Shown here piece after piece: positions 1 to 64,000 of a stretch of DNA of 64,000 nucleotides. The stretch lies in the NCBI GenBank assembly GCA_025060635.1, contig JANXBN010000001.1, positions 691,284 through 755,283 of the forward strand. The letters run 5' to 3'. The number at the start of each line of letters is the position of its first letter. Position 1 is the stretch's first letter. A program made the position numbers and the translations under genes. The notes under the pieces are model-generated. The model ran no database searches, was not told where the DNA came from, and saw only the letters and a program-made list of their open reading frames with translations. This DNA comes from Candidatus Kryptonium sp. Its GTDB lineage: Bacteria; Bacteroidota; Ignavibacteria; Kryptoniales; Kryptoniaceae.

Positions 1-966
1 TGAGCCGATTCCGTCTCTGCATTCAGTAAATGAGAACAAATATCCACCTTCTTTTAAAATGTAGTGTGAATGATGAAGTGATTTATGTGATTGAATGAAA
101 TTAACATCCTTCGGGAAACCACCAGCGCTTGATATGATGATATCAAATTTTTTATCCACCGGTATTGTGAAAAACTTTTTAACAAATTCAGCACCAGCTC
201 TATGTGAAGAAATCACATCGCCTGAAAAAGCTGAAACAATTTTGTCATTTTCGTCAAGAACAACACCAAAATGAAATGTCTTGAGATTGCAAAGTTTCAT
301 CGCTTCAACTATGTCTTCGTAAATGGGATTCCCATCAAGTTTGAGGTTCGTTGCATTTGGATTTAAATTGCCGTCGGATGTTAAGGTAAGTTTATGGTTT
401 TGAACGGCGGTTTTATATGACGCTACGCCTGGAATTAGCATTTTTGCTCCGCCACCAAAACCGGCGAAATAATGGTGTGTGATTGAGCCAATCAACAGGA
501 TTTTATCAACTGATGAAAGTAGAGGATTCAAAAAAATTTCAGTTCCAAACCTCGTCTTTCCGTAATATTCAAAATTATCAGCATAAGCATCGTGTTCAAA
601 AACTTCAAAGTTGTTGTAAACTTCATCTCCAAGTATCTCTCGTTTCTCTATTTCCGTCTGTTTTGCGTGGGTGCCATTTGCAAATAAAATTTTTACATTT
701 GTGTTTTTAAGTCGCCGTAAAATGAATTTTAAAACTAAATCAACGCGCGCCTTTCTCGTTTTATCCGGGACGATAATCAAAACTTTATCACTTGGATGAA
801 TAAAATTCTCAAGTTTCGGAGCATCAATTGGATTATCAAGTGCATCGTTTATGATTTCAATCTCATCTCTTTCTGGGGGTCTCAATGGAGGTTCTAAAAC
901 AACGGAATGATCCGGAAGTTCAATTTCTATCTCCGTCTTTCCATATTTGATTGAAACTTTTTTCAT
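1..966 (-). CDS. larA: LarA-family nickel-dependent racemase/epimerase, N-terminal 322 residues (runs off the window)
   Basis: This is a partial gene: it starts at ATG 966 and stays open to base 1. LarA enzymes racemise lactate or epimerise other 2-hydroxyacids using the nickel-pincer nucleotide (NPN). The reading frame shows the family's active-site pattern. There is a His at about residue 100 in NGTHAK, His164/165 in SITHHYFAGF, Lys175 in FGGGAKMLIPG and His191 in QNHKL. The 10 and 16 residue gaps between the last three match H174, K184 and H200 of the Lactobacillus enzyme, where K184 holds the cofactor. It starts 8 bases after larB stops, so the two share a transcript. The family has many substrate specificities, so lactate is only the default guess. 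The missing part beyond base 1 is the C-terminal domain. Confidence 0.85.
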   Translation of the reverse strand, partial: MKKVSIKYGKTEIEIELPDHSVVLEPPLRPPERDEIEIINDALDNPIDAPKLENFIHPSDKVLIIVPDKTRKARVDLVLKFILRRLKNTNVKILFANGTHAKQTEIEKREILGDEVYNNFEVFEHDAYADNFEYYGKTRFGTEIFLNPLLSSVDKILLIGSITHHYFAGFGGGAKMLIPGVASYKTAVQNHKLTLTSDGNLNPNATNLKLDGNPIYEDIVEAMKLCNLKTFHFGVVLDENDKIVSAFSGDVISSHRAGAEFVKKFFTIPVDKKFDIIISSAGGFPKDVNFIQSHKSLHHSHYILKEGGYLFSFTECRDGIGS

Positions 967-974
967 TTCGCTTT

Positions 975-1727
975 TCACTTTCTATTCATAAGAGTTGCGG
1001 CAAATGCTGCACCGAATCCGTTGTCAATGTTTACAACAACAACGCCTGGTGCACAAGTGTTAAGCATAGTCAAAAGAGGTGCAAGCCCATTAAAGTTTGC
1101 ACCATATCCAATTGATGTCGGAACAGCTATAACTGGAACTCCAACAAGTCCCCCTACGACACTTGGCAATGCCCCTTCCATTCCAGCGACAACAATTATA
1201 ACGCTTGCACTTTTCAACTTATCAAAATTTGAAAGCAAGCGATGAAGCCCAGCAACTCCAACATCGTATAAAATTTCAACTTCATTCCCAAGTATCTCTG
1301 CTGTTACTCTTGCTTCTTCGGCAACGGGCAGGTCCGCGGTTCCAGCAGTTATAATTAAAATTTTCCCCTTTTTGTCGTCTTTCTTTATATCTCCACGAAT
1401 TACAGTTATCGTTCTTGCCAGCTCGTTATATTTTGCATCTTTTGCGATTTTTTTGACTTCTTTAAAGTGTTCTAAATTAGCTCGTGTTGCGAGAAGGAAT
1501 TTGGATTTTTCAAGTATTCGTTTTGCTATTTCCCTTACTTGTTTAGGTGTTTTCCACTGGCAAAGTATAACTTCGGGGAAGTTGTGTTTAAGCATTCGGT
1601 GATGATCAACTTTCGCAAATTCAATGTTTTCAAATGGAAACCATTTTAACTCGTTTAAAAATTCATCAACGCTAATTTTTCCATTTTTATAATCGTTCAG
1701 AAGTTTTTCTAACTTTTCGCGCATCAT
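975..1727 (-). CDS. larB: LarB, pyridinium-3,5-biscarboxylic acid mononucleotide synthase
   Basis: LarB carboxylates and hydrolyses nicotinic acid adenine dinucleotide in the first step of NPN cofactor synthesis for LarA. The 250 residues match the family length. The C-terminal half is PurE-like (IITAGTADLPVAEEA near 126-139, then VVAGMEGALPSVVGGL). The conserved cysteine is C225 in NTCAPGVVVV, the residue known in LarB to form a covalent intermediate. Two ATGs lie in tandem at 1727 and 1724 and either could be used. The gene lies 9 bases after the DUF5683-like gene and just before larA. larC and larE, needed to finish the cofactor, are not in the window and may lie beyond base 1. Older databases call this an NCAIR mutase (PurE)-related protein. 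Confidence 0.9.
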   Translation of the reverse strand: MMREKLEKLLNDYKNGKISVDEFLNELKWFPFENIEFAKVDHHRMLKHNFPEVILCQWKTPKQVREIAKRILEKSKFLLATRANLEHFKEVKKIAKDAKYNELARTITVIRGDIKKDDKKGKILIITAGTADLPVAEEARVTAEILGNEVEILYDVGVAGLHRLLSNFDKLKSASVIIVVAGMEGALPSVVGGLVGVPVIAVPTSIGYGANFNGLAPLLTMLNTCAPGVVVVNIDNGFGAAFAATLMNRK

Positions 1728-1736
1728 TTGGCTTTT

Positions 1737-2261
1737 TTAAAATTTAAATTTTGCTGAAATCATAAATTTCCCACCCTTGCTTTCTACTCCGATGAAAGGA
1801 GTGTTTTCGCCGAAAATGTCTCCAGAACCTTTATCTGTTGTAAAGAAAAGTACATCAATTATGTTTACAGCCCAAAGCCCAGCTGTTATACCAAGAAAAA
1901 GGTTCCTTCTTTTGTAATCTCTATCAATGCCCGCTTTAACCTGCAACATCTCCTGCCATATTTGTTCTGCTCTTTCCCAATTCATTGTGCTTTGATACTG
2001 AATCTCTAAATTTTCAAGTCTTTCGTTTCCGCCAACAAGATTATTTTGTGATACAACTGCTGTGATGAGCGACCCGAAGGTAGTTAAGGTAAAAAGTGCG
2101 CCTTTGATTTTGTGGCCCAGATAAAATTGACCAGCACCAGGTATAAAAACTGAATATGTAAGCGCTGTAAGTTTTCGCTTTGAAATAAATGATTCATTTG
2201 AGGATTGCGAAAAAACCATAGCTTGGGCAAAAACGATTAAGAGCAAGATTTTCTTAAGCAT
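1737..2261 (-). CDS. DUF5683-like membrane protein with signal peptide
   Basis: A 174-residue protein beginning with a signal peptide (LKKILLLIVFAQAMVFSQS). It then has the short motif SVFIPGAGQFYLGHKIKGA near 36-54, typical of DUF5683/TM2-like proteins of Bacteroidetes and Chlorobi: a Pro/Gly turn followed by a hydrophobic segment. A second hydrophobic stretch (LFLGITAGLWAVNIIDVLFF) lies near 122-141, and the C-terminus ends in alternating residues and Phe, as in outer-membrane beta strands. The function of the family is unknown. It is the first gene of a minus-strand run with larB and larA, but the link to nickel cofactor chemistry is probably only shared transcription. Confidence 0.75.
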   Translation of the reverse strand: MLKKILLLIVFAQAMVFSQSSNESFISKRKLTALTYSVFIPGAGQFYLGHKIKGALFTLTTFGSLITAVVSQNNLVGGNERLENLEIQYQSTMNWERAEQIWQEMLQVKAGIDRDYKRRNLFLGITAGLWAVNIIDVLFFTTDKGSGDIFGENTPFIGVESKGGKFMISAKFKF

Positions 2262-2379
2262 AAATTTTAAGTCATTTTGTTTTGGGCTGAATAAATTTAA
2301 AAAATTAAGGCGAGATTTAAAATGAATTTTAAGCGAATTTTAAATTTTACCAGGGCTTTATCGGGTCGTGTGCTCATTC

Positions 2380-2410
2380 TTGATAAAGTTGGAATAATTT
2401 TTTAAATTTG
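2380..2410 (+). promoter_or_regulatory. Candidate Bacteroidetes-type promoter for the comEA-like operon
   Basis: TTG at 2380-2382 is followed, 20 bases later, by TAAATTTG at 2403-2410. This fits the Bacteroidetes primary sigma factor consensus TTG-N19-21-TAnnTTTG. It lies 34 bases before the TTG start of the next gene, in the divergent gap 2262-2443. The same arrangement with the same 20-base spacer occurs upstream of ffh. No transcript data support it. Confidence 0.5.
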
Positions 2411-2443
2411 AAAAGTCAAAAGAAACCGTAAAAAATTTGAGAG

Positions 2444-2908
2444 TTGAAAAGCATTTTCAAAAAAATAAACGATGCGATTGGCTTAACGAGATCCGAAAGC
2501 GTCGTCTTTTGGTTTCTAATCGTTGCTTTTGTTTCCGGGATTGCAATAAAACTTGTTCGGGGTGATGTTATCAAAAAGGAAACCGCGAAATTTGATTATT
2601 CTGTTTTTGACAAAGAATTTGAACAAAGATCCGCTGAAATTGAAAAATATGTATCCGCTGGAAGTAAAAATGTAGATAATAACTTTGTTGATGAAGGTTC
2701 TGGTTCAGCGCCTTTTAAAGTGAACATAAATACTGCAACCAAGGAGGAGTTAATGAAGCTTCCCGGCATCGGTGAGAAAACAGCTGAGCAGATAATAAGG
2801 CATAGGGAGATTTACGGGAAATTTAGAAAAATTGAGGATATAATGAATGTCAAGGGGATAGGACAGAAGAAGTTTGAAAGGATAAAAAATTATTTGACAA
2901 CAAATTAA
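2444..2908 (+). CDS. ComEA-like helix-hairpin-helix protein, membrane anchored
   Basis: A 154-residue protein with one N-terminal membrane segment (VVFWFLIVAFVSGIAIKLV, about 20-38) and a C-terminal double helix-hairpin-helix domain from about residue 93. The repeats are NINTATKEELMKLPGIGEKT and IEDIMNVKGIGQKKFERIKNY, with the GIG turns that contact the DNA backbone. This is the ComEA architecture: a DNA receptor that binds incoming double-stranded DNA outside the inner membrane during natural transformation. The start is TTG at 2444; no ATG lies between it and the membrane segment. It begins a plus-strand run with a pilin-like and a PilM-like gene, which supports a role in DNA uptake. ComEC is not in the window. 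Confidence 0.8.
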   Translation: MKSIFKKINDAIGLTRSESVVFWFLIVAFVSGIAIKLVRGDVIKKETAKFDYSVFDKEFEQRSAEIEKYVSAGSKNVDNNFVDEGSGSAPFKVNINTATKEELMKLPGIGEKTAEQIIRHREIYGKFRKIEDIMNVKGIGQKKFERIKNYLTTN

Positions 2909-2926
2909 AACAAAAGGAGAAAGTAA

Positions 2927-3367
2927 ATGCCGCAAGCAAAAGCAAAAGGCTCAATTATTCTTGAAATTTTGATAGTTGTTCTGGTTGGTATCCTTGTCTA
3001 CACAATTTATGACCCAGCGATGAAAATTAGAGCTGAAGAGGAGTTAAAGAAGATATGTAGATTCAGGATGAAAAACATAAGGCAGGCGGAGCTAAAGTAT
3101 TTTGATGAATACGGAAAATACACAGGCAACATTGACTCGCTTATCACATTTATAAAGGTAAAAAATATACCAGATTCACTTTTCTTTTCAACCGCAGCAG
3201 AAAAATTTAACCCTGACTCACTTCGTCGCTGTCCGAAGCTGAATCAATACTATGTAATTGGTGCTGATTCGCTTGGAAAGTATTACTGGGTTGAATGTCC
3301 ATACGGTCATGGAACAATTGGTTCAAAAGATAAGCCAGAGGATGTGAATAAAGTATCATGGGAGTAA
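2927..3367 (+). CDS. Pilin/pseudopilin-like protein with N-terminal membrane helix
   Basis: A 146-residue protein with a short basic N-terminus, then a hydrophobic helix with an internal Glu (SIILEILIVVLVGILVYTIY, about 9-28) and a long amphipathic helix (RAEEELKKICRFRMKNIRQA). This resembles the N-terminal half of type IV pilins and pseudopilins, but a canonical prepilin peptidase site (G/FTLIE) is not clear: the Gly8-Ser9 junction followed by Glu13 is only reminiscent of one. The C-terminal region has two cysteines (RRCPKLNQYYV and VECPYGHG) that could form a disulfide. An SD-like GGAG precedes the ATG at 2927. It sits between ComEA-like and PilM-like genes. It could also be a simple membrane-anchored protein. 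Confidence 0.6.
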   Translation: MPQAKAKGSIILEILIVVLVGILVYTIYDPAMKIRAEEELKKICRFRMKNIRQAELKYFDEYGKYTGNIDSLITFIKVKNIPDSLFFSTAAEKFNPDSLRRCPKLNQYYVIGADSLGKYYWVECPYGHGTIGSKDKPEDVNKVSWE

Positions 3368-4246
3368 ATGATTTTCATAACTGTAAAACTTGGCAGGGAA
3401 CGGATAGATATAGCTGAGACCGAGGAATTATCCAAAAAGTTAGTTCTAAAAAAAACTTTAACCCAAAAGTTATGTCTTGAAACTTTCTCTTTTGAAAAGG
3501 CAATTGAAATAGCATCGGCTATTTCTTCATCAATAAACATAAGTGAAAAATTCACAAAAATTTCTTTTTGTCTTGACACTGAATTCGCATTTTTGAATGT
3601 CATTCCTGTTGATTCCAACTTATCTGAACAGGAATTAAATGAACATTTGTTGTGGGAGGTTTTTCATTATTTCCCTGGTGAATCAGTGCATAACTTTACA
3701 ATTAGAGGTTACAGGTTTGGAATCGGAAAAATCCAAAAGATGCTCGTTGCTGCTGTAAGGAAGGAAATAATTTCTTTCTTAAAGACGATAGCTGACAAGT
3801 TAAATTTAAAGGTTCAGATAATTGATATTGATCATTTCGCTGCTGAGAATTGCTTGAGGGAAAGGATAAGTCCAACGCGATCAAAGTATATTTACAGTGA
3901 CTTTGTCCTTGTTGGGTTGAAGGAGAGAAGGATTGATGTGAGCTTGTTCAAAAACTATGAATTTCAAAAATATTTTTACTATGTCGTCAACAGCGAATCG
4001 GATTTGAGATATTTCGTCATAAAATTGATAAATGATTACATTTCTGCTGGATTTGAAAAGTTTGTTTTTTATGGCGAAGTAAGTGAGGAGGCAATTGATT
4101 TAGTAAGTGGGATGTTGGGAAATAAGTTCCTGCTTCTTAATCCGTTTGATTCTCCAGTGTTCCTTGATATAAAGGCAAATCCTCAAAATGCCTCTGTTTT
4201 CGCTCCAAATATAGGGCTTATGTTAAGAATGTTATGGTCAGGATAA
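3368..4246 (+). CDS. PilM-like actin-fold protein, divergent
   Basis: A 292-residue protein with no spacing from the gene before it and a 13-base overlap with rsmD. It looks like a shortened, divergent PilM, the cytoplasmic actin-like protein that links the type IV pilus inner-membrane complex to its motor. The middle has the PilM-type pattern of a cis-acting helix before a strand (LSEQELNEHLLWEVFHYFPG near 89-108), and it ends with FAPNIGLMLRMLW, as PilM proteins do. The classical ATP-binding GIDIGSSSVK segment is absent, and the N-terminus reads MIFITVKLGRERIDIAET instead. No PilN, PilO or PilQ gene follows. The name rests on overall similarity and context. Confidence 0.5.
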   Translation: MIFITVKLGRERIDIAETEELSKKLVLKKTLTQKLCLETFSFEKAIEIASAISSSINISEKFTKISFCLDTEFAFLNVIPVDSNLSEQELNEHLLWEVFHYFPGESVHNFTIRGYRFGIGKIQKMLVAAVRKEIISFLKTIADKLNLKVQIIDIDHFAAENCLRERISPTRSKYIYSDFVLVGLKERRIDVSLFKNYEFQKYFYYVVNSESDLRYFVIKLINDYISAGFEKFVFYGEVSEEAIDLVSGMLGNKFLLLNPFDSPVFLDIKANPQNASVFAPNIGLMLRMLWSG

Positions 4247-4788
4247 TAACCGGAAAATATAAAGGGCGTTCGTTAAAAATTTCAAAGAATGAGTCTGTAA
4301 GACCTACTTCAGATAGAGTAAAAGAGGCACTTTTTAACATTTTATCAAATAGAATTAGTTTTGAAAACCTTTTCGTTCTTGATCTTTTTGCTGGAACTGG
4401 CGCGCTTGGCTTTGAGGCTTTAAGTAGAGGTGCTGAAAAAGTTATCTTCGTTGATAATCACTACGGAGCGCTTAAAATGATAAAAGAAAACGCGAAAGTT
4501 CTCGGTTGTGAGGATAAAATTCTAATTGTGAATGATGACGCCTTGAGATTTATTCAGTATTCAAACGAAAAATTTGATCTTATCTTTGCTGACCCACCTT
4601 ATATGTATCCACATTTTAACGAACTTGTTTACAAGATCTGGGAAAGGGAACTGCTAAGTGAGATCGGATTTTTCTCGGTTGAGCATGATTCAAGAATTGT
4701 CTTTGCCCCTGAGATGATACCTTTTGAAATTGTCACAAGAAGAGAGTTCGGGAAGACCGCATTCACAATTTTTAAATATAAGGAGTAA
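4234..4788 (+). CDS. rsmD: 16S rRNA (guanine966-N2)-methyltransferase RsmD
   Basis: A 184-residue SAM-dependent methyltransferase that modifies G966 of 16S rRNA during small-subunit assembly. The N-terminus MVRIITGKYKGRSLKI and the segment VRPTSDRVKEALFNIL are family hallmarks. The SAM-binding motif DLFAGTGALGFEALSRGA lies near 49-66, and the catalytic DPPY motif (FADPPYMYP) near 112-120. It overlaps the previous gene by 13 bases and is followed after 6 bases by coaD, a gene pair conserved in many bacteria. Confidence 0.93.
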   Translation: MVRIITGKYKGRSLKISKNESVRPTSDRVKEALFNILSNRISFENLFVLDLFAGTGALGFEALSRGAEKVIFVDNHYGALKMIKENAKVLGCEDKILIVNDDALRFIQYSNEKFDLIFADPPYMYPHFNELVYKIWERELLSEIGFFSVEHDSRIVFAPEMIPFEIVTRREFGKTAFTIFKYKE

Positions 4789-4794
4789 AAAGTC

Positions 4795-5295
4795 ATGAAA
4801 ATCGCAATCTATCCTGGGACATTTGATCCGATAACAAATGGGCATATTGATGTAATAGAACGTGCTTCAAGGTTGTTTGATAAAGTCATCGTGACAGTTG
4901 CTAAAAATGTAGCGAAAACACCGCTTTTTACAGTTGAGGAAAGAATAAAAATGATAAAGGAGGTTGTGAAAAAGTATGATAATGTTGAGGTTGACAGCTT
5001 TGATGGTCTTCTCGTTGATTACGCAAGGATGAAAAATGCGGTAGCAATAATAAGGGGATTGCGCGCGGTTTCAGATTTTGAATATGAATTTCAAATGGCT
5101 TTGATGAACAGAAAAATATGTGATATAACCACCGTTTTCCTCGTCCCACACGAGAAATATACTTATTTGAATTCAACGATAGTTCGTGAGATAGCTTCCT
5201 TTGGAGGCGATGTTAGTAATTTCGTCCCGAAAATAGTGGAAAAAATGCTTAAAGATAAATTTAAGCAAAAGCAAAACATGAGAAGGAGAACCTAA
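4795..5295 (+). CDS. coaD: Phosphopantetheine adenylyltransferase
   Basis: CoaD transfers AMP to 4'-phosphopantetheine to give dephospho-CoA, the penultimate step of coenzyme A synthesis. The 166 residues begin MKIAIYPGTFDPITNGHIDV with the nucleotidyltransferase TxGH-type motif (TNGH). Downstream are the conserved IIRGLRAVSDFEYE near 84-97 and NSTIVREIASFGGDV. The start at 4795 gives exactly the family N-terminus. The stop overlaps the ATG of the following aminotransferase by one base, indicating translational coupling. Confidence 0.95.
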   Translation: MKIAIYPGTFDPITNGHIDVIERASRLFDKVIVTVAKNVAKTPLFTVEERIKMIKEVVKKYDNVEVDSFDGLLVDYARMKNAVAIIRGLRAVSDFEYEFQMALMNRKICDITTVFLVPHEKYTYLNSTIVREIASFGGDVSNFVPKIVEKMLKDKFKQKQNMRRRT

Positions 5296-6488
5296 TGCTT
5301 AAACTCTCTGAAAAAATACTAAACTTACCTGAATCAGAAACTCTTCGCATTTCGGCAATTGCAAAAAACATGAAAGCTCAAGGGATTGATGTTGTTTCAT
5401 TAAGTGCTGGAGAACCTGATTTCCCAACACCAGAGCACATAAAAGAAGCAGCAATTCAAGCGATAAGGGAAAATTTCACAAAGTACACCCAAAATCAAGG
5501 GATACCAGAGCTAATAAATGCAATTATTGAAAAGTTCCGTCGTGACAACAATATTGAGTATAAACCAAATGAGATATTGGTGTCAAATGGGGGGAAGCAT
5601 TCAATTTTCAATGCTTTACAAGCGATATGTAATCCCGGGGACGAGGTAATAATTCCTGCGCCATATTGGGTGAGTTATCCACCAATGGTTGCTCTTGCAG
5701 ATGCTGTGCCGGTAATTTTGAAAACAGATATAAGCACGAACTTCAAAATAGTTCCTGACCAACTCAAGGAAGCGATAACGAAGAAAACGAAAGCTCTCAT
5801 TCTTAATTCACCGTCAAATCCAACAGGTACAGTTTACACAGAAGATGAGATAAGGCAAATCGCTGAAGTTGTGTATGAAAAAAATATCTTCGTAATTTCG
5901 GATGAGATTTATGAAAAAATACTTTACGAAGGGAAACATTTCAGCATGGCTTCAATTAAAGAGTTAAGAGATCTTGTGATAACTGTTAACGGTGTTTCAA
6001 AAGCATATGCTATGACTGGCTGGAGAATTGGATACCTTGGAGCGAAAGAAGAAATAGTTAAGCTCGCAAATAAGATTCAAGGTCAGATGACATCAAATGC
6101 ATGTTCAATTTCTCAAAAAGCAGCTCTTGCTGCATTAACAGGGACGCAGGAGCCCGTGAAGAAGATGGTTAATGAGTTTAAGATAAGGCGAGATTTCATT
6201 TGTTCCGAGCTCAAGCAAATCCCCGATATAGAAATTTTCGTCCCTTCTGGTGCATTTTATGTTTTTCCGAAGGTTTCAGCTTACTACGGTAGAAGCTACA
6301 ATGGCATGGTCATAAGAAATTCAAACGATTTTTGTGAGTTTTTACTTAAAGAAGAAAAATTAGCAATCGTTCCCGGGGAGGCATTCGGAATGGATGAATG
6401 TGTTAGGATTTCTTACGCTGCTTCTATGGAGGATTTGATGAAAGGTGTTGAGAGGTTCAAAAGAGCCATTGAAAAACTAAGGGATTAA
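5295..6488 (+). CDS. Pyridoxal-phosphate aspartate/aromatic-type aminotransferase (class I/II)
   Basis: A 397-residue fold-type I aminotransferase of the AspC subgroup Ib, found in thermophiles and Bacteroidetes. It shows LSAGEPDFPTPEHI near the N-terminus, LNSPSNPTGTVY (the Asn that contacts PLP), ISDEIYEKILYEG, the Schiff-base lysine in NGVSKAYAMTGWRIGY and the carboxylate-binding Arg in VRISYAAS. The likely reaction is aspartate + 2-oxoglutarate to oxaloacetate + glutamate, but prephenate and aromatic substrates are common in this subgroup. It is translationally coupled to coaD. Confidence 0.88.
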   Translation: MLKLSEKILNLPESETLRISAIAKNMKAQGIDVVSLSAGEPDFPTPEHIKEAAIQAIRENFTKYTQNQGIPELINAIIEKFRRDNNIEYKPNEILVSNGGKHSIFNALQAICNPGDEVIIPAPYWVSYPPMVALADAVPVILKTDISTNFKIVPDQLKEAITKKTKALILNSPSNPTGTVYTEDEIRQIAEVVYEKNIFVISDEIYEKILYEGKHFSMASIKELRDLVITVNGVSKAYAMTGWRIGYLGAKEEIVKLANKIQGQMTSNACSISQKAALAALTGTQEPVKKMVNEFKIRRDFICSELKQIPDIEIFVPSGAFYVFPKVSAYYGRSYNGMVIRNSNDFCEFLLKEEKLAIVPGEAFGMDECVRISYAASMEDLMKGVERFKRAIEKLRD

Positions 6489-6573
6489 AATTTGAAACTT
6501 TTTTCTAAATCTGTAATGTTATTCAAAATTGCAAGGGAGAAATTAAAAACAAAATTAGGTGTAGCAAAGGCAT

Positions 6574-6822
6574 ATGCCAACATATGAGTACAAATGCGAT
6601 ACTTGTGGTTACATTTTTGAGGAATTTCAAAGTATAAACGATGAACCGATAAAAATTTGCCCCAAATGTGGTGGCAGTGTAAAAAGAATGATAAGCGGCG
6701 GGGTCGGTTTAATCTTCAAAGGTTCGGGATTTTATATAACCGATTATAAGCGTGGGAATTCAAAAAACGGATCAAATTCTGAAACAAAAACGGAAACAAC
6801 TAAATCTGAAAAATCGGAGTAA
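6574..6822 (+). CDS. FmdB-family zinc-ribbon regulatory protein
   Basis: An 82-residue protein with the FmdB zinc ribbon: two CxxC pairs ([11 protein letters not shown] and [16 protein letters not shown]), then [17 protein letters not shown] and a low-complexity Ser/Thr/Lys/Glu tail. The family is widespread and was named after a putative regulator of formamidase genes; its real role is unsettled. It follows the aminotransferase after an 85-base AT-rich gap with no terminator, so it may be co-transcribed. It converges with ptb. Confidence 0.85.
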
Positions 6823-6834
6823 TCAAACTTTTTT

Positions 6835-6895
6835 AACCCACCTCCATTTTATAACCTTGAATCCATTACTGGACATAAAAATTAGGAGGTGGGTT
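6835..6895. repeat. Perfect 11-base inverted repeat with 39-base loop between convergent genes
   Basis: AACCCACCTCC at 6835-6845 is perfectly complementary to GGAGGTGGGTT at 6885-6895. It lies in the 129-base gap between the 3' ends of fmdB and ptb, where a two-way terminator is expected. The long loop and the lack of a clean T-run on either side are unlike a standard intrinsic terminator. The right arm contains a full Shine-Dalgarno sequence that the left arm would mask, but no convincing reading frame follows. Confidence 0.6.
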
Positions 6896-6951
6896 GTTTC
6901 ATTTTAATGAACAACTTTTGGCCTTAACGAAATTTTCAAAAGTTAGATTTT

Positions 6952-7857
6952 TTAAAGCGTCATTAAAACTCCAAGCGCGATTGAATTCAATTTTGCTTCC
7001 ATCTTGTCCGACCTTGACGGGATTAAAACCGGAGCTTTTGCACCAGCGATGACATGACCGATCTTATAGTGTGCGAAATAAGTCAAGCTTTTTCCAAGTA
7101 TGTTCCCACTTTCAATGTTCGGAACTATTAAAATGTCAGCTTTTCCGGCGACTTCCGATTTTATTCCCTTCTCAAGAGCTGATTCTTCCGAAATAGCAAG
7201 GTCAAGAGCAAGAGGACCATCAACAACACAGCCCGTTATCTTTCCCTCAATGTTAAGTTGTTTTAGTTTCACAGCGTCTGTGGTTGAGGTTAATTCTTCA
7301 ATTACGAGCTCTGTTGCTGATAACACGGCAACTTTAGGATTTTCAAAGCCAAGCTTATGTGCAACTTCAACAGCGTTTTTTATTATTTCAATTTTTTGCT
7401 CAAGCGTCGGATTTAAAACCACGCCTCCGTCCGACATGAGAATAAACTTTGATTCATCTTTTTTTTCTGGGTACTCAAAAACGAATACATCGCTTAACAA
7501 TTTACCTGTTCTAAGTCCTGCTTCTTTGTTTAGAACACCTTTCATCAATGTTGTAGTATCAACCTTGCCTTTCAAAATTATTTGTGCTTTCCCATCTCTT
7601 ACAAGCGAAGTTCCAATTAAAACAGCTTTTGCTGGATCTTTTTCCTCAATGATTTCAAAATTTGTCGGATCTTCTCCAAGTTCTTTGAGCATCTCGGAAA
7701 TTTTTTGTGAATCTCCTATTAAAATTGAGTTAGCTATTTTTTGTTTCCTTGCTTCAATTGCTGCTGAAAGCGCTGTTTCTTGATGTGCGGATATGACTGC
7801 TATTGTTTTTGATGTTCCCTTTACTTTTTCAATGAGCTCTTGGAAATTTCTTATCAT
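6952..7857 (-). CDS. ptb: Phosphate butyryltransferase-type phosphotransacylase
   Basis: A 301-residue phosphate acyltransferase (PTA/PTB family) that exchanges acyl-CoA and phosphate to give acyl-phosphate. The short single-domain length, and motifs such as LKGKVDTTTLMKGVLNKEAG, SDGGVVLNPTLEQKIEII and the C-terminal PVLIPSRSDKMEAKLNSIAL, match Ptb and not full-length Pta. Its start overlaps the hemG stop by 4 bases, so it is translated as the last gene of a tldE-DUF1232-hemH-hemG-ptb run. No butyrate kinase gene is adjacent. The true acyl chain (acetyl, butyryl or branched) cannot be read from the sequence. Confidence 0.85.
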   Translation of the reverse strand: MIRNFQELIEKVKGTSKTIAVISAHQETALSAAIEARKQKIANSILIGDSQKISEMLKELGEDPTNFEIIEEKDPAKAVLIGTSLVRDGKAQIILKGKVDTTTLMKGVLNKEAGLRTGKLLSDVFVFEYPEKKDESKFILMSDGGVVLNPTLEQKIEIIKNAVEVAHKLGFENPKVAVLSATELVIEELTSTTDAVKLKQLNIEGKITGCVVDGPLALDLAISEESALEKGIKSEVAGKADILIVPNIESGNILGKSLTYFAHYKIGHVIAGAKAPVLIPSRSDKMEAKLNSIALGVLMTL

Positions 7858-9239
7858 TTTTGATTTAAAATTTTATTTGCAATTTTGCTTGCGCTCGTGA
7901 CGCAATCGCCAACCGAAATTCCACCACGATAATTTGCGCATAGATAAATTCCAGGATTTGCCTTCTCAAATTCATCTATCATGGCCATAATTTTTAAATG
8001 TCCGACATTATATTGAGGTATGGCTTTTTCCCATCTTGAAATCCATATAAATTCTGGTTCACCATTGATCTTCATTATTTCTTTCAATTCATCGCTTACA
8101 ATTTTTATTAATTCATCGTCACTTTTAAGAGCAATTTCTGGTTGTCTTGTTCCCCCAACAAATGTAGTGAACTCAACATATCCTTCCGGGGCTCGCTGTG
8201 GGAATATGGTTGAATTCCAAAGTGTGCCAAGAATTTTTCGTTTCTCTTTTTCAGGCGTTAAAAATCCAAAACCATCTGGCTCAATACCGATTTGTTCTTT
8301 TTTATAGCCAAATACGACCTCTGCAACTGGTGGATAATAAATTTGCTTTAGAGTATTTTCAAGTTCACTTGATAATTGAGCAATTATTTCTCCAGCTATA
8401 TAAGCGGGCGTTGAGACGACAACTATCTCCGAGTAAATGCTTTCGTTTTTCCCATCTTTTTCAAATTCAACGATGTATCCCAAATTGTCCTTTTTAATTG
8501 ATTTAACATTTGCACCAAATATAATGGAATCGCCAAGGTAATTTGCTATTGCTTTTGGCAAAGTTCCCATGCCATTGATGAAAGAAAACATTTTAGCTGT
8601 TATTTTTGATTGTTCCGCTCTTCGCTTTCTCTCTTTAGCTCCTTTTATGGTTCCGATGATCAAACCTCCGTATTTTTCTTCAAGTGCGTAAAGTCGTGGA
8701 AAAGCTGATTTAACTCCAAGTTTTTCTGGATCACCAGCATATACACCAGCAACAAATGGATTGATGGTATAGTCAAGAAATTCATTACCGAGTCGCCTTC
8801 TAACGAATTGTGAAACTGTTTCTTCCCAAAATGGATCATTTGTTCTATTTTTAGCGCGACCGTGAAATGGTTCAAGAACTATGCGAAGTTTTCCGCGCCA
8901 ACTCCATAATTTGCTCTTAAAAAAGTCCTGAGGTTTCATCGGGATCGGATATAAATTCCCATTTTTAAGAATGTATCTCTTATTTGAAGATTCATTTGCG
9001 TAAATCATCTCGTTTGAAATTCCAACTTCATCAGCGATTTGCTTGAAAAGTGGCGTCGTTTCAAGAGCACTATTCGGCCCGAGTTCAACGAGGTATCCAT
9101 TTATTCTTTTGCTTTTCATCGTCCCACCGACTTCTTTTTCCGCTTCAAGGACTGTGACATTTAGCCCGTTCTTTTTGAGTAGAAAAGCGGTTGTAAGTCC
9201 CGATATTCCTGCTCCGATGATTATTGCACTATTTTTCAT
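7854..9239 (-). CDS. hemG: Oxygen-dependent-type protoporphyrinogen/coproporphyrinogen oxidase (HemG/HemY family)
   Basis: A 461-residue FAD flavoprotein of the amine-oxidase fold, which oxidises protoporphyrinogen IX or coproporphyrinogen III in late heme synthesis. The N-terminal dinucleotide-binding motif reads IIGAGISGLTTAFLLKKNG with the acidic end VLEAEKEVGGT. ELGPNSALETTPLF follows near 53-66, and the C-terminal FAD motif is YLCANYRGGISVGDCVTSA. Its start overlaps the hemH stop by 11 bases. Whether the organism uses the protoporphyrin or the coproporphyrin route cannot be decided here, because hemE, hemN and hemQ are outside the window. The symbol hemY is used for the same protein in Bacillus. 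Confidence 0.88.
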   Translation of the reverse strand: MKNSAIIIGAGISGLTTAFLLKKNGLNVTVLEAEKEVGGTMKSKRINGYLVELGPNSALETTPLFKQIADEVGISNEMIYANESSNKRYILKNGNLYPIPMKPQDFFKSKLWSWRGKLRIVLEPFHGRAKNRTNDPFWEETVSQFVRRRLGNEFLDYTINPFVAGVYAGDPEKLGVKSAFPRLYALEEKYGGLIIGTIKGAKERKRRAEQSKITAKMFSFINGMGTLPKAIANYLGDSIIFGANVKSIKKDNLGYIVEFEKDGKNESIYSEIVVVSTPAYIAGEIIAQLSSELENTLKQIYYPPVAEVVFGYKKEQIGIEPDGFGFLTPEKEKRKILGTLWNSTIFPQRAPEGYVEFTTFVGGTRQPEIALKSDDELIKIVSDELKEIMKINGEPEFIWISRWEKAIPQYNVGHLKIMAMIDEFEKANPGIYLCANYRGGISVGDCVTSASKIANKILNQK

Positions 9240-10251
9240 TTTTAACTGCCTCCAGAACTATGTTTTTTAGAGCTTCAATAAATGTTTCAGAGTCGTTCAA
9301 AGCTTCAGTAACGATGAATTTTTGAACTCCATTTTTAATAGCAATATCTTTGACAAAGATTCCAAGTTCATATAGCGTTTCTATGTTATCTGACACGAAG
9401 CTAAGTGGAACAACAAGCAAATTTTTAACTCCTTCATCAGCAAGTTTTATCACTGAGTCAACCGTTGACGGCTCAAGCCATTTTGTAGGTCCGACCTTGC
9501 TTTGGAAACAAAGAATCATTCTCGTGTTTTTGAAAATTTCCTTTAATTTGGAGTTATTTTGCAGATAGTTCGTTACAGCGTTGTAAGATTTCGTGATTTC
9601 GTAAAAATACGGGTCACCATTTTGAATAAGTTTAACAGGCAAGCTATGGGCGCTGAATAACACAGCAAAACTTTTGAAATCTTCATCATTGAAATTTTCA
9701 ACTGCTTCTTCAATCCTTTCTGCAAGTGCCTTGATGTATAGCTCGTTATCGGGATAACTTTTTATTTCAATTATTTGCTTTATATCAAATCCGTGAGAGA
9801 TTATGTTTAATCTTTTCATGGCGCGATAGAATTCATTGAAGCTTGAGCCAGTGGTTGTGGTTGAGTATTGTGGATAAAGGGGAAGAAGGATTATCTTTTG
9901 TGAATTATCTTTCAAAGCTCTTTCAAGTGCCTCGTCTATGAATGGTCTCCAATATCTCATTCCGATGTAAACTTTGCAATCAAGGAATGGTTCAAGTTTT
10001 TTCTCTAATAATTTCGCTTGAACGAGGGTATAGCTCAAAATCGGAGAGCGACCGCCAATTTTTTGGTAGTATTTTGAAACTTTTTTTGATCTTAATTTTG
10101 AAATTAATTTTGCGAAGGCTTTTTGTGTTAACGAGGGGAAAGGGAATTTGAATATGTCTGGATCTGAGAACAGGTTGTAGAGAAATTTTTCAACACTTTT
10201 TGTTGAATCAGGTCCACCGAGGTTTAAGAGAATAATTCCATATTCAGGCAT
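9229..10251 (-). CDS. hemH: Ferrochelatase
   Basis: HemH inserts Fe2+ into protoporphyrin (or coproporphyrin) to finish the heme ring. The 340 residues start with YGIILLNLGGPDS. They contain PLYPQYSTTTTGSSF near 123-137, the catalytic His in LFSAHSLPVKLIQNGDPY and the active-site Glu in FVSDNIETLYELG. No ferredoxin-type cysteine cluster is seen at the C-terminus. It is encoded directly before hemG with an 11-base overlap, so the last two heme steps are translationally coupled. DUF1232 lies 48 bases upstream. Confidence 0.93.
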   Translation of the reverse strand: MPEYGIILLNLGGPDSTKSVEKFLYNLFSDPDIFKFPFPSLTQKAFAKLISKLRSKKVSKYYQKIGGRSPILSYTLVQAKLLEKKLEPFLDCKVYIGMRYWRPFIDEALERALKDNSQKIILLPLYPQYSTTTTGSSFNEFYRAMKRLNIISHGFDIKQIIEIKSYPDNELYIKALAERIEEAVENFNDEDFKSFAVLFSAHSLPVKLIQNGDPYFYEITKSYNAVTNYLQNNSKLKEIFKNTRMILCFQSKVGPTKWLEPSTVDSVIKLADEGVKNLLVVPLSFVSDNIETLYELGIFVKDIAIKNGVQKFIVTEALNDSETFIEALKNIVLEAVKNEK

Positions 10252-10299
10252 TGTTGATCTATCATTAGTTTTTTTCCTTCTGTAAATCGGTTGTATATC

Positions 10300-10686
10300 T
10301 CAGTAATATCTCTCAAGCTCCTTGCTTAAAAATTTAACAACCATTGTTATAATTCCAAGGTCATCAATGAGTCCAATCAACGGAGAAAGATCGGGTATTG
10401 AATCAAGGGGCAAGATAAAGTAAACAAGCGCTGCTATTGCAATCGCCTTTCTAAGAAACGAAACAGCGGGATCTTTCATAAATTTGTAAAGTGCAATAAG
10501 ATCGCGTTTGAAATCAATTCTGCTTTTTAACCTTGAAATTTTAGCCCAAAAGTTTTGTTCAACATATTCAACATCTTTCTCAGATATGTTCCGAGCTATC
10601 TTTTTAAACTTTTTAACAGCGTCGCTGTCTTGACTTTGCTGAATGAAAACAACTGCATCCGTGCCAAGTTCGTTATAATCTCGCAT
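10300..10686 (-). CDS. DUF1232 (YkvA-type) membrane protein
   Basis: A 128-residue protein whose C-terminal half is the DUF1232 signature: KDPAVSFLRKAIAIAALVYF followed by PLDSIPDLSPLIGLIDDLGI. This is one hydrophobic hairpin with a conserved Pro-Asp turn. The N-terminal half is charged and helical. The family is widespread and its role is unknown. It lies between tldE (21 bases upstream) and hemH, in the same direction. Confidence 0.85.
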   Translation of the reverse strand: MRDYNELGTDAVVFIQQSQDSDAVKKFKKIARNISEKDVEYVEQNFWAKISRLKSRIDFKRDLIALYKFMKDPAVSFLRKAIAIAALVYFILPLDSIPDLSPLIGLIDDLGIITMVVKFLSKELERYY

Positions 10687-10707
10687 GTTTTTTGAATAAA
10701 ATTTATT

Positions 10708-12042
10708 TTAATCGCAGGTTATTGTCATTTCAGAAATAAGAATTGATGGGGATGCGATGTTACTGAAGAAAACGAGATCGTTTCCAACCGCGATGATGTT
10801 TTTCATAATGTTACTTAAGTTATCTGCTATTGTGATCTTATCAACTGCAAATGTTATTTCACCATTCTTTATCCATAAGCCACTTGCGCCTTTTGAAAAG
10901 TTGCCAGAAACAATATCAACACCAAAACCAATTAGTTTTGTAATAAGTAAACCTTCTTTAACTTCGCTTATTATTTCGTCAAGATTTTTTGAACCAGGCT
11001 GAATGTAAAAATTCAATGGTGAAGGTGCTGGAATTGTGTCGTATCTTCTATAAGTGTTTCCAGTTGGCTCTTGTGAAAATTTTTTTGCAGTGATTGAATC
11101 AAGAAGAAACATTTTTAAAATCCCATTTTCAATAATTGCTTTCCTCTTCGTTTGAATTCCCTCGTCATCAAATGGTTTTGAAGCAAGCCCTGCCTCAAGG
11201 CGTCCGTCGTCAATTATAGTAAGGTTTTCACTTCCGACTTTCTCTCCTATTTTATCAAAAAGAAAGCTCATCTTTCTATAGCTGTTTTTTCCGTTTACGG
11301 CGGTTGCTATGTAGCTTACAATGGTTGGAGCGGTTGTGTGATCAAATATCACGGGATATCTTCCTGTTTTGATTCTTCTCGGATTCAAAAGTTGAAGAGC
11401 GCGAACACTTGCGTTTCTCGCAACATGTTCGGGTGTTTGAAGGTTTTCAAAAAATCTACTTACGGACGAATAATAACCAGTTTGACTTTCGGCTTTGTCA
11501 GATGCTATTGCGGAGCAATAGATTTCAAAGATTGTTCCTTCATATTCACCGAAAAATCCGTTTGAATTTGCAATTATTCTTCTCTGAATTAAGTTTCCAA
11601 ATCCAGTTGATTCAACTTTGATTTTGGGATCAAAAGATTTCGCGATGTTTTCTATTTCTTTAGCAATTTTTATTTTTCGTTCAACGCTTATTGAGAAGAT
11701 TACAGGATCAAAAGTTTTAATTTGCGCTTGAATGTTATTTTCTGTTTTGGGTAGTTCGTTATCGGGCTCGGGCATTGAGTTTCTCGCAAGTGAAATTGCT
11801 TCATCTATTGTTTTCTCAATCGCAAAATTTGAGAAATCGGTTGTATAAGCGAAACCAATCTTTTTGTCCTTGAAGATTCTTATTCCAAGCCCGTGGTTTA
11901 TCGCTTGTTTTAGAGATTCAATTTCTCCATCTTTTATTGTTGTTGAAAATTCCTCATCTATTGAAATGAAAACATCACATTCATCGGCTCCCTTTTTTAT
12001 CGCTTTTGAAGTAATGGATTTGACGATTTCTTCGGTAATCAT
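10708..12042 (-). CDS. TldE/PmbA-family protein (metalloprotease partner subunit)
   Basis: About 444 residues of the TldD/PmbA family. TldD-TldE heterodimers are metalloproteases that trim peptides such as microcins or degrade unfolded peptides. The HExxxH zinc motif of TldD is absent, so this is the TldE (PmbA)-type subunit. Family segments include EIESLKQAINHGLGIRIFKD, FDDEGIQTKRKAIIENGIL and GFGVDIVSGNFSKGASGLWI. ATG 12042 is chosen. An upstream in-frame TTG at 12114 would add 24 residues unlike the family (MSTNFKVSAKIYK). No tldD lies next to it: the upstream neighbour, glyQS, is divergent. Confidence 0.85.
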   Translation of the reverse strand: MITEEIVKSITSKAIKKGADECDVFISIDEEFSTTIKDGEIESLKQAINHGLGIRIFKDKKIGFAYTTDFSNFAIEKTIDEAISLARNSMPEPDNELPKTENNIQAQIKTFDPVIFSISVERKIKIAKEIENIAKSFDPKIKVESTGFGNLIQRRIIANSNGFFGEYEGTIFEIYCSAIASDKAESQTGYYSSVSRFFENLQTPEHVARNASVRALQLLNPRRIKTGRYPVIFDHTTAPTIVSYIATAVNGKNSYRKMSFLFDKIGEKVGSENLTIIDDGRLEAGLASKPFDDEGIQTKRKAIIENGILKMFLLDSITAKKFSQEPTGNTYRRYDTIPAPSPLNFYIQPGSKNLDEIISEVKEGLLITKLIGFGVDIVSGNFSKGASGLWIKNGEITFAVDKITIADNLSNIMKNIIAVGNDLVFFSNIASPSILISEMTITCD

Positions 12043-12158
12043 CGGATTTCTCTGTTGATTTGCAATTTTTAAAAATTTATAAATTTTGGCCGAAACTTTG
12101 AAATTTGTGCTCAAAAAATTAAATTTTTACAAAACAAGGAAAATAAAAGCCGAGGAAA

Positions 12159-13502
12159 ATGAATAAGAAAAACGCAGTCACATCATCGCAAGCACAGTTA
12201 ATGGATAAGCTCGTTTCGCTTTGCAAAAGAAGAGGATACATATTTCAGTCAAGCGAAATTTATGGTGGAATAAATGCCTGCTGGGATTATGGTCCGCTTG
12301 GGGTTGAACTCAAAAATAACATCAAACAGGCATGGTGGAAAGCGATGGTTTATGAAAGAGACGATATTGAAGGGCTTGACGCAGCGATATTAATGCATCC
12401 GAAAGTTTGGGAAGCATCTGGTCATGTTGAAAATTTTACTGATCCACTTGTTGATTGTAAGTCGTGCAAGCTTCGTTTCAGAGTTGATCAGATTCCAGAA
12501 GAGAATGTTAAACTAAAGAAATGTCCAGAGTGTGGTGGGGAACTTACCGAGCCGAGAAAGTTTAATTTGATGTTCAAAACATTTATGGGACCAGTTGAGG
12601 ACGAAGCACATGTTGTTTATTTAAGACCTGAAACAGCGCAAGGAATTTATGTTAATTTTGAGAATGTGTATGTTTCAATGAGGAGGAAAATTCCCTTTGG
12701 CATTGCTCAAATTGGAAAAGCGTTTAGAAACGAAATAACGCCAGGAAACTTCATCTTTAGAACGAGAGAGTTTGAGCAAATGGAAATGCAGTATTTCGTC
12801 CGCCCTGGAACTGATATGGAATGGTTTGAAAAATGGCGTGAGGAAAGGTTTAAATGGTATTTGAGAATTGGAATCAAACCTGAAAAACTTCGTTTTCACC
12901 AACATGGTCCCGATGAACTCGCTCATTATGCTTCAGCTGCTTATGATATACAATTTGAATTCCCATTCGGCTGGCACGAGATTGAAGGAATACATAACCG
13001 AACTGATTATGATTTGTCAAGACATCAGCAGTATTCGGGCAAGGATTTAAGTTATTTTGATGACGAAATTGGGCAGAAATATATCCCATATATAATTGAA
13101 ACATCAGCTGGATGCGATAGGACTTTGCTGGCTGTTTTAATCAATGCCTATGACGAAGAAGATACCGGTAAAGAGATCAGGACAGTTTTGAGACTTCATC
13201 CGTTTCTTGCGCCAATAAAAGCGGCAGTTTTACCGCTTGTAAATAGAGAAAATATGCCTGAGATAGCTTTTGAAATTTATAAAACTTTGAAACCTCATTT
13301 CAAAGTTTTCTACGATGATAGCGGTTCTATCGGAAGAAGATATAGAAGACAAGATGAAATCGGAACACCGTTTTGCTTTACTGTTGACTCCCAAACTCTT
13401 CAGGATGGAACTGTCACGGTCCGAGATAGAGATACGATGAAGCAAGAAAGAATTCATAAGAGCGAGGTTCTTGATTTTCTAAAAGAAAAAATCGTCTTTT
13501 GA
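12159..13502 (+). CDS. glyQS: Glycyl-tRNA synthetase, single-chain (alpha2) type
   Basis: A 447-residue class II synthetase that charges tRNA-Gly. It is the homodimeric type shared with archaea, eukaryotes and some bacteria, not the alpha2beta2 type. The N-terminus [20 protein letters not shown] and the segment [18 protein letters not shown] are diagnostic. A zinc-ribbon insertion has two CxxC pairs (CKSC near 100 and KKCPECGG near 119). Motif 2 is in [20 protein letters not shown] and motif 3 in [14 protein letters not shown]. The C-terminal anticodon-binding domain begins near 360. It is divergent from tldE. Confidence 0.95.
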
Positions 13503-13520
13503 ACAAAAGGGAGATGAACA

Positions 13521-14441
13521 ATGAATAAAACTATTACAATCGCTGGTGGAACAGGTTTCGTTGGAAGTTATGTGGCGAATTTTCTCTCTGAAGCTGGATA
13601 TAAAATTTTAATCTCAAGTAGGAATCCTGAGAAAGCTTCTGCAAAGTTGAGCAAATTTGAGGTTTTCAAATGGGATCCGGAAAAAGAAGAATTCCCTCGT
13701 GATGTATTAGAGCGTTCAGATGTTGTTATAAATTTGATTGGCGAAACGATCGCACAAAGATGGACGAAAAAGGTGAAAGAAAAATTAGTAAGCTCGCGTG
13801 TAAATTCAACGCGAAAAATAGTTGAAGCATTTGCAAAGGTAAATTCATCTGGAAAAACTTTTATTTCTGCATCGGCAACAGGTTTTTATGGTTCTAAAAG
13901 GGAGGAAGTGTTAACTGAAGATTCATCACCTGGTGATGATTTTTTGGCTAAACTTGCTATAAATTGGGAAAGCGAGGCAAAAAAGGCGGAAGAGCTCGGA
14001 GTTAGAACGGTAATTTTAAGAATTGGTATTGTTTTGGGTAAAAATGGTGGGTTTCTTGCCAGATTAACTCCCATATTTAAACTTGGGCTTGGTGGTAAAA
14101 TTGGGAATGGAAAGATGTGGATGTCATGGATTCACTTAGAGGATCTCGCTCGTGTTGTTAAGTTCGCAATTGAAAATGAAAATGTGCGAGGTGTTTATAA
14201 TGTTGTCTCACCCAATCCAGTCACAAATGAAGAATTCACAAAAAAATTTGCGAAGGTTTTAAAGCGCCCTGCATTTTTGCCTGTCCCAGAATTTGGATTG
14301 AAAGTTTTGTTTGGTAAAGATTTAACCGAGGTAGCCTTAACATCAAGTCAAAGAGTTAAACCTGAAAGGTTGATACAATCTGGTTTTGAGTTTAAGTATC
14401 CAGATATTGAAGCTGCGCTGGTTAGTTTGTTTAAAAAATAA
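13521..14441 (+). CDS. TIGR01777-family NAD(P)-binding epimerase-like protein (YfcH/SDR39U1 type)
   Basis: A 306-residue extended short-chain dehydrogenase. The Rossmann motif is AGGTGFVGSYVANFLSEAG near 8-26. The middle has SASATGFYGSKREEVLTED, holding the Tyr of the active-site region. The C-terminal DUF1731 segment is FAKVLKRPAFLPVPEFGLKV. The family (E. coli YfcH, human SDR39U1) has no firmly established substrate; older entries call it a cell-division inhibitor on weak grounds. It starts 18 bases after glyQS with a GGGAG ribosome-binding site. Confidence 0.88.
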   Translation: MNKTITIAGGTGFVGSYVANFLSEAGYKILISSRNPEKASAKLSKFEVFKWDPEKEEFPRDVLERSDVVINLIGETIAQRWTKKVKEKLVSSRVNSTRKIVEAFAKVNSSGKTFISASATGFYGSKREEVLTEDSSPGDDFLAKLAINWESEAKKAEELGVRTVILRIGIVLGKNGGFLARLTPIFKLGLGGKIGNGKMWMSWIHLEDLARVVKFAIENENVRGVYNVVSPNPVTNEEFTKKFAKVLKRPAFLPVPEFGLKVLFGKDLTEVALTSSQRVKPERLIQSGFEFKYPDIEAALVSLFKK

Positions 14442-14455
14442 AATTTTGAAATGTT

Positions 14456-14671
14456 ATGTGGTGGCGCAGGGGATTTGGTAAAAAATTTGGTGGTGGATTT
14501 TGGTTTGGATTTGGCTTCCCTCCATTTGAAACATTTTGGACTGGATTTCGCCCATATATAACTCGTGAGGAATATATTGAAATGCTTGAAGATTACAAAA
14601 GACAACTTGAAGAGGAACTTGAAGAAGTTAACAAGGAAATTGAGAGGTTGAAAAAAGAGGGGACGAAATGA
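14456..14671 (+). CDS. Small DUF5320-like protein, aromatic/glycine-rich head with coiled-coil tail
   Basis: A 71-residue protein. The first half is unusually rich in Trp, Phe and Gly (MWWRRGFGKKFGGGFWFGFG). The second half is a charged coiled coil (REEYIEMLEDYKRQLEEELE and onward). This split matches the DUF5320 family seen in archaea and anaerobic or thermophilic bacteria, whose function is unknown. The stop overlaps the hutI start by 4 bases (ATGA), and the start lies 14 bases after the epimerase gene, so it is a coupled member of the run and not a chance frame. Confidence 0.7.
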   Translation: MWWRRGFGKKFGGGFWFGFGFPPFETFWTGFRPYITREEYIEMLEDYKRQLEEELEEVNKEIERLKKEGTK

Positions 14672-15915
14672 TTTTAATTCACAATGCTAATCAAGTTGTA
14701 ACAGTTGCATCTTTTGGGAAAGGTTTTAAGCGTGGTGAAGAACAGGGAAAGATCTATGTAATTGAAAAGGGAAGCGTTCTTATAAAAGATGGGAAAATTG
14801 ATTGGGTGGGACGAGCGATTGATTTCAATTTCGGTCTGTATGGAGATAAGGTTGAAATTTTTGATGTGACTGGTAAAGTTATTTTGCCTGGATTCGTTGA
14901 TTCACACACTCATCTTGTTTTTGCGGGAACTAGAGAAAACGAGTTTGACCTGCGAATAAAAGGTTTTACTTATCAACAAATTGCTGAAATGGGGGGTGGA
15001 ATTTTAAATACAGTCAAAAAGACAAGAGAGGCACTAAAGGAAGAACTTTTTAAAATTGCTTATACATACGCTTTGAAAGCGTTGTCCTATGGGACGACGA
15101 CTGTTGAAATAAAAAGTGGATATGGACTAAATCTTGAAGATGAAATTAAAATTCTTGAAGTAGCAAATCAGTTAAATGAAAATCCAATTTTCACGGTTGC
15201 TACATTTTTAGGGGCTCACGCGGTGCCACCTGAATTTGCAAACAGGAAAGATGATTATGTTAAGTTTTTGATAAGCGATGTTATGCCAGAGGTGTCAAGA
15301 AGAAAACTTGCTAAATTCTGCGATGTGTTTTGCGAGAAAGGCTATTTTACTCCGGATGATTCAGAAAAAATTTTAAATGCTGGTAGAGATTATGGTCTTC
15401 TGCCGAAAATCCACGCGGAACAATTTTCAAATTATGGGGGAGCCAAAGTCGGAGCAAGAGTTGGGGCGATTTCAATTGATCATCTTGAAAATTTGGAAGA
15501 TGAAGATATTGAGATCCTTTCAAAAGCAAATTCAATTGCTGTGCTTTTACCGGGTGTTTCGTTCTTTTTGAATTATAAATATCCACCAGCCAGGAAATTG
15601 ATTGAAGCTGGTGTGCCAGTTGCGGTTGCTACAGATTTCAATCCGGGCTCTTGTATGAGTTTAAACATGCAACTTATGATGACGATTGCTTGCATTCAAA
15701 TGAAAATGACGATTGAGGAAGTTATAACAGCGGTGACATTGAATTCAGCTGGAGCACTTGGAATTTCTGATATAACTGGAAGTATTGAGGTTGGGAAACG
15801 AGCTGACATTGTTGTTTTTAATGTCCCTGATTATAGAATGATACCTTATTTCTTTGGGGAAAATCATACGGAATTTGTTTTTGTTGGGGGCGTTTTGAAG
15901 TACGGGGGAAGTTGA
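14668..15915 (+). CDS. hutI: Imidazolonepropionase
   Basis: HutI opens the imidazolone ring of 4-imidazolone-5-propanoate to N-formimino-glutamate, the third step of histidine degradation. The 415 residues show the amidohydrolase metal site (DSHTHLVFAGTRENEFDLR), the family-specific FTYQQIAEMGGGILNTVKKT, HAEQFSNYGGAKVG, SIDHLENL and ATDFNPGSC. No hutH, hutU or hutG gene is adjacent, so the rest of the pathway must be elsewhere or missing. It is coupled to the small DUF5320-like gene upstream. Confidence 0.93.
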   Translation: MILIHNANQVVTVASFGKGFKRGEEQGKIYVIEKGSVLIKDGKIDWVGRAIDFNFGLYGDKVEIFDVTGKVILPGFVDSHTHLVFAGTRENEFDLRIKGFTYQQIAEMGGGILNTVKKTREALKEELFKIAYTYALKALSYGTTTVEIKSGYGLNLEDEIKILEVANQLNENPIFTVATFLGAHAVPPEFANRKDDYVKFLISDVMPEVSRRKLAKFCDVFCEKGYFTPDDSEKILNAGRDYGLLPKIHAEQFSNYGGAKVGARVGAISIDHLENLEDEDIEILSKANSIAVLLPGVSFFLNYKYPPARKLIEAGVPVAVATDFNPGSCMSLNMQLMMTIACIQMKMTIEEVITAVTLNSAGALGISDITGSIEVGKRADIVVFNVPDYRMIPYFFGENHTEFVFVGGVLKYGGS

Positions 15916-16018
15916 AGTTGGAGAAAATTTGTTTGAAATGATTTGCTTTTTTGAAAAGGGAAATTTAAATTTCCAACAAAAGAGGCAAGCCGAAAACTAA
16001 TTTTCAGGAGGGATTACT

Positions 16019-17686
16019 ATGTGGCGCTTTTTTATATTTTTCAGCATCATAACATTTGGATATTCTCAATCCCTTTATGTAGTTGATTCCTATTTGAAAG
16101 GTGATAGATATAATGTTCCTTCTGTTGATGAGTTAACCACGAGGTTTGCCTTTTCAGATGATCTTAATGCGGTGGTGAATGCATATAATCAATCGCCAGT
16201 TGAATTTGCGCCTGCGCATGGTGAAGATCATTCTTTTATTAAAATCCCTTCATCTTTGTCTTTAGCCCTAAAGCGTTTTTTATTGTTTGATTTTAATCCT
16301 TTAGGAAATGCTAAGGTTCATAAAATCCTGCGCTCTCAAATGGAACCTTTTACAGTTAGAAGTAAACTTAATGTGGCCACATCAACTGCTACGACTTTCG
16401 CAAATGATGTAAGATTAAGAGGAATAGGAGCAAATGAATTTGGGGAAATTTCAAACGATGCATACGATGGGAAAGTATTTTTTGCTGAATATCTTTTTTA
16501 TTCACCTTCAAGAGGTAGGTATGTTAATGTTCGTATAAGCGCCACAGGTGAAGCTCAGATTGATACAAGTGAAATTCCAATTCGTCCAACTCGCGATCTA
16601 CCAGCGACATTTATTGATAGTGATTCTGCTTTTAAAGTCGCTGAAGCAAATGGTGGCAGAACCTACCGAATTGATCCGAATGCAATTACTGCTATAATGT
16701 ACGAGTTAAGAAACTTTAATGAGCCGTTTCCGCCAGCACCAGATAGTGCGAATCCATATTGGCGCCTTATGTATGTTAAATTAGATCGGAATACGCCAAG
16801 TCTTGATAATCCAGTTGGGGTTTTGGTTTTTTATTTAAATCCGTTAAATGGTAGAGTGGTTATGAAATATGAATTTTTAGTTAGACCAATTACTGCAAAA
16901 GAAAGATTTGGTAGTGTTGATTCAGTTGCAAAAAGCTATGCAAGCGATGCCAGACTTATGTATGTTTTGGGTGCAGAAAGATTTAGTGGATTTGAAATTC
17001 CAACAGATACCGTCGTTGATGGTAAGTGTTATCTTTGGAATTATGGATATAGTAGCACTTCAAAGGGGAGATTTAGTGTGTTTTTGATTTTCGGCATACC
17101 TACGATTGATACTTTTTGGGTGCCATTTTCATTTACAATGCCTTTAGATTTTAGAAGATATTTTGATAGCGATACACTTGTTAAAGTCGCAGAAGCAAAT
17201 GGCGGAAGTCAATTTAGAAGAGAACATGAAGTTTCAGAACTTGCTTACCTTTATTCACAATCATTGCTTCTGCCGATAGCGATACATTTCCATAGTTTTT
17301 ATCAAGGGACAGATTCCGCAACAGGCAAAGTAAGACAATTAATTGTTCTTGTTGATCCTACGACAGGTAGATATGTCCAAAGAATTACACAAGTTGAGAA
17401 AGACAATTCTATTGGAGTGCCTACAAGTTTTGCATTACATCAGAATTATCCGAATCCGTTCAATCCATCAACGACGATAACATACGATATACCGATTCGG
17501 ACGAAAGTTAGGTTAGTTGTATACAACATACTTGGACAGGAGGTAGCGGTTCTTGTTGATGGTGAGCAGGAGGCGGGTAGGTATAGTGTTAGGTTTGAAT
17601 CTTTTGGTTTGCCAAGTGGGGTATATTTTTACAGGCTTGAGGCAGGTAAATTCATTGAAGTGAAAAAAATGATGATTGTTAAATAA
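16019..17686 (+). CDS. Secreted protein with type IX secretion C-terminal sorting domain
   Basis: A 555-residue exported protein of unknown function. It has a signal peptide (FFIFFSIITFGYSQS) and a C-terminal Por/T9SS type A sorting domain from about residue 470. That domain holds the familiar ALHQNYPNPFNPSTTITYDI, followed by YNILGQEVAVLVDGEQEAGR and GVYFYRLEAGKF. Such domains direct cargo through the T9SS to the cell surface. The body contains a repeated segment: DSDSAFKVAEANGGRTYR near 200 and DSDTLVKVAEANGGSQFR near 381. Each is followed by a strand-rich region ending in LNGRVV or TTGRYV, so at least two related domains are present. A strong GGAGGGA ribosome-binding site precedes it and a clear terminator follows, so it is probably monocistronic. 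Expression level and substrate are unknown. Confidence 0.88.
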   Translation: MWRFFIFFSIITFGYSQSLYVVDSYLKGDRYNVPSVDELTTRFAFSDDLNAVVNAYNQSPVEFAPAHGEDHSFIKIPSSLSLALKRFLLFDFNPLGNAKVHKILRSQMEPFTVRSKLNVATSTATTFANDVRLRGIGANEFGEISNDAYDGKVFFAEYLFYSPSRGRYVNVRISATGEAQIDTSEIPIRPTRDLPATFIDSDSAFKVAEANGGRTYRIDPNAITAIMYELRNFNEPFPPAPDSANPYWRLMYVKLDRNTPSLDNPVGVLVFYLNPLNGRVVMKYEFLVRPITAKERFGSVDSVAKSYASDARLMYVLGAERFSGFEIPTDTVVDGKCYLWNYGYSSTSKGRFSVFLIFGIPTIDTFWVPFSFTMPLDFRRYFDSDTLVKVAEANGGSQFRREHEVSELAYLYSQSLLLPIAIHFHSFYQGTDSATGKVRQLIVLVDPTTGRYVQRITQVEKDNSIGVPTSFALHQNYPNPFNPSTTITYDIPIRTKVRLVVYNILGQEVAVLVDGEQEAGRYSVRFESFGLPSGVYFYRLEAGKFIEVKKMMIVK

Positions 17687-17696
17687 ATCAGTCAAT

Positions 17697-17739
17697 GGGG
17701 TAGCTACAAATCAATCGCTTTCCGTAGCTACCCCTTTTT
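17697..17739 (+). terminator. Intrinsic terminator after the T9SS cargo gene
   Basis: GGGGTAGCTAC (17697-17707) pairs perfectly with GTAGCTACCCC (17724-17734) across a 16-base loop and is followed by TTTTTA. It lies 10 bases past the stop codon. Confidence 0.9.
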
Positions 17740-17956
17740 ATTTTTCTTTTTTCTAAATTGTCCTTCCTAAGTTGATCTAATTCAATTTCATTTCCTATAC
17801 GCCCTTGCCTATTTCTCTTTATTTTGGTAAATTAACTTTTGGAGAACAAAAAACTGCCTTTTATGGAAATCTTTTCAAACATACTTCGCACCTCAAAAGC
17901 ACCTTGCTCACCTTTGTTAAGAGTTTTTAAAACAAATTTTTCTTGGAGGACCTACT

Positions 17957-20248
17957 ATGGGAGTTAAAATTCGCCGTGAGGAAGCCCTTGAGTATCACAG
18001 TCAAGGGCGAAAGGGTAAGCTTGAAATTATACCATCAAAACCTTGTTTAACCCAACGGGATCTTTCGCTTGCTTATACGCCTGGCGTAGCTGAACCTTGC
18101 AGGGAGATACATAAAAATCCAGATCTTGCTTATGAGTATACGATGAAGGGAAATTTTGTTGCTGTTATTTCAAATGGAACTGCGGTTTTGGGACTTGGGG
18201 ATATTGGGGCACTTGCGGGAAAACCAGTAATGGAAGGTAAAGCTGTTTTGTTTAAAAGATTTGCGGACATTGACGCAATTGACATTGAAATCAATGAAAA
18301 AGATCCAGACAAATTAATTGAAATAATCGCATCACTTGAACCAACCTTTGGTGGAATTAATCTTGAGGATATAAAAGCTCCTGAATGTTTTTACATTGAG
18401 GAAGAATTAAAGAAACGGATGAATATACCAGTATTTCACGATGATCAACACGGAACTGCAATAATAAGTGGCGCTGCTCTCTTGAATGCGCTTGAACTTG
18501 CTGGTAAAAAAATTGACGAAGTTAAAGTTGTATTCAATGGTGCTGGTGCATCAGCTATAGCATGTGCAAGATTTTATGTGCTCCTTGGTGTTAAGAAGGA
18601 AAATATAGTAATGTGTGATAGGAAAGGAGTAATTTACAAGGGACGAAAGGAAGATATGAATCCTTATAAAGAGGAATTTGCAACAGATAAGTTTGCCGAT
18701 GGCGCAACTCTTAAAGACGCTCTCGTTGGGGCAGATGTTTTCGTCGGTTTATCGGTTGGAAATGTGGTAACGAAGGAAATGTTGAAAACGATGGCTGATA
18801 ATCCAATCGTTTTTGCAATGGCAAATCCTGATCCAGAAATAAGATATGAAGATGCAATAGAAGCTCGTGACGATGTGATAATGGCGACAGGAAGATCAGA
18901 TTATCCAAACCAAGTTAACAATGTCCTTGGCTTCCCGTTTATTTTCAGAGGTGCACTTGATGTCAGAGCAAGAGCGATAAACGAAGAAATGAAGCTTGCA
19001 GCAGCTTATGCGCTCGCTGAACTTGCAAAACAAGATGTACCTGACTCAGTAATACGCGCATATGGCGGTGAGAAATTTGAATTTGGAAGAAACTATATAA
19101 TCCCGAAGCCGTTTGATCCAAGAGTTCTAACCTGGGTTGCTCCAGCTGTTGCAAAAGCTGCAATGGAAACTGGCGTTGCAAGAATTGAGATAACTGATTG
19201 GGAAGAATACAAACACCAGCTTGAAGTTCGCCTTGGAATATCTCGTGAGATCATGAGACCTATTTTTGCGATCGCAAAGAGAAATCCAAAGCGAATTGTA
19301 TTTCCAGAGGGAGAAGAAGTAAAGATTTTAAAAGCGAGCCAAATTTTAGTTGATGAGGGTATCGCAAAGCCGATCTTAATTGGCTCTGAAAATGTGATCA
19401 GACAAAAAATTGAGGAAAATAAACTTAGTTTAAAAGATGTTAAGATCGTTGAACCATTGAAATATCCGAGATTTGATGAATATGTTGAAGAGTATTATCG
19501 TTTGCGACAGCGCAAAGGTGTAACTTTGAAAGAAGCACGCAAGATGATGAGCTTACCAAATTATTTTGGTGCAATGATGGTTAGAATGGGCGATGCGGAT
19601 GGTTTGATTTCTGGTTTGACATCCCACTATCCAGATACGATCCGTCCAGCGCTTCAAATAATAAGAATGGATGAAAGATTTACGCGAGTTTCAGGACTTT
19701 ACATTATGCTTACCAAGAAAGGAACATTTTTCTTTGCTGATACAACTGTTAACATTGATCCGACCCCGGAGGAACTTGCAGAGATAGCGATCGCCTCCGC
19801 TGAGACAGCCAGAAGATTTAATGTTGAGCCAGTTGTTGCTTTGCTTTCCTTTAGCAACTTCGGAAGCACGGAAAATCCATATTCGTTAAAGGTTAAAAAA
19901 GCAGTTGAGATCATAAGGCAAAAAGCTCCTGATCTTATCGTTGATGGTGAGATGCAAGCTGACACGGCGGTTGTGCCTGAAATAATTGATGAAATGTATC
20001 CGTTTTCAACTTTGAAAGGAAAAGGTCCAGCAAATGTTTTAATCTTTCCGGATCTTAACTCAGCAAATATCGCTTATAAACTTGTTTACAGAATTGGTGG
20101 TGCCGATGTAATTGGACCAATTCTTATGGGGATGAAAAAACCCGTCCATGTCCTGCAAACTGGAGCTGAAGTAAACGAAATCGTCAATATGGCAGCCATC
20201 GCTGTCGTAGAAGCAATTGAAAAAGAAAAAGTCAACGAAAGGATGTAA
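17957..20248 (+). CDS. maeB: Malic enzyme fused to a phosphotransacetylase-like domain (MaeB type)
   Basis: A 763-residue two-domain protein. The first ~425 residues are malic enzyme (malate + NAD(P)+ to pyruvate + CO2 + NAD(P)H). They show [44 protein letters not shown] and a Rossmann motif in [20 protein letters not shown]. The rest (about 430-763) resembles phosphate acetyltransferase ([49 protein letters not shown]). In characterised MaeB proteins this domain is regulatory, binding acetyl-CoA, and has little or no transferase activity. A GGAGGA ribosome-binding site precedes ATG 17957. The 217 bases upstream, after the terminator, must hold its promoter, but no clear consensus is seen. 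Confidence 0.93.
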
Positions 20249-20324
20249 AGATTGGTTTGAGCGCAATCAAAAATCGTAATTGTCTTTCAGATTCCTAATT
20301 TAAAATAAAGCGAGATTTCAATCG

Positions 20325-21107
20325 GTGAGGAAACCACATTTAATTTTGTTAATCTTTCTGCTCTTTACATTATCCTTTGCAGAACTTGAGGTTCCAAAGT
20401 TAACACGACGCGTGACTGATTTGGCAGGAATTTTAACACCTGAACAAATTTCTTCGCTTGAATATAAACTTTCAAAATTTGAAGAGGAAACAACTAATCA
20501 AATCGCTGTTTTAATAATACCTTCGCTTGAAGGGGAAAGTATTGAAGATTTTTCAATAAGAGTCGTTGAAAAAAACAAGCTTGGTCAAGCGGGCAAAGAC
20601 AACGGCGTTCTTTTCTTAATAGCGGTTCAAGATAGGAAAATGCGACTTGAGGTTGGGTATGGTCTTGAAGGTATTTTGCCAGATGCCTTGTGCGATCAGA
20701 TACTTAGAAATGTAGTCCGTCCCAAATTTAGGCAGGGAAACTACTACGCTGGTATAGACGCAGGGATTGACGCTATAATTTCGGCAACCAAAGGTGAATT
20801 TAAAGCGGATCCAAGAAAGAAACCTGAAACGAACATTGGCACGATCCTGGCACTTATCATAATAGGAATTGTTTTGTTGACATTTTTTGGTTCAATTATG
20901 AGAGGGATCAGGCATTATACAATTGGGTCTGGTGGGGCTGATTCAACTTTGTTTTGGCTTTGGTTGTTAAGTTCAATGAGTGAGCATAGGGGAAAAGGTA
21001 GCGGAGGAAGCTGGAGTGGGTGGACATCAGGCGGTGGATTTTGGGGCGGTGGTTGGTCAGGAGGTGGTGGAAGATTTGGAGGTGGTGGTGCAAGCAGTAG
21101 TTGGTGA
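20325..21107 (+). CDS. Secreted TPM-domain protein (YgcG family) with glycine-rich tail
   Basis: A 260-residue protein with a signal peptide (LILLIFLLFTLSFAELEVP), a TPM domain from about 30 to 150 (VTDLAGILTPEQISSLEYKL, QIAVLIIPSLEGESIEDFS, DNGVLFLIAVQDRKMRLEVG), a membrane helix near 175-190 and a Gly/Ser/Trp-rich tail (WSGWTSGGGFWGGGWSGGGG). TPM domains occur in Photosystem II repair phosphatase and in bacterial envelope proteins, often beside LemA. LemA is absent here and a second TPM gene follows instead. The start is GTG at 20325. The biochemical role in bacteria is not known. Confidence 0.88.
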   Translation: MRKPHLILLIFLLFTLSFAELEVPKLTRRVTDLAGILTPEQISSLEYKLSKFEEETTNQIAVLIIPSLEGESIEDFSIRVVEKNKLGQAGKDNGVLFLIAVQDRKMRLEVGYGLEGILPDALCDQILRNVVRPKFRQGNYYAGIDAGIDAIISATKGEFKADPRKKPETNIGTILALIIIGIVLLTFFGSIMRGIRHYTIGSGGADSTLFWLWLLSSMSEHRGKGSGGSWSGWTSGGGFWGGGWSGGGGRFGGGGASSSW

Positions 21108-21158
21108 AAGAATTAACTCGTAAAATTTTTATGCTTTGAAAAGAAATTTCGGAAAGCT

Positions 21159-21614
21159 ATGTTAAGAGTCAAGGATATTTTCACAAAGGATGAGCTGAAG
21201 AAAATTTCTGAGAAAATCACGGAAATTGAGAAAAGAACAAGTGGCGAAGTAAGGGTTTCAATCCGTGAAAAGAGAAGTTTAATGGAGAAAAAACTTACTT
21301 TGTTTGATATGGCTTTGAGAGAATTTTATCGCCTCGGTATGGACAAAACCCGAGATCAAACAGGTGTGCTTGTCTATATTCTCCTTTCTGAAAAACAACT
21401 TCAAATAATTGCTGATAAGGGAATTAATGAGAAAGTTGAAAATGAAACCTGGCAAAAAATCGCTGATAAAATTGCGGAACGATTTAAAGAGGGTAAATAT
21501 CTTGACGGTGTTATTGAAGGACTTGATGAAATTGAAAAAATTCTCGTCCAACACTTCCCCATAAAACCAGACGATAGAAATGAATTATCAAATGAGGTAG
21601 AGGTTAGGGAATAA
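21159..21614 (+). CDS. Short cytosolic TPM-domain protein
   Basis: A 151-residue protein made of one TPM domain without signal peptide or membrane segment. It aligns with the upstream gene: SEKITEIEKRTSGEVRVSIR, QTGVLVYILLSEKQLQIIAD and a WQKIADKIAERFKEGKYLDG helix. Related short TPM proteins are often annotated as hypothetical membrane proteins next to LemA and YgcG genes. The two TPM genes lie 51 bases apart and are probably paired in function. Confidence 0.82.
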   Translation: MLRVKDIFTKDELKKISEKITEIEKRTSGEVRVSIREKRSLMEKKLTLFDMALREFYRLGMDKTRDQTGVLVYILLSEKQLQIIADKGINEKVENETWQKIADKIAERFKEGKYLDGVIEGLDEIEKILVQHFPIKPDDRNELSNEVEVRE

Positions 21615-21636
21615 AAAAACAATCACATAAAACCCT

Positions 21637-22479
21637 ATGCCATTTTACGGTTACATTGGAATTTTGATAATTATCGTCGCTGAAATTTTACTTTTTCTGA
21701 AAGTGAAACTTGTCGGCATTTATTTCACTCCGATCGTTTGGACGGGATATATTCTCTTTGTTGACGCGCTTAATTTTAAACTTTATAAAAATTCCCTCAT
21801 AAAAAGCCGAACCTCCGAGTTTCTGATAATGTTGCCGTGGTCTGTGATTTGTTGGCTGATCTTTGAAGCGTATAATTTTCACCTTAAAAATTGGTATTAT
21901 ATTGGTTTACCTGAAAATGCGCTTGCAAGGACAATTGGATATGTTTGGGCTTTCGCAACGATATTTCCGGCGATACTTGAGACGGAGCAGCTCGTTAGAC
22001 CAGTTTTTGAAAGGATAAATAAAAAACCTTCGCAAACAACAGATAAAAAATTAACAATTTATTTCGTGCTTGGTTTAGCTTTTCTTGTTATTCCGATTCT
22101 TTTACCTTCGGAAATAGCTTCTTATCTTTTTGCGCTTGTTTGGATGGGATTTGCTTTTCTCCTTGAGCCAGTGAATTATAAGCTTGGTGGCAAAAGTTTA
22201 TTTAGAGAATTTGAAAACGGAAAATTGACGACGCTGCTTTCGCTTTTTCTTGCGGGTTTAATTTGTGGGATACTTTGGGAGTTTTGGAACTATTGGGCTA
22301 TTGGAAAGTGGATTTACACTGTGCCGATACCATTTGTCGGTCCGAAGATATTTGAAATGCCACTTCTTGGATATCTTGGGTTTTTGCCGTTTGCTGTGGA
22401 GGTTTACTCAATGCAGAACTTTTTAATCGCTTTGCTGAAAAGAAATCATAAACTCGCAGAGCTATTTGGTGTTGCGTAA
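21637..22479 (+). CDS. Integral membrane protein built from an internal duplication
   Basis: A 280-residue polytopic protein with about eight hydrophobic segments and no recognised family name. It is a head-to-tail duplication. Residues 35-116 (WTGYILFVDALNFKLYKNSL, then LIFEAYNFHLKNWYY, then GYVWAFATIFPAILE) match residues 169-255 (WMGFAFLLEPVNYKLGGKSL, then ILWEFWNYWAIGKWIY, then GYLGFLPFAVEVY). Each copy ends a membrane helix with an acidic-aromatic motif (FEAYNF and WEFWNYW) and has a conserved Asn before K-L. Buried Glu and Trp could form a site, but no function is inferable. It follows the TPM genes by 22 bases, and its last 34 bases overlap the opposite-strand kinase gene. Confidence 0.8.
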   Translation: MPFYGYIGILIIIVAEILLFLKVKLVGIYFTPIVWTGYILFVDALNFKLYKNSLIKSRTSEFLIMLPWSVICWLIFEAYNFHLKNWYYIGLPENALARTIGYVWAFATIFPAILETEQLVRPVFERINKKPSQTTDKKLTIYFVLGLAFLVIPILLPSEIASYLFALVWMGFAFLLEPVNYKLGGKSLFREFENGKLTTLLSLFLAGLICGILWEFWNYWAIGKWIYTVPIPFVGPKIFEMPLLGYLGFLPFAVEVYSMQNFLIALLKRNHKLAELFGVA

Positions 22480-23042
22480 GGTTGAACTATCTCAACAGTT
22501 ACAGTATCAAGGGTTTTTTCATTCAGAACGAAAATTTCGTCAAATCCCTCCGTAGGTATTGATTTTTTTGCCTCAAGAAAATTAACATATTGGTTTCTTA
22601 TAACTTGCTCTCCAACTTTTCTCGGCCTATTTTTATCTCTTTCTATGCAAATTTCAACAGGTATGTCAAAGATAATTATCACAACTCTGAAACCATATTT
22701 TCTTGCTATCTCTATCAATTGAGATCTGGTTTCTTTTGAAAGCGATGTCGCATCTGCAACTGTTAATCTTCCAACGAGCAATCTTTTTTCTATGATGAAG
22801 TAAAAAAGATCAAAAGCATGTTTTGAGACCGCTTGATTTGCTGGGTTGTCCGAAATCATAGCTCTACAATGATCTGAAGAAACAACTTGCGTTCGCTTGA
22901 AAAATTTCTTCGCAAAAGTTGATTTACCACTTCCAGCAACTCCGCAAAGGACAACGAGAGTTCTCGGAGTTAAACGGATTTTGAAAACCTCGTCTTTCTT
23001 TTCGTTTTTCCTTTTGAGTATGTCAAGAATTTTTTTGATCAT
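22446..23042 (-). CDS. Stand-alone Pnkp-type polynucleotide kinase domain (P-loop)
   Basis: A 198-residue P-loop kinase resembling the N-terminal kinase domain of bacterial Pnkp, the 5'-OH polynucleotide kinase of the Pnkp/Hen1 RNA-repair system. The order of motifs fits: Walker A GVAGSGKST (34-42), VVSSDHCRAMISD (54-65), KHAFDLFYFIIEKRLLVGRL (74-93), VADATSLSKETR (95-106) and IIIFDIPVEICIERDKNRPR with the lid arginines. The phosphatase and ligase-like domains of full Pnkp (over 800 residues) are missing, and no Hen1 gene is near. Its ATG overlaps the tyrA stop by 4 bases, so it is co-translated with aromatic biosynthesis genes. A zeta-toxin-like or metabolite kinase role is also possible. 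Confidence 0.7.
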   Translation of the reverse strand: MIKKILDILKRKNEKKDEVFKIRLTPRTLVVLCGVAGSGKSTFAKKFFKRTQVVSSDHCRAMISDNPANQAVSKHAFDLFYFIIEKRLLVGRLTVADATSLSKETRSQLIEIARKYGFRVVIIIFDIPVEICIERDKNRPRKVGEQVIRNQYVNFLEAKKSIPTEGFDEIFVLNEKTLDTVTVEIVQPYATPNSSASL

Positions 23043-24127
23043 CTCGTTAAAACTTTATATCCAAGTGATGTTATTATTTCAATTGCCTTTTTTGCATCGT
23101 TTTCACTTCCAAATGAAAGGCGAAATGTACCGCCAGTCCCTTCTCTTACTCGCAAAAGCTCAATGTCCTTTATGTTTAATCCTCCCTCGTATAGCGCTGT
23201 TGAAATTTTGCTTAAAACCCCAGGTTTATCCTCAACAGTTATGAAAACATCATATAAAACATTTATGAAACCTTTTCTGCTTGATGGAATCTCGTTTCTT
23301 AATTTAAAAGCGTTGTCAAATTCGGATCTTAAATCCTCTATTTTTCCAGATTTGATTATTTCTTTGTATCTATTGAAACCGTTTATGAAGTTATCAATCG
23401 CTTCAATTATTTTGTCCTTGTTGAACGAGATTATATCGTTCCACATTTCAAACTGGCTTGAGGCGATGCGCGTCAAATCTTTAAATCCACCGCCTGATAG
23501 CGAAAGATAGTCACTACCCATATTTCCGACGGTATTAACGAGCAAAACTGCAATTAGTTGTGGAAGATGGCTTATGTATCCCGCTATTCTATCATGTATT
23601 TCAGGATCAAGCAAAATTATATTAGCACCTGTTAATTTTATTAGTTCAATGAAATCGTTTACAATTTTTAAAGGCACATTAAAGTTCGGGCACAACACAT
23701 AAACAGCATTTTCAAAGAGGAAAGGATCTGCGAAATTTATGCCCTTTTTCTCTGAACCAGCCATCGGATGACCACCTATGAAATAGACATCGTTTTTTAT
23801 TCTTTCAGCTTCTTTCAAAACTATTTTTTTGACACTTCCGACATCGGTTATTATTGCTCCAGATTTTGCAAAATTTGGAACGGTGAGAAGTAATTGTAGG
23901 ATTTCTTTTAGTGGTGTGCAAAGAAAGATGACATCAGCATCTTTGACAGCATCCTCAATTGAATATGCTTTCTTGTTGATTGCTCCAATTTCATATGCGA
24001 TATCAAGGGAACGAGGATCGGCATCAAATCCTGTGATAGTAAAATTATATTGCTTTGATTGTCTCAATGAGAGAGCAATTGAACCACCGATTAATCCGGT
24101 CCCAATTATTGAAATTTTTTGAAACAT
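23039..24127 (-). CDS. tyrA: Prephenate dehydrogenase with C-terminal ACT domain
   Basis: TyrA oxidatively decarboxylates prephenate to 4-hydroxyphenylpyruvate in tyrosine synthesis. The 362 residues start with the NAD-binding motif ISIIGTGLIGGSIALSLRQS. The middle has ITDVGSVKKIVLKEA, the catalytic-region HPMAGSEKKGINFADP and the helical dimerisation domain. The last ~75 residues are an ACT domain (TVEDKPGVLSKISTALYEGG) expected to give tyrosine feedback control. It lies 5 bases after aroF. Confidence 0.93.
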   Translation of the reverse strand: MFQKISIIGTGLIGGSIALSLRQSKQYNFTITGFDADPRSLDIAYEIGAINKKAYSIEDAVKDADVIFLCTPLKEILQLLLTVPNFAKSGAIITDVGSVKKIVLKEAERIKNDVYFIGGHPMAGSEKKGINFADPFLFENAVYVLCPNFNVPLKIVNDFIELIKLTGANIILLDPEIHDRIAGYISHLPQLIAVLLVNTVGNMGSDYLSLSGGGFKDLTRIASSQFEMWNDIISFNKDKIIEAIDNFINGFNRYKEIIKSGKIEDLRSEFDNAFKLRNEIPSSRKGFINVLYDVFITVEDKPGVLSKISTALYEGGLNIKDIELLRVREGTGGTFRLSFGSENDAKKAIEIITSLGYKVLTR

Positions 24128-24132
24128 AACCT

Positions 24133-25155
24133 CTATTGTATTTTTCTTCCTATTGCTTCCGCTATTTTTCTAATTTCCACCATAAGCTGCGCAAACTGAT
24201 CAGGATAGAGTGATTGTGGCCCATCTGATTTTGCCTTTTCGGGTTGATGATGAACTTCAATTATTAAACCATCTGCTCCAGCTGCTATGGCAGCTCTTGC
24301 AATTGGTATGACTTTGTCTCTTATTCCAGTAGCGTGAGATGGATCAACCACAATGGGAAGATGACTTTTCTTATGTATGACGGGAATCGCGTTTATATCA
24401 AGTGTGTTTCTGGTTGATGTTTCAAATGTTCTTATACCTCGTTCGCACAATATAACATTGTGATTACCTCCTGCAAGTATATATTCAGCAGCCATAAGCC
24501 ATTCTTCAATAGTTGCGGCCATTCCTCTTTTCAACATCACTGGTTTATTAACTTTTCCAAGCTCTTTAAGCAGAGCAAAGTTTTGCATGTTTCTTGCTCC
24601 AACTTGAAGTATATCAGCATATTTTGCAACAAGTTGTATATCTTTGGTGTCAAGGACCTCGGTGATTACAAGTAAACCATATTCATCGGCAGCTGCTCTT
24701 AAAAGTTTTAAACCTTCTTCACCAAGACCTTGAAATGAATACGGTGAGGTTCTTGGTTTAAAAGCCCCTCCACGTAAAATTTTTGCACCGTGTTCAGATA
24801 CATATTTTGCTATTGTGAATATCTGTTCTTCACTTTCAACGGCGCAGGGACCTGCCATAACAACAATTTCTTCAATGTTACTGCCGATCTTAACCCCATT
24901 TATGTTGATAACTGTTCCCTCGGGCTTAAATGTTCTGTTCGCAAGCTTATAAGGTTCTGTTATTCTAAAAACTTCTGCAACCCCAGGTAACAAAAGGATA
25001 TTTCTATGATCAAATTCTGGCTTTACGCCGATAGCGCCAAGAACTGTTCGTGTGACACCAGTTGACCGATGGACATCAAAACCATTTTCATTTAAAACTT
25101 TTATGACATTTTGAATTTGTTCTTCTGTTGCGTCAGGTTCCATAACAACGATCAT
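24133..25155 (-). CDS. aroF: 3-deoxy-7-phosphoheptulonate synthase (DAHP synthase, AroF/TM0343 type)
   Basis: It joins phosphoenolpyruvate and erythrose 4-phosphate, the entry step of the shikimate pathway. The 340 residues have an N-terminal ferredoxin-like regulatory domain (about 1-70, [18 protein letters not shown]) as in the Thermotoga enzyme, then the barrel: [64 protein letters not shown] and [26 protein letters not shown] ribosome-binding site precedes ATG 25155. It is the first gene of aroF-tyrA-kinase and has a long leader region upstream. The N-terminal domain suggests allosteric control by an aromatic amino acid. Confidence 0.93.
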
Positions 25156-25608
25156 TGTTGTTCGCCTCCTGTAATGTTTTGTTTAAAAAATTTATGTAAT
25201 TAAATGATTTGGAAAAGTTTGAAAGATTTGCAGGTGACAGAATTTTGGTTTTAAGCCCAGTGGTTGCATCACCACCGGGCAAAATAGCGGGCGTAAAAGC
25301 GAGTATGGTAGGAAATTTGGTAAATGATAAGTGAAACATCTAAACTTGACGAAATTGTATCGTTTTGTCTTTGAGTTTCCATTTCTAACTTTGAGTTTCT
25401 TTGTGATAAATATATTAATTTCGTTTTCATTTTGCAAGAAATCGTGGCGTTTAAGCAAGATGTTTTTGAACAAGATTCTGGGAAACTTCCGAGATTGTTT
25501 TCATTTACCTTGGGAATGTGAAAATATCTATGCCTTGATGGTTGAATTAATTCTTTAATTTGCTTAAAATTTATCTGTGTTTTTGCAAACAAAATTTTCT
25601 GTTTACCT
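25156..25608. other. 453-base divergent intergenic region between aroF and the S9 peptidase, with one hairpin
   Basis: The longest gap in the window. No convincing gene is seen on either strand; the short open frames here lack ribosome-binding sites and family resemblance. The only strong structure is a GC-rich hairpin at 25255-25280: GCCCAGTGGT and ACCACCGGGC with one mismatch and a TGCATC loop. It lies 100 bases upstream of aroF and would be in its leader RNA. No T-run follows it on either strand. I cannot match it to a known riboswitch. Promoters for both flanking genes must lie here, but none fits the consensus well. Confidence 0.6.
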
Positions 25609-27654
25609 ATGGCAAGAAAAATTCACCTTCTGGTAATTAACCTGCTCATCATCTTCTTGTTAATTCTTCCAGTTTATGCTCAAAAGAGAGCCATAACTGT
25701 TGAGGACCTTTGGGCAATGAAGAGAGTGTCAAATCTTGCACTTTCTCCCGATGGTAAGTGGATTGCTTATGTTCTTACTTCTTATAACATGCAGGAAAAC
25801 AAAGGGCAAAGGGACATTTACCTTGTTTCAATTGACGGAAAAGAAAAAATACAATTAACGAAAGGTGAGGGTTCAAATTATTCACCAGCTTGGTCTCCGG
25901 ACGGTAAAAAAATTGCCTTTATCTCAACTCGGGATGGTGAACCGCAGGTTTATATCATGGAAATTGAAACTGGGATGATGAAGAAAATGACAAACATTGC
26001 TCTTGGAGCTGATGGCGTCATTTGGTCTCCCGATGGGAAATATCTTGCCTTTGTATCACAAGTTTATCCTGATTGTCCTGATAACGATTGCAATTTAAAA
26101 AGAGAAAAAGAAAGAGAAACAAGCAAAGTAAAAGCGAAAATTTTCACAACTTTGCCATTTAGAATTTGGAACAGATGGATTGACAACAAAAGAAGCCATT
26201 TATTTACCGTTGATGTCAAGACAGGAAAAGTTGTTGATGTAACACCGGGCGATTATGATACTCCGCCGATAGATCTCGGTGGTAAAATTGATTACGCTTT
26301 CTCGCCGGATGGGAAAGAAATTTGCTTCGTGAGAAACACAGATACGATGATCGCCATAAGCACAAACAACGATCTTTTCATCACAACTCCAGATGGTGGG
26401 AATATAAAGAGAATCACGACAAACAAAGCAAACGACAATCAACCCGTTTATTCACCAGATGGGAAATACATCGCCTATAGAGCTCAATTCAGAGCTGGGT
26501 TTGAATCTGATAAATACAGATTGATGCTTTATGAAAGGGAAACAGGAAGAATTATCAACCTCACCGAAAATTTTGATCGTTCTGTTGAGGAAGTCATTTG
26601 GTCTCCTGATGGCAAGTTCATATACTTTACTGCAGAAGATCAAGGATATAATTCAATTTACCGAATTGATGTGAAAACAGGGGAAATTAAGCAAATAACG
26701 GAAAAAAGCTATAATACGGAGATATCAATTACTCCAGATGGACGGTTTTTAGTTTTTAAGAGGGAATCGGCTAAAAAACCAGCTGAGATTTATCGGCTTG
26801 ATCTTACGAGTTCAGAAGTTATCCAGTTGACAAATCATAATGACTCTTTGCTTTCCCATCTTGAGATGAATTCGCTTGAAGAGTTTTGGTTTTCTGGTGC
26901 TGGTGGGACGAGAGTTCATGGTTTTATCTTAAAACCGCCATTCTTTGACGCAAGCAAGAAATATCCGACGGTTTTTCTAATTCACGGTGGACCTCAATCT
27001 ATGTGGGCTGATAATTTTCACTACAGATGGAACGCGCAAATGTTTGCCTCACGAGGCTATGTCGTTGTTCTTATCAATCCTCGTGGTTCAACAGGATATG
27101 GTCAAAAGTTTACGGATGAAATAAGTGGTGATTGGGGCGGAAAAGTTTTTGAGGACTTGATGAAAGGAGTTGAGTATGTGATAAAGACATATAAGTTCGT
27201 TGATAAAGATAGAATAGGCGCAGCTGGAGCTTCTTATGGTGGATATATGATTAATTGGATCGCTGGACATAACGATAAAGGAATTTTCAAATGTCTCGTC
27301 TCGCACGCCGGTGTCTTTGATCTTCAAAGTATGTATGGCTCAACGGAAGAGCTGTGGTTCCCAGAATGGGAATTTAAAGGAACACCTTGGACAAATCCCG
27401 AACAATATAGGAAATGGTCGCCAAGTTATTATGTTAAGAATTTTAAAACTCCAACTCTCGTAATCCACGGCCAACTTGATTATAGAGTTGATGTAAGCCA
27501 AGGATTTATGATGTTTACAGCGTTGCAAAGAATGGGAGTTCCATCAAAAATGCTTTATTTCCCTGACGAAGGACATCATATTCTAAAACCACAAAATGCA
27601 AAATTGTGGTGGACAACAGTTCTTGACTGGCTTGATCAGTACTTGAAGAAATAG
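25609..27654 (+). CDS. S9 family prolyl oligopeptidase-like peptidase, exported
   Basis: A 681-residue serine peptidase of the dipeptidyl-peptidase/acylaminoacyl-peptidase group (S9). It has a signal peptide (LLVINLLIIFLLILPVYAQK), then a beta-propeller with repeated SPDGKWIAYV-type blades (near 44, 96, 138, 227, 283 and 328), and a C-terminal alpha/beta hydrolase. The triad is visible: Ser542 in GASYGGYM, Asp624 in GQLDYRVD and a His near 655 in DEGHH. The HGGPQSMW oxyanion-region motif is present. It likely degrades peptides in the periplasm or on the surface as a nutrient enzyme. The gene stands alone. Confidence 0.93.
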   Translation: MARKIHLLVINLLIIFLLILPVYAQKRAITVEDLWAMKRVSNLALSPDGKWIAYVLTSYNMQENKGQRDIYLVSIDGKEKIQLTKGEGSNYSPAWSPDGKKIAFISTRDGEPQVYIMEIETGMMKKMTNIALGADGVIWSPDGKYLAFVSQVYPDCPDNDCNLKREKERETSKVKAKIFTTLPFRIWNRWIDNKRSHLFTVDVKTGKVVDVTPGDYDTPPIDLGGKIDYAFSPDGKEICFVRNTDTMIAISTNNDLFITTPDGGNIKRITTNKANDNQPVYSPDGKYIAYRAQFRAGFESDKYRLMLYERETGRIINLTENFDRSVEEVIWSPDGKFIYFTAEDQGYNSIYRIDVKTGEIKQITEKSYNTEISITPDGRFLVFKRESAKKPAEIYRLDLTSSEVIQLTNHNDSLLSHLEMNSLEEFWFSGAGGTRVHGFILKPPFFDASKKYPTVFLIHGGPQSMWADNFHYRWNAQMFASRGYVVVLINPRGSTGYGQKFTDEISGDWGGKVFEDLMKGVEYVIKTYKFVDKDRIGAAGASYGGYMINWIAGHNDKGIFKCLVSHAGVFDLQSMYGSTEELWFPEWEFKGTPWTNPEQYRKWSPSYYVKNFKTPTLVIHGQLDYRVDVSQGFMMFTALQRMGVPSKMLYFPDEGHHILKPQNAKLWWTTVLDWLDQYLKK

Positions 27655-27820
27655 ATTACTTTGACCAACAAAGCCTAATTATGTCTTTATAAAAATTTGA
27701 GTTTAACCAAGGCGAGTGTTTTTTGTTGATGTGTTTTGGCAGTTAAGAGTAGTTTTAATTTGAAAAAGTGTGATTTGGTGGTTTTTAAAAAATGTGTTTC
27801 ATAAAGAAAATAGGGAAACT

Positions 27821-28993
27821 ATGCAGAGTAAAATAAATGTCAAAACAGCTTTTTTTGTTATCACATTGCTTGGATTTGTCAGCTTATTTGCCGATATAAC
27901 TTACGAAGGAGCTCGGGGTATTGTTGGACCTTTTTTATTTACACTTGGTGCGAGTGCGACGGTTGTTGGATTTGTTGGTGGTTTAGGAGAACTTGTTGGA
28001 TATGGTTTGCGCTTTGTTTCTGGTTATGTTGTTGATAAAACAAAAAGATATTGGATTATAACCGGTGCTGGTTATTTTATTAATCTTGTCGCAGTTCCTT
28101 TGCTTGCTTTTGCTGGGAATTTGGAAATTGCTTCTGCTTTGATTATAGCCGAAAGATTTGGCAAAGCGATAAGAACACCAGCACGCGATACAATTTTATC
28201 TTATGCTTCTTCAAATATCGGGTATGGAAAGGGATTTGGGCTTCATGAGGCTCTTGACCAAATTGGAGCCATAATAGGACCTTTGATTGTTGCAGGAGCT
28301 ATTTATAAAACTCAAAGTTATTCAAATGCTTTTTTACTTCTTGGAATCCCAGCGGCTTTATCTCTATTAACACTTTTTATAACAATGACAATTTTTCCGA
28401 AGCCAGAAACACTTGAATTTAAAACGACAAATTTAAGTGATGATAGATTAGGACAAACTTTCTATCTTTATCTTTTGTTCAGTGCGCTCACAATATCCGG
28501 CTATCCTCATTTTCAAATTATATCTTACCATTTGAAGAAAACTCAAATTGTTTCTGATGAGATAATCCCAGCTTTGTTTGCTCTTGCTATGGGTATTGAT
28601 GCTTTGACTGCGCTCGTTATCGGAGGTGTGTTTGATAAGTTTAAAATTAAAACTCTCTTTTTTATACCTGTTTTTTCAATTCCTATTTCGTTTCTCTCGT
28701 TTGCTATGAATGATCTTTTTACAGTGGTTGTTGCTATCGTTTTGTGGGGGATTGTTATGGGATTTCAAGAAACCGCCATGAAATCAGCCGTAGCTGAACT
28801 CGTTCCTCCGGAAAAGCGAGGTTCTGCATTTGGAATGTTTCACGGGTTATTTGGATTTTCATGGTTCGTGGGAAGCTTCATTTTTGGAAAGCTGTATGAT
28901 ATTTCAATTTTGTATTTAGTTATCTTCTCGGTCGGGCTTCAGATTTTATCCTTGTTTGTTTTTCTTTACTTAAGGCGTAAGGTCATTTTGTAA
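27821..28993 (+). CDS. Major facilitator superfamily transporter
   Basis: A 390-residue, 12-helix permease. It has the MFS loop 2-3 region (GYGLRFVSGYVVDKTKRYW), the segment ERFGKAIRTPARDTILSYAS and PPEKRGSAFGMFHGLFGFSW in the second half. This resembles the Bacteroidetes/Chlorobi MFS subgroup often near metal or drug efflux genes; the substrate is unknown. ATG 27821 is preferred. The frame can be extended to a GTG at 27770, but that would add an unusual charged stretch, and no ribosome-binding site is seen there. Its 3' end contains the TTG of the ffh promoter. Confidence 0.85.
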   Translation: MQSKINVKTAFFVITLLGFVSLFADITYEGARGIVGPFLFTLGASATVVGFVGGLGELVGYGLRFVSGYVVDKTKRYWIITGAGYFINLVAVPLLAFAGNLEIASALIIAERFGKAIRTPARDTILSYASSNIGYGKGFGLHEALDQIGAIIGPLIVAGAIYKTQSYSNAFLLLGIPAALSLLTLFITMTIFPKPETLEFKTTNLSDDRLGQTFYLYLLFSALTISGYPHFQIISYHLKKTQIVSDEIIPALFALAMGIDALTALVIGGVFDKFKIKTLFFIPVFSIPISFLSFAMNDLFTVVVAIVLWGIVMGFQETAMKSAVAELVPPEKRGSAFGMFHGLFGFSWFVGSFIFGKLYDISILYLVIFSVGLQILSLFVFLYLRRKVIL

Positions 28994-29018
28994 AAGATAT
29001 TGATTTTTCGTAAATTTG
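28988..29018 (+). promoter_or_regulatory. Candidate Bacteroidetes-type promoter for the ffh-rplS operon
   Basis: TTG at 28988-28990 (overlapping the end of the MFS gene) and TAAATTTG at 29011-29018 are separated by 20 bases, matching TTG-N19-21-TAnnTTTG. It lies 48 bases before the ffh ATG. The arrangement is identical to that at 2380-2410. Confidence 0.55.
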
Positions 29019-29066
29019 CAAGGCATGAAAAATTGATCCATTCCGTTAAAAAATAATTTTAAAGTG

Positions 29067-30383
29067 ATGTTTGAGGAAATAACACAAAAATTTGAACTGC
29101 TTTTTAAGAAAATTCGTGGTCAGGCAAGAATTACGGAGTCAAACATAGCTGAAACGATGCGCGAGGTAAGGCGCGTGTTGCTTGAAGCGGATGTCAATTA
29201 TAAAGTGGTGAAGGAATTTACTGAAAAAGTTCAGCAGAAAGCGCTTGGTCAAGAGGTTTTGCGAAGCATTACGCCAGGGCAGATGTTGATAAAAATTATA
29301 TATGATGAACTTGTTAATTTAATGGGTTCAACTCGTGCTGATATAAAATTTTCACCGAATCCGCCTACAGTGATAATGGTCGTTGGACTTCAAGGTTCAG
29401 GTAAGACGACCTTTTGCGCAAAGCTTGCAAATCACCTGAAACATAAAGGTAGACATCCGCTTCTTGTTGCAGCGGATATACATCGCCCTGCAGCTGTTGA
29501 ACAGCTTAAACAACTTGGCGAGCAAATTCAAATTCCAGTGTTTTCAATAGATTCAAATACTGATGCAATTAAAATTGCAGTGGATTCAATTGACTATGCG
29601 AGAAAAAATTATAGAGATGTTGTTATAATTGATACTGCCGGAAGAATGCACATAGATGAGGAAATGATGCAAGAGATTGAAAAAATTAAAGAAGCAGTGA
29701 AACCTCATGAAATTCTGTTCGTCGTTGATTCAATGACAGGACAAGAAGCTGTGAATGTTGCTAAAGAATTTAATGATAGATTAAATTTTGATGGTGTTGT
29801 TTTAACTAAACTTGATGGCGATGCTCGTGGAGGCGCTGCTCTTTCAATTAAAGCGGTCGTAAATAAACCAATAAAGTTCGTAAGTGTCGGAGAAAAGCTT
29901 GATGCGCTTGAACCGTTCTATCCAGATAGAATGGCTTCAAGAATTCTCGGAATGGGTGATATAATAACTCTTGTTGAGAAAGCACAAAAGCAGGTTGACG
30001 AAGAAAAAGCGAGAAAACTTGAAGAAAAATTAAGAAAAAATCAATTCACACTTGAAGATTTCAGAGATCAGATAAGAGAGATAAGGAGAATGGGTCCGCT
30101 GAAAGAAATTTTGAGCATGATACCAGGAGTCGGAAGCGCGATAAGAAATGTTGATATAGATGAAAGGGAACTTGTAAAAATTGAAGCAATAATAAATTCA
30201 ATGACACCTGAGGAGAGACGAAAACCGCAGATAATCAACGCAAGCCGTAAAAGAAGAATTGCAATGGGAAGTGGGACAACGGTTCAAGATGTAAATAGAT
30301 TGTTGAAACAATTTGAAGAAATGCAAAAGTTGATAAAGCAACTAAATCGTGGGAAATTTAGAGGATTTAAAATTCCATTTTGA
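29067..30383 (+). CDS. ffh: Signal recognition particle protein Ffh
   Basis: Ffh is the SRP54 GTPase that binds signal sequences of nascent membrane proteins together with SRP RNA and docks with FtsY. The 438 residues contain the N domain (EVRRVLLEADVNYKVVKEF), the G domain with GLQGSGKTTFCAKLA, DTAGRMHIDEEM and TKLDGDARGGAA, and an M domain near 300-438 (IREIRRMGPLKEILSMIPG). The M domain is less methionine-rich than in mesophiles. ATG 29067 is preferred over the adjoining GTG 29064. It is the first gene of the ffh-rpsP-khpA-rimM-trmD-rplS operon. Confidence 0.95.
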   Translation: MFEEITQKFELLFKKIRGQARITESNIAETMREVRRVLLEADVNYKVVKEFTEKVQQKALGQEVLRSITPGQMLIKIIYDELVNLMGSTRADIKFSPNPPTVIMVVGLQGSGKTTFCAKLANHLKHKGRHPLLVAADIHRPAAVEQLKQLGEQIQIPVFSIDSNTDAIKIAVDSIDYARKNYRDVVIIDTAGRMHIDEEMMQEIEKIKEAVKPHEILFVVDSMTGQEAVNVAKEFNDRLNFDGVVLTKLDGDARGGAALSIKAVVNKPIKFVSVGEKLDALEPFYPDRMASRILGMGDIITLVEKAQKQVDEEKARKLEEKLRKNQFTLEDFRDQIREIRRMGPLKEILSMIPGVGSAIRNVDIDERELVKIEAIINSMTPEERRKPQIINASRKRRIAMGSGTTVQDVNRLLKQFEEMQKLIKQLNRGKFRGFKIPF

Positions 30384-30390
30384 ATAAATC

Positions 30391-30854
30391 ATGGCAAAAG
30401 CGAAACAAACAAAATTATCGCAGGCTCTTAAAGTTGAAATAGACAAAATTGTTAATGATAGAATAAAACCGCAAGCTGTGACAAAAAGTGATCTTGATGA
30501 AGTGAAGAATTTTTTGAAAGAGATAAGCGAAGGTCTAAAGAGCGCATTGGAAAGTATAATTTTATTACAGCAACCAAATGAGATAACAATCAATAAGAGA
30601 ATTAGCAGAGGATATATCTCTGACAAGGAAGGTGACAAAATTGAAGTTAACATAGTAGGCGAAGGTGAAAAGAATGACGAAAGTATAATGATAATAGGTG
30701 AATGCAAATCGCAACTTTCAAAAAATGATGTTGACGATTTTGTTGTTTATGCAAGCATTTCTCCAGTATCGTCACTCATATGATAAGCGAGCCCAAGGTT
30801 GAGGAGTATTTGAAAGCCAAGTGAATAGCACTTTATTATTCGTATGACTTTTAA
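30391..30854 (+). pseudogene. Decayed coiled-coil plus PD-(D/E)XK-like protein (DUF3782-type)
   Basis: An open frame of 130 codons (30391-30783) starts with a helical region (SDLDEVKNFLKEISEGLKSA). It then has EVNIVGEGEKNDESIMIIGE, CKSQLSKNDVDDF and stops at TGA 30781. The GECK element is the E-x-K part of a restriction-endonuclease-like fold. Past the stop, in another frame (from CAT 30777), the sequence reads HMISEPKVEEYLKAK, then TGA at 30822, then IALYYSYDF and TAA at 30852. That is the usual C-terminus of this family (VEEYAKEKGIALYWTYDF-like), with GGA probably mutated to TGA. About 60 residues between the two parts appear deleted. It is therefore most likely a broken gene between ffh and rpsP. 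Confidence 0.72.
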
Positions 30855-30882
30855 AATTTAAAAACAAAAAATGGGAGAAGAT

Positions 30883-31308
30883 TTGGCTGTAAAGATTCGT
30901 TTGCAAAGATTCGGAAAGAAAAAACAACCATTTTACAGAATCGTAGTTGCAGATTCAAGAGAACCAAGGGATGGGAAGTATATTGAATCTGTTGGATGGT
31001 ATAATCCAATTCCAGAGCCAATGCAGGTTGAAATCAAAGAAGATAGGGTAATTCATTGGCTCAAGAAAGGTGCAATCCCGACGGACACTGTCAAAGCTCT
31101 TTTAAGAAGGAAGGGCATATGGTTGAAGTGGTCCTATATGAAGCAAGGAAAAGATGAGGCATTCATTCAGGCTGAGTATGAAAAATGGCTTCAGCTACAA
31201 ATGAACAGGGAAAAGAGAGAAAAGGAAAGAAAAGAGAGAAGAAGATTAAGAAAGAAGCAAAAAGAATCTGAAAAAGGAAGTTCTGAACAAGGAGGAGCGC
31301 CATCTTAA
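30883..31308 (+). CDS. rpsP: 30S ribosomal protein S16
   Basis: S16 is a small-subunit assembly protein. The core is canonical: [40 protein letters not shown] and [20 protein letters not shown] lysine/arginine/glutamate-rich tail of about 55 residues extends beyond the usual ~85-residue protein. TTG 30883 is chosen because GGGAG at 30873-30877 sits 5 bases before it and the product then starts like other S16 proteins (AVKIRLQRF). An in-frame ATG at 30871 has no ribosome-binding site and would use the SD sequence as codons. Confidence 0.9.
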
Positions 31309-31366
31309 TGAATTTAATTCTGCTGGTGACGCCCTCCTAAACATAAACTGAAACACTACGGAGGGC
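31290..31366 (+). promoter_or_regulatory. Mutually exclusive hairpins that hide or free the khpA ribosome-binding site
   Basis: GCCCTCC at 31331-31337 pairs perfectly with GGAGGGC at 31360-31366, which includes the Shine-Dalgarno sequence of khpA. The same CCTCC block can instead pair with AGGAGG at 31290-31295, inside the end of rpsP: CGCCCTCCT (31330-31338) with AGGAGG and GCG (31297-31299) around one bulged A. Ribosomes reaching the end of rpsP would decide which helix forms. Pairings are seen directly; regulation is inferred. Confidence 0.5.
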
Positions 31367-31372
31367 TGAAAA

Positions 31373-31603
31373 ATGCGTGAATTTTTGGAATTTATCGCAA
31401 AACATTTGGTTGACAGACCAGAAGATGTGAAGATTACGATGGAGGACAGAGAAAATCGTGTGATTTTCAGATTACAAGTCGGTGAAGGTGATGTTGGTAA
31501 AGTTATAGGAAGGAAAGGAAGAACTGCAAACGCTATGCGCGTTCTTCTTAGCGCAGTCGCTGCAAAGGAAGGAAAAAGGGCGATACTTGAAATTTTACAG
31601 TGA
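31373..31603 (+). CDS. khpA: KhpA, KH-domain RNA-binding protein
   Basis: A 76-residue single KH domain with the RNA-binding loop in VGKVIGRKGRTANAMRVLLS (GRKG in place of GxxG). KhpA, alone or with KhpB, binds many small RNAs and mRNAs in bacteria. The position between rpsP and rimM is conserved across many phyla. ATG 31373 has a GGAGGG site 7 bases upstream, which lies in a predicted hairpin. Confidence 0.92.
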   Translation: MREFLEFIAKHLVDRPEDVKITMEDRENRVIFRLQVGEGDVGKVIGRKGRTANAMRVLLSAVAAKEGKRAILEILQ

Positions 31604-31653
31604 AGCGGTTTGTTTTAATTTCGCTTCACTCAAATTTTTGGCGAGGCAAAGAT

Positions 31654-32049
31654 ATGTTTAAATTAGCAATTCTCTTGTTTTCATTTGCTCTTGAAAGTTT
31701 AGCGTATGATGATACGGTTCGTTGTAATTTCACGCTTCCAGATTCGGGATTAAAGAATGGAAGAAATCAAGAAATCAACGACGAAGCTGATTTTTTTGAA
31801 AAAGCGAAAGTTTTGCAAATGGAATTTGATGTGTTTGATAACGAAAAGATTGAAAAAAGTATGGAAAACATTAGAGAGCGATTGAAGAATATACCTTTTG
31901 AGAAAGGACTGCGCGTTCCAGGAAAAATTTTTCTTGTTGAGAGATTTGATGAAACTGGTTTAACCAAGGGAAATGTTAAGTATTTTATCCGAATTTGGAA
32001 GCATCCGCCGAAAGAAAAATTTAATATGCCAACATTTAAGTTAAGGTAG
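31654..32049 (+). CDS. Small secreted protein of unknown function
   Basis: A 131-residue protein with a signal peptide (MFKLAILLFSFALESLAYDD). The mature part is charged and mostly helical (NEKIEKSMENIRERLKNIPF, then RVPGKIFLVERFDETGLTKG). No family is recognised. ATG 31654 is chosen because GAGG lies 7 bases upstream and the signal peptide starts there; a GTG at 31600 overlapping the khpA stop would add 18 residues and spoil the signal. It is inserted in the otherwise conserved khpA-rimM interval, in the operon's direction. Confidence 0.68.
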   Translation: MFKLAILLFSFALESLAYDDTVRCNFTLPDSGLKNGRNQEINDEADFFEKAKVLQMEFDVFDNEKIEKSMENIRERLKNIPFEKGLRVPGKIFLVERFDETGLTKGNVKYFIRIWKHPPKEKFNMPTFKLR

Positions 32050-32065
32050 AAAGATCTACGACGCT

Positions 32066-32575
32066 ATGGGAGATCTATGTATAATTGGAAAAGTTTTGAG
32101 ACCTTATGGACTCAAGGGACAGATATGCGTCAAACCTATAACTGATTTCGTTAACAGGTTTAAAAAACTAAAGCGCGTTTATGTCGGCGATAATCCTATT
32201 GAAGTAGAAGAACATTATATCGTGAGTTCTTTTTTACACAATGAAGAGGTCATTTTAAAGTTTAAAAACATAAACGACAGAACAGCAGCTGAATCGTTCT
32301 CTGGAAAATTTATCTATATACCTGAGGAAGAACTTCTTCCCTTGCCCGAAGGTTTTTACTATGTTCATGATTTGATCGGACTGAAAGTTTATGATGTTAA
32401 TGGTAGGAAGATCGGCGTGATAACCGATGTGTGGCTTCTCCCCGCGAACGATGTCTATGTGGTTGAATCAAAAGGGAAGGAAATTTTAATTCCAGCAATA
32501 AGCGAAGTTGTTAAAAAAGTTGACCTTGAGAATAAGATGGTCATAATTGAGCCAATGGAAGGTTTAATTGAATGA
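32066..32575 (+). CDS. rimM: Ribosome maturation factor RimM
   Basis: RimM binds S19 and helps 30S head assembly. The 169 residues show the N-terminal RimM domain (IIGKVLRPYGLKGQICVKPI) and a C-terminal PRC barrel (DLIGLKVYDVNGRKIGVITD, ANDVYVVESKGKEILIPAI). The gene follows the secreted-protein gene by 16 bases and ends in the SD of trmD. Confidence 0.93.
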   Translation: MGDLCIIGKVLRPYGLKGQICVKPITDFVNRFKKLKRVYVGDNPIEVEEHYIVSSFLHNEEVILKFKNINDRTAAESFSGKFIYIPEEELLPLPEGFYYVHDLIGLKVYDVNGRKIGVITDVWLLPANDVYVVESKGKEILIPAISEVVKKVDLENKMVIIEPMEGLIE

Positions 32576-32590
32576 GGAGGTGATATTGAG

Positions 32591-33292
32591 ATGAGAATTG
32601 ATATAATAACTGCCGTTCCTCAAATATTTGAAAGCCCTTTGAATTCAAGCATAATCAAAAGAGCAAGGGAGAAAGGAATAGTTGAAATTTATGTCCATGA
32701 CTTGCATGATTACGGGATCGGAAGATATAGACAAATTGACGATCATCCCTATGGCGGAGGAGCCGGAATGATCTTGAAACCTGAACCAATTTTTGAATGT
32801 ATTGAAAAGTTGAAAAGCGAAAGAGAATACGATGAGATAATTTTTTTAACTCCCGATGGAGAACTTTTTAATCAGAAAATGGCAAATGAGCTCTCAAAAC
32901 TTAACAATATAATTATGCTCTGTGGTCATTATAAAGGAGTTGACGAGAGAGTAAGAGAAGCGCTTGTTACGAAAGAAATCTCAATCGGTGATTATGTATT
33001 AACTGGCGGAGAGCTTCCAGCGCTTGTTGTAATTGATGCAACGATTAGGCTTATTCCTGGCGTTCTTCATGATATTGAATCGGCTATGACTGATTCTTTT
33101 CAGACGGGTCTACTTGATCATCCACATTATACGAGACCCGCTGAATATAGAGGAATGAAGGTTCCAGAGGTTTTGCTTTCTGGAAATCATGAACTTATAA
33201 AAAAATGGAGATACGAAAAGGCACTTGAAAAAACGCTAAAAAGAAGAAAGGATTTGTTAAACAAAATCATAGGAGATGATAAAAATGGATAA
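32591..33292 (+). CDS. trmD: tRNA (guanine37-N1)-methyltransferase
   Basis: TrmD methylates G37 of tRNAs with SAM, preventing frameshifts. The 233 residues include the trefoil-knot motifs: [35 protein letters not shown] and [20 protein letters not shown] strong AGGAGGTG site precedes ATG 32591. The start lies 15 bases after rimM and the 3' end overlaps rplS by 8 bases. Confidence 0.95.
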
Positions 33293-33626
33293 GGTGAAAC
33301 TCGTTGAATCAAAATACCTAAAAACCGACATACCTGATTTCAAACCAGGGGATACGGTCTCGGTGCATGTTCGGGTTATTGAGGGCGATAAGGAAAGAAT
33401 TCAAGAATTTGAAGGGATCGTGATATCAAGGAGAGGTAGTGGGCTTAATGAAACTTTCACTGTTCGCAAGATAAGTGATGGCGTTGGCGTTGAAAGGATA
33501 TTCCCGCTTCATTCACCATCAATCGCAAAAATTGAGGTGAAAAAACGAGGAGCGGTAAGAAGAGCGAAGCTGTATTACCTTCGTGAGATGAGCGCTAAAC
33601 AAGTCAGACAAAAGACATCAGAGTAA
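33285..33626 (+). CDS. rplS: 50S ribosomal protein L19
   Basis: A 113-residue L19, at the 30S-50S interface. Conserved segments: [60 protein letters not shown] and [22 protein letters not shown] 33285 is chosen: AGGAG at 33271-33275 is 9 bases upstream, while the in-frame ATG at 33276 directly abuts it. It is the last gene of the operon, followed by a terminator. Confidence 0.95.
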
Positions 33627-33632
33627 AATCTT

Positions 33633-33659
33633 GAGACACGCGTCAGCGTGTCTCTTTTT
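33633..33659 (+). terminator. Intrinsic terminator after rplS
   Basis: GAGACACGC (33633-33641) and GCGTGTCTC (33646-33654) form a perfect 9-base stem with GTCA loop, followed by TTTTTA. It ends the ffh-rplS operon. Confidence 0.92.
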
Positions 33660-33684
33660 ATTTTAATTAAAAACGGAGTTTGAA

Positions 33685-34131
33685 ATGCTAAAGGTAGGTG
33701 ATAAAATCCCGAACTTTACAGCAATGTGCACAGATGGAACATCCTTAAGTTCTGAAAATTTGAAAGGAAAATGGAGTGTTATTTTCTTTTATCCGAAAGC
33801 ATTTACACCTGGTTGCACAAAAGAAGTTTGTAGTTTAAGAGATGGGGCTGAGCTGTTGTCAAAGTTCAATATAAATCTTTATGGCGTAAGCAAAGACGAT
33901 ATTGAAACTCAAAGAAAGTTTAAAGAGAAATATAAATTTCCGTATGAGCTTATTGCTGATAAAGACGGCGAGATTATAAAATCATTTGGCGTTTCAGGAC
34001 TATTTGGTTTTGCAAAAAGGGTAACATTTATAATAGATCCTGAAGGAAGAATCGCCGAGGTCATTGATAAGGTGCGGGTGTCCGATCATTATTTACAAGT
34101 AGCTGAAGCGTTGCAAAAGTTTTTAAAATAG
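33685..34131 (+). CDS. Thioredoxin-dependent peroxiredoxin, Bcp/PrxQ type
   Basis: A 148-residue peroxiredoxin that reduces hydrogen and alkyl peroxides. The peroxidatic Cys44 in FYPKAFTPGCTKEVCSLRD is followed by the resolving Cys49 five residues on, the atypical two-cysteine PrxQ arrangement. The family segment FPYELIADKDGEIIKSFGV follows. A GGAG site precedes ATG 33685. The gene lies 26 bases before mqnE and may be transcribed with it. Confidence 0.92.
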   Translation: MLKVGDKIPNFTAMCTDGTSLSSENLKGKWSVIFFYPKAFTPGCTKEVCSLRDGAELLSKFNINLYGVSKDDIETQRKFKEKYKFPYELIADKDGEIIKSFGVSGLFGFAKRVTFIIDPEGRIAEVIDKVRVSDHYLQVAEALQKFLK

Positions 34132-34157
34132 ATGAAAAACAAAGAAAACAATCAAAC

Positions 34158-35270
34158 ATGGAGATAGAAATTTTACCAGTTTACGAGAAGCGGATACAAA
34201 AATCTGGGTTAAACGAGATTTTTGAAAAAGTCATTACAGGTGAAAGATTAACCTTTGATGATGGAGTAAAACTTTACAAGACGGACGATGTTCTTTCGCT
34301 TGGTTTTCTTGCAAATATAGTTCGTGAGAAATTTAACGGCAACAAGACTTATTTCGTTAAAAATCACATTATAAATTATTCAAACATCTGCGAGCTTGAT
34401 TGCAAGTTCTGCTCATTCTATAGAAAGGAAGGCCAGGACGGGGCTTATAGGTTCACGCTTGAGCAAATCTTTGATAAGATTCGCCCATTAAAAGACGAAA
34501 TCGTTGAAGTTCACATAGTCGGAGCGCTTGATCCAAGGTTGCCATGGGAGTATTACATTGATATGATGAAAGGGATCAAGGAGATAAATCCGAAAATTAA
34601 CATAAAAGCATTTACCGCAGTTGAGATTGATTTTTTCGCAAGAAGCTTCGGGAAAACTTATGAAGAGGTTTTATCCGAGCTCAAGGAAGCTGGTCTTGAT
34701 ACAATGCCCGGTGGAGGTGCTGAAATTTTTAGTGAAAGAGTAAGACAAAAACTATTTCCTGATAAAATCGGTGAAAAAGAATGGCTTGAGGTGCATAGGA
34801 CAGCTCACAGACTCGGGATAAGAACAAATGCAACGATGCTTTATGGACATATGGAAACAATTGAGGAAAGAGTTGAACATCTGATAAAACTTCGTGATCT
34901 ACAAGATGAAACTGGCGGATTTTTAACATTCATTCCACTGCCTTATCATCCAAAAAATAACAAATACGCTGGAGATTGGACGACAGGTTTGCAAAATTTG
35001 AAAAGCTTTGCAGTTGCAAGGTTGATGCTTGATAATTTCCCGCATATAAAATGCTTTTGGGTTTCAACTGGTGTAAAGGTTGCACAGGTCTCTCAAAATT
35101 TTGGAGTTGATGATCTTGATGGAACAGTCCGAGAGGAAAGAATTTATCACATGGCTGGTGCTGATACCGCACAATATCTTACGAAAAATCAACTCATAAA
35201 ACTCATCAAAGATGCTGGAAGAATCCCCATTGAAAGAGACGCGTATTATAATGTGATTGCGGAGTATTAA
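34158..35270 (+). CDS. mqnE: Aminodeoxyfutalosine synthase MqnE (radical SAM)
   Basis: MqnE joins 3-[(1-carboxyvinyl)oxy]benzoate to SAM, making aminodeoxyfutalosine in the futalosine route to menaquinone. The 370 residues carry the radical-SAM cluster motif CELDCKFCSF (Cys78, 82, 85). MqnE rather than MqnC is supported by LDTMPGGGAEIFSERVRQKL, EWLEVHRTAHRLGIRTNATM and the end VDDLDGTVREERIYHMAGAD. mqnA is two genes downstream, separated by a TPR gene. Confidence 0.93.
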   Translation: MEIEILPVYEKRIQKSGLNEIFEKVITGERLTFDDGVKLYKTDDVLSLGFLANIVREKFNGNKTYFVKNHIINYSNICELDCKFCSFYRKEGQDGAYRFTLEQIFDKIRPLKDEIVEVHIVGALDPRLPWEYYIDMMKGIKEINPKINIKAFTAVEIDFFARSFGKTYEEVLSELKEAGLDTMPGGGAEIFSERVRQKLFPDKIGEKEWLEVHRTAHRLGIRTNATMLYGHMETIEERVEHLIKLRDLQDETGGFLTFIPLPYHPKNNKYAGDWTTGLQNLKSFAVARLMLDNFPHIKCFWVSTGVKVAQVSQNFGVDDLDGTVREERIYHMAGADTAQYLTKNQLIKLIKDAGRIPIERDAYYNVIAEY

Positions 35271-35325
35271 ATTTCCTAACGCTATTTTCACATTTCTTTT
35301 GCTGACACAATAAAAGTAGAATTTT

Positions 35326-36417
35326 ATGCAGATAATTAACGAGATTAAAAAGGCAGAGAAATTGCAGCGTGAGAGCAAGTTTACGAAAGCACTTTTGATT
35401 TACGAAAAAATTGATAAAAATTTAAACTCAAATTCTTTTGACAAAGAATGGCTTTATTATCTTCGCTTAAACGAGGGGCACTGCGCAAGATTAGCAGGAA
35501 ATTTCAAAAAAGCGATAAAATATTATAATCTCGCTTTGAAACTTGCAAAGAGAATAGATGAAATATCATTTGCTGATGCGCTTTCTGGGATGGGAACAAC
35601 TTTAAGGGCAATTGGAAAATTAGAGCAGGCTATAAAATCCTTTGATGTTGCTTATGAAATTTACAAACGACTAAATGATATAGAGGGACAGGCATATATA
35701 CTATGGGCAAAGGGTGGGACTTTTAGATTTATGGGTTTAATTGATCGTGCTTTTAAATCGTTTGAGGATTCCTTTATGATTTATAAATCCCTTGGAAATA
35801 AAGCAGGGATGGGGTATTCTCTTTGTGGGCTTGGAGGTGCTTCAAGAGTTATGGGTAATTTTGAAAGTTCGCTTGAGTATTATACCGAGGCGAATAAAAT
35901 TTTTAAGCGAATAAAAGATAAATTTGGAATTGCTTACTCTTACTGTGGAATTGCAAACGCAAATAGGATGATGGAAAATTTTGAAAAGGCGAGAAAGTAT
36001 TTTTTACTTGCAACAGAAAATTACGAAGAGATCGGAGACAAAGTAAGCTATGCTTACACACTTTGGGGCGAAGGTACGCTTGCAAAAGTGCTCGGAAATA
36101 CCGATGAAGCGATGGATAAATTTTCAAAAGCAGAAAAAATCTTCCTTGAAACTGGAGATAAAAGAGGTTTAATTTATACGGAGCTCGGGAAAGCTGAAGT
36201 AAAGTTTATCAAAACTGGAAGAATCAACGAGAGAAAGCTAAAATCGCTACTTTCAATTTCAACAAAATATGGATATAATTTTGAACGACTTCATGTTATT
36301 TTGCTTGAAAGCATTGCTAAAGGTGTGAATATAGATGAGGTTCGTAGTGCGTATTTAGAACTTGGTTCTAAATTCCTTGACAGAATAAAACCGGAGATAC
36401 CTTTAAACTTGCCGTGA
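35326..36417 (+). CDS. TPR-repeat protein between mqnE and mqnA
   Basis: A 363-residue cytosolic protein without signal peptide, made of about seven 40-residue TPR units. Visible repeats: AKRIDEISFADALSGMGTTL, YKRLNDIEGQAYILWAKGGT, YKSLGNKAGMGYSLCGLGGA, FKRIKDKFGIAYSYCGIANA and YEEIGDKVSYAYTLWGEGTL. This is the long-unit TPR type that binds peptides or partner proteins (Rap/LGN-like). No enzymatic domain is seen. Only the position suggests a link to menaquinone synthesis; it may just share a transcript. Confidence 0.85.
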   Translation: MQIINEIKKAEKLQRESKFTKALLIYEKIDKNLNSNSFDKEWLYYLRLNEGHCARLAGNFKKAIKYYNLALKLAKRIDEISFADALSGMGTTLRAIGKLEQAIKSFDVAYEIYKRLNDIEGQAYILWAKGGTFRFMGLIDRAFKSFEDSFMIYKSLGNKAGMGYSLCGLGGASRVMGNFESSLEYYTEANKIFKRIKDKFGIAYSYCGIANANRMMENFEKARKYFLLATENYEEIGDKVSYAYTLWGEGTLAKVLGNTDEAMDKFSKAEKIFLETGDKRGLIYTELGKAEVKFIKTGRINERKLKSLLSISTKYGYNFERLHVILLESIAKGVNIDEVRSAYLELGSKFLDRIKPEIPLNLP

Positions 36418-36438
36418 AAACAAATTTCAAGATATGGA

Positions 36439-37260
36439 GTGCAAAAAGTAAAACTTGGTGTAGTGAATTTTTTGAATACAAAGCCGTTGGTTTATGCAAT
36501 TGAAAAGAACAAGCTTCAGCATAATTTTGAATTGATTTATGATATTCCATCTCAAATTGCAGTAAAACTTCTAAATAAGGAGATAGACGCTGGACTTGTT
36601 CCTTCAATTCATTACGCAAAATATTCTGTCAAGTATAGAATTGTTCCCGAAATCTGCATTGCATCACGAGGCGCTGTGAATAGCATCCGACTTTACTTCC
36701 GAAAAGATTTAAAGGATATAAAGACAGTTGCAGCTGATATAAGTTCAATGACCTCAGTAGTCCTTGCGCGAATTATACTTTCCGAAAAGTATGATATAAC
36801 TCCAAAGTTTGTGGCAATGAGACCAAATTTAGTTGAGATGCTTTCACAGGCAGACGCTGCACTTTTAATTGGAGATAACGCACTTTTTGAAGAAACTGAA
36901 TATGAGTCATATATTGATCTTGGGGATGAATGGGATGATTTAACTGGACTGCCATTTGTTTATGCTCTTTGGGTTGGAAGAAGAGAAAGCTTAAAAGATG
37001 AAGATCTGACGACTTTAATAAACGCCAAAAAATATGGGCTTCAAAACATTGATACCATATCTGATGAAGCAAGCAAAGAATATGGTGTTAGCTTTGAGTT
37101 TTGTAAATCTTACTTAACTCAAAATTTACATTACGATCTCGGTGAAGCTGAAATACAGGGGATGAAGGAGTTTTTTACTTATGCGTTTTACTATGGTGTA
37201 ATTGATTTCATCCCCGAAATAAAGTTCTACGAATTTGAAAAAGGGACAATTAAAAAGTAA
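36439..37260 (+). CDS. mqnA: Chorismate dehydratase MqnA
   Basis: MqnA dehydrates chorismate to 3-enolpyruvyl-benzoate, the first committed step of the futalosine menaquinone pathway. The 273 residues have the periplasmic-binding-like fold of this enzyme: KLGVVNFLNTKPLVYAIEK, DIPSQIAVKLLNKEIDAGLV and AALLIGDNALFEE, and the family's PFVYALWVGR. The start is GTG 36439. It follows the TPR gene by 21 bases. Chorismate for it is made by the pathway started by aroF. Confidence 0.92.
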   Translation: MQKVKLGVVNFLNTKPLVYAIEKNKLQHNFELIYDIPSQIAVKLLNKEIDAGLVPSIHYAKYSVKYRIVPEICIASRGAVNSIRLYFRKDLKDIKTVAADISSMTSVVLARIILSEKYDITPKFVAMRPNLVEMLSQADAALLIGDNALFEETEYESYIDLGDEWDDLTGLPFVYALWVGRRESLKDEDLTTLINAKKYGLQNIDTISDEASKEYGVSFEFCKSYLTQNLHYDLGEAEIQGMKEFFTYAFYYGVIDFIPEIKFYEFEKGTIKK

Positions 37261-37276
37261 AAAAAGGAGTTTTTCA

Positions 37277-38638
37277 ATGAAGACGATGTTGATTTTGTTG
37301 CCCGATATAAGAGAATTAATTCATGCAGAGAGAAACGAGGAGTTAATTGATATCCTTGACGATTTGCATCCTGTTGATATTGCTGAGATCATATCAGAGT
37401 TGCCAACAGATGAGAAGGTAAAGCTTTTTAAGCTTGTTAGAAAAGAAAAAGCAATTGAAGTTTTTGACGAGCTTGATGAGAGCGATCAAATAACAATACT
37501 TGAGCAACTTCCAGTTGAAGATAAGGCGTTCTTCCTAAACGAGATGTCGCCAGATGAACGAGCTGATTTATTTGAAGAGTTGACGGTGGATAAATCGCAG
37601 GAATATGAAGCGTTGATGACAGAAGAGGCAAGGCGTGAGGTTGAAATTTTGACTGCTTATCCGCCTGAGACGGCAGGTGGATTGATGACAACTGAATTCG
37701 CCTCCGTTGTTGAAAGCATGACAGTTGGTGAAGCAATTGAATTTTTAAGAATGACCGCTCCAGATAAGGAAACTATATACTCAATTTATGTCACAAGCGA
37801 AAAAGGTATTCTCGTGGGAGTTGTCCAATTGAAGGATTTGATCCTTTCGGATCCGAAGAAAAGAATAAGTGATATAATGGACGAGAAAGTGATAAGCGTA
37901 GAAGCTAACACAGACCAGGAAGAAGTTGCTTCAATAATGAAAAAATATAATTTGACCGTAATCCCAGTTGTTGATAAATATCGCAAGCTTTTAGGTATAA
38001 TCACGGTAGATGATATAATTGATGTCATCCATGAAGAGGCATCTGAAGATATAGCCAAGATGGTCGGAACTCAGTTGGAAGATATTGAAACATTGCTTTC
38101 ACCTTTGAAATCGGCAAAATTAAGAATGCCATGGTTGATTTTGACTTATATTGGCGAGATCATCGTTTCTTTTATAGTGAAAAATTTTGAACCGACGCTT
38201 CAGCAAGTTATCGCTCTCGCTTCTTACATGCCACTTATCGCAGCTATGGGTGGAAATGTCGGGACACAGGCATCAACAATTTGTGTTCGTGGTCTTGCTA
38301 CTGGAAGCATAAGAATGAACGATTGGAAAAGAGTACTTGTAAAAGAAACACTTGCTGGCTCAATATTGGGGCTTGTTTATGGTACTGCTCTTGCATTGAT
38401 TACAATTTTCGTATATGGATTAAAGTATTCGTTTATTTTGCCTATCTCAGCTTTCGTTGGATGTTTAGCATCAATGACTTTCGCATCAATCATGGGGACA
38501 ATAGAGCCATTTGTTTTAATAAAGTTGAAGCGAGATCCAGCAACTGCAGTCGGACCTCTTGTCACAACTGGAACAGATATGCTAAGTTCTGCTACTTATC
38601 TTGCTGTTGCAACATTGTTGTTAAAATTGTTGAGTTAA
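37277..38638 (+). CDS. mgtE: Magnesium transporter MgtE
   Basis: A 453-residue Mg2+ channel. An N-terminal superhelical domain (HPVDIAEIISELPTDEKVKL, about 20-125) is followed by two CBS domains (about 130-255: GLMTTEFASVVESMTVGEAI, VVDKYRKLLGIITVDDIIDV) that sense cytosolic Mg2+. Five membrane helices come after residue 280, with the pore region AAMGGNVGTQASTICVRGLA. ATG 37277 has AAGGAG 7 bases before it; the in-frame ATG at 37235 lies within mqnA and is unlikely. The gene is followed one base later by a flavodoxin-like gene. Confidence 0.94.
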   Translation: MKTMLILLPDIRELIHAERNEELIDILDDLHPVDIAEIISELPTDEKVKLFKLVRKEKAIEVFDELDESDQITILEQLPVEDKAFFLNEMSPDERADLFEELTVDKSQEYEALMTEEARREVEILTAYPPETAGGLMTTEFASVVESMTVGEAIEFLRMTAPDKETIYSIYVTSEKGILVGVVQLKDLILSDPKKRISDIMDEKVISVEANTDQEEVASIMKKYNLTVIPVVDKYRKLLGIITVDDIIDVIHEEASEDIAKMVGTQLEDIETLLSPLKSAKLRMPWLILTYIGEIIVSFIVKNFEPTLQQVIALASYMPLIAAMGGNVGTQASTICVRGLATGSIRMNDWKRVLVKETLAGSILGLVYGTALALITIFVYGLKYSFILPISAFVGCLASMTFASIMGTIEPFVLIKLKRDPATAVGPLVTTGTDMLSSATYLAVATLLLKLLS

Positions 38639-38639
38639 G

Positions 38640-39173
38640 ATGAGAGTTTTACTTGCATATTTTTCATTTACAGGAAACACCGAAAAAGTATCTCTTGAAA
38701 TTTTAAAACATCTACAAGCAAGTGGAGTAAAGTGCGATGTTTTCAAAATTGAACCTCTGATAAATCTAAAATATCCATTTTGGCTTTTTCTTTCTTTCGT
38801 TCCATCTCTGCCTTTCCCAGTGAAAAACTTGAACTCTTTAAACCTTAAAGATTATAACGCCCTGATACTTGGCTCTCCCAAATGGACATTCAATTGCCCA
38901 CCGATTACATATTTTATCCATTTTCTGAAACGACTTGGATTTGGAAACTCATTTAAAATTTTTCTATTCCTGACTTACGGAGGGTTTCGCGAGGATGTTT
39001 ACCTGAAGAAATTGAAAATTAAACTGGAAAAAATCGGTTTTGATGTTCCCATAGTATGGAAATTCAAAAGAAGAAAAATTCAGGAAGGCAAAGTAGATGC
39101 GGAAATTCAGAAGTTTTGCTCAGAAATTTTGGCTTCAATCAATCCATCTGACTCTAACATTTCCAAGCCCTGA
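38640..39173 (+). CDS. Flavodoxin-like protein
   Basis: A 177-residue protein starting MRVLLAYFSFTGNTEKVSLE, with the FMN phosphate-binding loop SFTGNTEK. The second flavin loop is at ALILGSPKWTFNCPPI near 78-93. The middle has an extra hydrophobic stretch (PFWLFLSFVPSLPFPV) not found in short flavodoxins, so it may associate with membranes. It resembles the flavodoxin/NAD(P)H-oxidoreductase families and could be an electron carrier. It follows mgtE after one base. Its last 39 bases overlap the convergent toastrack gene. Confidence 0.75.
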   Translation: MRVLLAYFSFTGNTEKVSLEILKHLQASGVKCDVFKIEPLINLKYPFWLFLSFVPSLPFPVKNLNSLNLKDYNALILGSPKWTFNCPPITYFIHFLKRLGFGNSFKIFLFLTYGGFREDVYLKKLKIKLEKIGFDVPIVWKFKRRKIQEGKVDAEIQKFCSEILASINPSDSNISKP

Positions 39174-39986
39174 TTCAATGAAAATGCTAATTTTTTTCTG
39201 CGCTTTTTCGTAGTTGAAGCTTATATATTTATCCCATTTTTTAAAAAAATTATCAAACTTCCCTGACGAAAAAACTCCCGAGGACGATATTATTGCACCT
39301 ACTTCTTTGGGTAGATAAATATCAATTTCTCCGAGTCCAAGTTCAACATTTACCTCTGCATCATCAAGTATTTCGCCTGACAAATCAATATCAAATGATC
39401 CAACACCTCCAGAGAAATGAAGTGTTTTAAATTTTGCATTGCCCAATTTTTCACCTTCAAATTTCGCAGCACCGGTTTCAATTTCAAATCTTTTCATCGT
39501 TATTTTGTTTGGATTTGTGAATTTAAGATTCGTTTTGCTAACGCCAGTTGAGATTTTTAAATTTTTCAAACTTAATCCTCCAAGTTCAATATCTGCCTTG
39601 CTTGCTCCGAGAACGATATCAAGTGTCGTTGGAATATCGCGACAAAGTTTTATATACCATTTCTCATTATCAGAAATTCTCCCAGCTGAAGATTTCGCCA
39701 TCTCAAATTCAAGATATCCAACATCCTCAGCAACAAAGTAATTGACATCCACAAAATTTTTCCCCATAGCTTTATCAGAATAGCCATCTATCACAACTAT
39801 TTTATCATCGCTACCTGGCAAGATATAAAAAACACCAATCCCACCGGTAATTTTTATCTTTAGCTCTTTCTCGTTTCTTCTTGGTATTTCTTTGTGAAAC
39901 TTGAGTTGAAGAACATCGCCATCGTTTGCTTTGGCTATCTGGATGAAGAAAATCAGAAAAATTATTTTAATTTTGAGAAATTTCAA
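39135..39986 (-). CDS. Secreted toastrack/DUF2154-like beta-helical protein
   Basis: A 283-residue exported protein with a signal peptide (LKIKIIFLIFFIQIAKANDG). The rest is built from short repeats of Gly-x-x-x-hydrophobic, such as GASKADIELGGLSLKNLKIS, TGVSKTNLKF, ETGAAKFEGEKL and ELGLGEIDIYLP. This is the pattern of DUF2154/toastrack and DUF4097 adhesin-like domains, which often sit with envelope-stress sigma or phage-shock systems. It lies 59 bases after an ECF sigma gene in the same direction. Confidence 0.75.
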   Translation of the reverse strand: MKFLKIKIIFLIFFIQIAKANDGDVLQLKFHKEIPRRNEKELKIKITGGIGVFYILPGSDDKIVVIDGYSDKAMGKNFVDVNYFVAEDVGYLEFEMAKSSAGRISDNEKWYIKLCRDIPTTLDIVLGASKADIELGGLSLKNLKISTGVSKTNLKFTNPNKITMKRFEIETGAAKFEGEKLGNAKFKTLHFSGGVGSFDIDLSGEILDDAEVNVELGLGEIDIYLPKEVGAIISSSGVFSSGKFDNFFKKWDKYISFNYEKAQKKISIFIESGLGNVRVRWID

Positions 39987-40045
39987 GCCACTGAAATTTT
40001 TGTTTGCGTTCTATATATTTTTACGCAACATTCAAGTTTGCAGTT

Positions 40046-40648
40046 TCAATAATCTTTTAACTTGTCCTTCAGCTTTTTGTATAGCAGTTCCCTTGCCCTA
40101 AAAATGTGGACTTTAACAGTTCCGATTGGTAGTTTCAGCTCTTTTGCTATTTCTTCGTATGATTTATCTTCAAAATGTCGCATTATGATCACTTTTCTAT
40201 AATGTTCTGGAAGTGAGTTTATCGCTTCGTGAATAATTTCATTTCTTTGTTTTTGGAATAGTTCATGATCTGGAAGTTTAGTCCAATCAGGTATTTCTCG
40301 CTGAATTGAATCCTCTTCAAGTTCGTGTTCTTCATCAATTGAATAAGTTGAAATTTTTTTCTTTCGGATGAAATCTATGCAATGATTGGTTGCAATTTTG
40401 TAAAGCCATGTTGAAAACGAGAATTCTGACTTGAAACTTGATAGAGAAGTGAAAGCTTTGGCGAAAATTTCCTGCACAAGGTCTTCGGTTTCGCTTCTCT
40501 GTCGTATAATTCTGGAGACGATTGTTTCAACTTTCTTTTTATATCTATTCATTAATTCAGTGTAGGCTAATTCATCGTTATTTTTTGCTGCAAGTTTTGC
40601 AAGTTCAGCGTCGGTTAATTTTTTATAGTCCTTTTTCTCCTTTTTCAT
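40046..40648 (-). CDS. RNA polymerase sigma factor, ECF (sigma-E-like) group
   Basis: A 200-residue sigma-70 family factor. Region 2 is at about 30-100 (RQRSETEDLVQEIFAKAFTS, FSTWLYKIATNHCIDFIRKK). Region 4 is at about 140-195 (PEHYRKVIIMRHFEDKSYEE, LKLPIGTVKVHIFRARELLY). Region 1.1 and region 3 are absent, as in ECF factors. No anti-sigma gene with a zinc finger or membrane domain is adjacent. The next gene is the secreted toastrack protein. The gene lies one base after ZIP, in a long minus-strand operon. Confidence 0.9.
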   Translation of the reverse strand: MKKEKKDYKKLTDAELAKLAAKNNDELAYTELMNRYKKKVETIVSRIIRQRSETEDLVQEIFAKAFTSLSSFKSEFSFSTWLYKIATNHCIDFIRKKKISTYSIDEEHELEEDSIQREIPDWTKLPDHELFQKQRNEIIHEAINSLPEHYRKVIIMRHFEDKSYEEIAKELKLPIGTVKVHIFRARELLYKKLKDKLKDY

Positions 40649-40649
40649 T

Positions 40650-41396
40650 TTAGTGAACTATTTTATGTAAAAAGTCAGCGGTCATGTAAAAAAGGAGCAT
40701 ACCAATGAAAACGACAAGTGGTGCAAGTTTTGTTTGTGAGTTATTTATCTCTGGGATCAGGTCGGTTGTTCCAACATATAATCCAATTCCAGAAATGAAA
40801 GCGAATAGATATCCAATAAGTTTTTCGCTTATTTGTGGTATCACAAGACCAAGTAAAACGCCCGCAAATGTCGCAAATCCAACGAGTGAGGCAAGAATTA
40901 AAGATGTATGCACTTTTCTGCCAGAAGCTGAAATAACCGAAGCAACCGTCATCCCTTCGGGAAGTTTATGAAGGAAAATCCCAATGAAAAGTAGAAGCCC
41001 GATTATATAATCAAATTTTAATCCAATTGCTATAGCCATGCCATCAAAGAAAGCGTGGATGAAAAGTCCAAAGAAAATTGAATAACTTGCGGTTTTTGAA
41101 ACTATATGTTCAGTGTGAGTTTCCTCGCCAAAGTGTAAGTGTGAAACAATTGAATGTTCAAAGAAGTGAAGCGTCGCATAGCCAAGCATGATCAAAATCG
41201 GTGCTGTTTCACCAATCGCTTCTACTGACTCCGGAATAAGCTGCGTAAGAACGAGCGCGACAATAAATCCAGCTCCAACTGCAAGCAAGTAATCTTGAAA
41301 TCTCCTCGGCCATTTTTGCGTGAAGAATATGATCAAACCTCCAAGTATCTCTGCAATCGTTGCTACTAATCCAAGTGTTAAAATCAAAATGGTCAT
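40650..41396 (-). CDS. ZIP-family metal transporter
   Basis: A 248-residue permease of the ZIP group (zinc or related divalent metals, inward). Eight hydrophobic helices are visible. The metal-binding helices are IHAFFDGMAIAIGL and LHKLPEGMTVASVISASGRK, with the His-x-x-x-Asp and His-x-x-x-Glu arrangement. A histidine-rich loop (HSIVSHLHFGEETHTEH, around 81-97) precedes them and could sense metal. It follows nhaC by 13 bases. Confidence 0.9.
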   Translation of the reverse strand: MTILILTLGLVATIAEILGGLIIFFTQKWPRRFQDYLLAVGAGFIVALVLTQLIPESVEAIGETAPILIMLGYATLHFFEHSIVSHLHFGEETHTEHIVSKTASYSIFFGLFIHAFFDGMAIAIGLKFDYIIGLLLFIGIFLHKLPEGMTVASVISASGRKVHTSLILASLVGFATFAGVLLGLVIPQISEKLIGYLFAFISGIGLYVGTTDLIPEINNSQTKLAPLVVFIGMLLFYMTADFLHKIVH

Positions 41397-41409
41397 TTTT
41401 CACTGAACT

Positions 41410-42822
41410 TTAGTTTAAGATGAAACCGAAAATTACGAAGAAAATCAAGGCAAGTAAGCCAGCAGTAATTGCGTAAGGTAATTGTGTTTTGACATGATCA
41501 ATATGGTCACAAGCAGATGCCATTGATGAAACTATCGTTGTATCCGAAATCGGTGAACAGTGATCTCCAAAAACGCCGCCACTTAAAACACTTGCAACAA
41601 TAATTGATAAATTTGAATCAAGAGCTATCCCTGCTGGGACTGCGATAGGCATCATTATGGCAAAAGTTCCCCAACTTGTTCCAGTTGCAAATGAGATAAA
41701 AGATGAAGTCAAAAAGATCAAGGCAGGTAAAAGCGCAGGATCTATAAATTTACTCGTGACATATGCGACATATTCACCCGTTTTCAATTCTTTGCATACA
41801 GCACCTATTGCGAAAGCAAATGTCATCAAAACAGCAAGCGGGATTAAGCCACCCATACCTTTGAGAGTAAGTTCAATTGTTTCGCGGATTGATAATATTT
41901 TTTGAGATTTGTAAAGTATACCTGCAACAAAAATTGAAGCCATAACAGCCCAAAGAACAGATGTTGAACCAGAACCATTTGCAATGTTTCCATTTCCAGT
42001 AATATAAAGTCCGATTGGCATCATCAAGATCATCGTTAAAATGGGGATGATCATATTTCTTGCTTTTGGATTTGCAGTTGGCTTAGGTAAAATGTTAAGA
42101 ACATCGTCTGCGATAAGTGGTATTGCGCCATCAGCTATAACTTTGCCTTCGTGGAGCGCTCTTAGCTCTGCTTTTTTCATCGGACCGAAATCAAAACCTG
42201 TCAATGCGATAAATAAAACCAAAAGTATAGCAAATATGGCATAAAAGTTTAAAGGGAGTGCCGAAATGAATAGTGAAATTTCGTTTGTAACACCAACTTG
42301 AGTTAACAATCCAATCACATATGCTCCCCATGCGTTAAGTGGTATCATGATACAAACGGGAGCGGAGGTTGAATCGCAGATATACGCAAGTTTTTCTCTT
42401 GAGATTTTAAGTTTATCAAAAATTGGTCGCGAAACCGTCCCAGTGACAAGAGATGTGATGCTTGATTCAACAAATATGCTCATTCCGATAGCCCAGGCGA
42501 AAAGCTGTGCCTTCCTTCGTGAATTTATGAACCCACGATTTGAAACTAAATTTACAAAGCCGTGGACTCCTCCAGATCTTTGCATCAAAGCGATCAAAGC
42601 ACCAACAAGCGCACTAAAAATTATAACTCGTGTATTGCTCGGTTCTTTGAAAACATTTATTATCCCATCAATTGAGCTTGCAAGACCAACAATAGGATTA
42701 AAATCAGATAAAATAGTCCATCCGAGCCATATCCCGATAAAAAGCGAAGTATAAACCTGTTTGGTTATCAAGGCAAGGATTATCGCCGAAAGCGGAGGTA
42801 TGACCGAAAGCCATGTGTTCAT
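41410..42822 (-). CDS. Na+/H+ antiporter, NhaC family
   Basis: A 470-residue polytopic permease of the NhaC/ArsB-like superfamily with about 11 helices. Characteristic segments: QRSGGVHGFVNLVSNRGFIN, MSIFVESSITSLVTGTVSRP, SFATGTSWGTFAIMMPIAVP and VFGDHCSPISDTTIVSSMAS. The last, GDHCSPISDT, is the family signature. Related NhaC proteins exchange Na+ for H+; amino-acid antiport is also known in the wider family. Its start overlaps the thioredoxin-like gene by 4 bases. Confidence 0.88.
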   Translation of the reverse strand: MNTWLSVIPPLSAIILALITKQVYTSLFIGIWLGWTILSDFNPIVGLASSIDGIINVFKEPSNTRVIIFSALVGALIALMQRSGGVHGFVNLVSNRGFINSRRKAQLFAWAIGMSIFVESSITSLVTGTVSRPIFDKLKISREKLAYICDSTSAPVCIMIPLNAWGAYVIGLLTQVGVTNEISLFISALPLNFYAIFAILLVLFIALTGFDFGPMKKAELRALHEGKVIADGAIPLIADDVLNILPKPTANPKARNMIIPILTMILMMPIGLYITGNGNIANGSGSTSVLWAVMASIFVAGILYKSQKILSIRETIELTLKGMGGLIPLAVLMTFAFAIGAVCKELKTGEYVAYVTSKFIDPALLPALIFLTSSFISFATGTSWGTFAIMMPIAVPAGIALDSNLSIIVASVLSGGVFGDHCSPISDTTIVSSMASACDHIDHVKTQLPYAITAGLLALIFFVIFGFILN

Positions 42823-43325
42823 TTGATCTGACTTAAAATTTTTGCAATGTGTTTTATAAGTGTTTCCTGTGGATGTTCAATTATTCTTCCAATTTCTTTG
42901 TTGTTTTCAAAAAAGATAAATGTTGGGACCCTCGTGATGTTATATTTGTCTGTTAAGCCGTTTAACCTTTTATCTCTATCAAGCCCGATGACTTTTATAC
43001 GTTTTCTTGAAACACCTGCTTCATCCATTATTCTCATAAATTTTGGGACATGCTCTCTACTGTCTGGACACCAAGTTCCGAGGAAAATCAAGACATCAAA
43101 CTTGTTGGCTTTTGATTTTATTACATTGAAACTTTCAACATCGTCAATTGTATATTTTGAATATCCATCGCTGTACCATTCAAATGATTTGTCTTCAAGC
43201 AACTTAATTGGAAATTCGCCGATAATTATTTTAGTGTTTCCTCTTTCAATGATTGAGTATTTTTTAGTTGCACAGGAGTTTAAAAACAGAAGAAGGATGA
43301 TTGAGATGCTCAAAATTTTTCTCAT
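42819..43325 (-). CDS. Thioredoxin-fold lipoprotein with a single active-site cysteine (CPDS)
   Basis: A 168-residue protein with a lipobox (ILLLFLNSC, Cys18) and a thioredoxin-like domain. The active-site region is IFLGTWCPDSREHVPKFMRI, with one cysteine followed by Pro-Asp-Ser in place of CxxC, and the cis-proline is in RVPTFIFF. One cysteine means it cannot form the usual internal disulfide. Such CPDS proteins are common in Bacteroidetes and their function is unsettled. It lies after udk with a 4-base overlap. Confidence 0.82.
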   Translation of the reverse strand: MRKILSISIILLLFLNSCATKKYSIIERGNTKIIIGEFPIKLLEDKSFEWYSDGYSKYTIDDVESFNVIKSKANKFDVLIFLGTWCPDSREHVPKFMRIMDEAGVSRKRIKVIGLDRDKRLNGLTDKYNITRVPTFIFFENNKEIGRIIEHPQETLIKHIAKILSQIK

Positions 43326-43945
43326 TTTTTGTCCTCCAACATTGTTTTTATTCTTGACACCACCATTTCAATTGCGACTTCATTTTCACCGCCCCTTGGG
43401 ATTATGACATCCGCCCATCTTTTGCTTGGTTCAACGAATTCAAGATGCGATGGCTTTACGGTTGAAATATATTGGTTTATCACCGATTCAAGCGTTCGCC
43501 CTCTTTCAAGTATATCTCTTTTTATTCTTCTTAACACTCTCTCGTCCGCATCAGTGTCAACGAAAATTTTTATGTCCATTAAATCCCGAAGTTCCTTCTC
43601 AACGAAAACAAGTATACCTTCTATTATTATCACATCTTTAGGTTCTATGTGCTTTACTTTTTCAAGCCGTCTGTAAGTTGTAAAATCGTAAATTGGGACA
43701 TCAATCGGTTCATGGTTTTTTAGTTTCTTGACATGCTCAATCAAAAGTTTTGTGTCAAGAGCGTCGGGATGATCAAAGTTTATCTCCTCAATCTTTTTAC
43801 CTTCAAATTGCGAGATGTCTTTATAATAGCTATCGTGTTCAAGTATGATGACTTTGCTTTCGCCAATTCTACTTGCTATTTTTTTCGCAACGGTTGTTTT
43901 TCCAGAGCCAGTTCCTCCAGCGATTCCGATAACGAGTGGCTTCAT
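43322..43945 (-). CDS. udk: Uridine kinase
   Basis: A 207-residue pyrimidine salvage kinase that phosphorylates uridine and cytidine. The P-loop is IGIAGGTGSGKTTVAKKIA. The uridine-binding region is in EHDSYYKDISQFEGKKIEEI and NFDHPDALDTKLL, and the lid is in RRIKRDILERGRTLESVINQ. ATG 43945 is chosen because it overlaps the rluB stop (ATGA) and starts like the family; an upstream ATG at 43999 would add 18 residues from within rluB. Confidence 0.93.
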   Translation of the reverse strand: MKPLVIGIAGGTGSGKTTVAKKIASRIGESKVIILEHDSYYKDISQFEGKKIEEINFDHPDALDTKLLIEHVKKLKNHEPIDVPIYDFTTYRRLEKVKHIEPKDVIIIEGILVFVEKELRDLMDIKIFVDTDADERVLRRIKRDILERGRTLESVINQYISTVKPSHLEFVEPSKRWADVIIPRGGENEVAIEMVVSRIKTMLEDKK

Positions 43946-44676
43946 TTGAAATATCCCGGCGCTATTTGTTTGAGTTCCTCTTGGTTTAAAAATCTCCATT
44001 CACCCGGTTTTAGATTTATATCTGTAAAGTTTCCGATTTTAGTTCTTATCAAATTTTCAACTTTATAACCGAGTTTTTCAAACATTTTTCTAACCTGCCT
44101 ATTTTTCCCCTCGTGAATTTCTATTTCAATCCAGCAGGTTTTGGGATTCATTTTAACAACTTTTGCTTTGGCAGGCATTGTTTTGTATGTTTGTCCGTCT
44201 ATTTCAATATCCATCCCAGATTGGATCTTTTGCAAATCTTCCAACTTTATTCGTTTATTGATCTTTACGAGATATGTTTTTGAAACTTTTGACTCAGGAT
44301 TTGTGATAAAATCAGCGAATTTATTATCATTTGTTAAAATTAAAAGTCCTGATGTATCCTTGTCAAGTCGTCCTGCTGGAGCAATCCATTCTTTAATGTT
44401 GACGATGTCATAGATCGTTTTCCTGTTTAACTCATCTTTTCGCGTTGTCACCACACCTTTTGGTTTATTTAAAACGATGTAAATTTTTGGTTTTCGTGTT
44501 AAAATCTTCCCATCAACGGCGATTTTATCTTTTTTGAGGTCAACCCTGTATGATGGATTTGTTATAATTTTTGTGTTCACACTTACCCTTCCGCTTAAAA
44601 TTAGCTCCCTTGCGACAGTTCTTGAGGCGTATCCAAGTTTTGAAAGCGCTCGTTCAAGCGAAACACCACTTTTCAT
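43942..44676 (-). CDS. rluB: 23S rRNA pseudouridine synthase, RsuA/RluB family
   Basis: A 244-residue pseudouridine synthase. An S4 domain is at the N-terminus (LSKLGYASRTVARELILSGR). The catalytic motif is PAGRLDKDTSGLLILTND with the essential Asp, and the C-terminal part has EIHEGKNRQVRKMFEKLGY. The length and S4 domain fit RluB (U2605 of 23S), though RluE or RsuA cannot be ruled out from sequence alone. It follows dedA by 3 bases. Confidence 0.85.
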   Translation of the reverse strand: MKSGVSLERALSKLGYASRTVARELILSGRVSVNTKIITNPSYRVDLKKDKIAVDGKILTRKPKIYIVLNKPKGVVTTRKDELNRKTIYDIVNIKEWIAPAGRLDKDTSGLLILTNDNKFADFITNPESKVSKTYLVKINKRIKLEDLQKIQSGMDIEIDGQTYKTMPAKAKVVKMNPKTCWIEIEIHEGKNRQVRKMFEKLGYKVENLIRTKIGNFTDINLKPGEWRFLNQEELKQIAPGYFK

Positions 44677-44679
44677 ATT

Positions 44680-45279
44680 TCAACTGATATACTTAATTAA
44701 GACGAAACCAAGTATCAACAAAATTATGAAAAGAATTGTAAGCCAATCAAAGTATTTATCAATGAATGTTTTAACCTTTGGACCGAAAAAGTAAATTAAT
44801 CCTCCAACCAAGAAAAATCTTGCAGGTCTGCTCAAAGCAGACGCAACAACCAAGGTTTGAAAATTAACTTGAAAAGCACCAGCAGCGATAGTGAAAACTT
44901 TATACGGAATTGGAGTAAAACCAGCAATCGCAATTGCAACGAACGCGTTTTTGTCATACATAATTTTCACAGCGTTATACTCGTCTTGAAGATGGTAAAA
45001 TTCAATTATTTTTTTGCCAATAATTTCATAAAATTGAAAACCGATTAAATACCCGAACATTCCGCCAAGCACCGACCCAATTGAGCAAATAAGCGCATAT
45101 CTAAAGGAAAGGTGTGGTTTTAGGAGAGCGATTGCGATTAATAAGACATCAGGTGGTATTGGGAAAAAGGATGATTCTGTGAAAGCAATCAAAAAGAGGG
45201 CAAGCCCAGCATAGGGTTTGTCTGCAAAGTTTTCAACCCATTTTTTCAGTTCAAATAAAAATTTTGATACTTTTCGCAT
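44680..45279 (-). CDS. DedA/YqaA-type (SNARE-associated) membrane protein
   Basis: A 199-residue membrane protein with five or six helices. The family motif FTESSFFPIPPDVLLIAIAL is near 35-54 and FTPIPYKVFTIAAGAFQVNF near 125. DedA proteins are linked to membrane lipid scrambling (undecaprenyl phosphate or phosphatidylethanolamine) and proton-motive-force maintenance. ATG 45279 is chosen over the adjoining TTG 45282. It is the first gene of an eight-gene minus-strand run ending at the toastrack gene. Confidence 0.85.
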   Translation of the reverse strand: MRKVSKFLFELKKWVENFADKPYAGLALFLIAFTESSFFPIPPDVLLIAIALLKPHLSFRYALICSIGSVLGGMFGYLIGFQFYEIIGKKIIEFYHLQDEYNAVKIMYDKNAFVAIAIAGFTPIPYKVFTIAAGAFQVNFQTLVVASALSRPARFFLVGGLIYFFGPKVKTFIDKYFDWLTILFIILLILGFVLIKYIS

Positions 45280-45356
45280 CAACCTTATCTGTGATTACTT
45301 TTTTAACTTAAACAAGTTAAAAATGTTAAACCAGAAATTCAAGTTTAAGATTAAGA

Positions 45357-45370
45357 CGCAAAATTTTGCG
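45357..45370. promoter_or_regulatory. Perfect 14-base palindrome in the dedA/CDGSH divergent promoter region
   Basis: CGCAAAATTTTGCG at 45357-45370 is a perfect palindrome in the 146-base gap between dedA and the CDGSH gene. This is where a dimeric regulator could act on either gene. The regulator is unknown, and the AT-rich core makes chance more likely. Confidence 0.35.
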
Positions 45371-45383
45371 GATTTGTAAAAGT

Positions 45384-45415
45384 CGCTTTGTTTTGTTAAG
45401 TTAAAACAAAAAGCG
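45384..45415 (+). promoter_or_regulatory. Imperfect hairpin just before the CDGSH ribosome-binding site
   Basis: CGCTTT and GTTTT (45384-45394) can pair with AAAAC and AAAGCG (45403-45415) around a two-base AA bulge. The hairpin ends at the GAGG of the CDGSH ribosome-binding site, so it may influence translation. Confidence 0.35.
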
Positions 45416-45425
45416 AGGTGGTAAA

Positions 45426-45641
45426 ATGATGCGAATAAAGGTAAATGAAAATGGACCTTATGTGATTGAGATAGAATCTGGAAATTTTGAAGTTGAATTG
45501 GGTTCAAAAAAGGAATTAATTGATAAAAAGACGATCGCTCTTTGTAGGTGTGGCGGTTCTGAAAATAAGCCGTTTTGCGATGGCACACATAGAAAAATTA
45601 ACTTTTCTGCGGGCTCCGCAAACATCAAGGTAAATGTTTAA
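45426..45641 (+). CDS. CDGSH iron-sulfur domain protein (mitoNEET type)
   Basis: A 71-residue protein carrying one CDGSH cluster motif: LCRCGGSENKPFCDGTH, with Cys40, Cys42, Cys51 and His55 as ligands of a [2Fe-2S] cluster. Residues 1-35 form a small beta domain. Human mitoNEET and its bacterial relatives act in redox sensing or cluster transfer. The ribosome-binding site GAGGTGG lies 6 bases before ATG 45426 (a second ATG follows at once). No obvious partner gene is adjacent. Confidence 0.9.
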   Translation: MMRIKVNENGPYVIEIESGNFEVELGSKKELIDKKTIALCRCGGSENKPFCDGTHRKINFSAGSANIKVNV

Positions 45642-45713
45642 AAATCTTAAGTGAAATTTCTTTCGTTTCGTTCGCGGGTAAAATTTTACTAAATCAATTT
45701 TCGCGGGAATTTT

Positions 45714-47459
45714 ATGCGTTCTCTGCTTGAGCTTAAGCCATACATTTTTAAATACAAAAAGTTATTTTTGCTTGGACTTTTAGCGATACTTTTTAGTGAA
45801 GCATTTTATGTTTTAATTCCGATTTTAATTGGTCGTGCTGTAGATAGCTTGAAATTTGGGGTGACGGGTGAAAAGCTTCTTTGGTTTGCCTCACTTGTAA
45901 TTGGTTCAACGCTTTTAAGTGGCATTGCTTCTTTCTTCACGAGACAGACGATAATCGTTGCATCAAGGAAAATTGAATATGACATGCGAAATGATTTTTA
46001 TCGCCATGTCCAAGGTTTGCATTATCTTTATTTCAGAGATAAGAAGATAGGTGATATAATGGCTTATGCTACAAATGATATACCTGCGGTTAGGAACTTC
46101 CTCGGACCTGGAATAATGTATTCAATTGAAACAGGGATTGAATTTGTTGTTATACTTGCCATCATGTTTTCAATGAATTTTAAACTCACGCTGATAACTT
46201 TAATTCCACTTCCGTTAATTTCTTATCTTGTTTACAGGGTTGGAAAAATAGTTCACGAACGATACGAGGACATACAAGAGCATTTCGGGACTATGACAAC
46301 GGCAGCACAGGAAAACATTTCGGGAATAAGGGTGCTGAAATCTTATGTTCGGGAAGATTACGAGATTGAAAAGTTTAGGAAGTTAAGTTTTGAATATATG
46401 CTGAAAAACATAAAACTAATAAAAGTTCAATCACTGACATATCCTTTGATGATAATGATAACAGGAATTTCAATCATACTTGTTGTTTGGTATGGTGGAT
46501 ATCAAGTTATAATGGGTGTGATGACGCTCGGGCAGATAACATCTTTTTTGATTTATCTCGGATATCTGATCTGGCCGATGATTGCTTTTGGTTGGATAGT
46601 CAATCTGACTCAAAGAGCATCTGCTTCAATGGATAGATTGCTTGAAGTTTTCAAAGTTGAGCCGAAGATCAAAGATACGGAGGAAACAGATTTTACGATC
46701 AAAGAGATAAAAGGTGAGATTAAGTTTAAAGATGTTTGGTTTAAATATCCGGACTCTGAAGATTATGTTTTAAAAAACATAAACCTTGAGATCAAGCAAG
46801 GGCAAACTGTTGGAATTGTTGGATATACAGGAAGTGGAAAGACGACGCTTGTTAATTTGATACCAAGGTTGTTTGAACCTGATAAAGGTGAAATTTTTAT
46901 AGATGGTGTTAATATCAAAAGAATTCCGCTTAAGGTTTTGCGCGAAAGTATCGGGTATGTTCAGCAGGAGGTTTTCTTGTTTTCAGATTCGGTGAAAAAT
47001 AACATAAAATTTGGGGTAGATGGGGTAAGCGATGAAAAAATTTTTGAAGTCGCAAAGATCGCTCACATTTATGATGAGATCATGGAATTTCCAAACAAAT
47101 TTGATACTATCGTTGGTGAAAGAGGTATAACATTATCAGGTGGGCAAAAGCAAAGAGTCGGGCTTGCACGAGCCTTGATAAAGGAACCAAAAATTTTAAT
47201 ACTTGATGATTCATTTTCTTCTGTAGATGCATACACGGAAGAGATGATTTTAAAAAACTTGAAAAACTTTAGGAAAGGAAGGACGACGATAATTATAAGT
47301 CATAGGATAACAGCAGTTAAGGACGCTGATTTTATTGTTGTTCTTGATGATGGCGAGATCGTTGAAATTGGCATGCACGAGGAACTTCTTCAACTTGGTG
47401 GAGTTTATGCAGACCTTTATCAGAAGCAAATTTTAGAAGAAGAACTTGAAAAAATATAA
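45714..47459 (+). CDS. ABC exporter half-transporter, subunit A (degenerate catalytic glutamate)
   Basis: A 581-residue type IV ABC half-transporter (membrane domain 1-300, nucleotide-binding domain 340-581). Walker A is GYTGSGKTTL, the Q-loop VQQEVFLFSD, the signature TLSGGQKQRVGLARAL, Walker B KILILDDSFSSVD and the switch His ISHR. The Walker B catalytic Glu is replaced by Asp (LDDS). Together with the next gene this matches heterodimeric exporters such as TM287/288 and BmrCD, which have one degenerate ATP site. Substrates of that group include drugs and lipids, but none is assigned here. Confidence 0.92.
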   Translation: MRSLLELKPYIFKYKKLFLLGLLAILFSEAFYVLIPILIGRAVDSLKFGVTGEKLLWFASLVIGSTLLSGIASFFTRQTIIVASRKIEYDMRNDFYRHVQGLHYLYFRDKKIGDIMAYATNDIPAVRNFLGPGIMYSIETGIEFVVILAIMFSMNFKLTLITLIPLPLISYLVYRVGKIVHERYEDIQEHFGTMTTAAQENISGIRVLKSYVREDYEIEKFRKLSFEYMLKNIKLIKVQSLTYPLMIMITGISIILVVWYGGYQVIMGVMTLGQITSFLIYLGYLIWPMIAFGWIVNLTQRASASMDRLLEVFKVEPKIKDTEETDFTIKEIKGEIKFKDVWFKYPDSEDYVLKNINLEIKQGQTVGIVGYTGSGKTTLVNLIPRLFEPDKGEIFIDGVNIKRIPLKVLRESIGYVQQEVFLFSDSVKNNIKFGVDGVSDEKIFEVAKIAHIYDEIMEFPNKFDTIVGERGITLSGGQKQRVGLARALIKEPKILILDDSFSSVDAYTEEMILKNLKNFRKGRTTIIISHRITAVKDADFIVVLDDGEIVEIGMHEELLQLGGVYADLYQKQILEEELEKI

Positions 47460-47477
47460 AATGAGATTTTCCTTCAT

Positions 47478-49304
47478 ATGCACGATTTCAGAGATGATGA
47501 AATACTTGGCAAGGCATATGATTCAAAATTGATGAAACGACTTCTAAAGTATGTTAAACCTTATTGGAAACAAGTTATATTTGCTGTTTTTCTCGTCTTG
47601 ATACTTGCAGTGTTGAATCCATTGCGACCATATATAACCAAATTCGCAATAGATGATTATATCCTTAAATCAAATTATGAAGGGCTTACCAAGTTAGCTT
47701 TGCTTCTGCTTGGAATTTTGTTTCTGCAGGGGATTTTACAATATCTGTTAAGCTACACAACCGAATGGATAGGTCAGAAAACGATTTTTGATTTAAGAAT
47801 GGAAATTTTCGCTCACCTGCAAAGACTTGCGCTGAGATTTTTTGATAAAAATCCCACTGGACGACTTGTAACGAGAGTCACGAACGATGTTGAATCTTTG
47901 AACGAAATGTATTCATCTGGTATCGTTCTCGTGTTTGGGGATATATTTACGATCATTGGAATTTTATATTTCATGTTTAGCTTAAGTTTTGAGCTTTCAG
48001 TTGTAACTTTAAGCGTCTTGCCATTGCTTTTTTACGCTACCTTCTTGTTCAGAAAGAAGGCCAGAGAAGCATATAGAGAGGTAAGGACATTAATTGCTCG
48101 GATAAATGCGTTTCTACAGGAGCATTTTTCTGGTGTTAGCGTCGTTCAAGTTTTCAACAGGGAACAGGAAGAGTTTAAGAAATTTGACAACATAAATGCG
48201 AAATACAGGGATGCAAATATAAGATCAATTTTTTATTATTCTGTTTTCTTCCCGGCTGTTGAATTAATAAGCGCAATTGGCGTTGGTCTTATAATTTGGT
48301 ATGGAGGGGGTAAGGTTTTGGAAGGAACCGTCACAGTTGGTGTGTTGATTTCTTTTCTACAATATACAGAAATGTTTTTCAGACCTGTAAGGGATTTATC
48401 CGAAAAGTATAACATCTTCCAAACTGCGATGGCTTCAGCTGAGAGAATTTTTAAACTTCTTGATACCAAGGTTTTTATAAAGCCACCCGATGATCCAATA
48501 AAACTTGAGAAAGTTCACGGCGATATTGAGTTTAAAAATGTATGGTTTGCATATAGAGATGACGGCGAGATGGTTTCGGATGATGAGTGGATTTTAAAAA
48601 ATGTTTCTTTTAAAATTAATGCTGGTGAAAAGGTCGCGATAGTTGGATCCACCGGTGCTGGTAAGAGCACGATTATAAATTTAATATGCAAATTTTACGA
48701 ACCTCAAAGAGGACAAATTTTGATTGATGGGGTAGATATAAAAAATGTTGATGAAAGAGAATTAAGAAGACATATAGCGGTGGTTTTGCAAGATGTGCAG
48801 TTATTTTCCGGAAACATTTTGACAAATATAACACTTGGAAACGAAAAAATACCTATTGAAAAAGTTGTTGAATCAGCTAAATTAATCGGGGCTGACAAGT
48901 TTATTGAAAGGTTACCGAATGGTTATTTTGAGCCAGTTCAAGAAAGAGGAGCAAATCTATCTGTTGGCGAGAGACAGCTTATTTCATTTGTGAGGGCTTT
49001 GGTTTATGAGCCGAAAATTTTAATACTTGATGAGGCAACCTCAAGCGTAGATGTTGAAACAGAAAAGATAATTCAAAATGCAATTGAAAAATTACTTGAG
49101 AACAAAACCGCAATAATCATTGCTCATAGATTATCAACAATTCAAAATTCGGATAAAATAATTGTTCTTCACAAGGGTGAGGTTCGCGAGGTCGGAACTC
49201 ACGATGAGCTGCTTGCCTTGAAGGGAATTTATTATCGTCTTTATCAATTGCAGTATAAAGATAGAAAAACGAAGTTCGTTAATGTATCGGGGATAACCAA
49301 GTAA
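47478..49304 (+). CDS. ABC exporter half-transporter, subunit B (degenerate signature)
   Basis: A 608-residue ABC half-transporter with the same layout as its neighbour: membrane domain 30-320, nucleotide domain 360-600. Walker A is GSTGAGKSTI, the signature is NLSVGERQLISFVRALV instead of LSGGQ, and Walker B is complete, KILILDEATSSVD. So its own nucleotide site is good but its signature motif is not. This complements subunit A, whose Walker B is altered and whose signature is canonical. The pair therefore has one hydrolytic and one degenerate site. Confidence 0.92.
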   Translation: MHDFRDDEILGKAYDSKLMKRLLKYVKPYWKQVIFAVFLVLILAVLNPLRPYITKFAIDDYILKSNYEGLTKLALLLLGILFLQGILQYLLSYTTEWIGQKTIFDLRMEIFAHLQRLALRFFDKNPTGRLVTRVTNDVESLNEMYSSGIVLVFGDIFTIIGILYFMFSLSFELSVVTLSVLPLLFYATFLFRKKAREAYREVRTLIARINAFLQEHFSGVSVVQVFNREQEEFKKFDNINAKYRDANIRSIFYYSVFFPAVELISAIGVGLIIWYGGGKVLEGTVTVGVLISFLQYTEMFFRPVRDLSEKYNIFQTAMASAERIFKLLDTKVFIKPPDDPIKLEKVHGDIEFKNVWFAYRDDGEMVSDDEWILKNVSFKINAGEKVAIVGSTGAGKSTIINLICKFYEPQRGQILIDGVDIKNVDERELRRHIAVVLQDVQLFSGNILTNITLGNEKIPIEKVVESAKLIGADKFIERLPNGYFEPVQERGANLSVGERQLISFVRALVYEPKILILDEATSSVDVETEKIIQNAIEKLLENKTAIIIAHRLSTIQNSDKIIVLHKGEVREVGTHDELLALKGIYYRLYQLQYKDRKTKFVNVSGITK

Positions 49305-49325
49305 GCCATCTTAAAAAGATGGCTT
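49303..49325 (+). terminator. Possible weak hairpin terminator after the ABC genes
   Basis: AAGCCATCTT (49303-49312) pairs perfectly with AAGATGGCTT (49316-49325), with a 3-base AAA loop. The left arm overlaps the stop codon of subunit B. The T-run after it is short, so termination may be partial and fbp could be partly co-transcribed. Confidence 0.5.
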
Positions 49326-49356
49326 TGATAACAAAAAAATCAAAGGAGGTTAAGTC

Positions 49357-50361
49357 ATGCAAAGAATTATTACAATTGAACGATTTATAATTGAGCGGGA
49401 ACATGAGGTTCCCGGCGCAACTGGAGAATTTTCAAAACTTTTGACGGATATTGCTCTAGCGTCTAAAATTGTCTGGCGCGAGGTTTCAAAAGCAGGACTT
49501 GTTGATATCATCGGTTCAACGGGCAAAATTAACATTTCGGGGGATGTTGTTCAAAAACTTGATGAATTTGCGAATGAGATATTTATCAATGTTATGCAAA
49601 AAGGGGGACATCTTTGTGTTATGGCAAGCGAAGAAAGCGGGCTAATTGAAATACCGGAAGAGCTTGCGAAGGGTAAATATGTTTTGGTTTTTGATCCGCT
49701 TGATGGAAGTTCAAATATTGATGTAAATGTTTCAATAGGTTCTATATTTGGAATTTTCCGCCGCGTGACTTCTGGCGGTAAAGGAACAGAGGAGGATATA
49801 CTACAACCTGGGAGAAATCTCGTCGCAGCTGGTTATGTAGTTTATGGTTCAAGTACTATTTTGGTTTACACTACTGGAAATGGTGTCCACGGGTTTACGC
49901 TTGATCCAAGCATTGGTGAATTTTTGCTTTCGCACGAGAACATCAAAATTCCGAAAAAGGGCGATATTTACAGCGTGAACGAAGGATATTATGAAAGATG
50001 GGATGAGAATATGAAAAAATTGATCAACTATCTTAAAGCTGAAGATAAAGCAACTGGAAGACCTTACAAGTTAAGGTATGTCGGGACTCTTGTTGCTGAT
50101 TTTCATCGTACTCTTTTGTATGGTGGTATCTTTATGTATCCGGGCGATTCTAAAAATCCGGAAGGAAAGTTAAGGTTAATTTATGAAGCGGCACCACTTG
50201 CCTATGTTGTTGAAAAAGCTGGTGGAAGAGCAAGCAACGGTTTTCAAAATATACTTGATATAAAGCCAACGAATTTACATCAAAAAACTCCGCTTTTCAT
50301 AGGGAGCGAGGAAGATGTGAATCTCGTTGAGAAATTTTTGCAAGGCAAATATGAAGATTAA
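49357..50361 (+). CDS. fbp: Fructose-1,6-bisphosphatase class I
   Basis: A 334-residue phosphatase that makes fructose 6-phosphate in gluconeogenesis. The metal-binding and catalytic motif is LVFDPLDGSSNIDVNVSIG. Other family segments are VMASEESGLIEIP, YVVYGSSTILVYTTG and LRLIYEAAPLAYVVEKAGGR. A strong AAAGGAGG site precedes ATG 49357. A bidirectional terminator follows, converging on a small minus-strand gene. Confidence 0.95.
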   Translation: MQRIITIERFIIEREHEVPGATGEFSKLLTDIALASKIVWREVSKAGLVDIIGSTGKINISGDVVQKLDEFANEIFINVMQKGGHLCVMASEESGLIEIPEELAKGKYVLVFDPLDGSSNIDVNVSIGSIFGIFRRVTSGGKGTEEDILQPGRNLVAAGYVVYGSSTILVYTTGNGVHGFTLDPSIGEFLLSHENIKIPKKGDIYSVNEGYYERWDENMKKLINYLKAEDKATGRPYKLRYVGTLVADFHRTLLYGGIFMYPGDSKNPEGKLRLIYEAAPLAYVVEKAGGRASNGFQNILDIKPTNLHQKTPLFIGSEEDVNLVEKFLQGKYED

Positions 50362-50365
50362 TAAC

Positions 50366-50393
50366 AAAGGGGCTCATTTCGAGCCCCTTTTTT
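50366..50393. terminator. Bidirectional intrinsic terminator after fbp
   Basis: AAAGGGGCTC (50366-50375) pairs perfectly with GAGCCCCTTT (50381-50390) across a 5-base loop and is followed by TTT. The minus-strand reading also gives a T-rich exit, so it can end both fbp and the small minus-strand gene at 50398. Confidence 0.92.
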
Positions 50394-50397
50394 AATT

Positions 50398-50565
50398 TTA
50401 TCCCCCTTCGTGATGTTCAATGTTCATCTCAATCCATTTTGAGATAAACTCAACTACATCGTTCCATAATTTAATTTTCTCTTCAAGCGTTAAGTTTGCC
50501 GTTTTGATGATGTTTTCAATTTCATTGCAAAGGTCTTCGGGCAAGTTGAGGTTTTTTTCTTCCAT
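50398..50565 (-). CDS. Small 55-residue helical protein
   Basis: A short gene reading MEEKNLNLPEDLCNEIENII, then KTANLTLEEKIKLWNDVVEF, then ISKWIEMNIEHHEGG. It is acidic, wholly alpha-helical in character, and has a GGAG ribosome-binding site 7 to 8 bases before ATG 50565. Codon choices match the neighbours (many GAA, AAA, ATT), and the gene fits exactly between the fbp terminator and the promoter region of the YtxH gene. No family is recognised. Two amphipathic helices separated by a short linker suggest a small adaptor or regulator. Confidence 0.6.
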   Translation of the reverse strand: MEEKNLNLPEDLCNEIENIIKTANLTLEEKIKLWNDVVEFISKWIEMNIEHHEGG

Positions 50566-50750
50566 TGTTTCGCTCCGATTTTTGTTGCTTTTAAAGTATT
50601 TTATTCCCGCTTTTTCTCGTCATCTTTACTATTGAAAGAACATAGTTGGTAGTTTTTCAAAATTTAAAGATTTTCTAATAAAATCTCAACAGGCTGTAAA
50701 GAAGGGTGGGGAAATATGGGATTTCTTGTATATTATGGCACAACTTAAAC

Positions 50751-50780
50751 TTGCCAGTTCTTGATTTTTTATGCTATACT
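50751..50780 (+). promoter_or_regulatory. Candidate promoter before the YtxH-like gene
   Basis: TTGCCA at 50751-50756 and TATACT at 50775-50780 are separated by 18 bases and resemble a sigma-70 promoter. A TAnnTTTG box (TATCTTTG, 50789-50796) also lies here but lacks a TTG at the right distance. Which one is used is unclear. Confidence 0.35.
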
Positions 50781-50829
50781 TTTTATCTTATCTTTGAGTT
50801 TTTACAAAATAAAATTTTGGAGGTTGGAG

Positions 50830-51159
50830 ATGGCTCAAAATAATAACGAAGGGATGTTCAAAGGATTTTTAATTGGTTTCCTCGCTGGGAGTGCGCTTGG
50901 GGCGATACTTGCTATGTTATTTACACCGAAGAGCGGTAAAGAAATGAGATCTTTGATTAAAGAAAAATCTGGAGAGTATCTTGGTGAAGCAAAAGCGAAA
51001 GCGGAGGAAATTATTGAAAAAGCGAAAGAAGAAGCTGAAAAGATTAAAAAAGAAATTGATGAAATAATTACGACTGCAAAACAAAAAGTTGAAACAGTAA
51101 AGGAAGCAGTGAAGTCAGGCGTTGAAACTTATAAAGAAGAAACTAGAAAGAAAAGTTAG
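50830..51159 (+). CDS. YtxH-domain membrane protein
   Basis: A 109-residue protein with a glycine-rich membrane helix (FLIGFLAGSALGAILAMLFT) followed by the YtxH hallmark PKSGKEMRSLIKEK, and then a long charged coiled coil (AKAKAEEIIEKAKEEAEKIK and onward). YtxH proteins are stress-related in Firmicutes but their action is unknown. ATG 50830 has GGAGG 6 bases upstream. An in-frame start at 50761 would add a different hydrophobic stretch. It pairs with the DUF948 gene that follows. Confidence 0.85.
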   Translation: MAQNNNEGMFKGFLIGFLAGSALGAILAMLFTPKSGKEMRSLIKEKSGEYLGEAKAKAEEIIEKAKEEAEKIKKEIDEIITTAKQKVETVKEAVKSGVETYKEETRKKS

Positions 51160-51167
51160 ATCCAGGT

Positions 51168-51196
51168 AAGGCAAGACACTATGTCTTGCCTTTTTT
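51168..51196 (+). terminator. Intrinsic terminator between the YtxH and DUF948 genes
   Basis: GGCAAGACA (51170-51178) and TGTCTTGCC (51182-51190) form a perfect stem with loop CTA, followed by six T. The DUF948 gene starts 30 bases on, so it needs its own promoter or readthrough. Confidence 0.9.
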
Positions 51197-51225
51197 ATTT
51201 TTAAAAATAACTTCAACAAGGTGGC

Positions 51226-51612
51226 ATGGAGATATTAATTCAAATCTTAACTGCTTTATTACTTGCAAGCGCAGTTGTTGTCCTTATTTATCTTGTTGTT
51301 GTCTTTGCCAAATTGAAAACATTGATAGAAAACTTAAACCGGACGACTAAAGAAATTAATTCAAAATTACCAACGATTCTTGAGAATCTTAAAAAAATTT
51401 CAGAGCAGCTTGCGGATGTGACCTCAAAAGCTCAATCCCAATTTGAAACCGTCCAAAACTTATCTGAATCAGTTCAATCTTATTTCAAAAAGCTTCGCGG
51501 AATTTTCTCGCCAGATAGTTCTTCATCTGCGGAAGGTCTGCCATTCGGCTTAACAAAAATTTTTGCTTTGATAAAGGCAATTCGCACTGTCATCGCAAGA
51601 TTAAAGACATAA
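51226..51612 (+). CDS. DUF948-like membrane protein
   Basis: A 128-residue protein with an N-terminal membrane helix (LIQILTALLLASAVVVLIYL) and a long helical, Ser/Thr/Gln-rich cytoplasmic part with the DUF948 style (LIENLNRTTKEINSKLPTIL, ISEQLADVTSKAQSQFETVQ). Such proteins often sit beside YtxH-domain genes, as here. The function is unknown. Confidence 0.78.
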   Translation: MEILIQILTALLLASAVVVLIYLVVVFAKLKTLIENLNRTTKEINSKLPTILENLKKISEQLADVTSKAQSQFETVQNLSESVQSYFKKLRGIFSPDSSSSAEGLPFGLTKIFALIKAIRTVIARLKT

Positions 51613-51640
51613 AACATAAAAAGATAAGGAGGTAGATAAA

Positions 51641-53740
51641 GTGGCGAAAGAATATACGACGGAAAAAATCAGAAACATCGGATTAATTGGACATGGGGGT
51701 TCTGGTAAAACATCGTTCGCAGAAGCAATCCTTTATAGCGCTGGGGTAACAACTCGGCTTGGAAGAGTTCAAGAAGGAAATACCGTTTCGGATTACCATC
51801 CTGATGAAATTGCACAACAGGTCTCAATCAACTTGTCCCTTTTGCATTGCGAGTGGAAGGATACTAAAATTAACATTATTGATATGCCTGGTTATGCTGA
51901 CTTTATTGGTGAAGTTAAAAGTGGTTTAAAGGTAAGTGATACCGCTCTCCTTTTTGTTAAATCCGTTGAGGGTGTTGAAATAGGAACTGAAACAGCGTGG
52001 GAGTCAGCTAAAGAAACTGGGAACAGCGTTATTTTCATTGTTAACAAGCTTGATGCCGAACATTCAAACTTTGATAATGTAGTCAATCAGATACGGGAAA
52101 GATTTGGACATGAAGCGATTGTTGCTCAATTCCCTGTAAATCAGGGAACTGGTTTTGATTCCATCGTTGACCTTGTTAGAATGAAAGTTTTGAAATTTTC
52201 AAAAGATCTTTCTGGAAACTATACCGAAGAAGAAATACCGCAAAATTTAAAGGAAAAAGCGGAAAAATTAAGAGAAGAACTAATAGAATCAATCGCTGAA
52301 ACAGACGAAGAACTTTTGAATAAGTTTTTTGAGAATGGTGGATTAACGGATGAAGAATTGAAAATTGGTTTTATGAAGGCTCTTGCTGAAAGAAAAATTT
52401 TCCCGATTTTCTGCGCTGATGCATATCATAACATAGGAGTAAAGTCCATTCTTGATTTCATAGTTGATTATTGTCCAAGCCCAAACAAAAAATCTGTTGA
52501 AGCTATATTAAAAAATTCTACACCGCAAACGATAAATTTAAATTACAATCCTTCCGGCGAACCAGTTTTGTTTGTTTTTAAAACAGTTTCAGAAGCACAT
52601 GTCGGTGAATTTTCATTTTTCAAAGTTTATTCAGGAACAATTACTCGTGGAATTGATCTTGTAAATCAAAGCAATGGCACGATTGAAAGGTTAAGCCAGC
52701 TTTATGTGATGAACGGTAAAGAAAGGAAAGAAGTCCAAAAGTTTTATGCAGGAGATATCGGCGCAGTTGTTAAATTGAAAAATACACACACAAATGACAC
52801 TCTTTCAACAAAAACATTTCCAGTTGTAATTCCACCTATTAAATTCCCAGAACCAGTTATTCAATTTGCCATTATATCAAAGAACAAGGGCGAGGAAGAA
52901 AAAATCGCAGCAGGACTACATTCGCTTCACGAGGAAGATCCAACATTTGTCTTCACAGTTGATAATGAATTACAGCAAACGATAATCAGCGGGCAAGGGG
53001 AAACTCATCTAATGATAATTGCGAAGCGATTAAAAGAGAAATACGGAGTTGAAGTAGAATTGGGTGAGCCCAAAATTCCATATCGTGAAACAATAAAAGG
53101 TAAAGCAAGGGAACAAGGTAAATATAAAAGACAAACTGGTGGAAGAGGTCAATATGGAGATGTTTGGCTTGTCCTTGAACCTTTACCAAGAGGTGGAGGA
53201 TTTGAATTCGTTGATGCAATAGTTGGAGGTGTTGTACCAAGAAACTATATTCCTGCCGTTGAAAAGGGAGTCCGTGATACAATGGCGAAAGGTGTCCTTG
53301 CAGGTTATCCAGTGATTGATGTCAAAGTTACGCTTGATTATGGTTCCTATCATCCTGTTGATTCATCTGACCTTGCTTTCCAAATCGCAGCGTCAATGGC
53401 TTTTAAGAAAGCTTTTATGAATGCAAATCCAGTTTTGCTCGAGCCGATTTATGAAGTAGAAGTTAAAGTTCCAGAAGAGTATATGGGAAGTGTGATAGGT
53501 GATATTTCAAGCAGGAGAGGGAAGGTAATAGGGATGACTGCTGAGGGAGCCTATCAAGTCGTCAAAGCATATGTTCCACAGAAGGAGCTTTACAGATATT
53601 CATCTGCTTTGAGGTCCTTAACGCAAGGTCGTGGGATTTTTACCGCAAGATTTTCGCATTATGAGGAGGTTCCAAAAGAAATTGCGGACAAAATCATAGC
53701 TGAAGCCCAGAAGCAAAAGGAAGCAGTTGAGGAGGAATAG
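51641..53740 (+). CDS. EF-G paralogue (EF-G2-like GTPase)
   Basis: A 699-residue five-domain translational GTPase resembling elongation factor G but of the EF-G-2 type. The P-loop is GHGGSGKTSFAEAIL in place of GHIDAGKTT. The switch II motif is DMPGYADF (Tyr85 where EF-G has the catalytic His of DxPGH). Switch I lacks the usual RGITI (EIAQQVSI instead). NKLD is intact (IVNKLDAEH). Later domains are standard: GQGETHLMIIAKRLKEKYGV, QTGGRGQYGDVWLVLEP and SSRRGKVIGM. This pattern is also found in Thermus EF-G-2. Start GTG 51641 has a strong AAGGAGGT site. A second, canonical fusA is expected elsewhere. Confidence 0.88.
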   Translation: MAKEYTTEKIRNIGLIGHGGSGKTSFAEAILYSAGVTTRLGRVQEGNTVSDYHPDEIAQQVSINLSLLHCEWKDTKINIIDMPGYADFIGEVKSGLKVSDTALLFVKSVEGVEIGTETAWESAKETGNSVIFIVNKLDAEHSNFDNVVNQIRERFGHEAIVAQFPVNQGTGFDSIVDLVRMKVLKFSKDLSGNYTEEEIPQNLKEKAEKLREELIESIAETDEELLNKFFENGGLTDEELKIGFMKALAERKIFPIFCADAYHNIGVKSILDFIVDYCPSPNKKSVEAILKNSTPQTINLNYNPSGEPVLFVFKTVSEAHVGEFSFFKVYSGTITRGIDLVNQSNGTIERLSQLYVMNGKERKEVQKFYAGDIGAVVKLKNTHTNDTLSTKTFPVVIPPIKFPEPVIQFAIISKNKGEEEKIAAGLHSLHEEDPTFVFTVDNELQQTIISGQGETHLMIIAKRLKEKYGVEVELGEPKIPYRETIKGKAREQGKYKRQTGGRGQYGDVWLVLEPLPRGGGFEFVDAIVGGVVPRNYIPAVEKGVRDTMAKGVLAGYPVIDVKVTLDYGSYHPVDSSDLAFQIAASMAFKKAFMNANPVLLEPIYEVEVKVPEEYMGSVIGDISSRRGKVIGMTAEGAYQVVKAYVPQKELYRYSSALRSLTQGRGIFTARFSHYEEVPKEIADKIIAEAQKQKEAVEEE

Positions 53741-53766
53741 GATTAAATCTAAATTTTTTAAGTTCA

Positions 53767-53800
53767 AATCCCCTCCAATCTTTTTTGGAGGGGATTTTTT
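53767..53800 (+). terminator. Intrinsic terminator after the EF-G paralogue
   Basis: AATCCCCTCCA (53767-53777) pairs perfectly with TGGAGGGGATT (53786-53796), and the stem runs into a T-run ending at 53800. Confidence 0.92.
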
Positions 53801-53939
53801 ATTTATAAACCTGTGGTATAAAATTTGTAGCTTTGGCGCAGTTTAGGGGCAAATTGTTTATTACGATTTTTTTTGTTAAATTTTAAAAAAATTTTCGTGT
53901 CTTCGTGGAAAAATCTAAAAAATTCACGAGGAGTTTTTG

Positions 53940-55448
53940 ATGGCTCAACCTCTCAATATCCTCTTTCTTTCCAGTGAAATTGTCCCATTTGCAAAAACAG
54001 GTGGGCTCGCCGATGTTTCCTTTGCTCTTCCCCAAGCGATAAAAGAACTTGGTCATGAGATAAGAGCGATGATGCCTAAATATGGATTTATTAGCGAAAG
54101 AAAATTCGGAATACATGAAATTGTCCGCCTAAGAGATATGGATATCCCAGTTGGAGATAAACTTCAAAAAGGAAGCGCAAAGGCCTCTTTTATCGTCGGA
54201 CAAAAAGTTAAAGTTCAAGTATATTTCCTTGAAAATGAATTTTATTACAGTCGTGACGGTCTTTATGTTGATTCAAAAACAAAAAAAGATTATCCAGATA
54301 ACGACGAAAGATTCATATTTTTTTGTAAGGGAGTTATTGAAACGCTCAAGAAGTTAGGGTGGAGACCAGATGTAATTCACTGCAATGACTGGCAAACCGC
54401 ACTTGTTCCAGTTTATCTTAAAACGATTTACAAAGATGATCCATTTTTTAAAGGAATAAAAACGGTTTTGACAATTCATAATATCGGATATCAAGGAGTT
54501 TTCCCTAAGGAGTCATTTTACAAATCTGGGCTTCCAGATGAAATTCTACCGCAGGTAGAACACAACGGAAATTTCAATTTTCTAAAAGCTGGTATACTTT
54601 ATGCTGATGTTATAACCACCGTGAGCCCGACTTACGCGAAGGAAATAATTTCTGATGATGAATTCGGAGCAGGGCTTTCTGAAGTGCTTAAAAAAAGGAA
54701 AAAAGATATTTATGGAATTTTAAATGGTGTTGATTATTCTGTGTGGAGTCCTGAGAATGACAAGTATATTCCCGTTCCGTATAGCATTCAAACGATAGAA
54801 ACGAAGTATGAAAATAAAAAGGCTCTTTTGAAACATTTCGGGCTTGAATATGATGAGGAAATTCCAGTTGTTGCGCAAATTTCAAGGCTCGTTGATCAAA
54901 AAGGATTTGATCTAATTGAGGAAGTGATTGATGAAATGATGAAACTTAACATTCAATATATTGTCTTGGGCACAGGAGAACCACGCTATGAAGAGATGCT
55001 TGAAAAGGTAAAGAAGAAATATCCTAAAAAAGTTGGAGTTCATATAGGATTTAGTGAAGAACTTGCTCATCTTATTGAGGCAGGAGCTGATATATTTCTC
55101 ATGCCATCAAAATACGAACCATGTGGTTTGAATCAGATGTATAGTTTAAGATACGGAACTATCCCAGTAGTCAGAAAAACCGGAGGACTTGCTGATACAG
55201 TTGAAGAGTTCAATATAAAGACAGGACGAGGAACTGGATTTTTATTTGAAAGATATTCAGGTCAAGATCTATTGAAAGCGTTAAAAAAAGCATTGTCAGT
55301 TTATAAAAACCGAAAAGCATGGTTGAAATTGATGAAAAACGCAATGACAAAAGATTTCTCTTGGACGATGTCCGCAAAAAAATATGTTGAACTTTATCAA
55401 AAACTGATGGCACAACAAAAAAAGACGCGAACTGTTAAAGCGAAATGA
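53940..55448 (+). CDS. glgA: Glycogen (starch) synthase, GT5
   Basis: A 502-residue glycosyltransferase using ADP- or UDP-glucose to extend glycogen. The N-terminal substrate loop is VPFAKTGGLADVSFALPQ. Also seen are HCNDWQTALVPVYL, VLTIHNIGYQG and the C-terminal sugar-nucleotide motif MPSKYEPCGLNQMYSLRYGT followed by VRKTGGLADTVEE. ATG 53940 is chosen, with GAGGAG 7 bases upstream. The stop overlaps gmhB by 4 bases. Confidence 0.94.
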   Translation: MAQPLNILFLSSEIVPFAKTGGLADVSFALPQAIKELGHEIRAMMPKYGFISERKFGIHEIVRLRDMDIPVGDKLQKGSAKASFIVGQKVKVQVYFLENEFYYSRDGLYVDSKTKKDYPDNDERFIFFCKGVIETLKKLGWRPDVIHCNDWQTALVPVYLKTIYKDDPFFKGIKTVLTIHNIGYQGVFPKESFYKSGLPDEILPQVEHNGNFNFLKAGILYADVITTVSPTYAKEIISDDEFGAGLSEVLKKRKKDIYGILNGVDYSVWSPENDKYIPVPYSIQTIETKYENKKALLKHFGLEYDEEIPVVAQISRLVDQKGFDLIEEVIDEMMKLNIQYIVLGTGEPRYEEMLEKVKKKYPKKVGVHIGFSEELAHLIEAGADIFLMPSKYEPCGLNQMYSLRYGTIPVVRKTGGLADTVEEFNIKTGRGTGFLFERYSGQDLLKALKKALSVYKNRKAWLKLMKNAMTKDFSWTMSAKKYVELYQKLMAQQKKTRTVKAK

Positions 55449-56095
55449 AAAACTTAAATGTCGCTGTATTCCTTGATAGAGATGGGACAATTAATGAAGA
55501 TGTAAATTTTTTATCTTCACCAGAACAACTCGTTCTCATAGATGGTTCTGCCGAAGCAATAAAAGAGGCAAATGAGATTGGTTTAAAGGTTATCGTTTGC
55601 ACAAATCAAAGTGGAATTGCGCGAGGTTATTTCACGGAAGACGATTTGCACAAGATCCACAAACGACTTGATGAGTTGCTCGCTGAAAAAGGGGCAAAAG
55701 TAGATGCTTATTATTACTGTCCTCATCATCCAACCGAAGGGACTGGAAAATATAAACTTGAATGCGAATGTAGAAAACCTAAGAATGGAATGCTCAAGCG
55801 CGCCTCGCAGGAGCATAACATTGATTTGAAAAGATCATTCGTTATAGGTGATAGACTTTACGATATTTTAGCTGGAAAATCTTCAGGTGCGACCACGATC
55901 CTTGTTTTAACTGGCTATGGCAAGGAAGCATATGAAAAATGTAAAAGCGAAAACCTTGAACCAGATTTTATCGCAAGAAATCTGAAGGAAGCAATGGAAA
56001 TAGTTAAAAAAATAATAACTCAAGGCAACGGCGGTTTAGAAAATGACAACAAAAATTTATCTCAAGAGAATGAAAAAGACGCTTTGGAAAAATAA
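55445..56095 (+). CDS. gmhB: D-glycero-D-manno-heptose-1,7-bisphosphate 7-phosphatase-like HAD phosphatase
   Basis: A 216-residue HAD-IIIA phosphatase. The nucleophile motif is FLDRDGTINEDVNFLSSPE. The second motif is TNQSGIARGYFTE. A zinc-binding loop of GmhB type lies at YYCPHHPTEGTGKYKLEC and ECRKPKNGML, with the third motif in VIGDRLYDILAGKSSG. GmhB makes ADP-heptose precursors of lipopolysaccharide core. An alternative is histidinol-phosphatase of the same family. The C-terminus after about residue 185 is a low-complexity charged extension. It is coupled to glgA. Confidence 0.82.
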   Translation: MKNLNVAVFLDRDGTINEDVNFLSSPEQLVLIDGSAEAIKEANEIGLKVIVCTNQSGIARGYFTEDDLHKIHKRLDELLAEKGAKVDAYYYCPHHPTEGTGKYKLECECRKPKNGMLKRASQEHNIDLKRSFVIGDRLYDILAGKSSGATTILVLTGYGKEAYEKCKSENLEPDFIARNLKEAMEIVKKIITQGNGGLENDNKNLSQENEKDALEK

Positions 56096-56096
56096 A

Positions 56097-57188
56097 ATGA
56101 AACGAAACTTATTAATATTATCTTTCTCACTTATGACTACTTTTTTTCTCTCAGGATGCGCAAAGGAACCAAATGATGTCGGATTCGGGCTTTTACCAGA
56201 AAACGAACTTTTTAATGTTAGGGTATATGAAGATTCCGTAGAAATTTATGCAGAAAACATTGAAACATTTATATCAAATTCTACTTCAAACATTTTGCTC
56301 ATTGGAAATTACGATAACATCTCCTGTGGTATATTAATTCGTTTTGATATTCCTGATACACTTAAGGACATTAAAATGGAATGGGCTCAAATAAGATTAT
56401 TTAGATCAAAATTTTTCATCGGAGATAGCACTATACCAATTCACTTTACTGCTCACAAAGTTTTATCTAACTATTATGATACGCTCTATGAAGCGCGAGC
56501 TATAGGTGAATTTAGGGGCGTTCCTGATTCTGTTAATTATTTTAAAATAGATACAGGAGTAGTGAGGGAATGGCTTAACGGGAAAAATTATGGGCTTTAC
56601 CTGAAGCCGCGTAATTCTGGTGTAATCAGAGGATTTAACTCACTTGATGAGATGCTTTTCACGCCTGCTCTTGAAATCGTCATCCCAAAACAGGATAAGC
56701 TAGATACAATAAGATTTTTCTACGGAAGCGACGGCTATATAGCAAGGTTAAATGAAAGAATTGATACAAACTACATTGTTTTGCAGGCAGGAGTTGGTAT
56801 AAGAAGCATTTTGAAATTTGGTATTTCAAATCTTCCCAAAAATATAATTGTAAATCGTGCTGAAGTCGTTTTATATCTGAAAGAAAGAAAGAAGTATGGT
56901 GGAGGTGTTGATTCGCTATTGGCTAGTTTTATAACTGATGTTGATTTAGCCAAGAAATCAATTGGTGGTTTTGAAGGTAATTATCTCGGCTTGAGGAATC
57001 AACTTGACACGATTGAATATACAATTCCAGTCACAACTCCAGTTCAGCGCTGGGTAAATGGCGAGGCGAATAATGGAATTTTAATAAGACCTTTTTCTGA
57101 AGTAGATAACTTTGATCGTTTCGTTTTTTATTATAAAACTAAGCGACCTAAATTGAAAATTTATTACACAACAAAACCTGGGATTTAA
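56097..57188 (+). CDS. Large lipoprotein, DUF4270/DNRLRE-like
   Basis: A 363-residue lipoprotein with the lipobox LSGC (Cys21) after SFSLMTTFFLSGC. The mature part is beta-rich with paired sequences: SCGILIRFDIPDTLKDIKME near 95 and RSILKFGISNLPKNIIVNRA near 237, both followed by variable strand blocks, as in DNRLRE/DUF4270 lipoproteins of Bacteroidetes. ATG 56097 is chosen (1 base after the gmhB stop); the in-frame ATG at 56043 lies within gmhB. It is probably surface-exposed or periplasmic. The glgA neighbourhood is similar to that of DUF4270 genes in Bacteroidetes (from memory, unverified). Confidence 0.72.
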   Translation: MKRNLLILSFSLMTTFFLSGCAKEPNDVGFGLLPENELFNVRVYEDSVEIYAENIETFISNSTSNILLIGNYDNISCGILIRFDIPDTLKDIKMEWAQIRLFRSKFFIGDSTIPIHFTAHKVLSNYYDTLYEARAIGEFRGVPDSVNYFKIDTGVVREWLNGKNYGLYLKPRNSGVIRGFNSLDEMLFTPALEIVIPKQDKLDTIRFFYGSDGYIARLNERIDTNYIVLQAGVGIRSILKFGISNLPKNIIVNRAEVVLYLKERKKYGGGVDSLLASFITDVDLAKKSIGGFEGNYLGLRNQLDTIEYTIPVTTPVQRWVNGEANNGILIRPFSEVDNFDRFVFYYKTKRPKLKIYYTTKPGI

Positions 57189-57194
57189 ATCAAG

Positions 57195-58412
57195 ATGAGA
57201 TTTAAGTTTTTAATTCTCTTTCTTTTTGTTTACTCAATCTCAATAGCAAACGGTTCTATTTACTCACGATTTGGCATAGGTATTTTGCGCTTTTCAACTG
57301 TTGATAAAACCGCTGGACTTGGTGGTCTTGGAATCGCCCTTTTTGATCCGATTTATATAAACCGATACAATCCAGCTTTGTGGAGCGAAATTGCAAGAGT
57401 GAGAGTTTCTGGAGGTTATCTTTATGAAGGTACATCAATTCAAGATAAATTTAAAAATACTTTTTTAACGAGCGGGAATTTTGACGGTGTTTTATTTGCA
57501 ATTCCTCTGTGGAAAAGACATGGCTTAACATTTGCAACTGGCGTGGTGCCATTTAGCAAGGTAAGTTACAGCATCAAAAAAGATTCAATTGTTGAAAGTA
57601 GATATTTTACACAATGGTATAAAGGCGAAGGTGGAATTTCAAGTTTTATTTTCGGGCTTTCGTTTAGACCATTTAATAAGTTGAGCATTGGAGTAAGAGG
57701 TGAGTATTACTTTGGGACAATAATTAATTCATGGGATACAGATTTTGGAAGTTCAGAGTTCTTTTTTTCAAACATAAAGCGTGAGAGGAGTTATTGGGGG
57801 TTGGGATTTACCGCAGGAATTGCATATGGTCTCGGGGTAGGGAAGAATTCTGTAACTGTTGGATTTATATTTTCTTCACCTGTCAATTTGAAAGGATTAA
57901 CGACGATTGAATATATGGTTCCTGTTGTAGGAAGTTCAAATGTTACGGAAACAAGTGAATTAAGCTCAAAACTACCATATAGAGTTGGGTTTGGACTAAG
58001 CTACTTCATATCTGATAGAGTTCAATTTTCTGGTGATGTTTATTATCAAAACTGGAAAAAGTTCCATATTAATGGCAAACAGTTAAAGGAGATAACGGAT
58101 GCTTTGAGGGTTGGCGCTGGACTTGAGGTTTTGCCATCAAGGGAGGTTTTTGCTGGATTTTTTAATAAAACCTCTTACAGATTTGGAATTTTTTACAACA
58201 AAACATATTTTAAAATAGATGAGAAGCAAATAAATGAGTTGTTCTTTAGCGTCGGTTTTGGTTTCCCTATAAGTTTTGATACCAGATTGAATTTGGCGGT
58301 TGAGTATGGTGTGAGAGGAAAAATTGAAATAGTTAGAGACAGAATTTTGAGAATTTCAATCGGAGTTAACACTGGAGAAATTTGGTTTGTAAAACAAAAG
58401 CTTGAGGATTAA
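57195..58412 (+). CDS. Outer-membrane beta-barrel protein of unknown function
   Basis: A 405-residue protein with a signal peptide (KFLILFLFVYSISIANGS) and a body of alternating hydrophobic and glycine-rich strands typical of outer-membrane porins or FadL-like proteins: SRFGIGILRFSTVDKTAGLG, YNPALWSEIARVRVSGGYLY, GFTAGIAYGLGVGKNSVTVG and YRVGFGLSYFISDRVQFSGD. The NPALWSEI segment recurs in Bacteroidetes/Chlorobi outer-membrane proteins. It follows the lipoprotein gene by 6 bases and precedes a TPR gene by 5 bases, so the three form a unit. Confidence 0.8.
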   Translation: MRFKFLILFLFVYSISIANGSIYSRFGIGILRFSTVDKTAGLGGLGIALFDPIYINRYNPALWSEIARVRVSGGYLYEGTSIQDKFKNTFLTSGNFDGVLFAIPLWKRHGLTFATGVVPFSKVSYSIKKDSIVESRYFTQWYKGEGGISSFIFGLSFRPFNKLSIGVRGEYYFGTIINSWDTDFGSSEFFFSNIKRERSYWGLGFTAGIAYGLGVGKNSVTVGFIFSSPVNLKGLTTIEYMVPVVGSSNVTETSELSSKLPYRVGFGLSYFISDRVQFSGDVYYQNWKKFHINGKQLKEITDALRVGAGLEVLPSREVFAGFFNKTSYRFGIFYNKTYFKIDEKQINELFFSVGFGFPISFDTRLNLAVEYGVRGKIEIVRDRILRISIGVNTGEIWFVKQKLED

Positions 58413-58417
58413 TAAAA

Positions 58418-59692
58418 ATGAAAAAAATAGTTTTGCTTTCGCTTCTTGTTTCTGGGATAATTTTTGCACAGGGAACGAAGCAGGATTCAATTGAGGTTTT
58501 GAAGAATTGGTCTTTGTTCTATGAATATTTCAAGACGGGGGATTATGTAAGTGCGTATCCGTACGGATGGAAAGTTATGGAAATGCAGCCGACGAGGTTT
58601 AAAACTCTTTATAAAGCAATGGAGAGAATTTATTTAAAATTCTATGAGGAGGCGCCTCAAGACCTGAAGCAAAAGTATGCAGATACTCTTTTGATAATCT
58701 ACGATAACGCAATAAAGTATCATCCTGAAAATGCGTCAGAGTATTATTTGAGGAAAGGATATGTTCTTGAGAATTATTACACAGGAAGAGATAACGAAGC
58801 AATAGTTGCTTATGAGAAGGGAATTGAATTGGATTTTGAACATACAGAGTTTTATTATATTGATCGTCTTGGTGTGCTTTATATAAAGCATATGGAGGAA
58901 AATCCAGATTATAGAGAAAAAGCAATTGAACTATATCGCAAAGTCCTTGATAAAGATCCGCAAAATGTTACAGCAAATGATAGGCTAAGGACACTTGTTA
59001 AGGATATAGCTGAGTTGATTGAACTTAACAAAAAGCGACTTGAAGTAGATCCAGAGAATACCGAGCTTATATGGACAATTGCAAATCTTTATATTCGTGC
59101 TGAAGATTATAAAAGCGCAATCCCGTATCTTGAAAAATTAACAAAAAAATTCCCAGATAACGAAACATATTGGAATCGCCTCGGTTATTGTTACCAACGC
59201 GTGGGTGAATATAGAAAGGCGATTGAGGCTTATAATCGTTCGTTGAAAATAAATCCAGATGCGAAGGAAATTATACTTAACATTTCTGTTTGTTATCGTG
59301 AGCTTGATAACTTTGAACAGGCTAGGCTTTGGGCAAGAAGAGCTATGGCCAAGGACAAAAATTGGGGGAGACCATACCTTGAGATAGCTCAGATCTATGA
59401 AGCAACCGTTGCAAGGTGTATAAAAACAACAAAAGGTGGGGATTGGACAAAGATTGAATTCACAGATAAACTTGTCTATCAACTTGCAGTTGAGTATTAT
59501 GAGCTTGCTAAAAGGGTTGATCCAAGCGTCGCAAACGAAGCAAATCAAAGAATAAAAAATCTTGAAACTCTCGTTCCAACTCAAGAAGATTATTTCTTCA
59601 ACAAGAGGAAAATAAAAGATGGCAAGATCCCAATAGCAGGTGGATGTTATGATTGGATAGGTGAGAGTATAACAGTTCCATATAAAATATGA
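58418..59692 (+). CDS. Exported TPR-repeat protein
   Basis: A 424-residue protein with a signal peptide (KIVLLSLLVSGIIFAQGT) and at least six tetratricopeptide units, most clearly YRKVLDKDPQNVTANDRLRT, LYIRAEDYKSAIPYLEKLTK, YCYQRVGEYRKAIEAYNRSL and ISVCYRELDNFEQARLWARR. It ends with DWIGESITVPYKI. It probably acts in the periplasm or at the outer membrane as a protein-binding scaffold. It closes the cluster with the barrel and lipoprotein genes and is followed by a terminator. Confidence 0.85.
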   Translation: MKKIVLLSLLVSGIIFAQGTKQDSIEVLKNWSLFYEYFKTGDYVSAYPYGWKVMEMQPTRFKTLYKAMERIYLKFYEEAPQDLKQKYADTLLIIYDNAIKYHPENASEYYLRKGYVLENYYTGRDNEAIVAYEKGIELDFEHTEFYYIDRLGVLYIKHMEENPDYREKAIELYRKVLDKDPQNVTANDRLRTLVKDIAELIELNKKRLEVDPENTELIWTIANLYIRAEDYKSAIPYLEKLTKKFPDNETYWNRLGYCYQRVGEYRKAIEAYNRSLKINPDAKEIILNISVCYRELDNFEQARLWARRAMAKDKNWGRPYLEIAQIYEATVARCIKTTKGGDWTKIEFTDKLVYQLAVEYYELAKRVDPSVANEANQRIKNLETLVPTQEDYFFNKRKIKDGKIPIAGGCYDWIGESITVPYKI

Positions 59693-59737
59693 TTTAGCAA
59701 TGGTTTAAATAAGTTAACAGTATGTTTTCGTTTCTCC

Positions 59738-59764
59738 CGCAGGCGTTTGCCTGCGTTTTTATTT
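59738..59764 (+). terminator. Intrinsic terminator after the TPR gene
   Basis: CGCAGGC (59738-59744) and GCCTGCG (59749-59755) form a perfect 7-base stem with GTTT loop, followed by TTTTT. It lies 46 bases after the TPR stop and ends just before rpiB. Confidence 0.92.
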
Positions 59765-59785
59765 TCAAAATAAAGGTTTCCCTCT

Positions 59786-60226
59786 ATGAAAATAGCAATC
59801 GCAAGTGATCACGCTGGATTTGAGTATAAAGAAAAACTGAAAGAACTGTTAAGGGAACTCGGATATGAACCTATAGATTTTGGCTGTTTTTCACCTGATT
59901 CAAGTGATTATCCTGATTTCGCATATCCAGCTGCGAAGGCAGTTGGAAATGGTGAATGTGAAAGAGGTATATTTGTGTGTGGAACGGGTATCGGAGTTTC
60001 TATAGTCGCAAACAAAGTCAAAGGTGTAAGAGCTGCTAACTGTTGTTCTGTTGAAGAAGCAAAACTCTCAAGACAGCATAATGACGCAAATGTCTTAACA
60101 TTTGGGGCAAGGCTTATACCGTGGGAACTTGCTAAGGAGATCACTAAGGTCTGGCTTGAAACTGAGTTTGAAGGTGGAAGGCACGAACGAAGAGTTGAAA
60201 AAATTCATAAGTTAACGGGACTTTGA
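59786..60226 (+). CDS. rpiB: Ribose 5-phosphate isomerase B
   Basis: RpiB interconverts ribose 5-phosphate and ribulose 5-phosphate in the pentose phosphate pathway. The 146 residues start MKIAIASDHAGFEYKEKLKE. Catalytic residues are visible: Cys in GIFVCGTGIGVSIVANK and His in RQHNDANVLTFGARL. The length matches the family. It has its own region between a terminator and the amidase leader. Confidence 0.94.
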   Translation: MKIAIASDHAGFEYKEKLKELLRELGYEPIDFGCFSPDSSDYPDFAYPAAKAVGNGECERGIFVCGTGIGVSIVANKVKGVRAANCCSVEEAKLSRQHNDANVLTFGARLIPWELAKEITKVWLETEFEGGRHERRVEKIHKLTGL

Positions 60227-60286
60227 ATCTAATCTGTTATTTAGAGAATCTCGCTAATTTGCCGCTTTATTTGAAAAAGCGAATCT

Positions 60287-60315
60287 TTGACATTTGTTAA
60301 GGGTTTTGATAAATT
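60287..60315 (+). promoter_or_regulatory. Candidate promoter for the amidase gene
   Basis: TTGACA (60287-60292), a 17-base spacer and TAAATT (60310-60315) resemble a sigma-70 promoter in the 220-base gap after rpiB. TAAATT also resembles the Bacteroidetes -7 box without the final TG. A second TTGACA at 60392 lacks a good partner. Confidence 0.4.
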
Positions 60316-60446
60316 TATTTAAAAATGATGCTCTATGTGATATGGTTATTCCTCTTTTTGTATTGGGGTTTTCATCGTTCGTTGTGAGGCGTTGACATAT
60401 TTATCGGAATGGTTAGTTGAAATTAATCAATTAAGTTAATGAGAGG

Positions 60447-61991
60447 GTGACGCTGAAAAAAAGAAAACAAAATTTTGAAATGTTCGTTAAAGCATTAATT
60501 GGATACCTTGCTTTGTTATTTTTGCTTTCCGGAATTTCAAATGCAGATGTTTTCAAGGTTAAAATAAACGACAAGACAGAGCTAATACCTGCCTTTCGCG
60601 AAGCTAAAACTCTTTATATTTCTTTGCCAGATCTTTTAAACCTCTTAAAAATAGATTTTAACTCCGATACGATAAACAACCGGCTTACATTTAAGGTCTC
60701 TAATTACACCTTTAAGCTTACATCTGAGAATCCGTATATCGTTGTGTCTTCCGAAAATGAGACAAGAGTTTTTCAACTTCCTCTTGAGGTCATTTCAGGT
60801 GCGGGGAAAATTTATGTTCCTGTTAAGTATTTTTCAGAGATCTTTTCCCGATACTTTCCATATAACTTTAAATTTGACGAAAAGAGCAATTCAATAATTG
60901 TCTCAATACCGACACCAGCTGATGTAAAATTGCCAAAATTTGATGTTTATAGGGTAGAGTTTGATAAAAGAAGCAATGGTTATCTCTTGAGAATCTTAAC
61001 AGCGAGAAAAATTACAGATTACGAAGTATGGCTCGGTAGGAACAATTGGCTTTATATAACAATTGTGAATGCCAGCGTTGATATATCAGAATTGAAAAAG
61101 GTATCTTTTTCAGAACTTTTTAGTGATGTTGAAATCATACCTTATTCTCAATCAGTTCAATTGTCTTTCAAGCTAAAGCCAAGAATAAAACATTATGAGG
61201 TTGTTCCTAATAAAGACGGGACAGATATTTTAATAGCACTTTACACAGATGAAAAGACCTCAAATCTTGAAGATGTGAAGAGAAAATTTCTACTTGATGT
61301 TGTCGTGATTGATCCGGGGCATGGTGGTAAAGATCCGGGGGCTATCGGTGTTTACGGGACTTATGAGAAGGATATAACTCTTGGCGTTGCAAGAAAATTG
61401 AGGACACTGCTTGAAAATTCGGGTCTAAAAGTTATAATGACAAGGGAAAGCGATGAATTCGTTGAGTTATACAAGCGCGGTCAAATTGCAAATTCAAATG
61501 GTGGGAAACTTTTCATAAGTTTGCATTGTAATTCAATGCCATATAAACCACATGGTGCAAATGGATTTGAGGTTTACATTTTAAGACCAGGTAAAACCGA
61601 AGATGCAATCAGGATCGCTGAGAGAGAAAACGCAGTTATAAAGCTTGAAGAAAACTATGAAGAAAGATATAAACATTTAACAGATGAAAGTTATATTTTA
61701 ACTGCTATGGCTCACAATGTTTATGTCAAAAACAGCGAAAGGTTTGCTGAAATTTTAAGCATTGAAGCAAAAAGAACACTTGATATAAAGGTCAATGGGG
61801 TTAATCAGGCTGGGTTTTATGTTCTTGTTGGTGCTTCAATGCCAAGTGTTTTAGTTGAGATGGCTTATTTATCAAACCCAGAGGAAGAAAAATATCTCCG
61901 AAGCGAAACGAATCAGTGGAAAATTGCGAGAACTATTTTCAATGCTGTTAAAAAATTCAAGGAAGAATATGAATCTTCAATTACAGATTAA
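60447..61991 (+). CDS. N-acetylmuramoyl-L-alanine amidase with copper-amine-oxidase-like and AMIN-like N-terminal domains
   Basis: A 514-residue cell-wall amidase. A signal-like membrane segment is near 20-32 (YLALLFLLSGISNADVF). Residues 32-140 are a stalk like the copper-amine-oxidase N domain, often found in such enzymes. Residues 155-275 are AMIN-like. The C-terminal Amidase_3 domain (from about 283) has VVIDPGHGGKDPGAIG, an ISLHCNSMPYKPHGANGFEV block and PSVLVEMAYLSN with the zinc ligands and catalytic Glu. It cleaves the stem peptide from murein in the periplasm. Start GTG 60447 is weakly supported; ATG 60480 is the alternative and keeps the signal. Confidence 0.88.
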   Translation: MTLKKRKQNFEMFVKALIGYLALLFLLSGISNADVFKVKINDKTELIPAFREAKTLYISLPDLLNLLKIDFNSDTINNRLTFKVSNYTFKLTSENPYIVVSSENETRVFQLPLEVISGAGKIYVPVKYFSEIFSRYFPYNFKFDEKSNSIIVSIPTPADVKLPKFDVYRVEFDKRSNGYLLRILTARKITDYEVWLGRNNWLYITIVNASVDISELKKVSFSELFSDVEIIPYSQSVQLSFKLKPRIKHYEVVPNKDGTDILIALYTDEKTSNLEDVKRKFLLDVVVIDPGHGGKDPGAIGVYGTYEKDITLGVARKLRTLLENSGLKVIMTRESDEFVELYKRGQIANSNGGKLFISLHCNSMPYKPHGANGFEVYILRPGKTEDAIRIAERENAVIKLEENYEERYKHLTDESYILTAMAHNVYVKNSERFAEILSIEAKRTLDIKVNGVNQAGFYVLVGASMPSVLVEMAYLSNPEEEKYLRSETNQWKIARTIFNAVKKFKEEYESSITD

Positions 61992-62547
61992 ATTTTTGGC
62001 GTTTCTTATAGCTTTATCATTCTCAAGTTTTGAGACATTCGCTGGTGTAAAGGAGGCTCTTAAATTCGCTCGTGAAGGGATTGACAAAGCTGTTGAGGTT
62101 GCCCCGAAGGTCAAGAAAAGAAAATCCTTTGATAGCAGAAGTTATTATCCTGAAGAGCCTAAAATTTTATACAAAGTTTCAATGAAAAGAGATACAACTG
62201 GCGAGATTATAGTAAAGTCAACAGGCTTCTCTGAAATTGATGAAGCAACTCTTGAGATAAGACTCTCAAAAATTGAAACGCTTGAAATACTTGAGAAAGC
62301 AATTCTTACAGCATGGGATATGGTGAACAGAAAAAATTTTGTGAAATCCGATAAGAAAACAGACAGGATTGAGATGAAAATTCAAAATTACAATGTGAAA
62401 ATAAATGTAAAGTTTGAGGGTTCGGAACAAGCAGACATCAAAATTGCAAAAATAAAAATCGTGGTTGAAAACCCAGATGAGGAATTTGAAAAAGGCACAA
62501 TTCAGGCAATAAGGAGATATAGAGTTTCAGATGGTAGCTTCATTTAA
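61969..62547 (+). CDS. Secreted protein of unknown function, coupled to the amidase
   Basis: A 192-residue exported protein with a signal peptide (FLAFLIALSFSSFETFAG). The mature part is rich in Lys and Glu with two strand-helix blocks (ILYKVSMKRDTTGEIIVKST, RIEMKIQNYNVKINVKFEGS). No family is recognised. ATG 61969 has GGAAG upstream and overlaps the amidase by 23 bases. An in-frame ATG at 61855 would run through the amidase and destroy the signal. It probably works in the envelope beside the amidase. Confidence 0.65.
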   Translation: MNLQLQIKFLAFLIALSFSSFETFAGVKEALKFAREGIDKAVEVAPKVKKRKSFDSRSYYPEEPKILYKVSMKRDTTGEIIVKSTGFSEIDEATLEIRLSKIETLEILEKAILTAWDMVNRKNFVKSDKKTDRIEMKIQNYNVKINVKFEGSEQADIKIAKIKIVVENPDEEFEKGTIQAIRRYRVSDGSFI

Positions 62548-62567
62548 AAACAAAAAAATAATAAAAA

Positions 62568-63785
62568 ATGAACACTGTTGGAGTCGTTGGAGCAGGAAGA
62601 ATGGGGAGCGGGATCGCCCAAGTAATGGCGCAAGCTGGCTATGATGTGATACTTTTTGATATATCAAATGAAACTTTGCAAAACGCGCTTGAGAGAATTA
62701 AAAGTCATCTTCAAAAAGCAATTGAAGTCGGAACTATTAAGAAAGAACAATTTCATAGCATTTTAACTAAAATTCATCCTACGACTAAGTTAAAACATTT
62801 TATAAGTGCAGATATAGTCTTTGAGGCAGTGATTGAAGATATTGATGTCAAGCGGAAAATTTTTCAAGAACTGGATGATAGATGTCCGCCATCAACTATA
62901 CTTGCAACAAATACTTCTTCAATGTCTGTTACTAAAATCGCCTCTGCAACTGAGAATCCATACAGAGTTATAGGTACTCATTTTTTCAATCCTCCATATG
63001 TTTTAAAACTTGTAGAGGTTGTAAAAGCTCAACATACTTCACATGAAGTAGTTGAAAAGACAGTCGCTTTCTTAAAGGAAATCGGACATTCACCAATAAT
63101 TGTGAAAGATTCGCCCGGTTTCATAGTTAACAGAATATCAAGACCCCTTTATCTTGAGCCGTTGCGCGCTTACGAAATTGGATTTGCTGGAATAGAAGAG
63201 ATTGATCAAGCGTTTAAACTTTTCGGTCTTGAACTCGGACCATTTGAAATAATTGATTATGTTGGACTTGATGTGAATTATGTCGTTTCAAAATCAATAT
63301 ACGAACGATTTAACTATGAGGAAAGGTTTAAGCCAGTTGCTTTCCTTGCGCGTCTTGTTGAGGCAGGTTTGCTCGGGCGAAAAACAAATGCTGGTTTTTA
63401 TTACTATGTTGGAAAAGAAAGGAAGATTCAGGAGTTCTTAAAGCGTGAAAAAATTAGTTATAAATTCAGTAAAAAGTTTCTAAACCTCGCTGATACGATA
63501 TGTAAAAAAATTTTGAGCCAAAAAGATGAATTGAATTTATCTCAAAAAGTTGTGCTTGCCTTGACGATCTCAATGATCGTGAATGAAGGATATTATTCTT
63601 TGATGGAAGATCTTGCAAGCGTTCAAGATATAAATCTTGCCTTTCGGCTTGTTAGATTTCCAGCTGGTCCGTTTGAGCTCGCAGAGCAGATCGGTTTGAA
63701 AAACATTGTTAATTTTTTGAATCTCGCCCGTGAAGAATTTATGTCGGAAAGATATAAACCAGCTTTGCTACTTGCTAAAGTTTAA
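62568..63785 (+). CDS. 3-hydroxyacyl-CoA dehydrogenase with duplicated C-terminal domain
   Basis: A 405-residue NAD-dependent dehydrogenase that oxidises 3-hydroxyacyl-CoA to 3-ketoacyl-CoA in beta-oxidation or butanoate metabolism. The Rossmann motif is GVVGAGRMGSGIAQVMAQ. The catalytic His is in GTHFFNPPYVLKLVEVV, and KDSPGFIVNRISRPL starts the dimer domain. Typical enzymes have about 285 residues; here a second helical 3HCDH_C-like domain (residues 290-400, VLALTISMIVNEGYYSLMED, FPAGPFELAEQIGLKNIV) is added, as in some longer paralogues. An enoyl-CoA hydratase partner is not in the window. Confidence 0.9.
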   Translation: MNTVGVVGAGRMGSGIAQVMAQAGYDVILFDISNETLQNALERIKSHLQKAIEVGTIKKEQFHSILTKIHPTTKLKHFISADIVFEAVIEDIDVKRKIFQELDDRCPPSTILATNTSSMSVTKIASATENPYRVIGTHFFNPPYVLKLVEVVKAQHTSHEVVEKTVAFLKEIGHSPIIVKDSPGFIVNRISRPLYLEPLRAYEIGFAGIEEIDQAFKLFGLELGPFEIIDYVGLDVNYVVSKSIYERFNYEERFKPVAFLARLVEAGLLGRKTNAGFYYYVGKERKIQEFLKREKISYKFSKKFLNLADTICKKILSQKDELNLSQKVVLALTISMIVNEGYYSLMEDLASVQDINLAFRLVRFPAGPFELAEQIGLKNIVNFLNLAREEFMSERYKPALLLAKV

Positions 63786-63804
63786 ATAAATAAATTTGCC
63801 CAGT

Positions 63805-64000
63805 ATGTTAACCGCATTTCTAATTGACATTGGCAAGATAGAGATAAAACAGGTTGAGATTCCAAAACCAGCGGATGGTGAAATAGTAATACAAGTAAAA
63901 TCAGCTCTTACTTGTGGAACTGATTTGAAAATGTATCTTCGTGGATATCCGAAATTTAATTTCCCAATGCTCTTCGGGCATGAATGTTCTGGAATTGTTT
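63805..64000 (+). CDS. Zinc-dependent alcohol dehydrogenase (MDR), N-terminal fragment
   Basis: A partial gene (65 residues) reaching the window end. It starts at ATG 63805, 20 bases after the hydroxyacyl-CoA dehydrogenase. The GroES-like N-terminus has the catalytic zinc ligands: Cys in SALTCGTDLKMYLRGYP and His in FPMLFGHECSGIV. This fits the medium-chain dehydrogenase/reductase family (alcohol, sorbitol or threonine dehydrogenases); the substrate cannot be told without the rest. Confidence 0.85.
   Translation, partial: MLTAFLIDIGKIEIKQVEIPKPADGEIVIQVKSALTCGTDLKMYLRGYPKFNFPMLFGHECSGIV

Follow-up and report, generated by a model that had tools for sequence, protein, structure and literature searches.

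A gene cluster of Candidatus Kryptonia very probably codes for BamH and BamG, two subunits of a BAM complex of the Bacteroidota type, together with an exported TPR protein. The identification of its outer-membrane barrel as BamG and of the adjoining lipoprotein as BamH is close to certain, and a cluster once labelled "unknown" is now placed in a known machine for outer-membrane building. The window, i.e. the whole stretch of DNA that was analysed (64,000 nucleotides), comes from a hot-spring bacterium of the Kryptonia. On its forward strand lie, in this order, glgA, gmhB, a gene for a 363-residue lipoprotein, a barrel gene and the gene for the TPR protein. The first two overlap by 4 bp (ATGA), and the gaps that follow measure 1, 6 and 5 nt. 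The open reading frames bear out this layout as the first-pass annotation had given it, with its overlap and its gaps of 1-6 bases, and synteny upholds the view that lipoprotein, barrel and TPR protein form an operon-like envelope cluster that stays together in relatives. Its proposal that the trio is an undescribed envelope system has to be abandoned: the barrel belongs to a known family with a defined role, BamG, as recognized by the model NF053685 and by phmmer, and the lipoprotein has the fold of BamH.

BamG proteins belong to the FadL superfamily and form a 14-stranded barrel bound to BamA, with an extended N-terminal tail of the xYSRFGxG type that threads the lateral opening of the barrel. 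The Kryptonia bamG gene (57195..58412, + strand) encodes a FadL-type barrel subunit of BAM, 405 residues long. Its product passes the curated NCBIfam equivalog NF053685 (BamG) with 259.9 bits against a cut-off of 250 (4e-77, residues 20-402), and phmmer aligns it over its full length with the solved BamG chains 9hjm_F (4.2e-30), 9hiv_F (9.7e-28), and 9n2d_B (1.2e-20). The tail motif reads NGSIYSRFGIGIL in the Kryptonia barrel, where phmmer aligns it to ESPYTRFGLGRL, and it is conserved in relatives. A Pfam search of the barrel returned nothing useful, with a weak match to Toluene_X (0.024). Together with membership of the FadL superfamily, this match would suit a surface complex apart from BAM, for instance one that imports hydrophobic molecules through a FadL-type barrel and binds them by its lipoprotein. 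Such an importer is very improbable, however, given that the curated BamG model is passed, that solved BamG chains are the best matches, that the partner lipoprotein has the BamH fold, and that BamG is near-universal in the class (98 of 99 genomes), unlike an optional importer.

A type of barrel related to the T9SS was also considered, in which a PorV-like protein would pass cargo to the surface lipoprotein. It draws on a match to the PorV family model NF033709 (15.8 bits, E 0.008) and on the presence of SprA in this genome. Yet that score is far under the cut-off of 90, compared with 259.9 bits for BamG, and the lipoprotein folds as BamH, making a T9SS shuttle extremely improbable.

The bamH gene (56097..57188, + strand) encodes a predicted surface lipoprotein, a two-domain beta protein of 363 residues, which is identified as BamH by its modelled fold together with its gene position. 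The lipobox FLSGC places the lipid-bearing cysteine at residue 21 (CAKEPND). Two acidic residues, E and D, follow within six positions of it, and at least two are found after the lipid cysteine in 67 of 91 relatives. In a VIA-align comparison of the AF2 model (pLDDT 87.6), the top rows were all BamH: 9n2d_C (Z 20.7), 9hjm_G (Z 19.1), and 9his_G (Z 17.9), with 319-326 residues aligned at an rmsd of 4.5-5.1 and a sequence identity of 12-15%. These solved BamH chains are the only full-length matches with Z of at least 17.9. Below them, at Z 13.5 over 151 residues, comes a carbohydrate-binding fold, which is the fold of the BamG-proximal part of BamH (PMC12611786). Foldseek likewise matched the model to 9hjm_G (2e-14). 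At the sequence level, a profile of the lipoproteins of the class detected the BamH open reading frames of four Bacteroidota loci (2e-22 to 7e-6), as well as the open reading frame immediately 5' of bamG at four further loci (7e-41 to 3e-6). A phmmer search of the PDB gave no match, so that a fold comparison was needed, and Pfam offered nothing useful, including no match to DUF4270 (PF14092). The lipoprotein falls outside the F. johnsoniae-type model NF053686 (BamH_fj), which it matches over residues 29-92 only (11.5 bits, cut-off 420); this narrow model is passed by only 10 of 148 sampled genomes of the phylum. That result, the missing DUF4270 match and the low sequence identity speak against the assignment. 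The gene adjoins both glgA and bamG, and its product would bind BamG and BamA.

Two core partners are encoded elsewhere in the genome. BamA (C4:147779-150058, 433.6 bits) and BamD (C6:59294-59983, TIGR03302, 173.2 bits, cut-off 81.4) both score above their cut-offs, and with BamG and BamH in the window the four subunits taken to mark a Bacteroidota-type BAM are all encoded. The presence of SprA also speaks for this reading: among 80 genomes surveyed, 17 belonging to a single family have neither a strong BamG match nor SprA, and SprA is encoded in 62 of the other 63.

The sugar-enzyme genes upstream of bamH were previously taken to tie a sugar-phosphate enzyme to a surface complex in one operon. 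The glgA gene (53940..55448, + strand) encodes a full-length glycogen/starch synthase of 502 residues counted from the ATG (TIGR02095, 601.6 bits, cut-off 328) with the motifs KTGGLADV and YEPCGL. A TTG lies 3 nt upstream of this ATG (53940). The gmhB gene (55445..56095, + strand) encodes a HAD phosphatase of the heptose-1,7-bisphosphate type (NF006506, 190.6 bits, cut-off 178; TIGR00213, 160.8 bits, cut-off 149.6). The synteny is real: glgA-(gmhB)-bamH-bamG is found in nearly every Kryptonia or Ignavibacteria relative examined, and glgA-(gmhB)-bamH-bamG-(TPR)-(rpiB) is collinear at each of the 101 relative loci with a bamG gene, so the arrangement is not due to chance. The adjacency of glgA and bamH extends phylum-wide, bamH of Bacteroidota still lying 3' of a truncated GlgA gene, and the glgA-bamH-bamG synteny is old. 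Its phylum-wide reach and the tight spacing in Kryptonia could suggest that GlgA and GmhB produce or alter a sugar of the cell surface that the lipoprotein, barrel and TPR protein handle. However, the GlgA beside bamH in Bacteroidota and Neomarinimicrobiota is only about 270 residues long and lacks both catalytic motifs, gmhB is missing from many relative loci, and BamH and BamG are known to take part in assembling outer-membrane proteins. A metabolic link of this kind is very improbable; of the earlier operon proposal the synteny stands, but it probably does not reflect functional metabolism. Bacteroidota keep a truncated, motif-less GlgA-like gene beside a core BAM gene.

Two terminator-like hairpins on the + strand flank the cluster. 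The first (53766..53797), between the EF-G gene and glgA, has a 13-pair stem and a T tail, and is probably the 5' border of the transcription unit. The second (59738..59755; CGCAGGCG TTTG CCTGCG and a T tail), between the TPR gene and rpiB, is probably its 3' border. Since five terminator-like sites were observed in the region scan against 4.4 expected, a count not above chance, only their position and stem strength favour these two. Promoter-like matches in the same scan were not above chance either and were left unused. From gene order and spacing, glgA, gmhB, bamH, bamG and the TPR gene form a single operon-like cluster. The rpiB gene (59786..60226, + strand; TIGR01120, 176.1 bits, above cut-off) is a conserved syntenic neighbour, located 3' of bamG or of the TPR gene in many relatives, and here it is probably a separate transcription unit.

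With barrel and lipoprotein assigned, the element that may still be new is the TPR protein, conserved beside bamG across two phyla and possibly an overlooked BAM helper. Its gene (58418..59692, + strand), directly 3' of bamG, encodes 424 residues with an N-terminal signal peptide recognized by eye and no lipobox. The product matches TPR families in a Pfam search, and the AF2 model (pLDDT 93.0) is one continuous helical superhelix spanning approximately residues 20-385, followed by a small C-terminal module. An N-terminal SLFxEYxK and a family-specific C-terminal CxWI module (EDyFF...CYxWIGxSVTVP) mark a distinct family. Fold searches with the model retrieved only generic TPR superhelices (OGT, BBS4, LGN, designed CTPR), and neither they nor a PDB search by profile named a relative. 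BamD was ruled out as an identity, the protein scoring 22.3 bits on TIGR03302 (cut-off 81.4) and the true BamD being encoded elsewhere.

The best TPR match lies directly 3' of bamG on the same strand in 30 of 30 top loci of a phylum-wide draw, and in 25 of 30 top loci of a draw from Bacteroidia, two of the five exceptions being at a contig end. At three loci of Neomarinimicrobiota the gene is also beside bamG, its product there being a predicted lipoprotein. The pair is kept as its surroundings change, from glgA-bamH in this class to coaX and lptC in Bacteroidota, and bamG is the sole constant partner. Judged by such comparisons, the TPR gene is an ancient and specific neighbour of bamG. It is not universal: it is present in 35 of 99 genomes of the class, missing from many class lineages and from many genomes that keep bamG and bamH, and absent from the sampled Flavobacterium-type genomes, so it must be dispensable somewhere. 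Its absence from F. johnsoniae itself is inferred from genomes whose BamG and BamH score as the Flavobacterium type.

A role of the TPR protein in BAM, as a candidate periplasmic factor, is somewhat favoured. It would work where BamA-BamG-BamD faces the periplasm, serving either as a scaffold or as a substrate or chaperone adaptor, and its superhelix could bind short peptides such as the BamG tail, surfaces of BamD or of the POTRA domains, or incoming barrel segments. A possible alternative, rather tentative, leaves BamH and BamG as assigned and makes the TPR protein a hitch-hiking neighbour that serves lipopolysaccharide transport (lptC) or general envelope scaffolding. The Bacteroidota order coaX-bamG-TPR-lptC, with lptC just downstream, would allow such another envelope role, and the patchy distribution of the gene points the same way. 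So does the fact that the protein is unmentioned in published BAM pull-downs and structures of F. johnsoniae, B. thetaiotaomicron, and P. gingivalis (PMC12611786, PMC12578637), which argues against a stable subunit in those BAMs. A literature search for the genes that flank BamG in B. thetaiotaomicron turned up nothing beyond the BAM paper. By contrast, in Kryptonia, Ignavibacteria, and Neomarinimicrobiota the TPR gene follows bamG although lptC and coaX are not its neighbours. Returning to a role in BAM, the chances are about even that this bamG-linked family represents an ancestral component of BAM, or a BAM-dedicated periplasmic factor, of Bacteroidota and Neomarinimicrobiota that has so far been missed. 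It would have been overlooked because it had been lost in the lineage that gave the first structure, and because its binding is perhaps only transient. Found in two phyla, it offers one concrete, testable gene.

The BAM complexes of Bacteroidota were described in October 2025 (PMC12611786, PMC12578637). The F. johnsoniae complex consists of BamA, D, G, H, M, and P (PDB 9n2d), with BamG and BamH as essential core subunits, and these two had already been reported in 6 of 7 sister phyla of the FCB group (PMC12611786). The complexes of B. thetaiotaomicron and P. gingivalis contain BamA, D, and G-K (PDB 9hiv/9hj3, 9his, 9hjm); B. thetaiotaomicron can do without BamH, while its BamG resisted deletion (PMC12578637). 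That report makes no mention of a TPR protein, of glgA or of a shared operon, the BamG2H2 pair excepted. Kryptonia BamG is nearest by phmmer to BamG of P. gingivalis and B. thetaiotaomicron, and the BamH fold resembles that of both. BamD is itself a TPR lipoprotein on the periplasmic side of BAM, the side proposed for the Kryptonia TPR protein, which differs in lacking a lipobox and in scoring below the BamD cut-off. BamP is a tripartite periplasmic protein whose linker enters the BamA barrel; the TPR model is a continuous superhelix with a small C-terminal module. BamH of Bacteroidota is a DUF4270 (PF14092) protein encoded behind a GlgA-like gene; the Kryptonia lipoprotein is likewise encoded behind GlgA, but without a PF14092 match and next to a full-length GlgA. 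The F. johnsoniae complex is matched in BamG (curated model), in the fold of BamH (Z 20.7), and in the presence of BamA and BamD; differences are the 363 residues of the Kryptonia BamH and the TPR gene after bamG, which Flavobacterium-like genomes lack. Finally, bamG and bamH occupy separate loci in F. johnsoniae (Fjoh_1412 and Fjoh_0823), whereas they are adjacent in Kryptonia, and the BamG-BamH extension of BAM is thus encoded in deep lineages such as this one as a compact operon-like unit.

Five genes are closely packed at the locus. The genes glgA (53940-55448) and gmhB (55445-56095) share an ATGA, with the start of gmhB lying inside the end of glgA, and they are followed by a lipoprotein gene (56097-57188, 363 aa) after a 1-nt gap, a barrel gene (57195-58412, 405 aa) after 6 nt and the gene of an exported TPR protein (58418-59692, 424 aa) after 5 nt. 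The re-derived ORFs confirm these frames and spacings as read in the first-pass annotation. Terminator-like hairpins border the set on its 5' (53766-53797) and 3' (59738-59755) sides, but as a frame they are only suggestive, because the scan as a whole found 5 such sites versus 4.4 expected by chance. The cluster is present in the near relatives Candidatus Kryptonium, Thermokryptus and Chrysopegis, which places the window in Candidatus Kryptonia, a lineage reported from hot springs (PMC4737851). Elsewhere in the window, just upstream of EF-G, a small DUF948-type membrane protein (51226-51612; 37.5 bits, cut-off 37.2) is adjoined by a YtxH-like ORF (50761-51159).

The barrel is, judged by its sequence, BamG, a subunit of the Bacteroidota-type outer-membrane protein assembly machine (BAM). 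It scores 259.9 bits over residues 20-402 against the curated NCBIfam equivalog NF053685 (cut-off 250), and phmmer against the PDB matched only three chains, all BamG: those of Porphyromonas gingivalis (9hjm_F, 4e-30), Bacteroides thetaiotaomicron (9hiv_F, 1e-27) and Flavobacterium johnsoniae (9n2d_B, 1e-20). Its N-terminal motif, NGSIYSRFGIGIL, is conserved among relatives and aligns to the N-terminus of P. gingivalis BamG; an extended, conserved N-terminus distinguishes BamG from FadL transporters (PMC12578637).

Sequence models alone are weak for the lipoprotein (DNRLRE domain, 1e-13; BamH_fj, 0.08), and no PDB match was found by sequence. An AlphaFold2 model built from 45 relatives (pLDDT 87.6), compared with 986 PDB chains, has the three solved BamH chains as its top three matches (Z 20.7, 19.1 and 17.9 over 319-326 residues). 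The mature N-terminus, CAKEPND, carries two acidic residues within 6 positions of the lipid cysteine, a mark used for surface lipoproteins (PMC12578637). A profile of the lipoproteins of the class picks up Bacteroidota BamH ORFs, or ORFs immediately 5' of bamG, at four loci with 2e-22 to 7e-6 (L176, L181, L173, L159) and at four with 7e-41 to 3e-6 (L235, L231, L232, L224). The protein reaches 11.5 of the 420 bits required by BamH_fj (NF053686), a narrow F. johnsoniae-type model that no more than 10 of 148 sampled phylum genomes pass. It is therefore classed as BamH from its modelled fold and gene context and is not counted in that model. In several genomes of family f3 (L044, L045, L046, L049), the stop-free frame around bamH spans about 800-850 aa for a match of about 380 aa, a measure of frame openness only.

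The gene order is conserved widely. A sample of 40 loci, drawn from 20 families of the class, has glgA 5' of bamH-bamG in 39; the remaining locus stops at a contig border. In most, gmhB stands between them, rpiB is often found 3', and all 101 bamG-holding loci (class loci plus named genomes) are collinear. Immediately 5' of bamH, a GlgA-like ORF is present at 29 of 30 BamH_fj loci in Bacteroidota. It measures about 270 aa and has neither KTGGL nor the C-terminal half that bears YEPCGL; the window GlgA is full-length with both motifs. The truncated ORF is probably an inactive enzyme kept beside a core BAM gene, and the linkage would therefore have outlasted glycogen-synthase activity, which argues against a plain metabolic link of glgA/gmhB with the trio. 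GlgA-like ORFs of about 256-318 aa without KTGGL and the catalytic C-terminal half occur at L157-L184, L186, L150, L151 and L154, directly 5' of bamH in Bacteroidota or of a large lipoprotein in the same place in Neomarinimicrobiota. The order in the latter is truncated glgA, a lipoprotein or lipoprotein-like ORF of 880-960 aa (L150:2744-5431, L151:2324-4963, L154:2363-5251), bamG, TPR and rpiB. The large ORF is possibly an enlarged BamH; the one examined, from L150, had no Pfam match.

The new element of the cluster is the TPR protein. Its model (pLDDT 93.0) shows a superhelix of TPR repeats and, at the C-terminus, a small module; structure searches and public models returned generic superhelices and generic TPR matches only. 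Outside the repeats, the family is marked by an N-terminal SLFxEYxK and a C-terminal EDxFF...CxWI[GN]E, the latter common to Bacteroidota members (GCWIGETTTVR); C334 and C410 are invariant in 47 relatives. In a limited literature search, the words tetratricopeptide and TPR were absent from the text of both structural papers (PMC12611786, PMC12578637), and a 2026 review names TPRs for BamD only (PMC13067283).

Among 99 genomes of the class, 35 carry the gene; these come from seven families. It directly follows bamG on the same strand in all of the best 30 loci of a phylum-wide draw, and does so in 25 of 30 loci of a Bacteroidia draw, which shares a few genomes with the former and in which two of the five exceptions are cut by a contig end. 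In Neomarinimicrobiota the product is a predicted lipoprotein, again encoded 3' of bamG. In Bacteroidota, where bamG has parted from bamH (coaX-bamG-TPR-lptC), the TPR gene has moved along with it. Presence is patchy on the BamG tree, with at least 7 changes forced by well-supported branches, and this patchiness combined with the fixed position suggests an ancestral bamG-TPR pair with repeated loss. In genomes with a Flavobacterium-type BamG, lptC directly follows bamG with no TPR gene between (L216, L217), hence the protein could not have appeared in a structure solved for a lineage of this kind.

In the solved structures, BamG is attached to the back of BamA and holds BamH, whose lipid lies between the two barrels and which arches over the folding site (PMC12611786, PMC12578637). 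Loss of either subunit mimics BamA loss in F. johnsoniae (PMC12611786), and BamH is thought to assist large clients, some SusCD systems among them (PMC12611786, PMC12578637). The Kryptonia pair would be arranged likewise. Given the constant bamG linkage, the export signal and the peptide-binding fold, the TPR protein may act in the periplasm as a scaffold or adaptor for BamA-BamD-BamG; the main rival reading gives it a part in some other envelope process, with bamG as no more than a neighbour. The first-pass annotation saw in the lipoprotein-barrel-TPR trio its best candidate for an undescribed envelope system. Its observation holds and its interpretation stands in part: two of the three proteins are parts of a machine that is already known and whose role is well defined, and the interest lies in the TPR gene.

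The genome also encodes one BamA above cut-off (433.6 bits), one BamD (173.2 bits) and SprA, the T9SS channel, in a 2208-aa frame. BamG and BamH were to be expected in Kryptonia, since they are already reported in six of seven FCB sister phyla (PMC12611786). Of 80 phylum genomes, the 17 in the family labelled f27 have neither a strong BamG match nor SprA, and SprA is present in 62 of the other 63; this co-absence agrees with the correlation stated for Chlorobiota (PMC12611786). One relative of the class carries a second bamG (L185, L197; G019:C30:79643-82203) that scores 333 bits, above its genome's cluster copy, and may have been acquired; together with the BamH_fj-like ORF it adjoins, it resembles the BamG2-BamH2 pairs of Bacteroidota.
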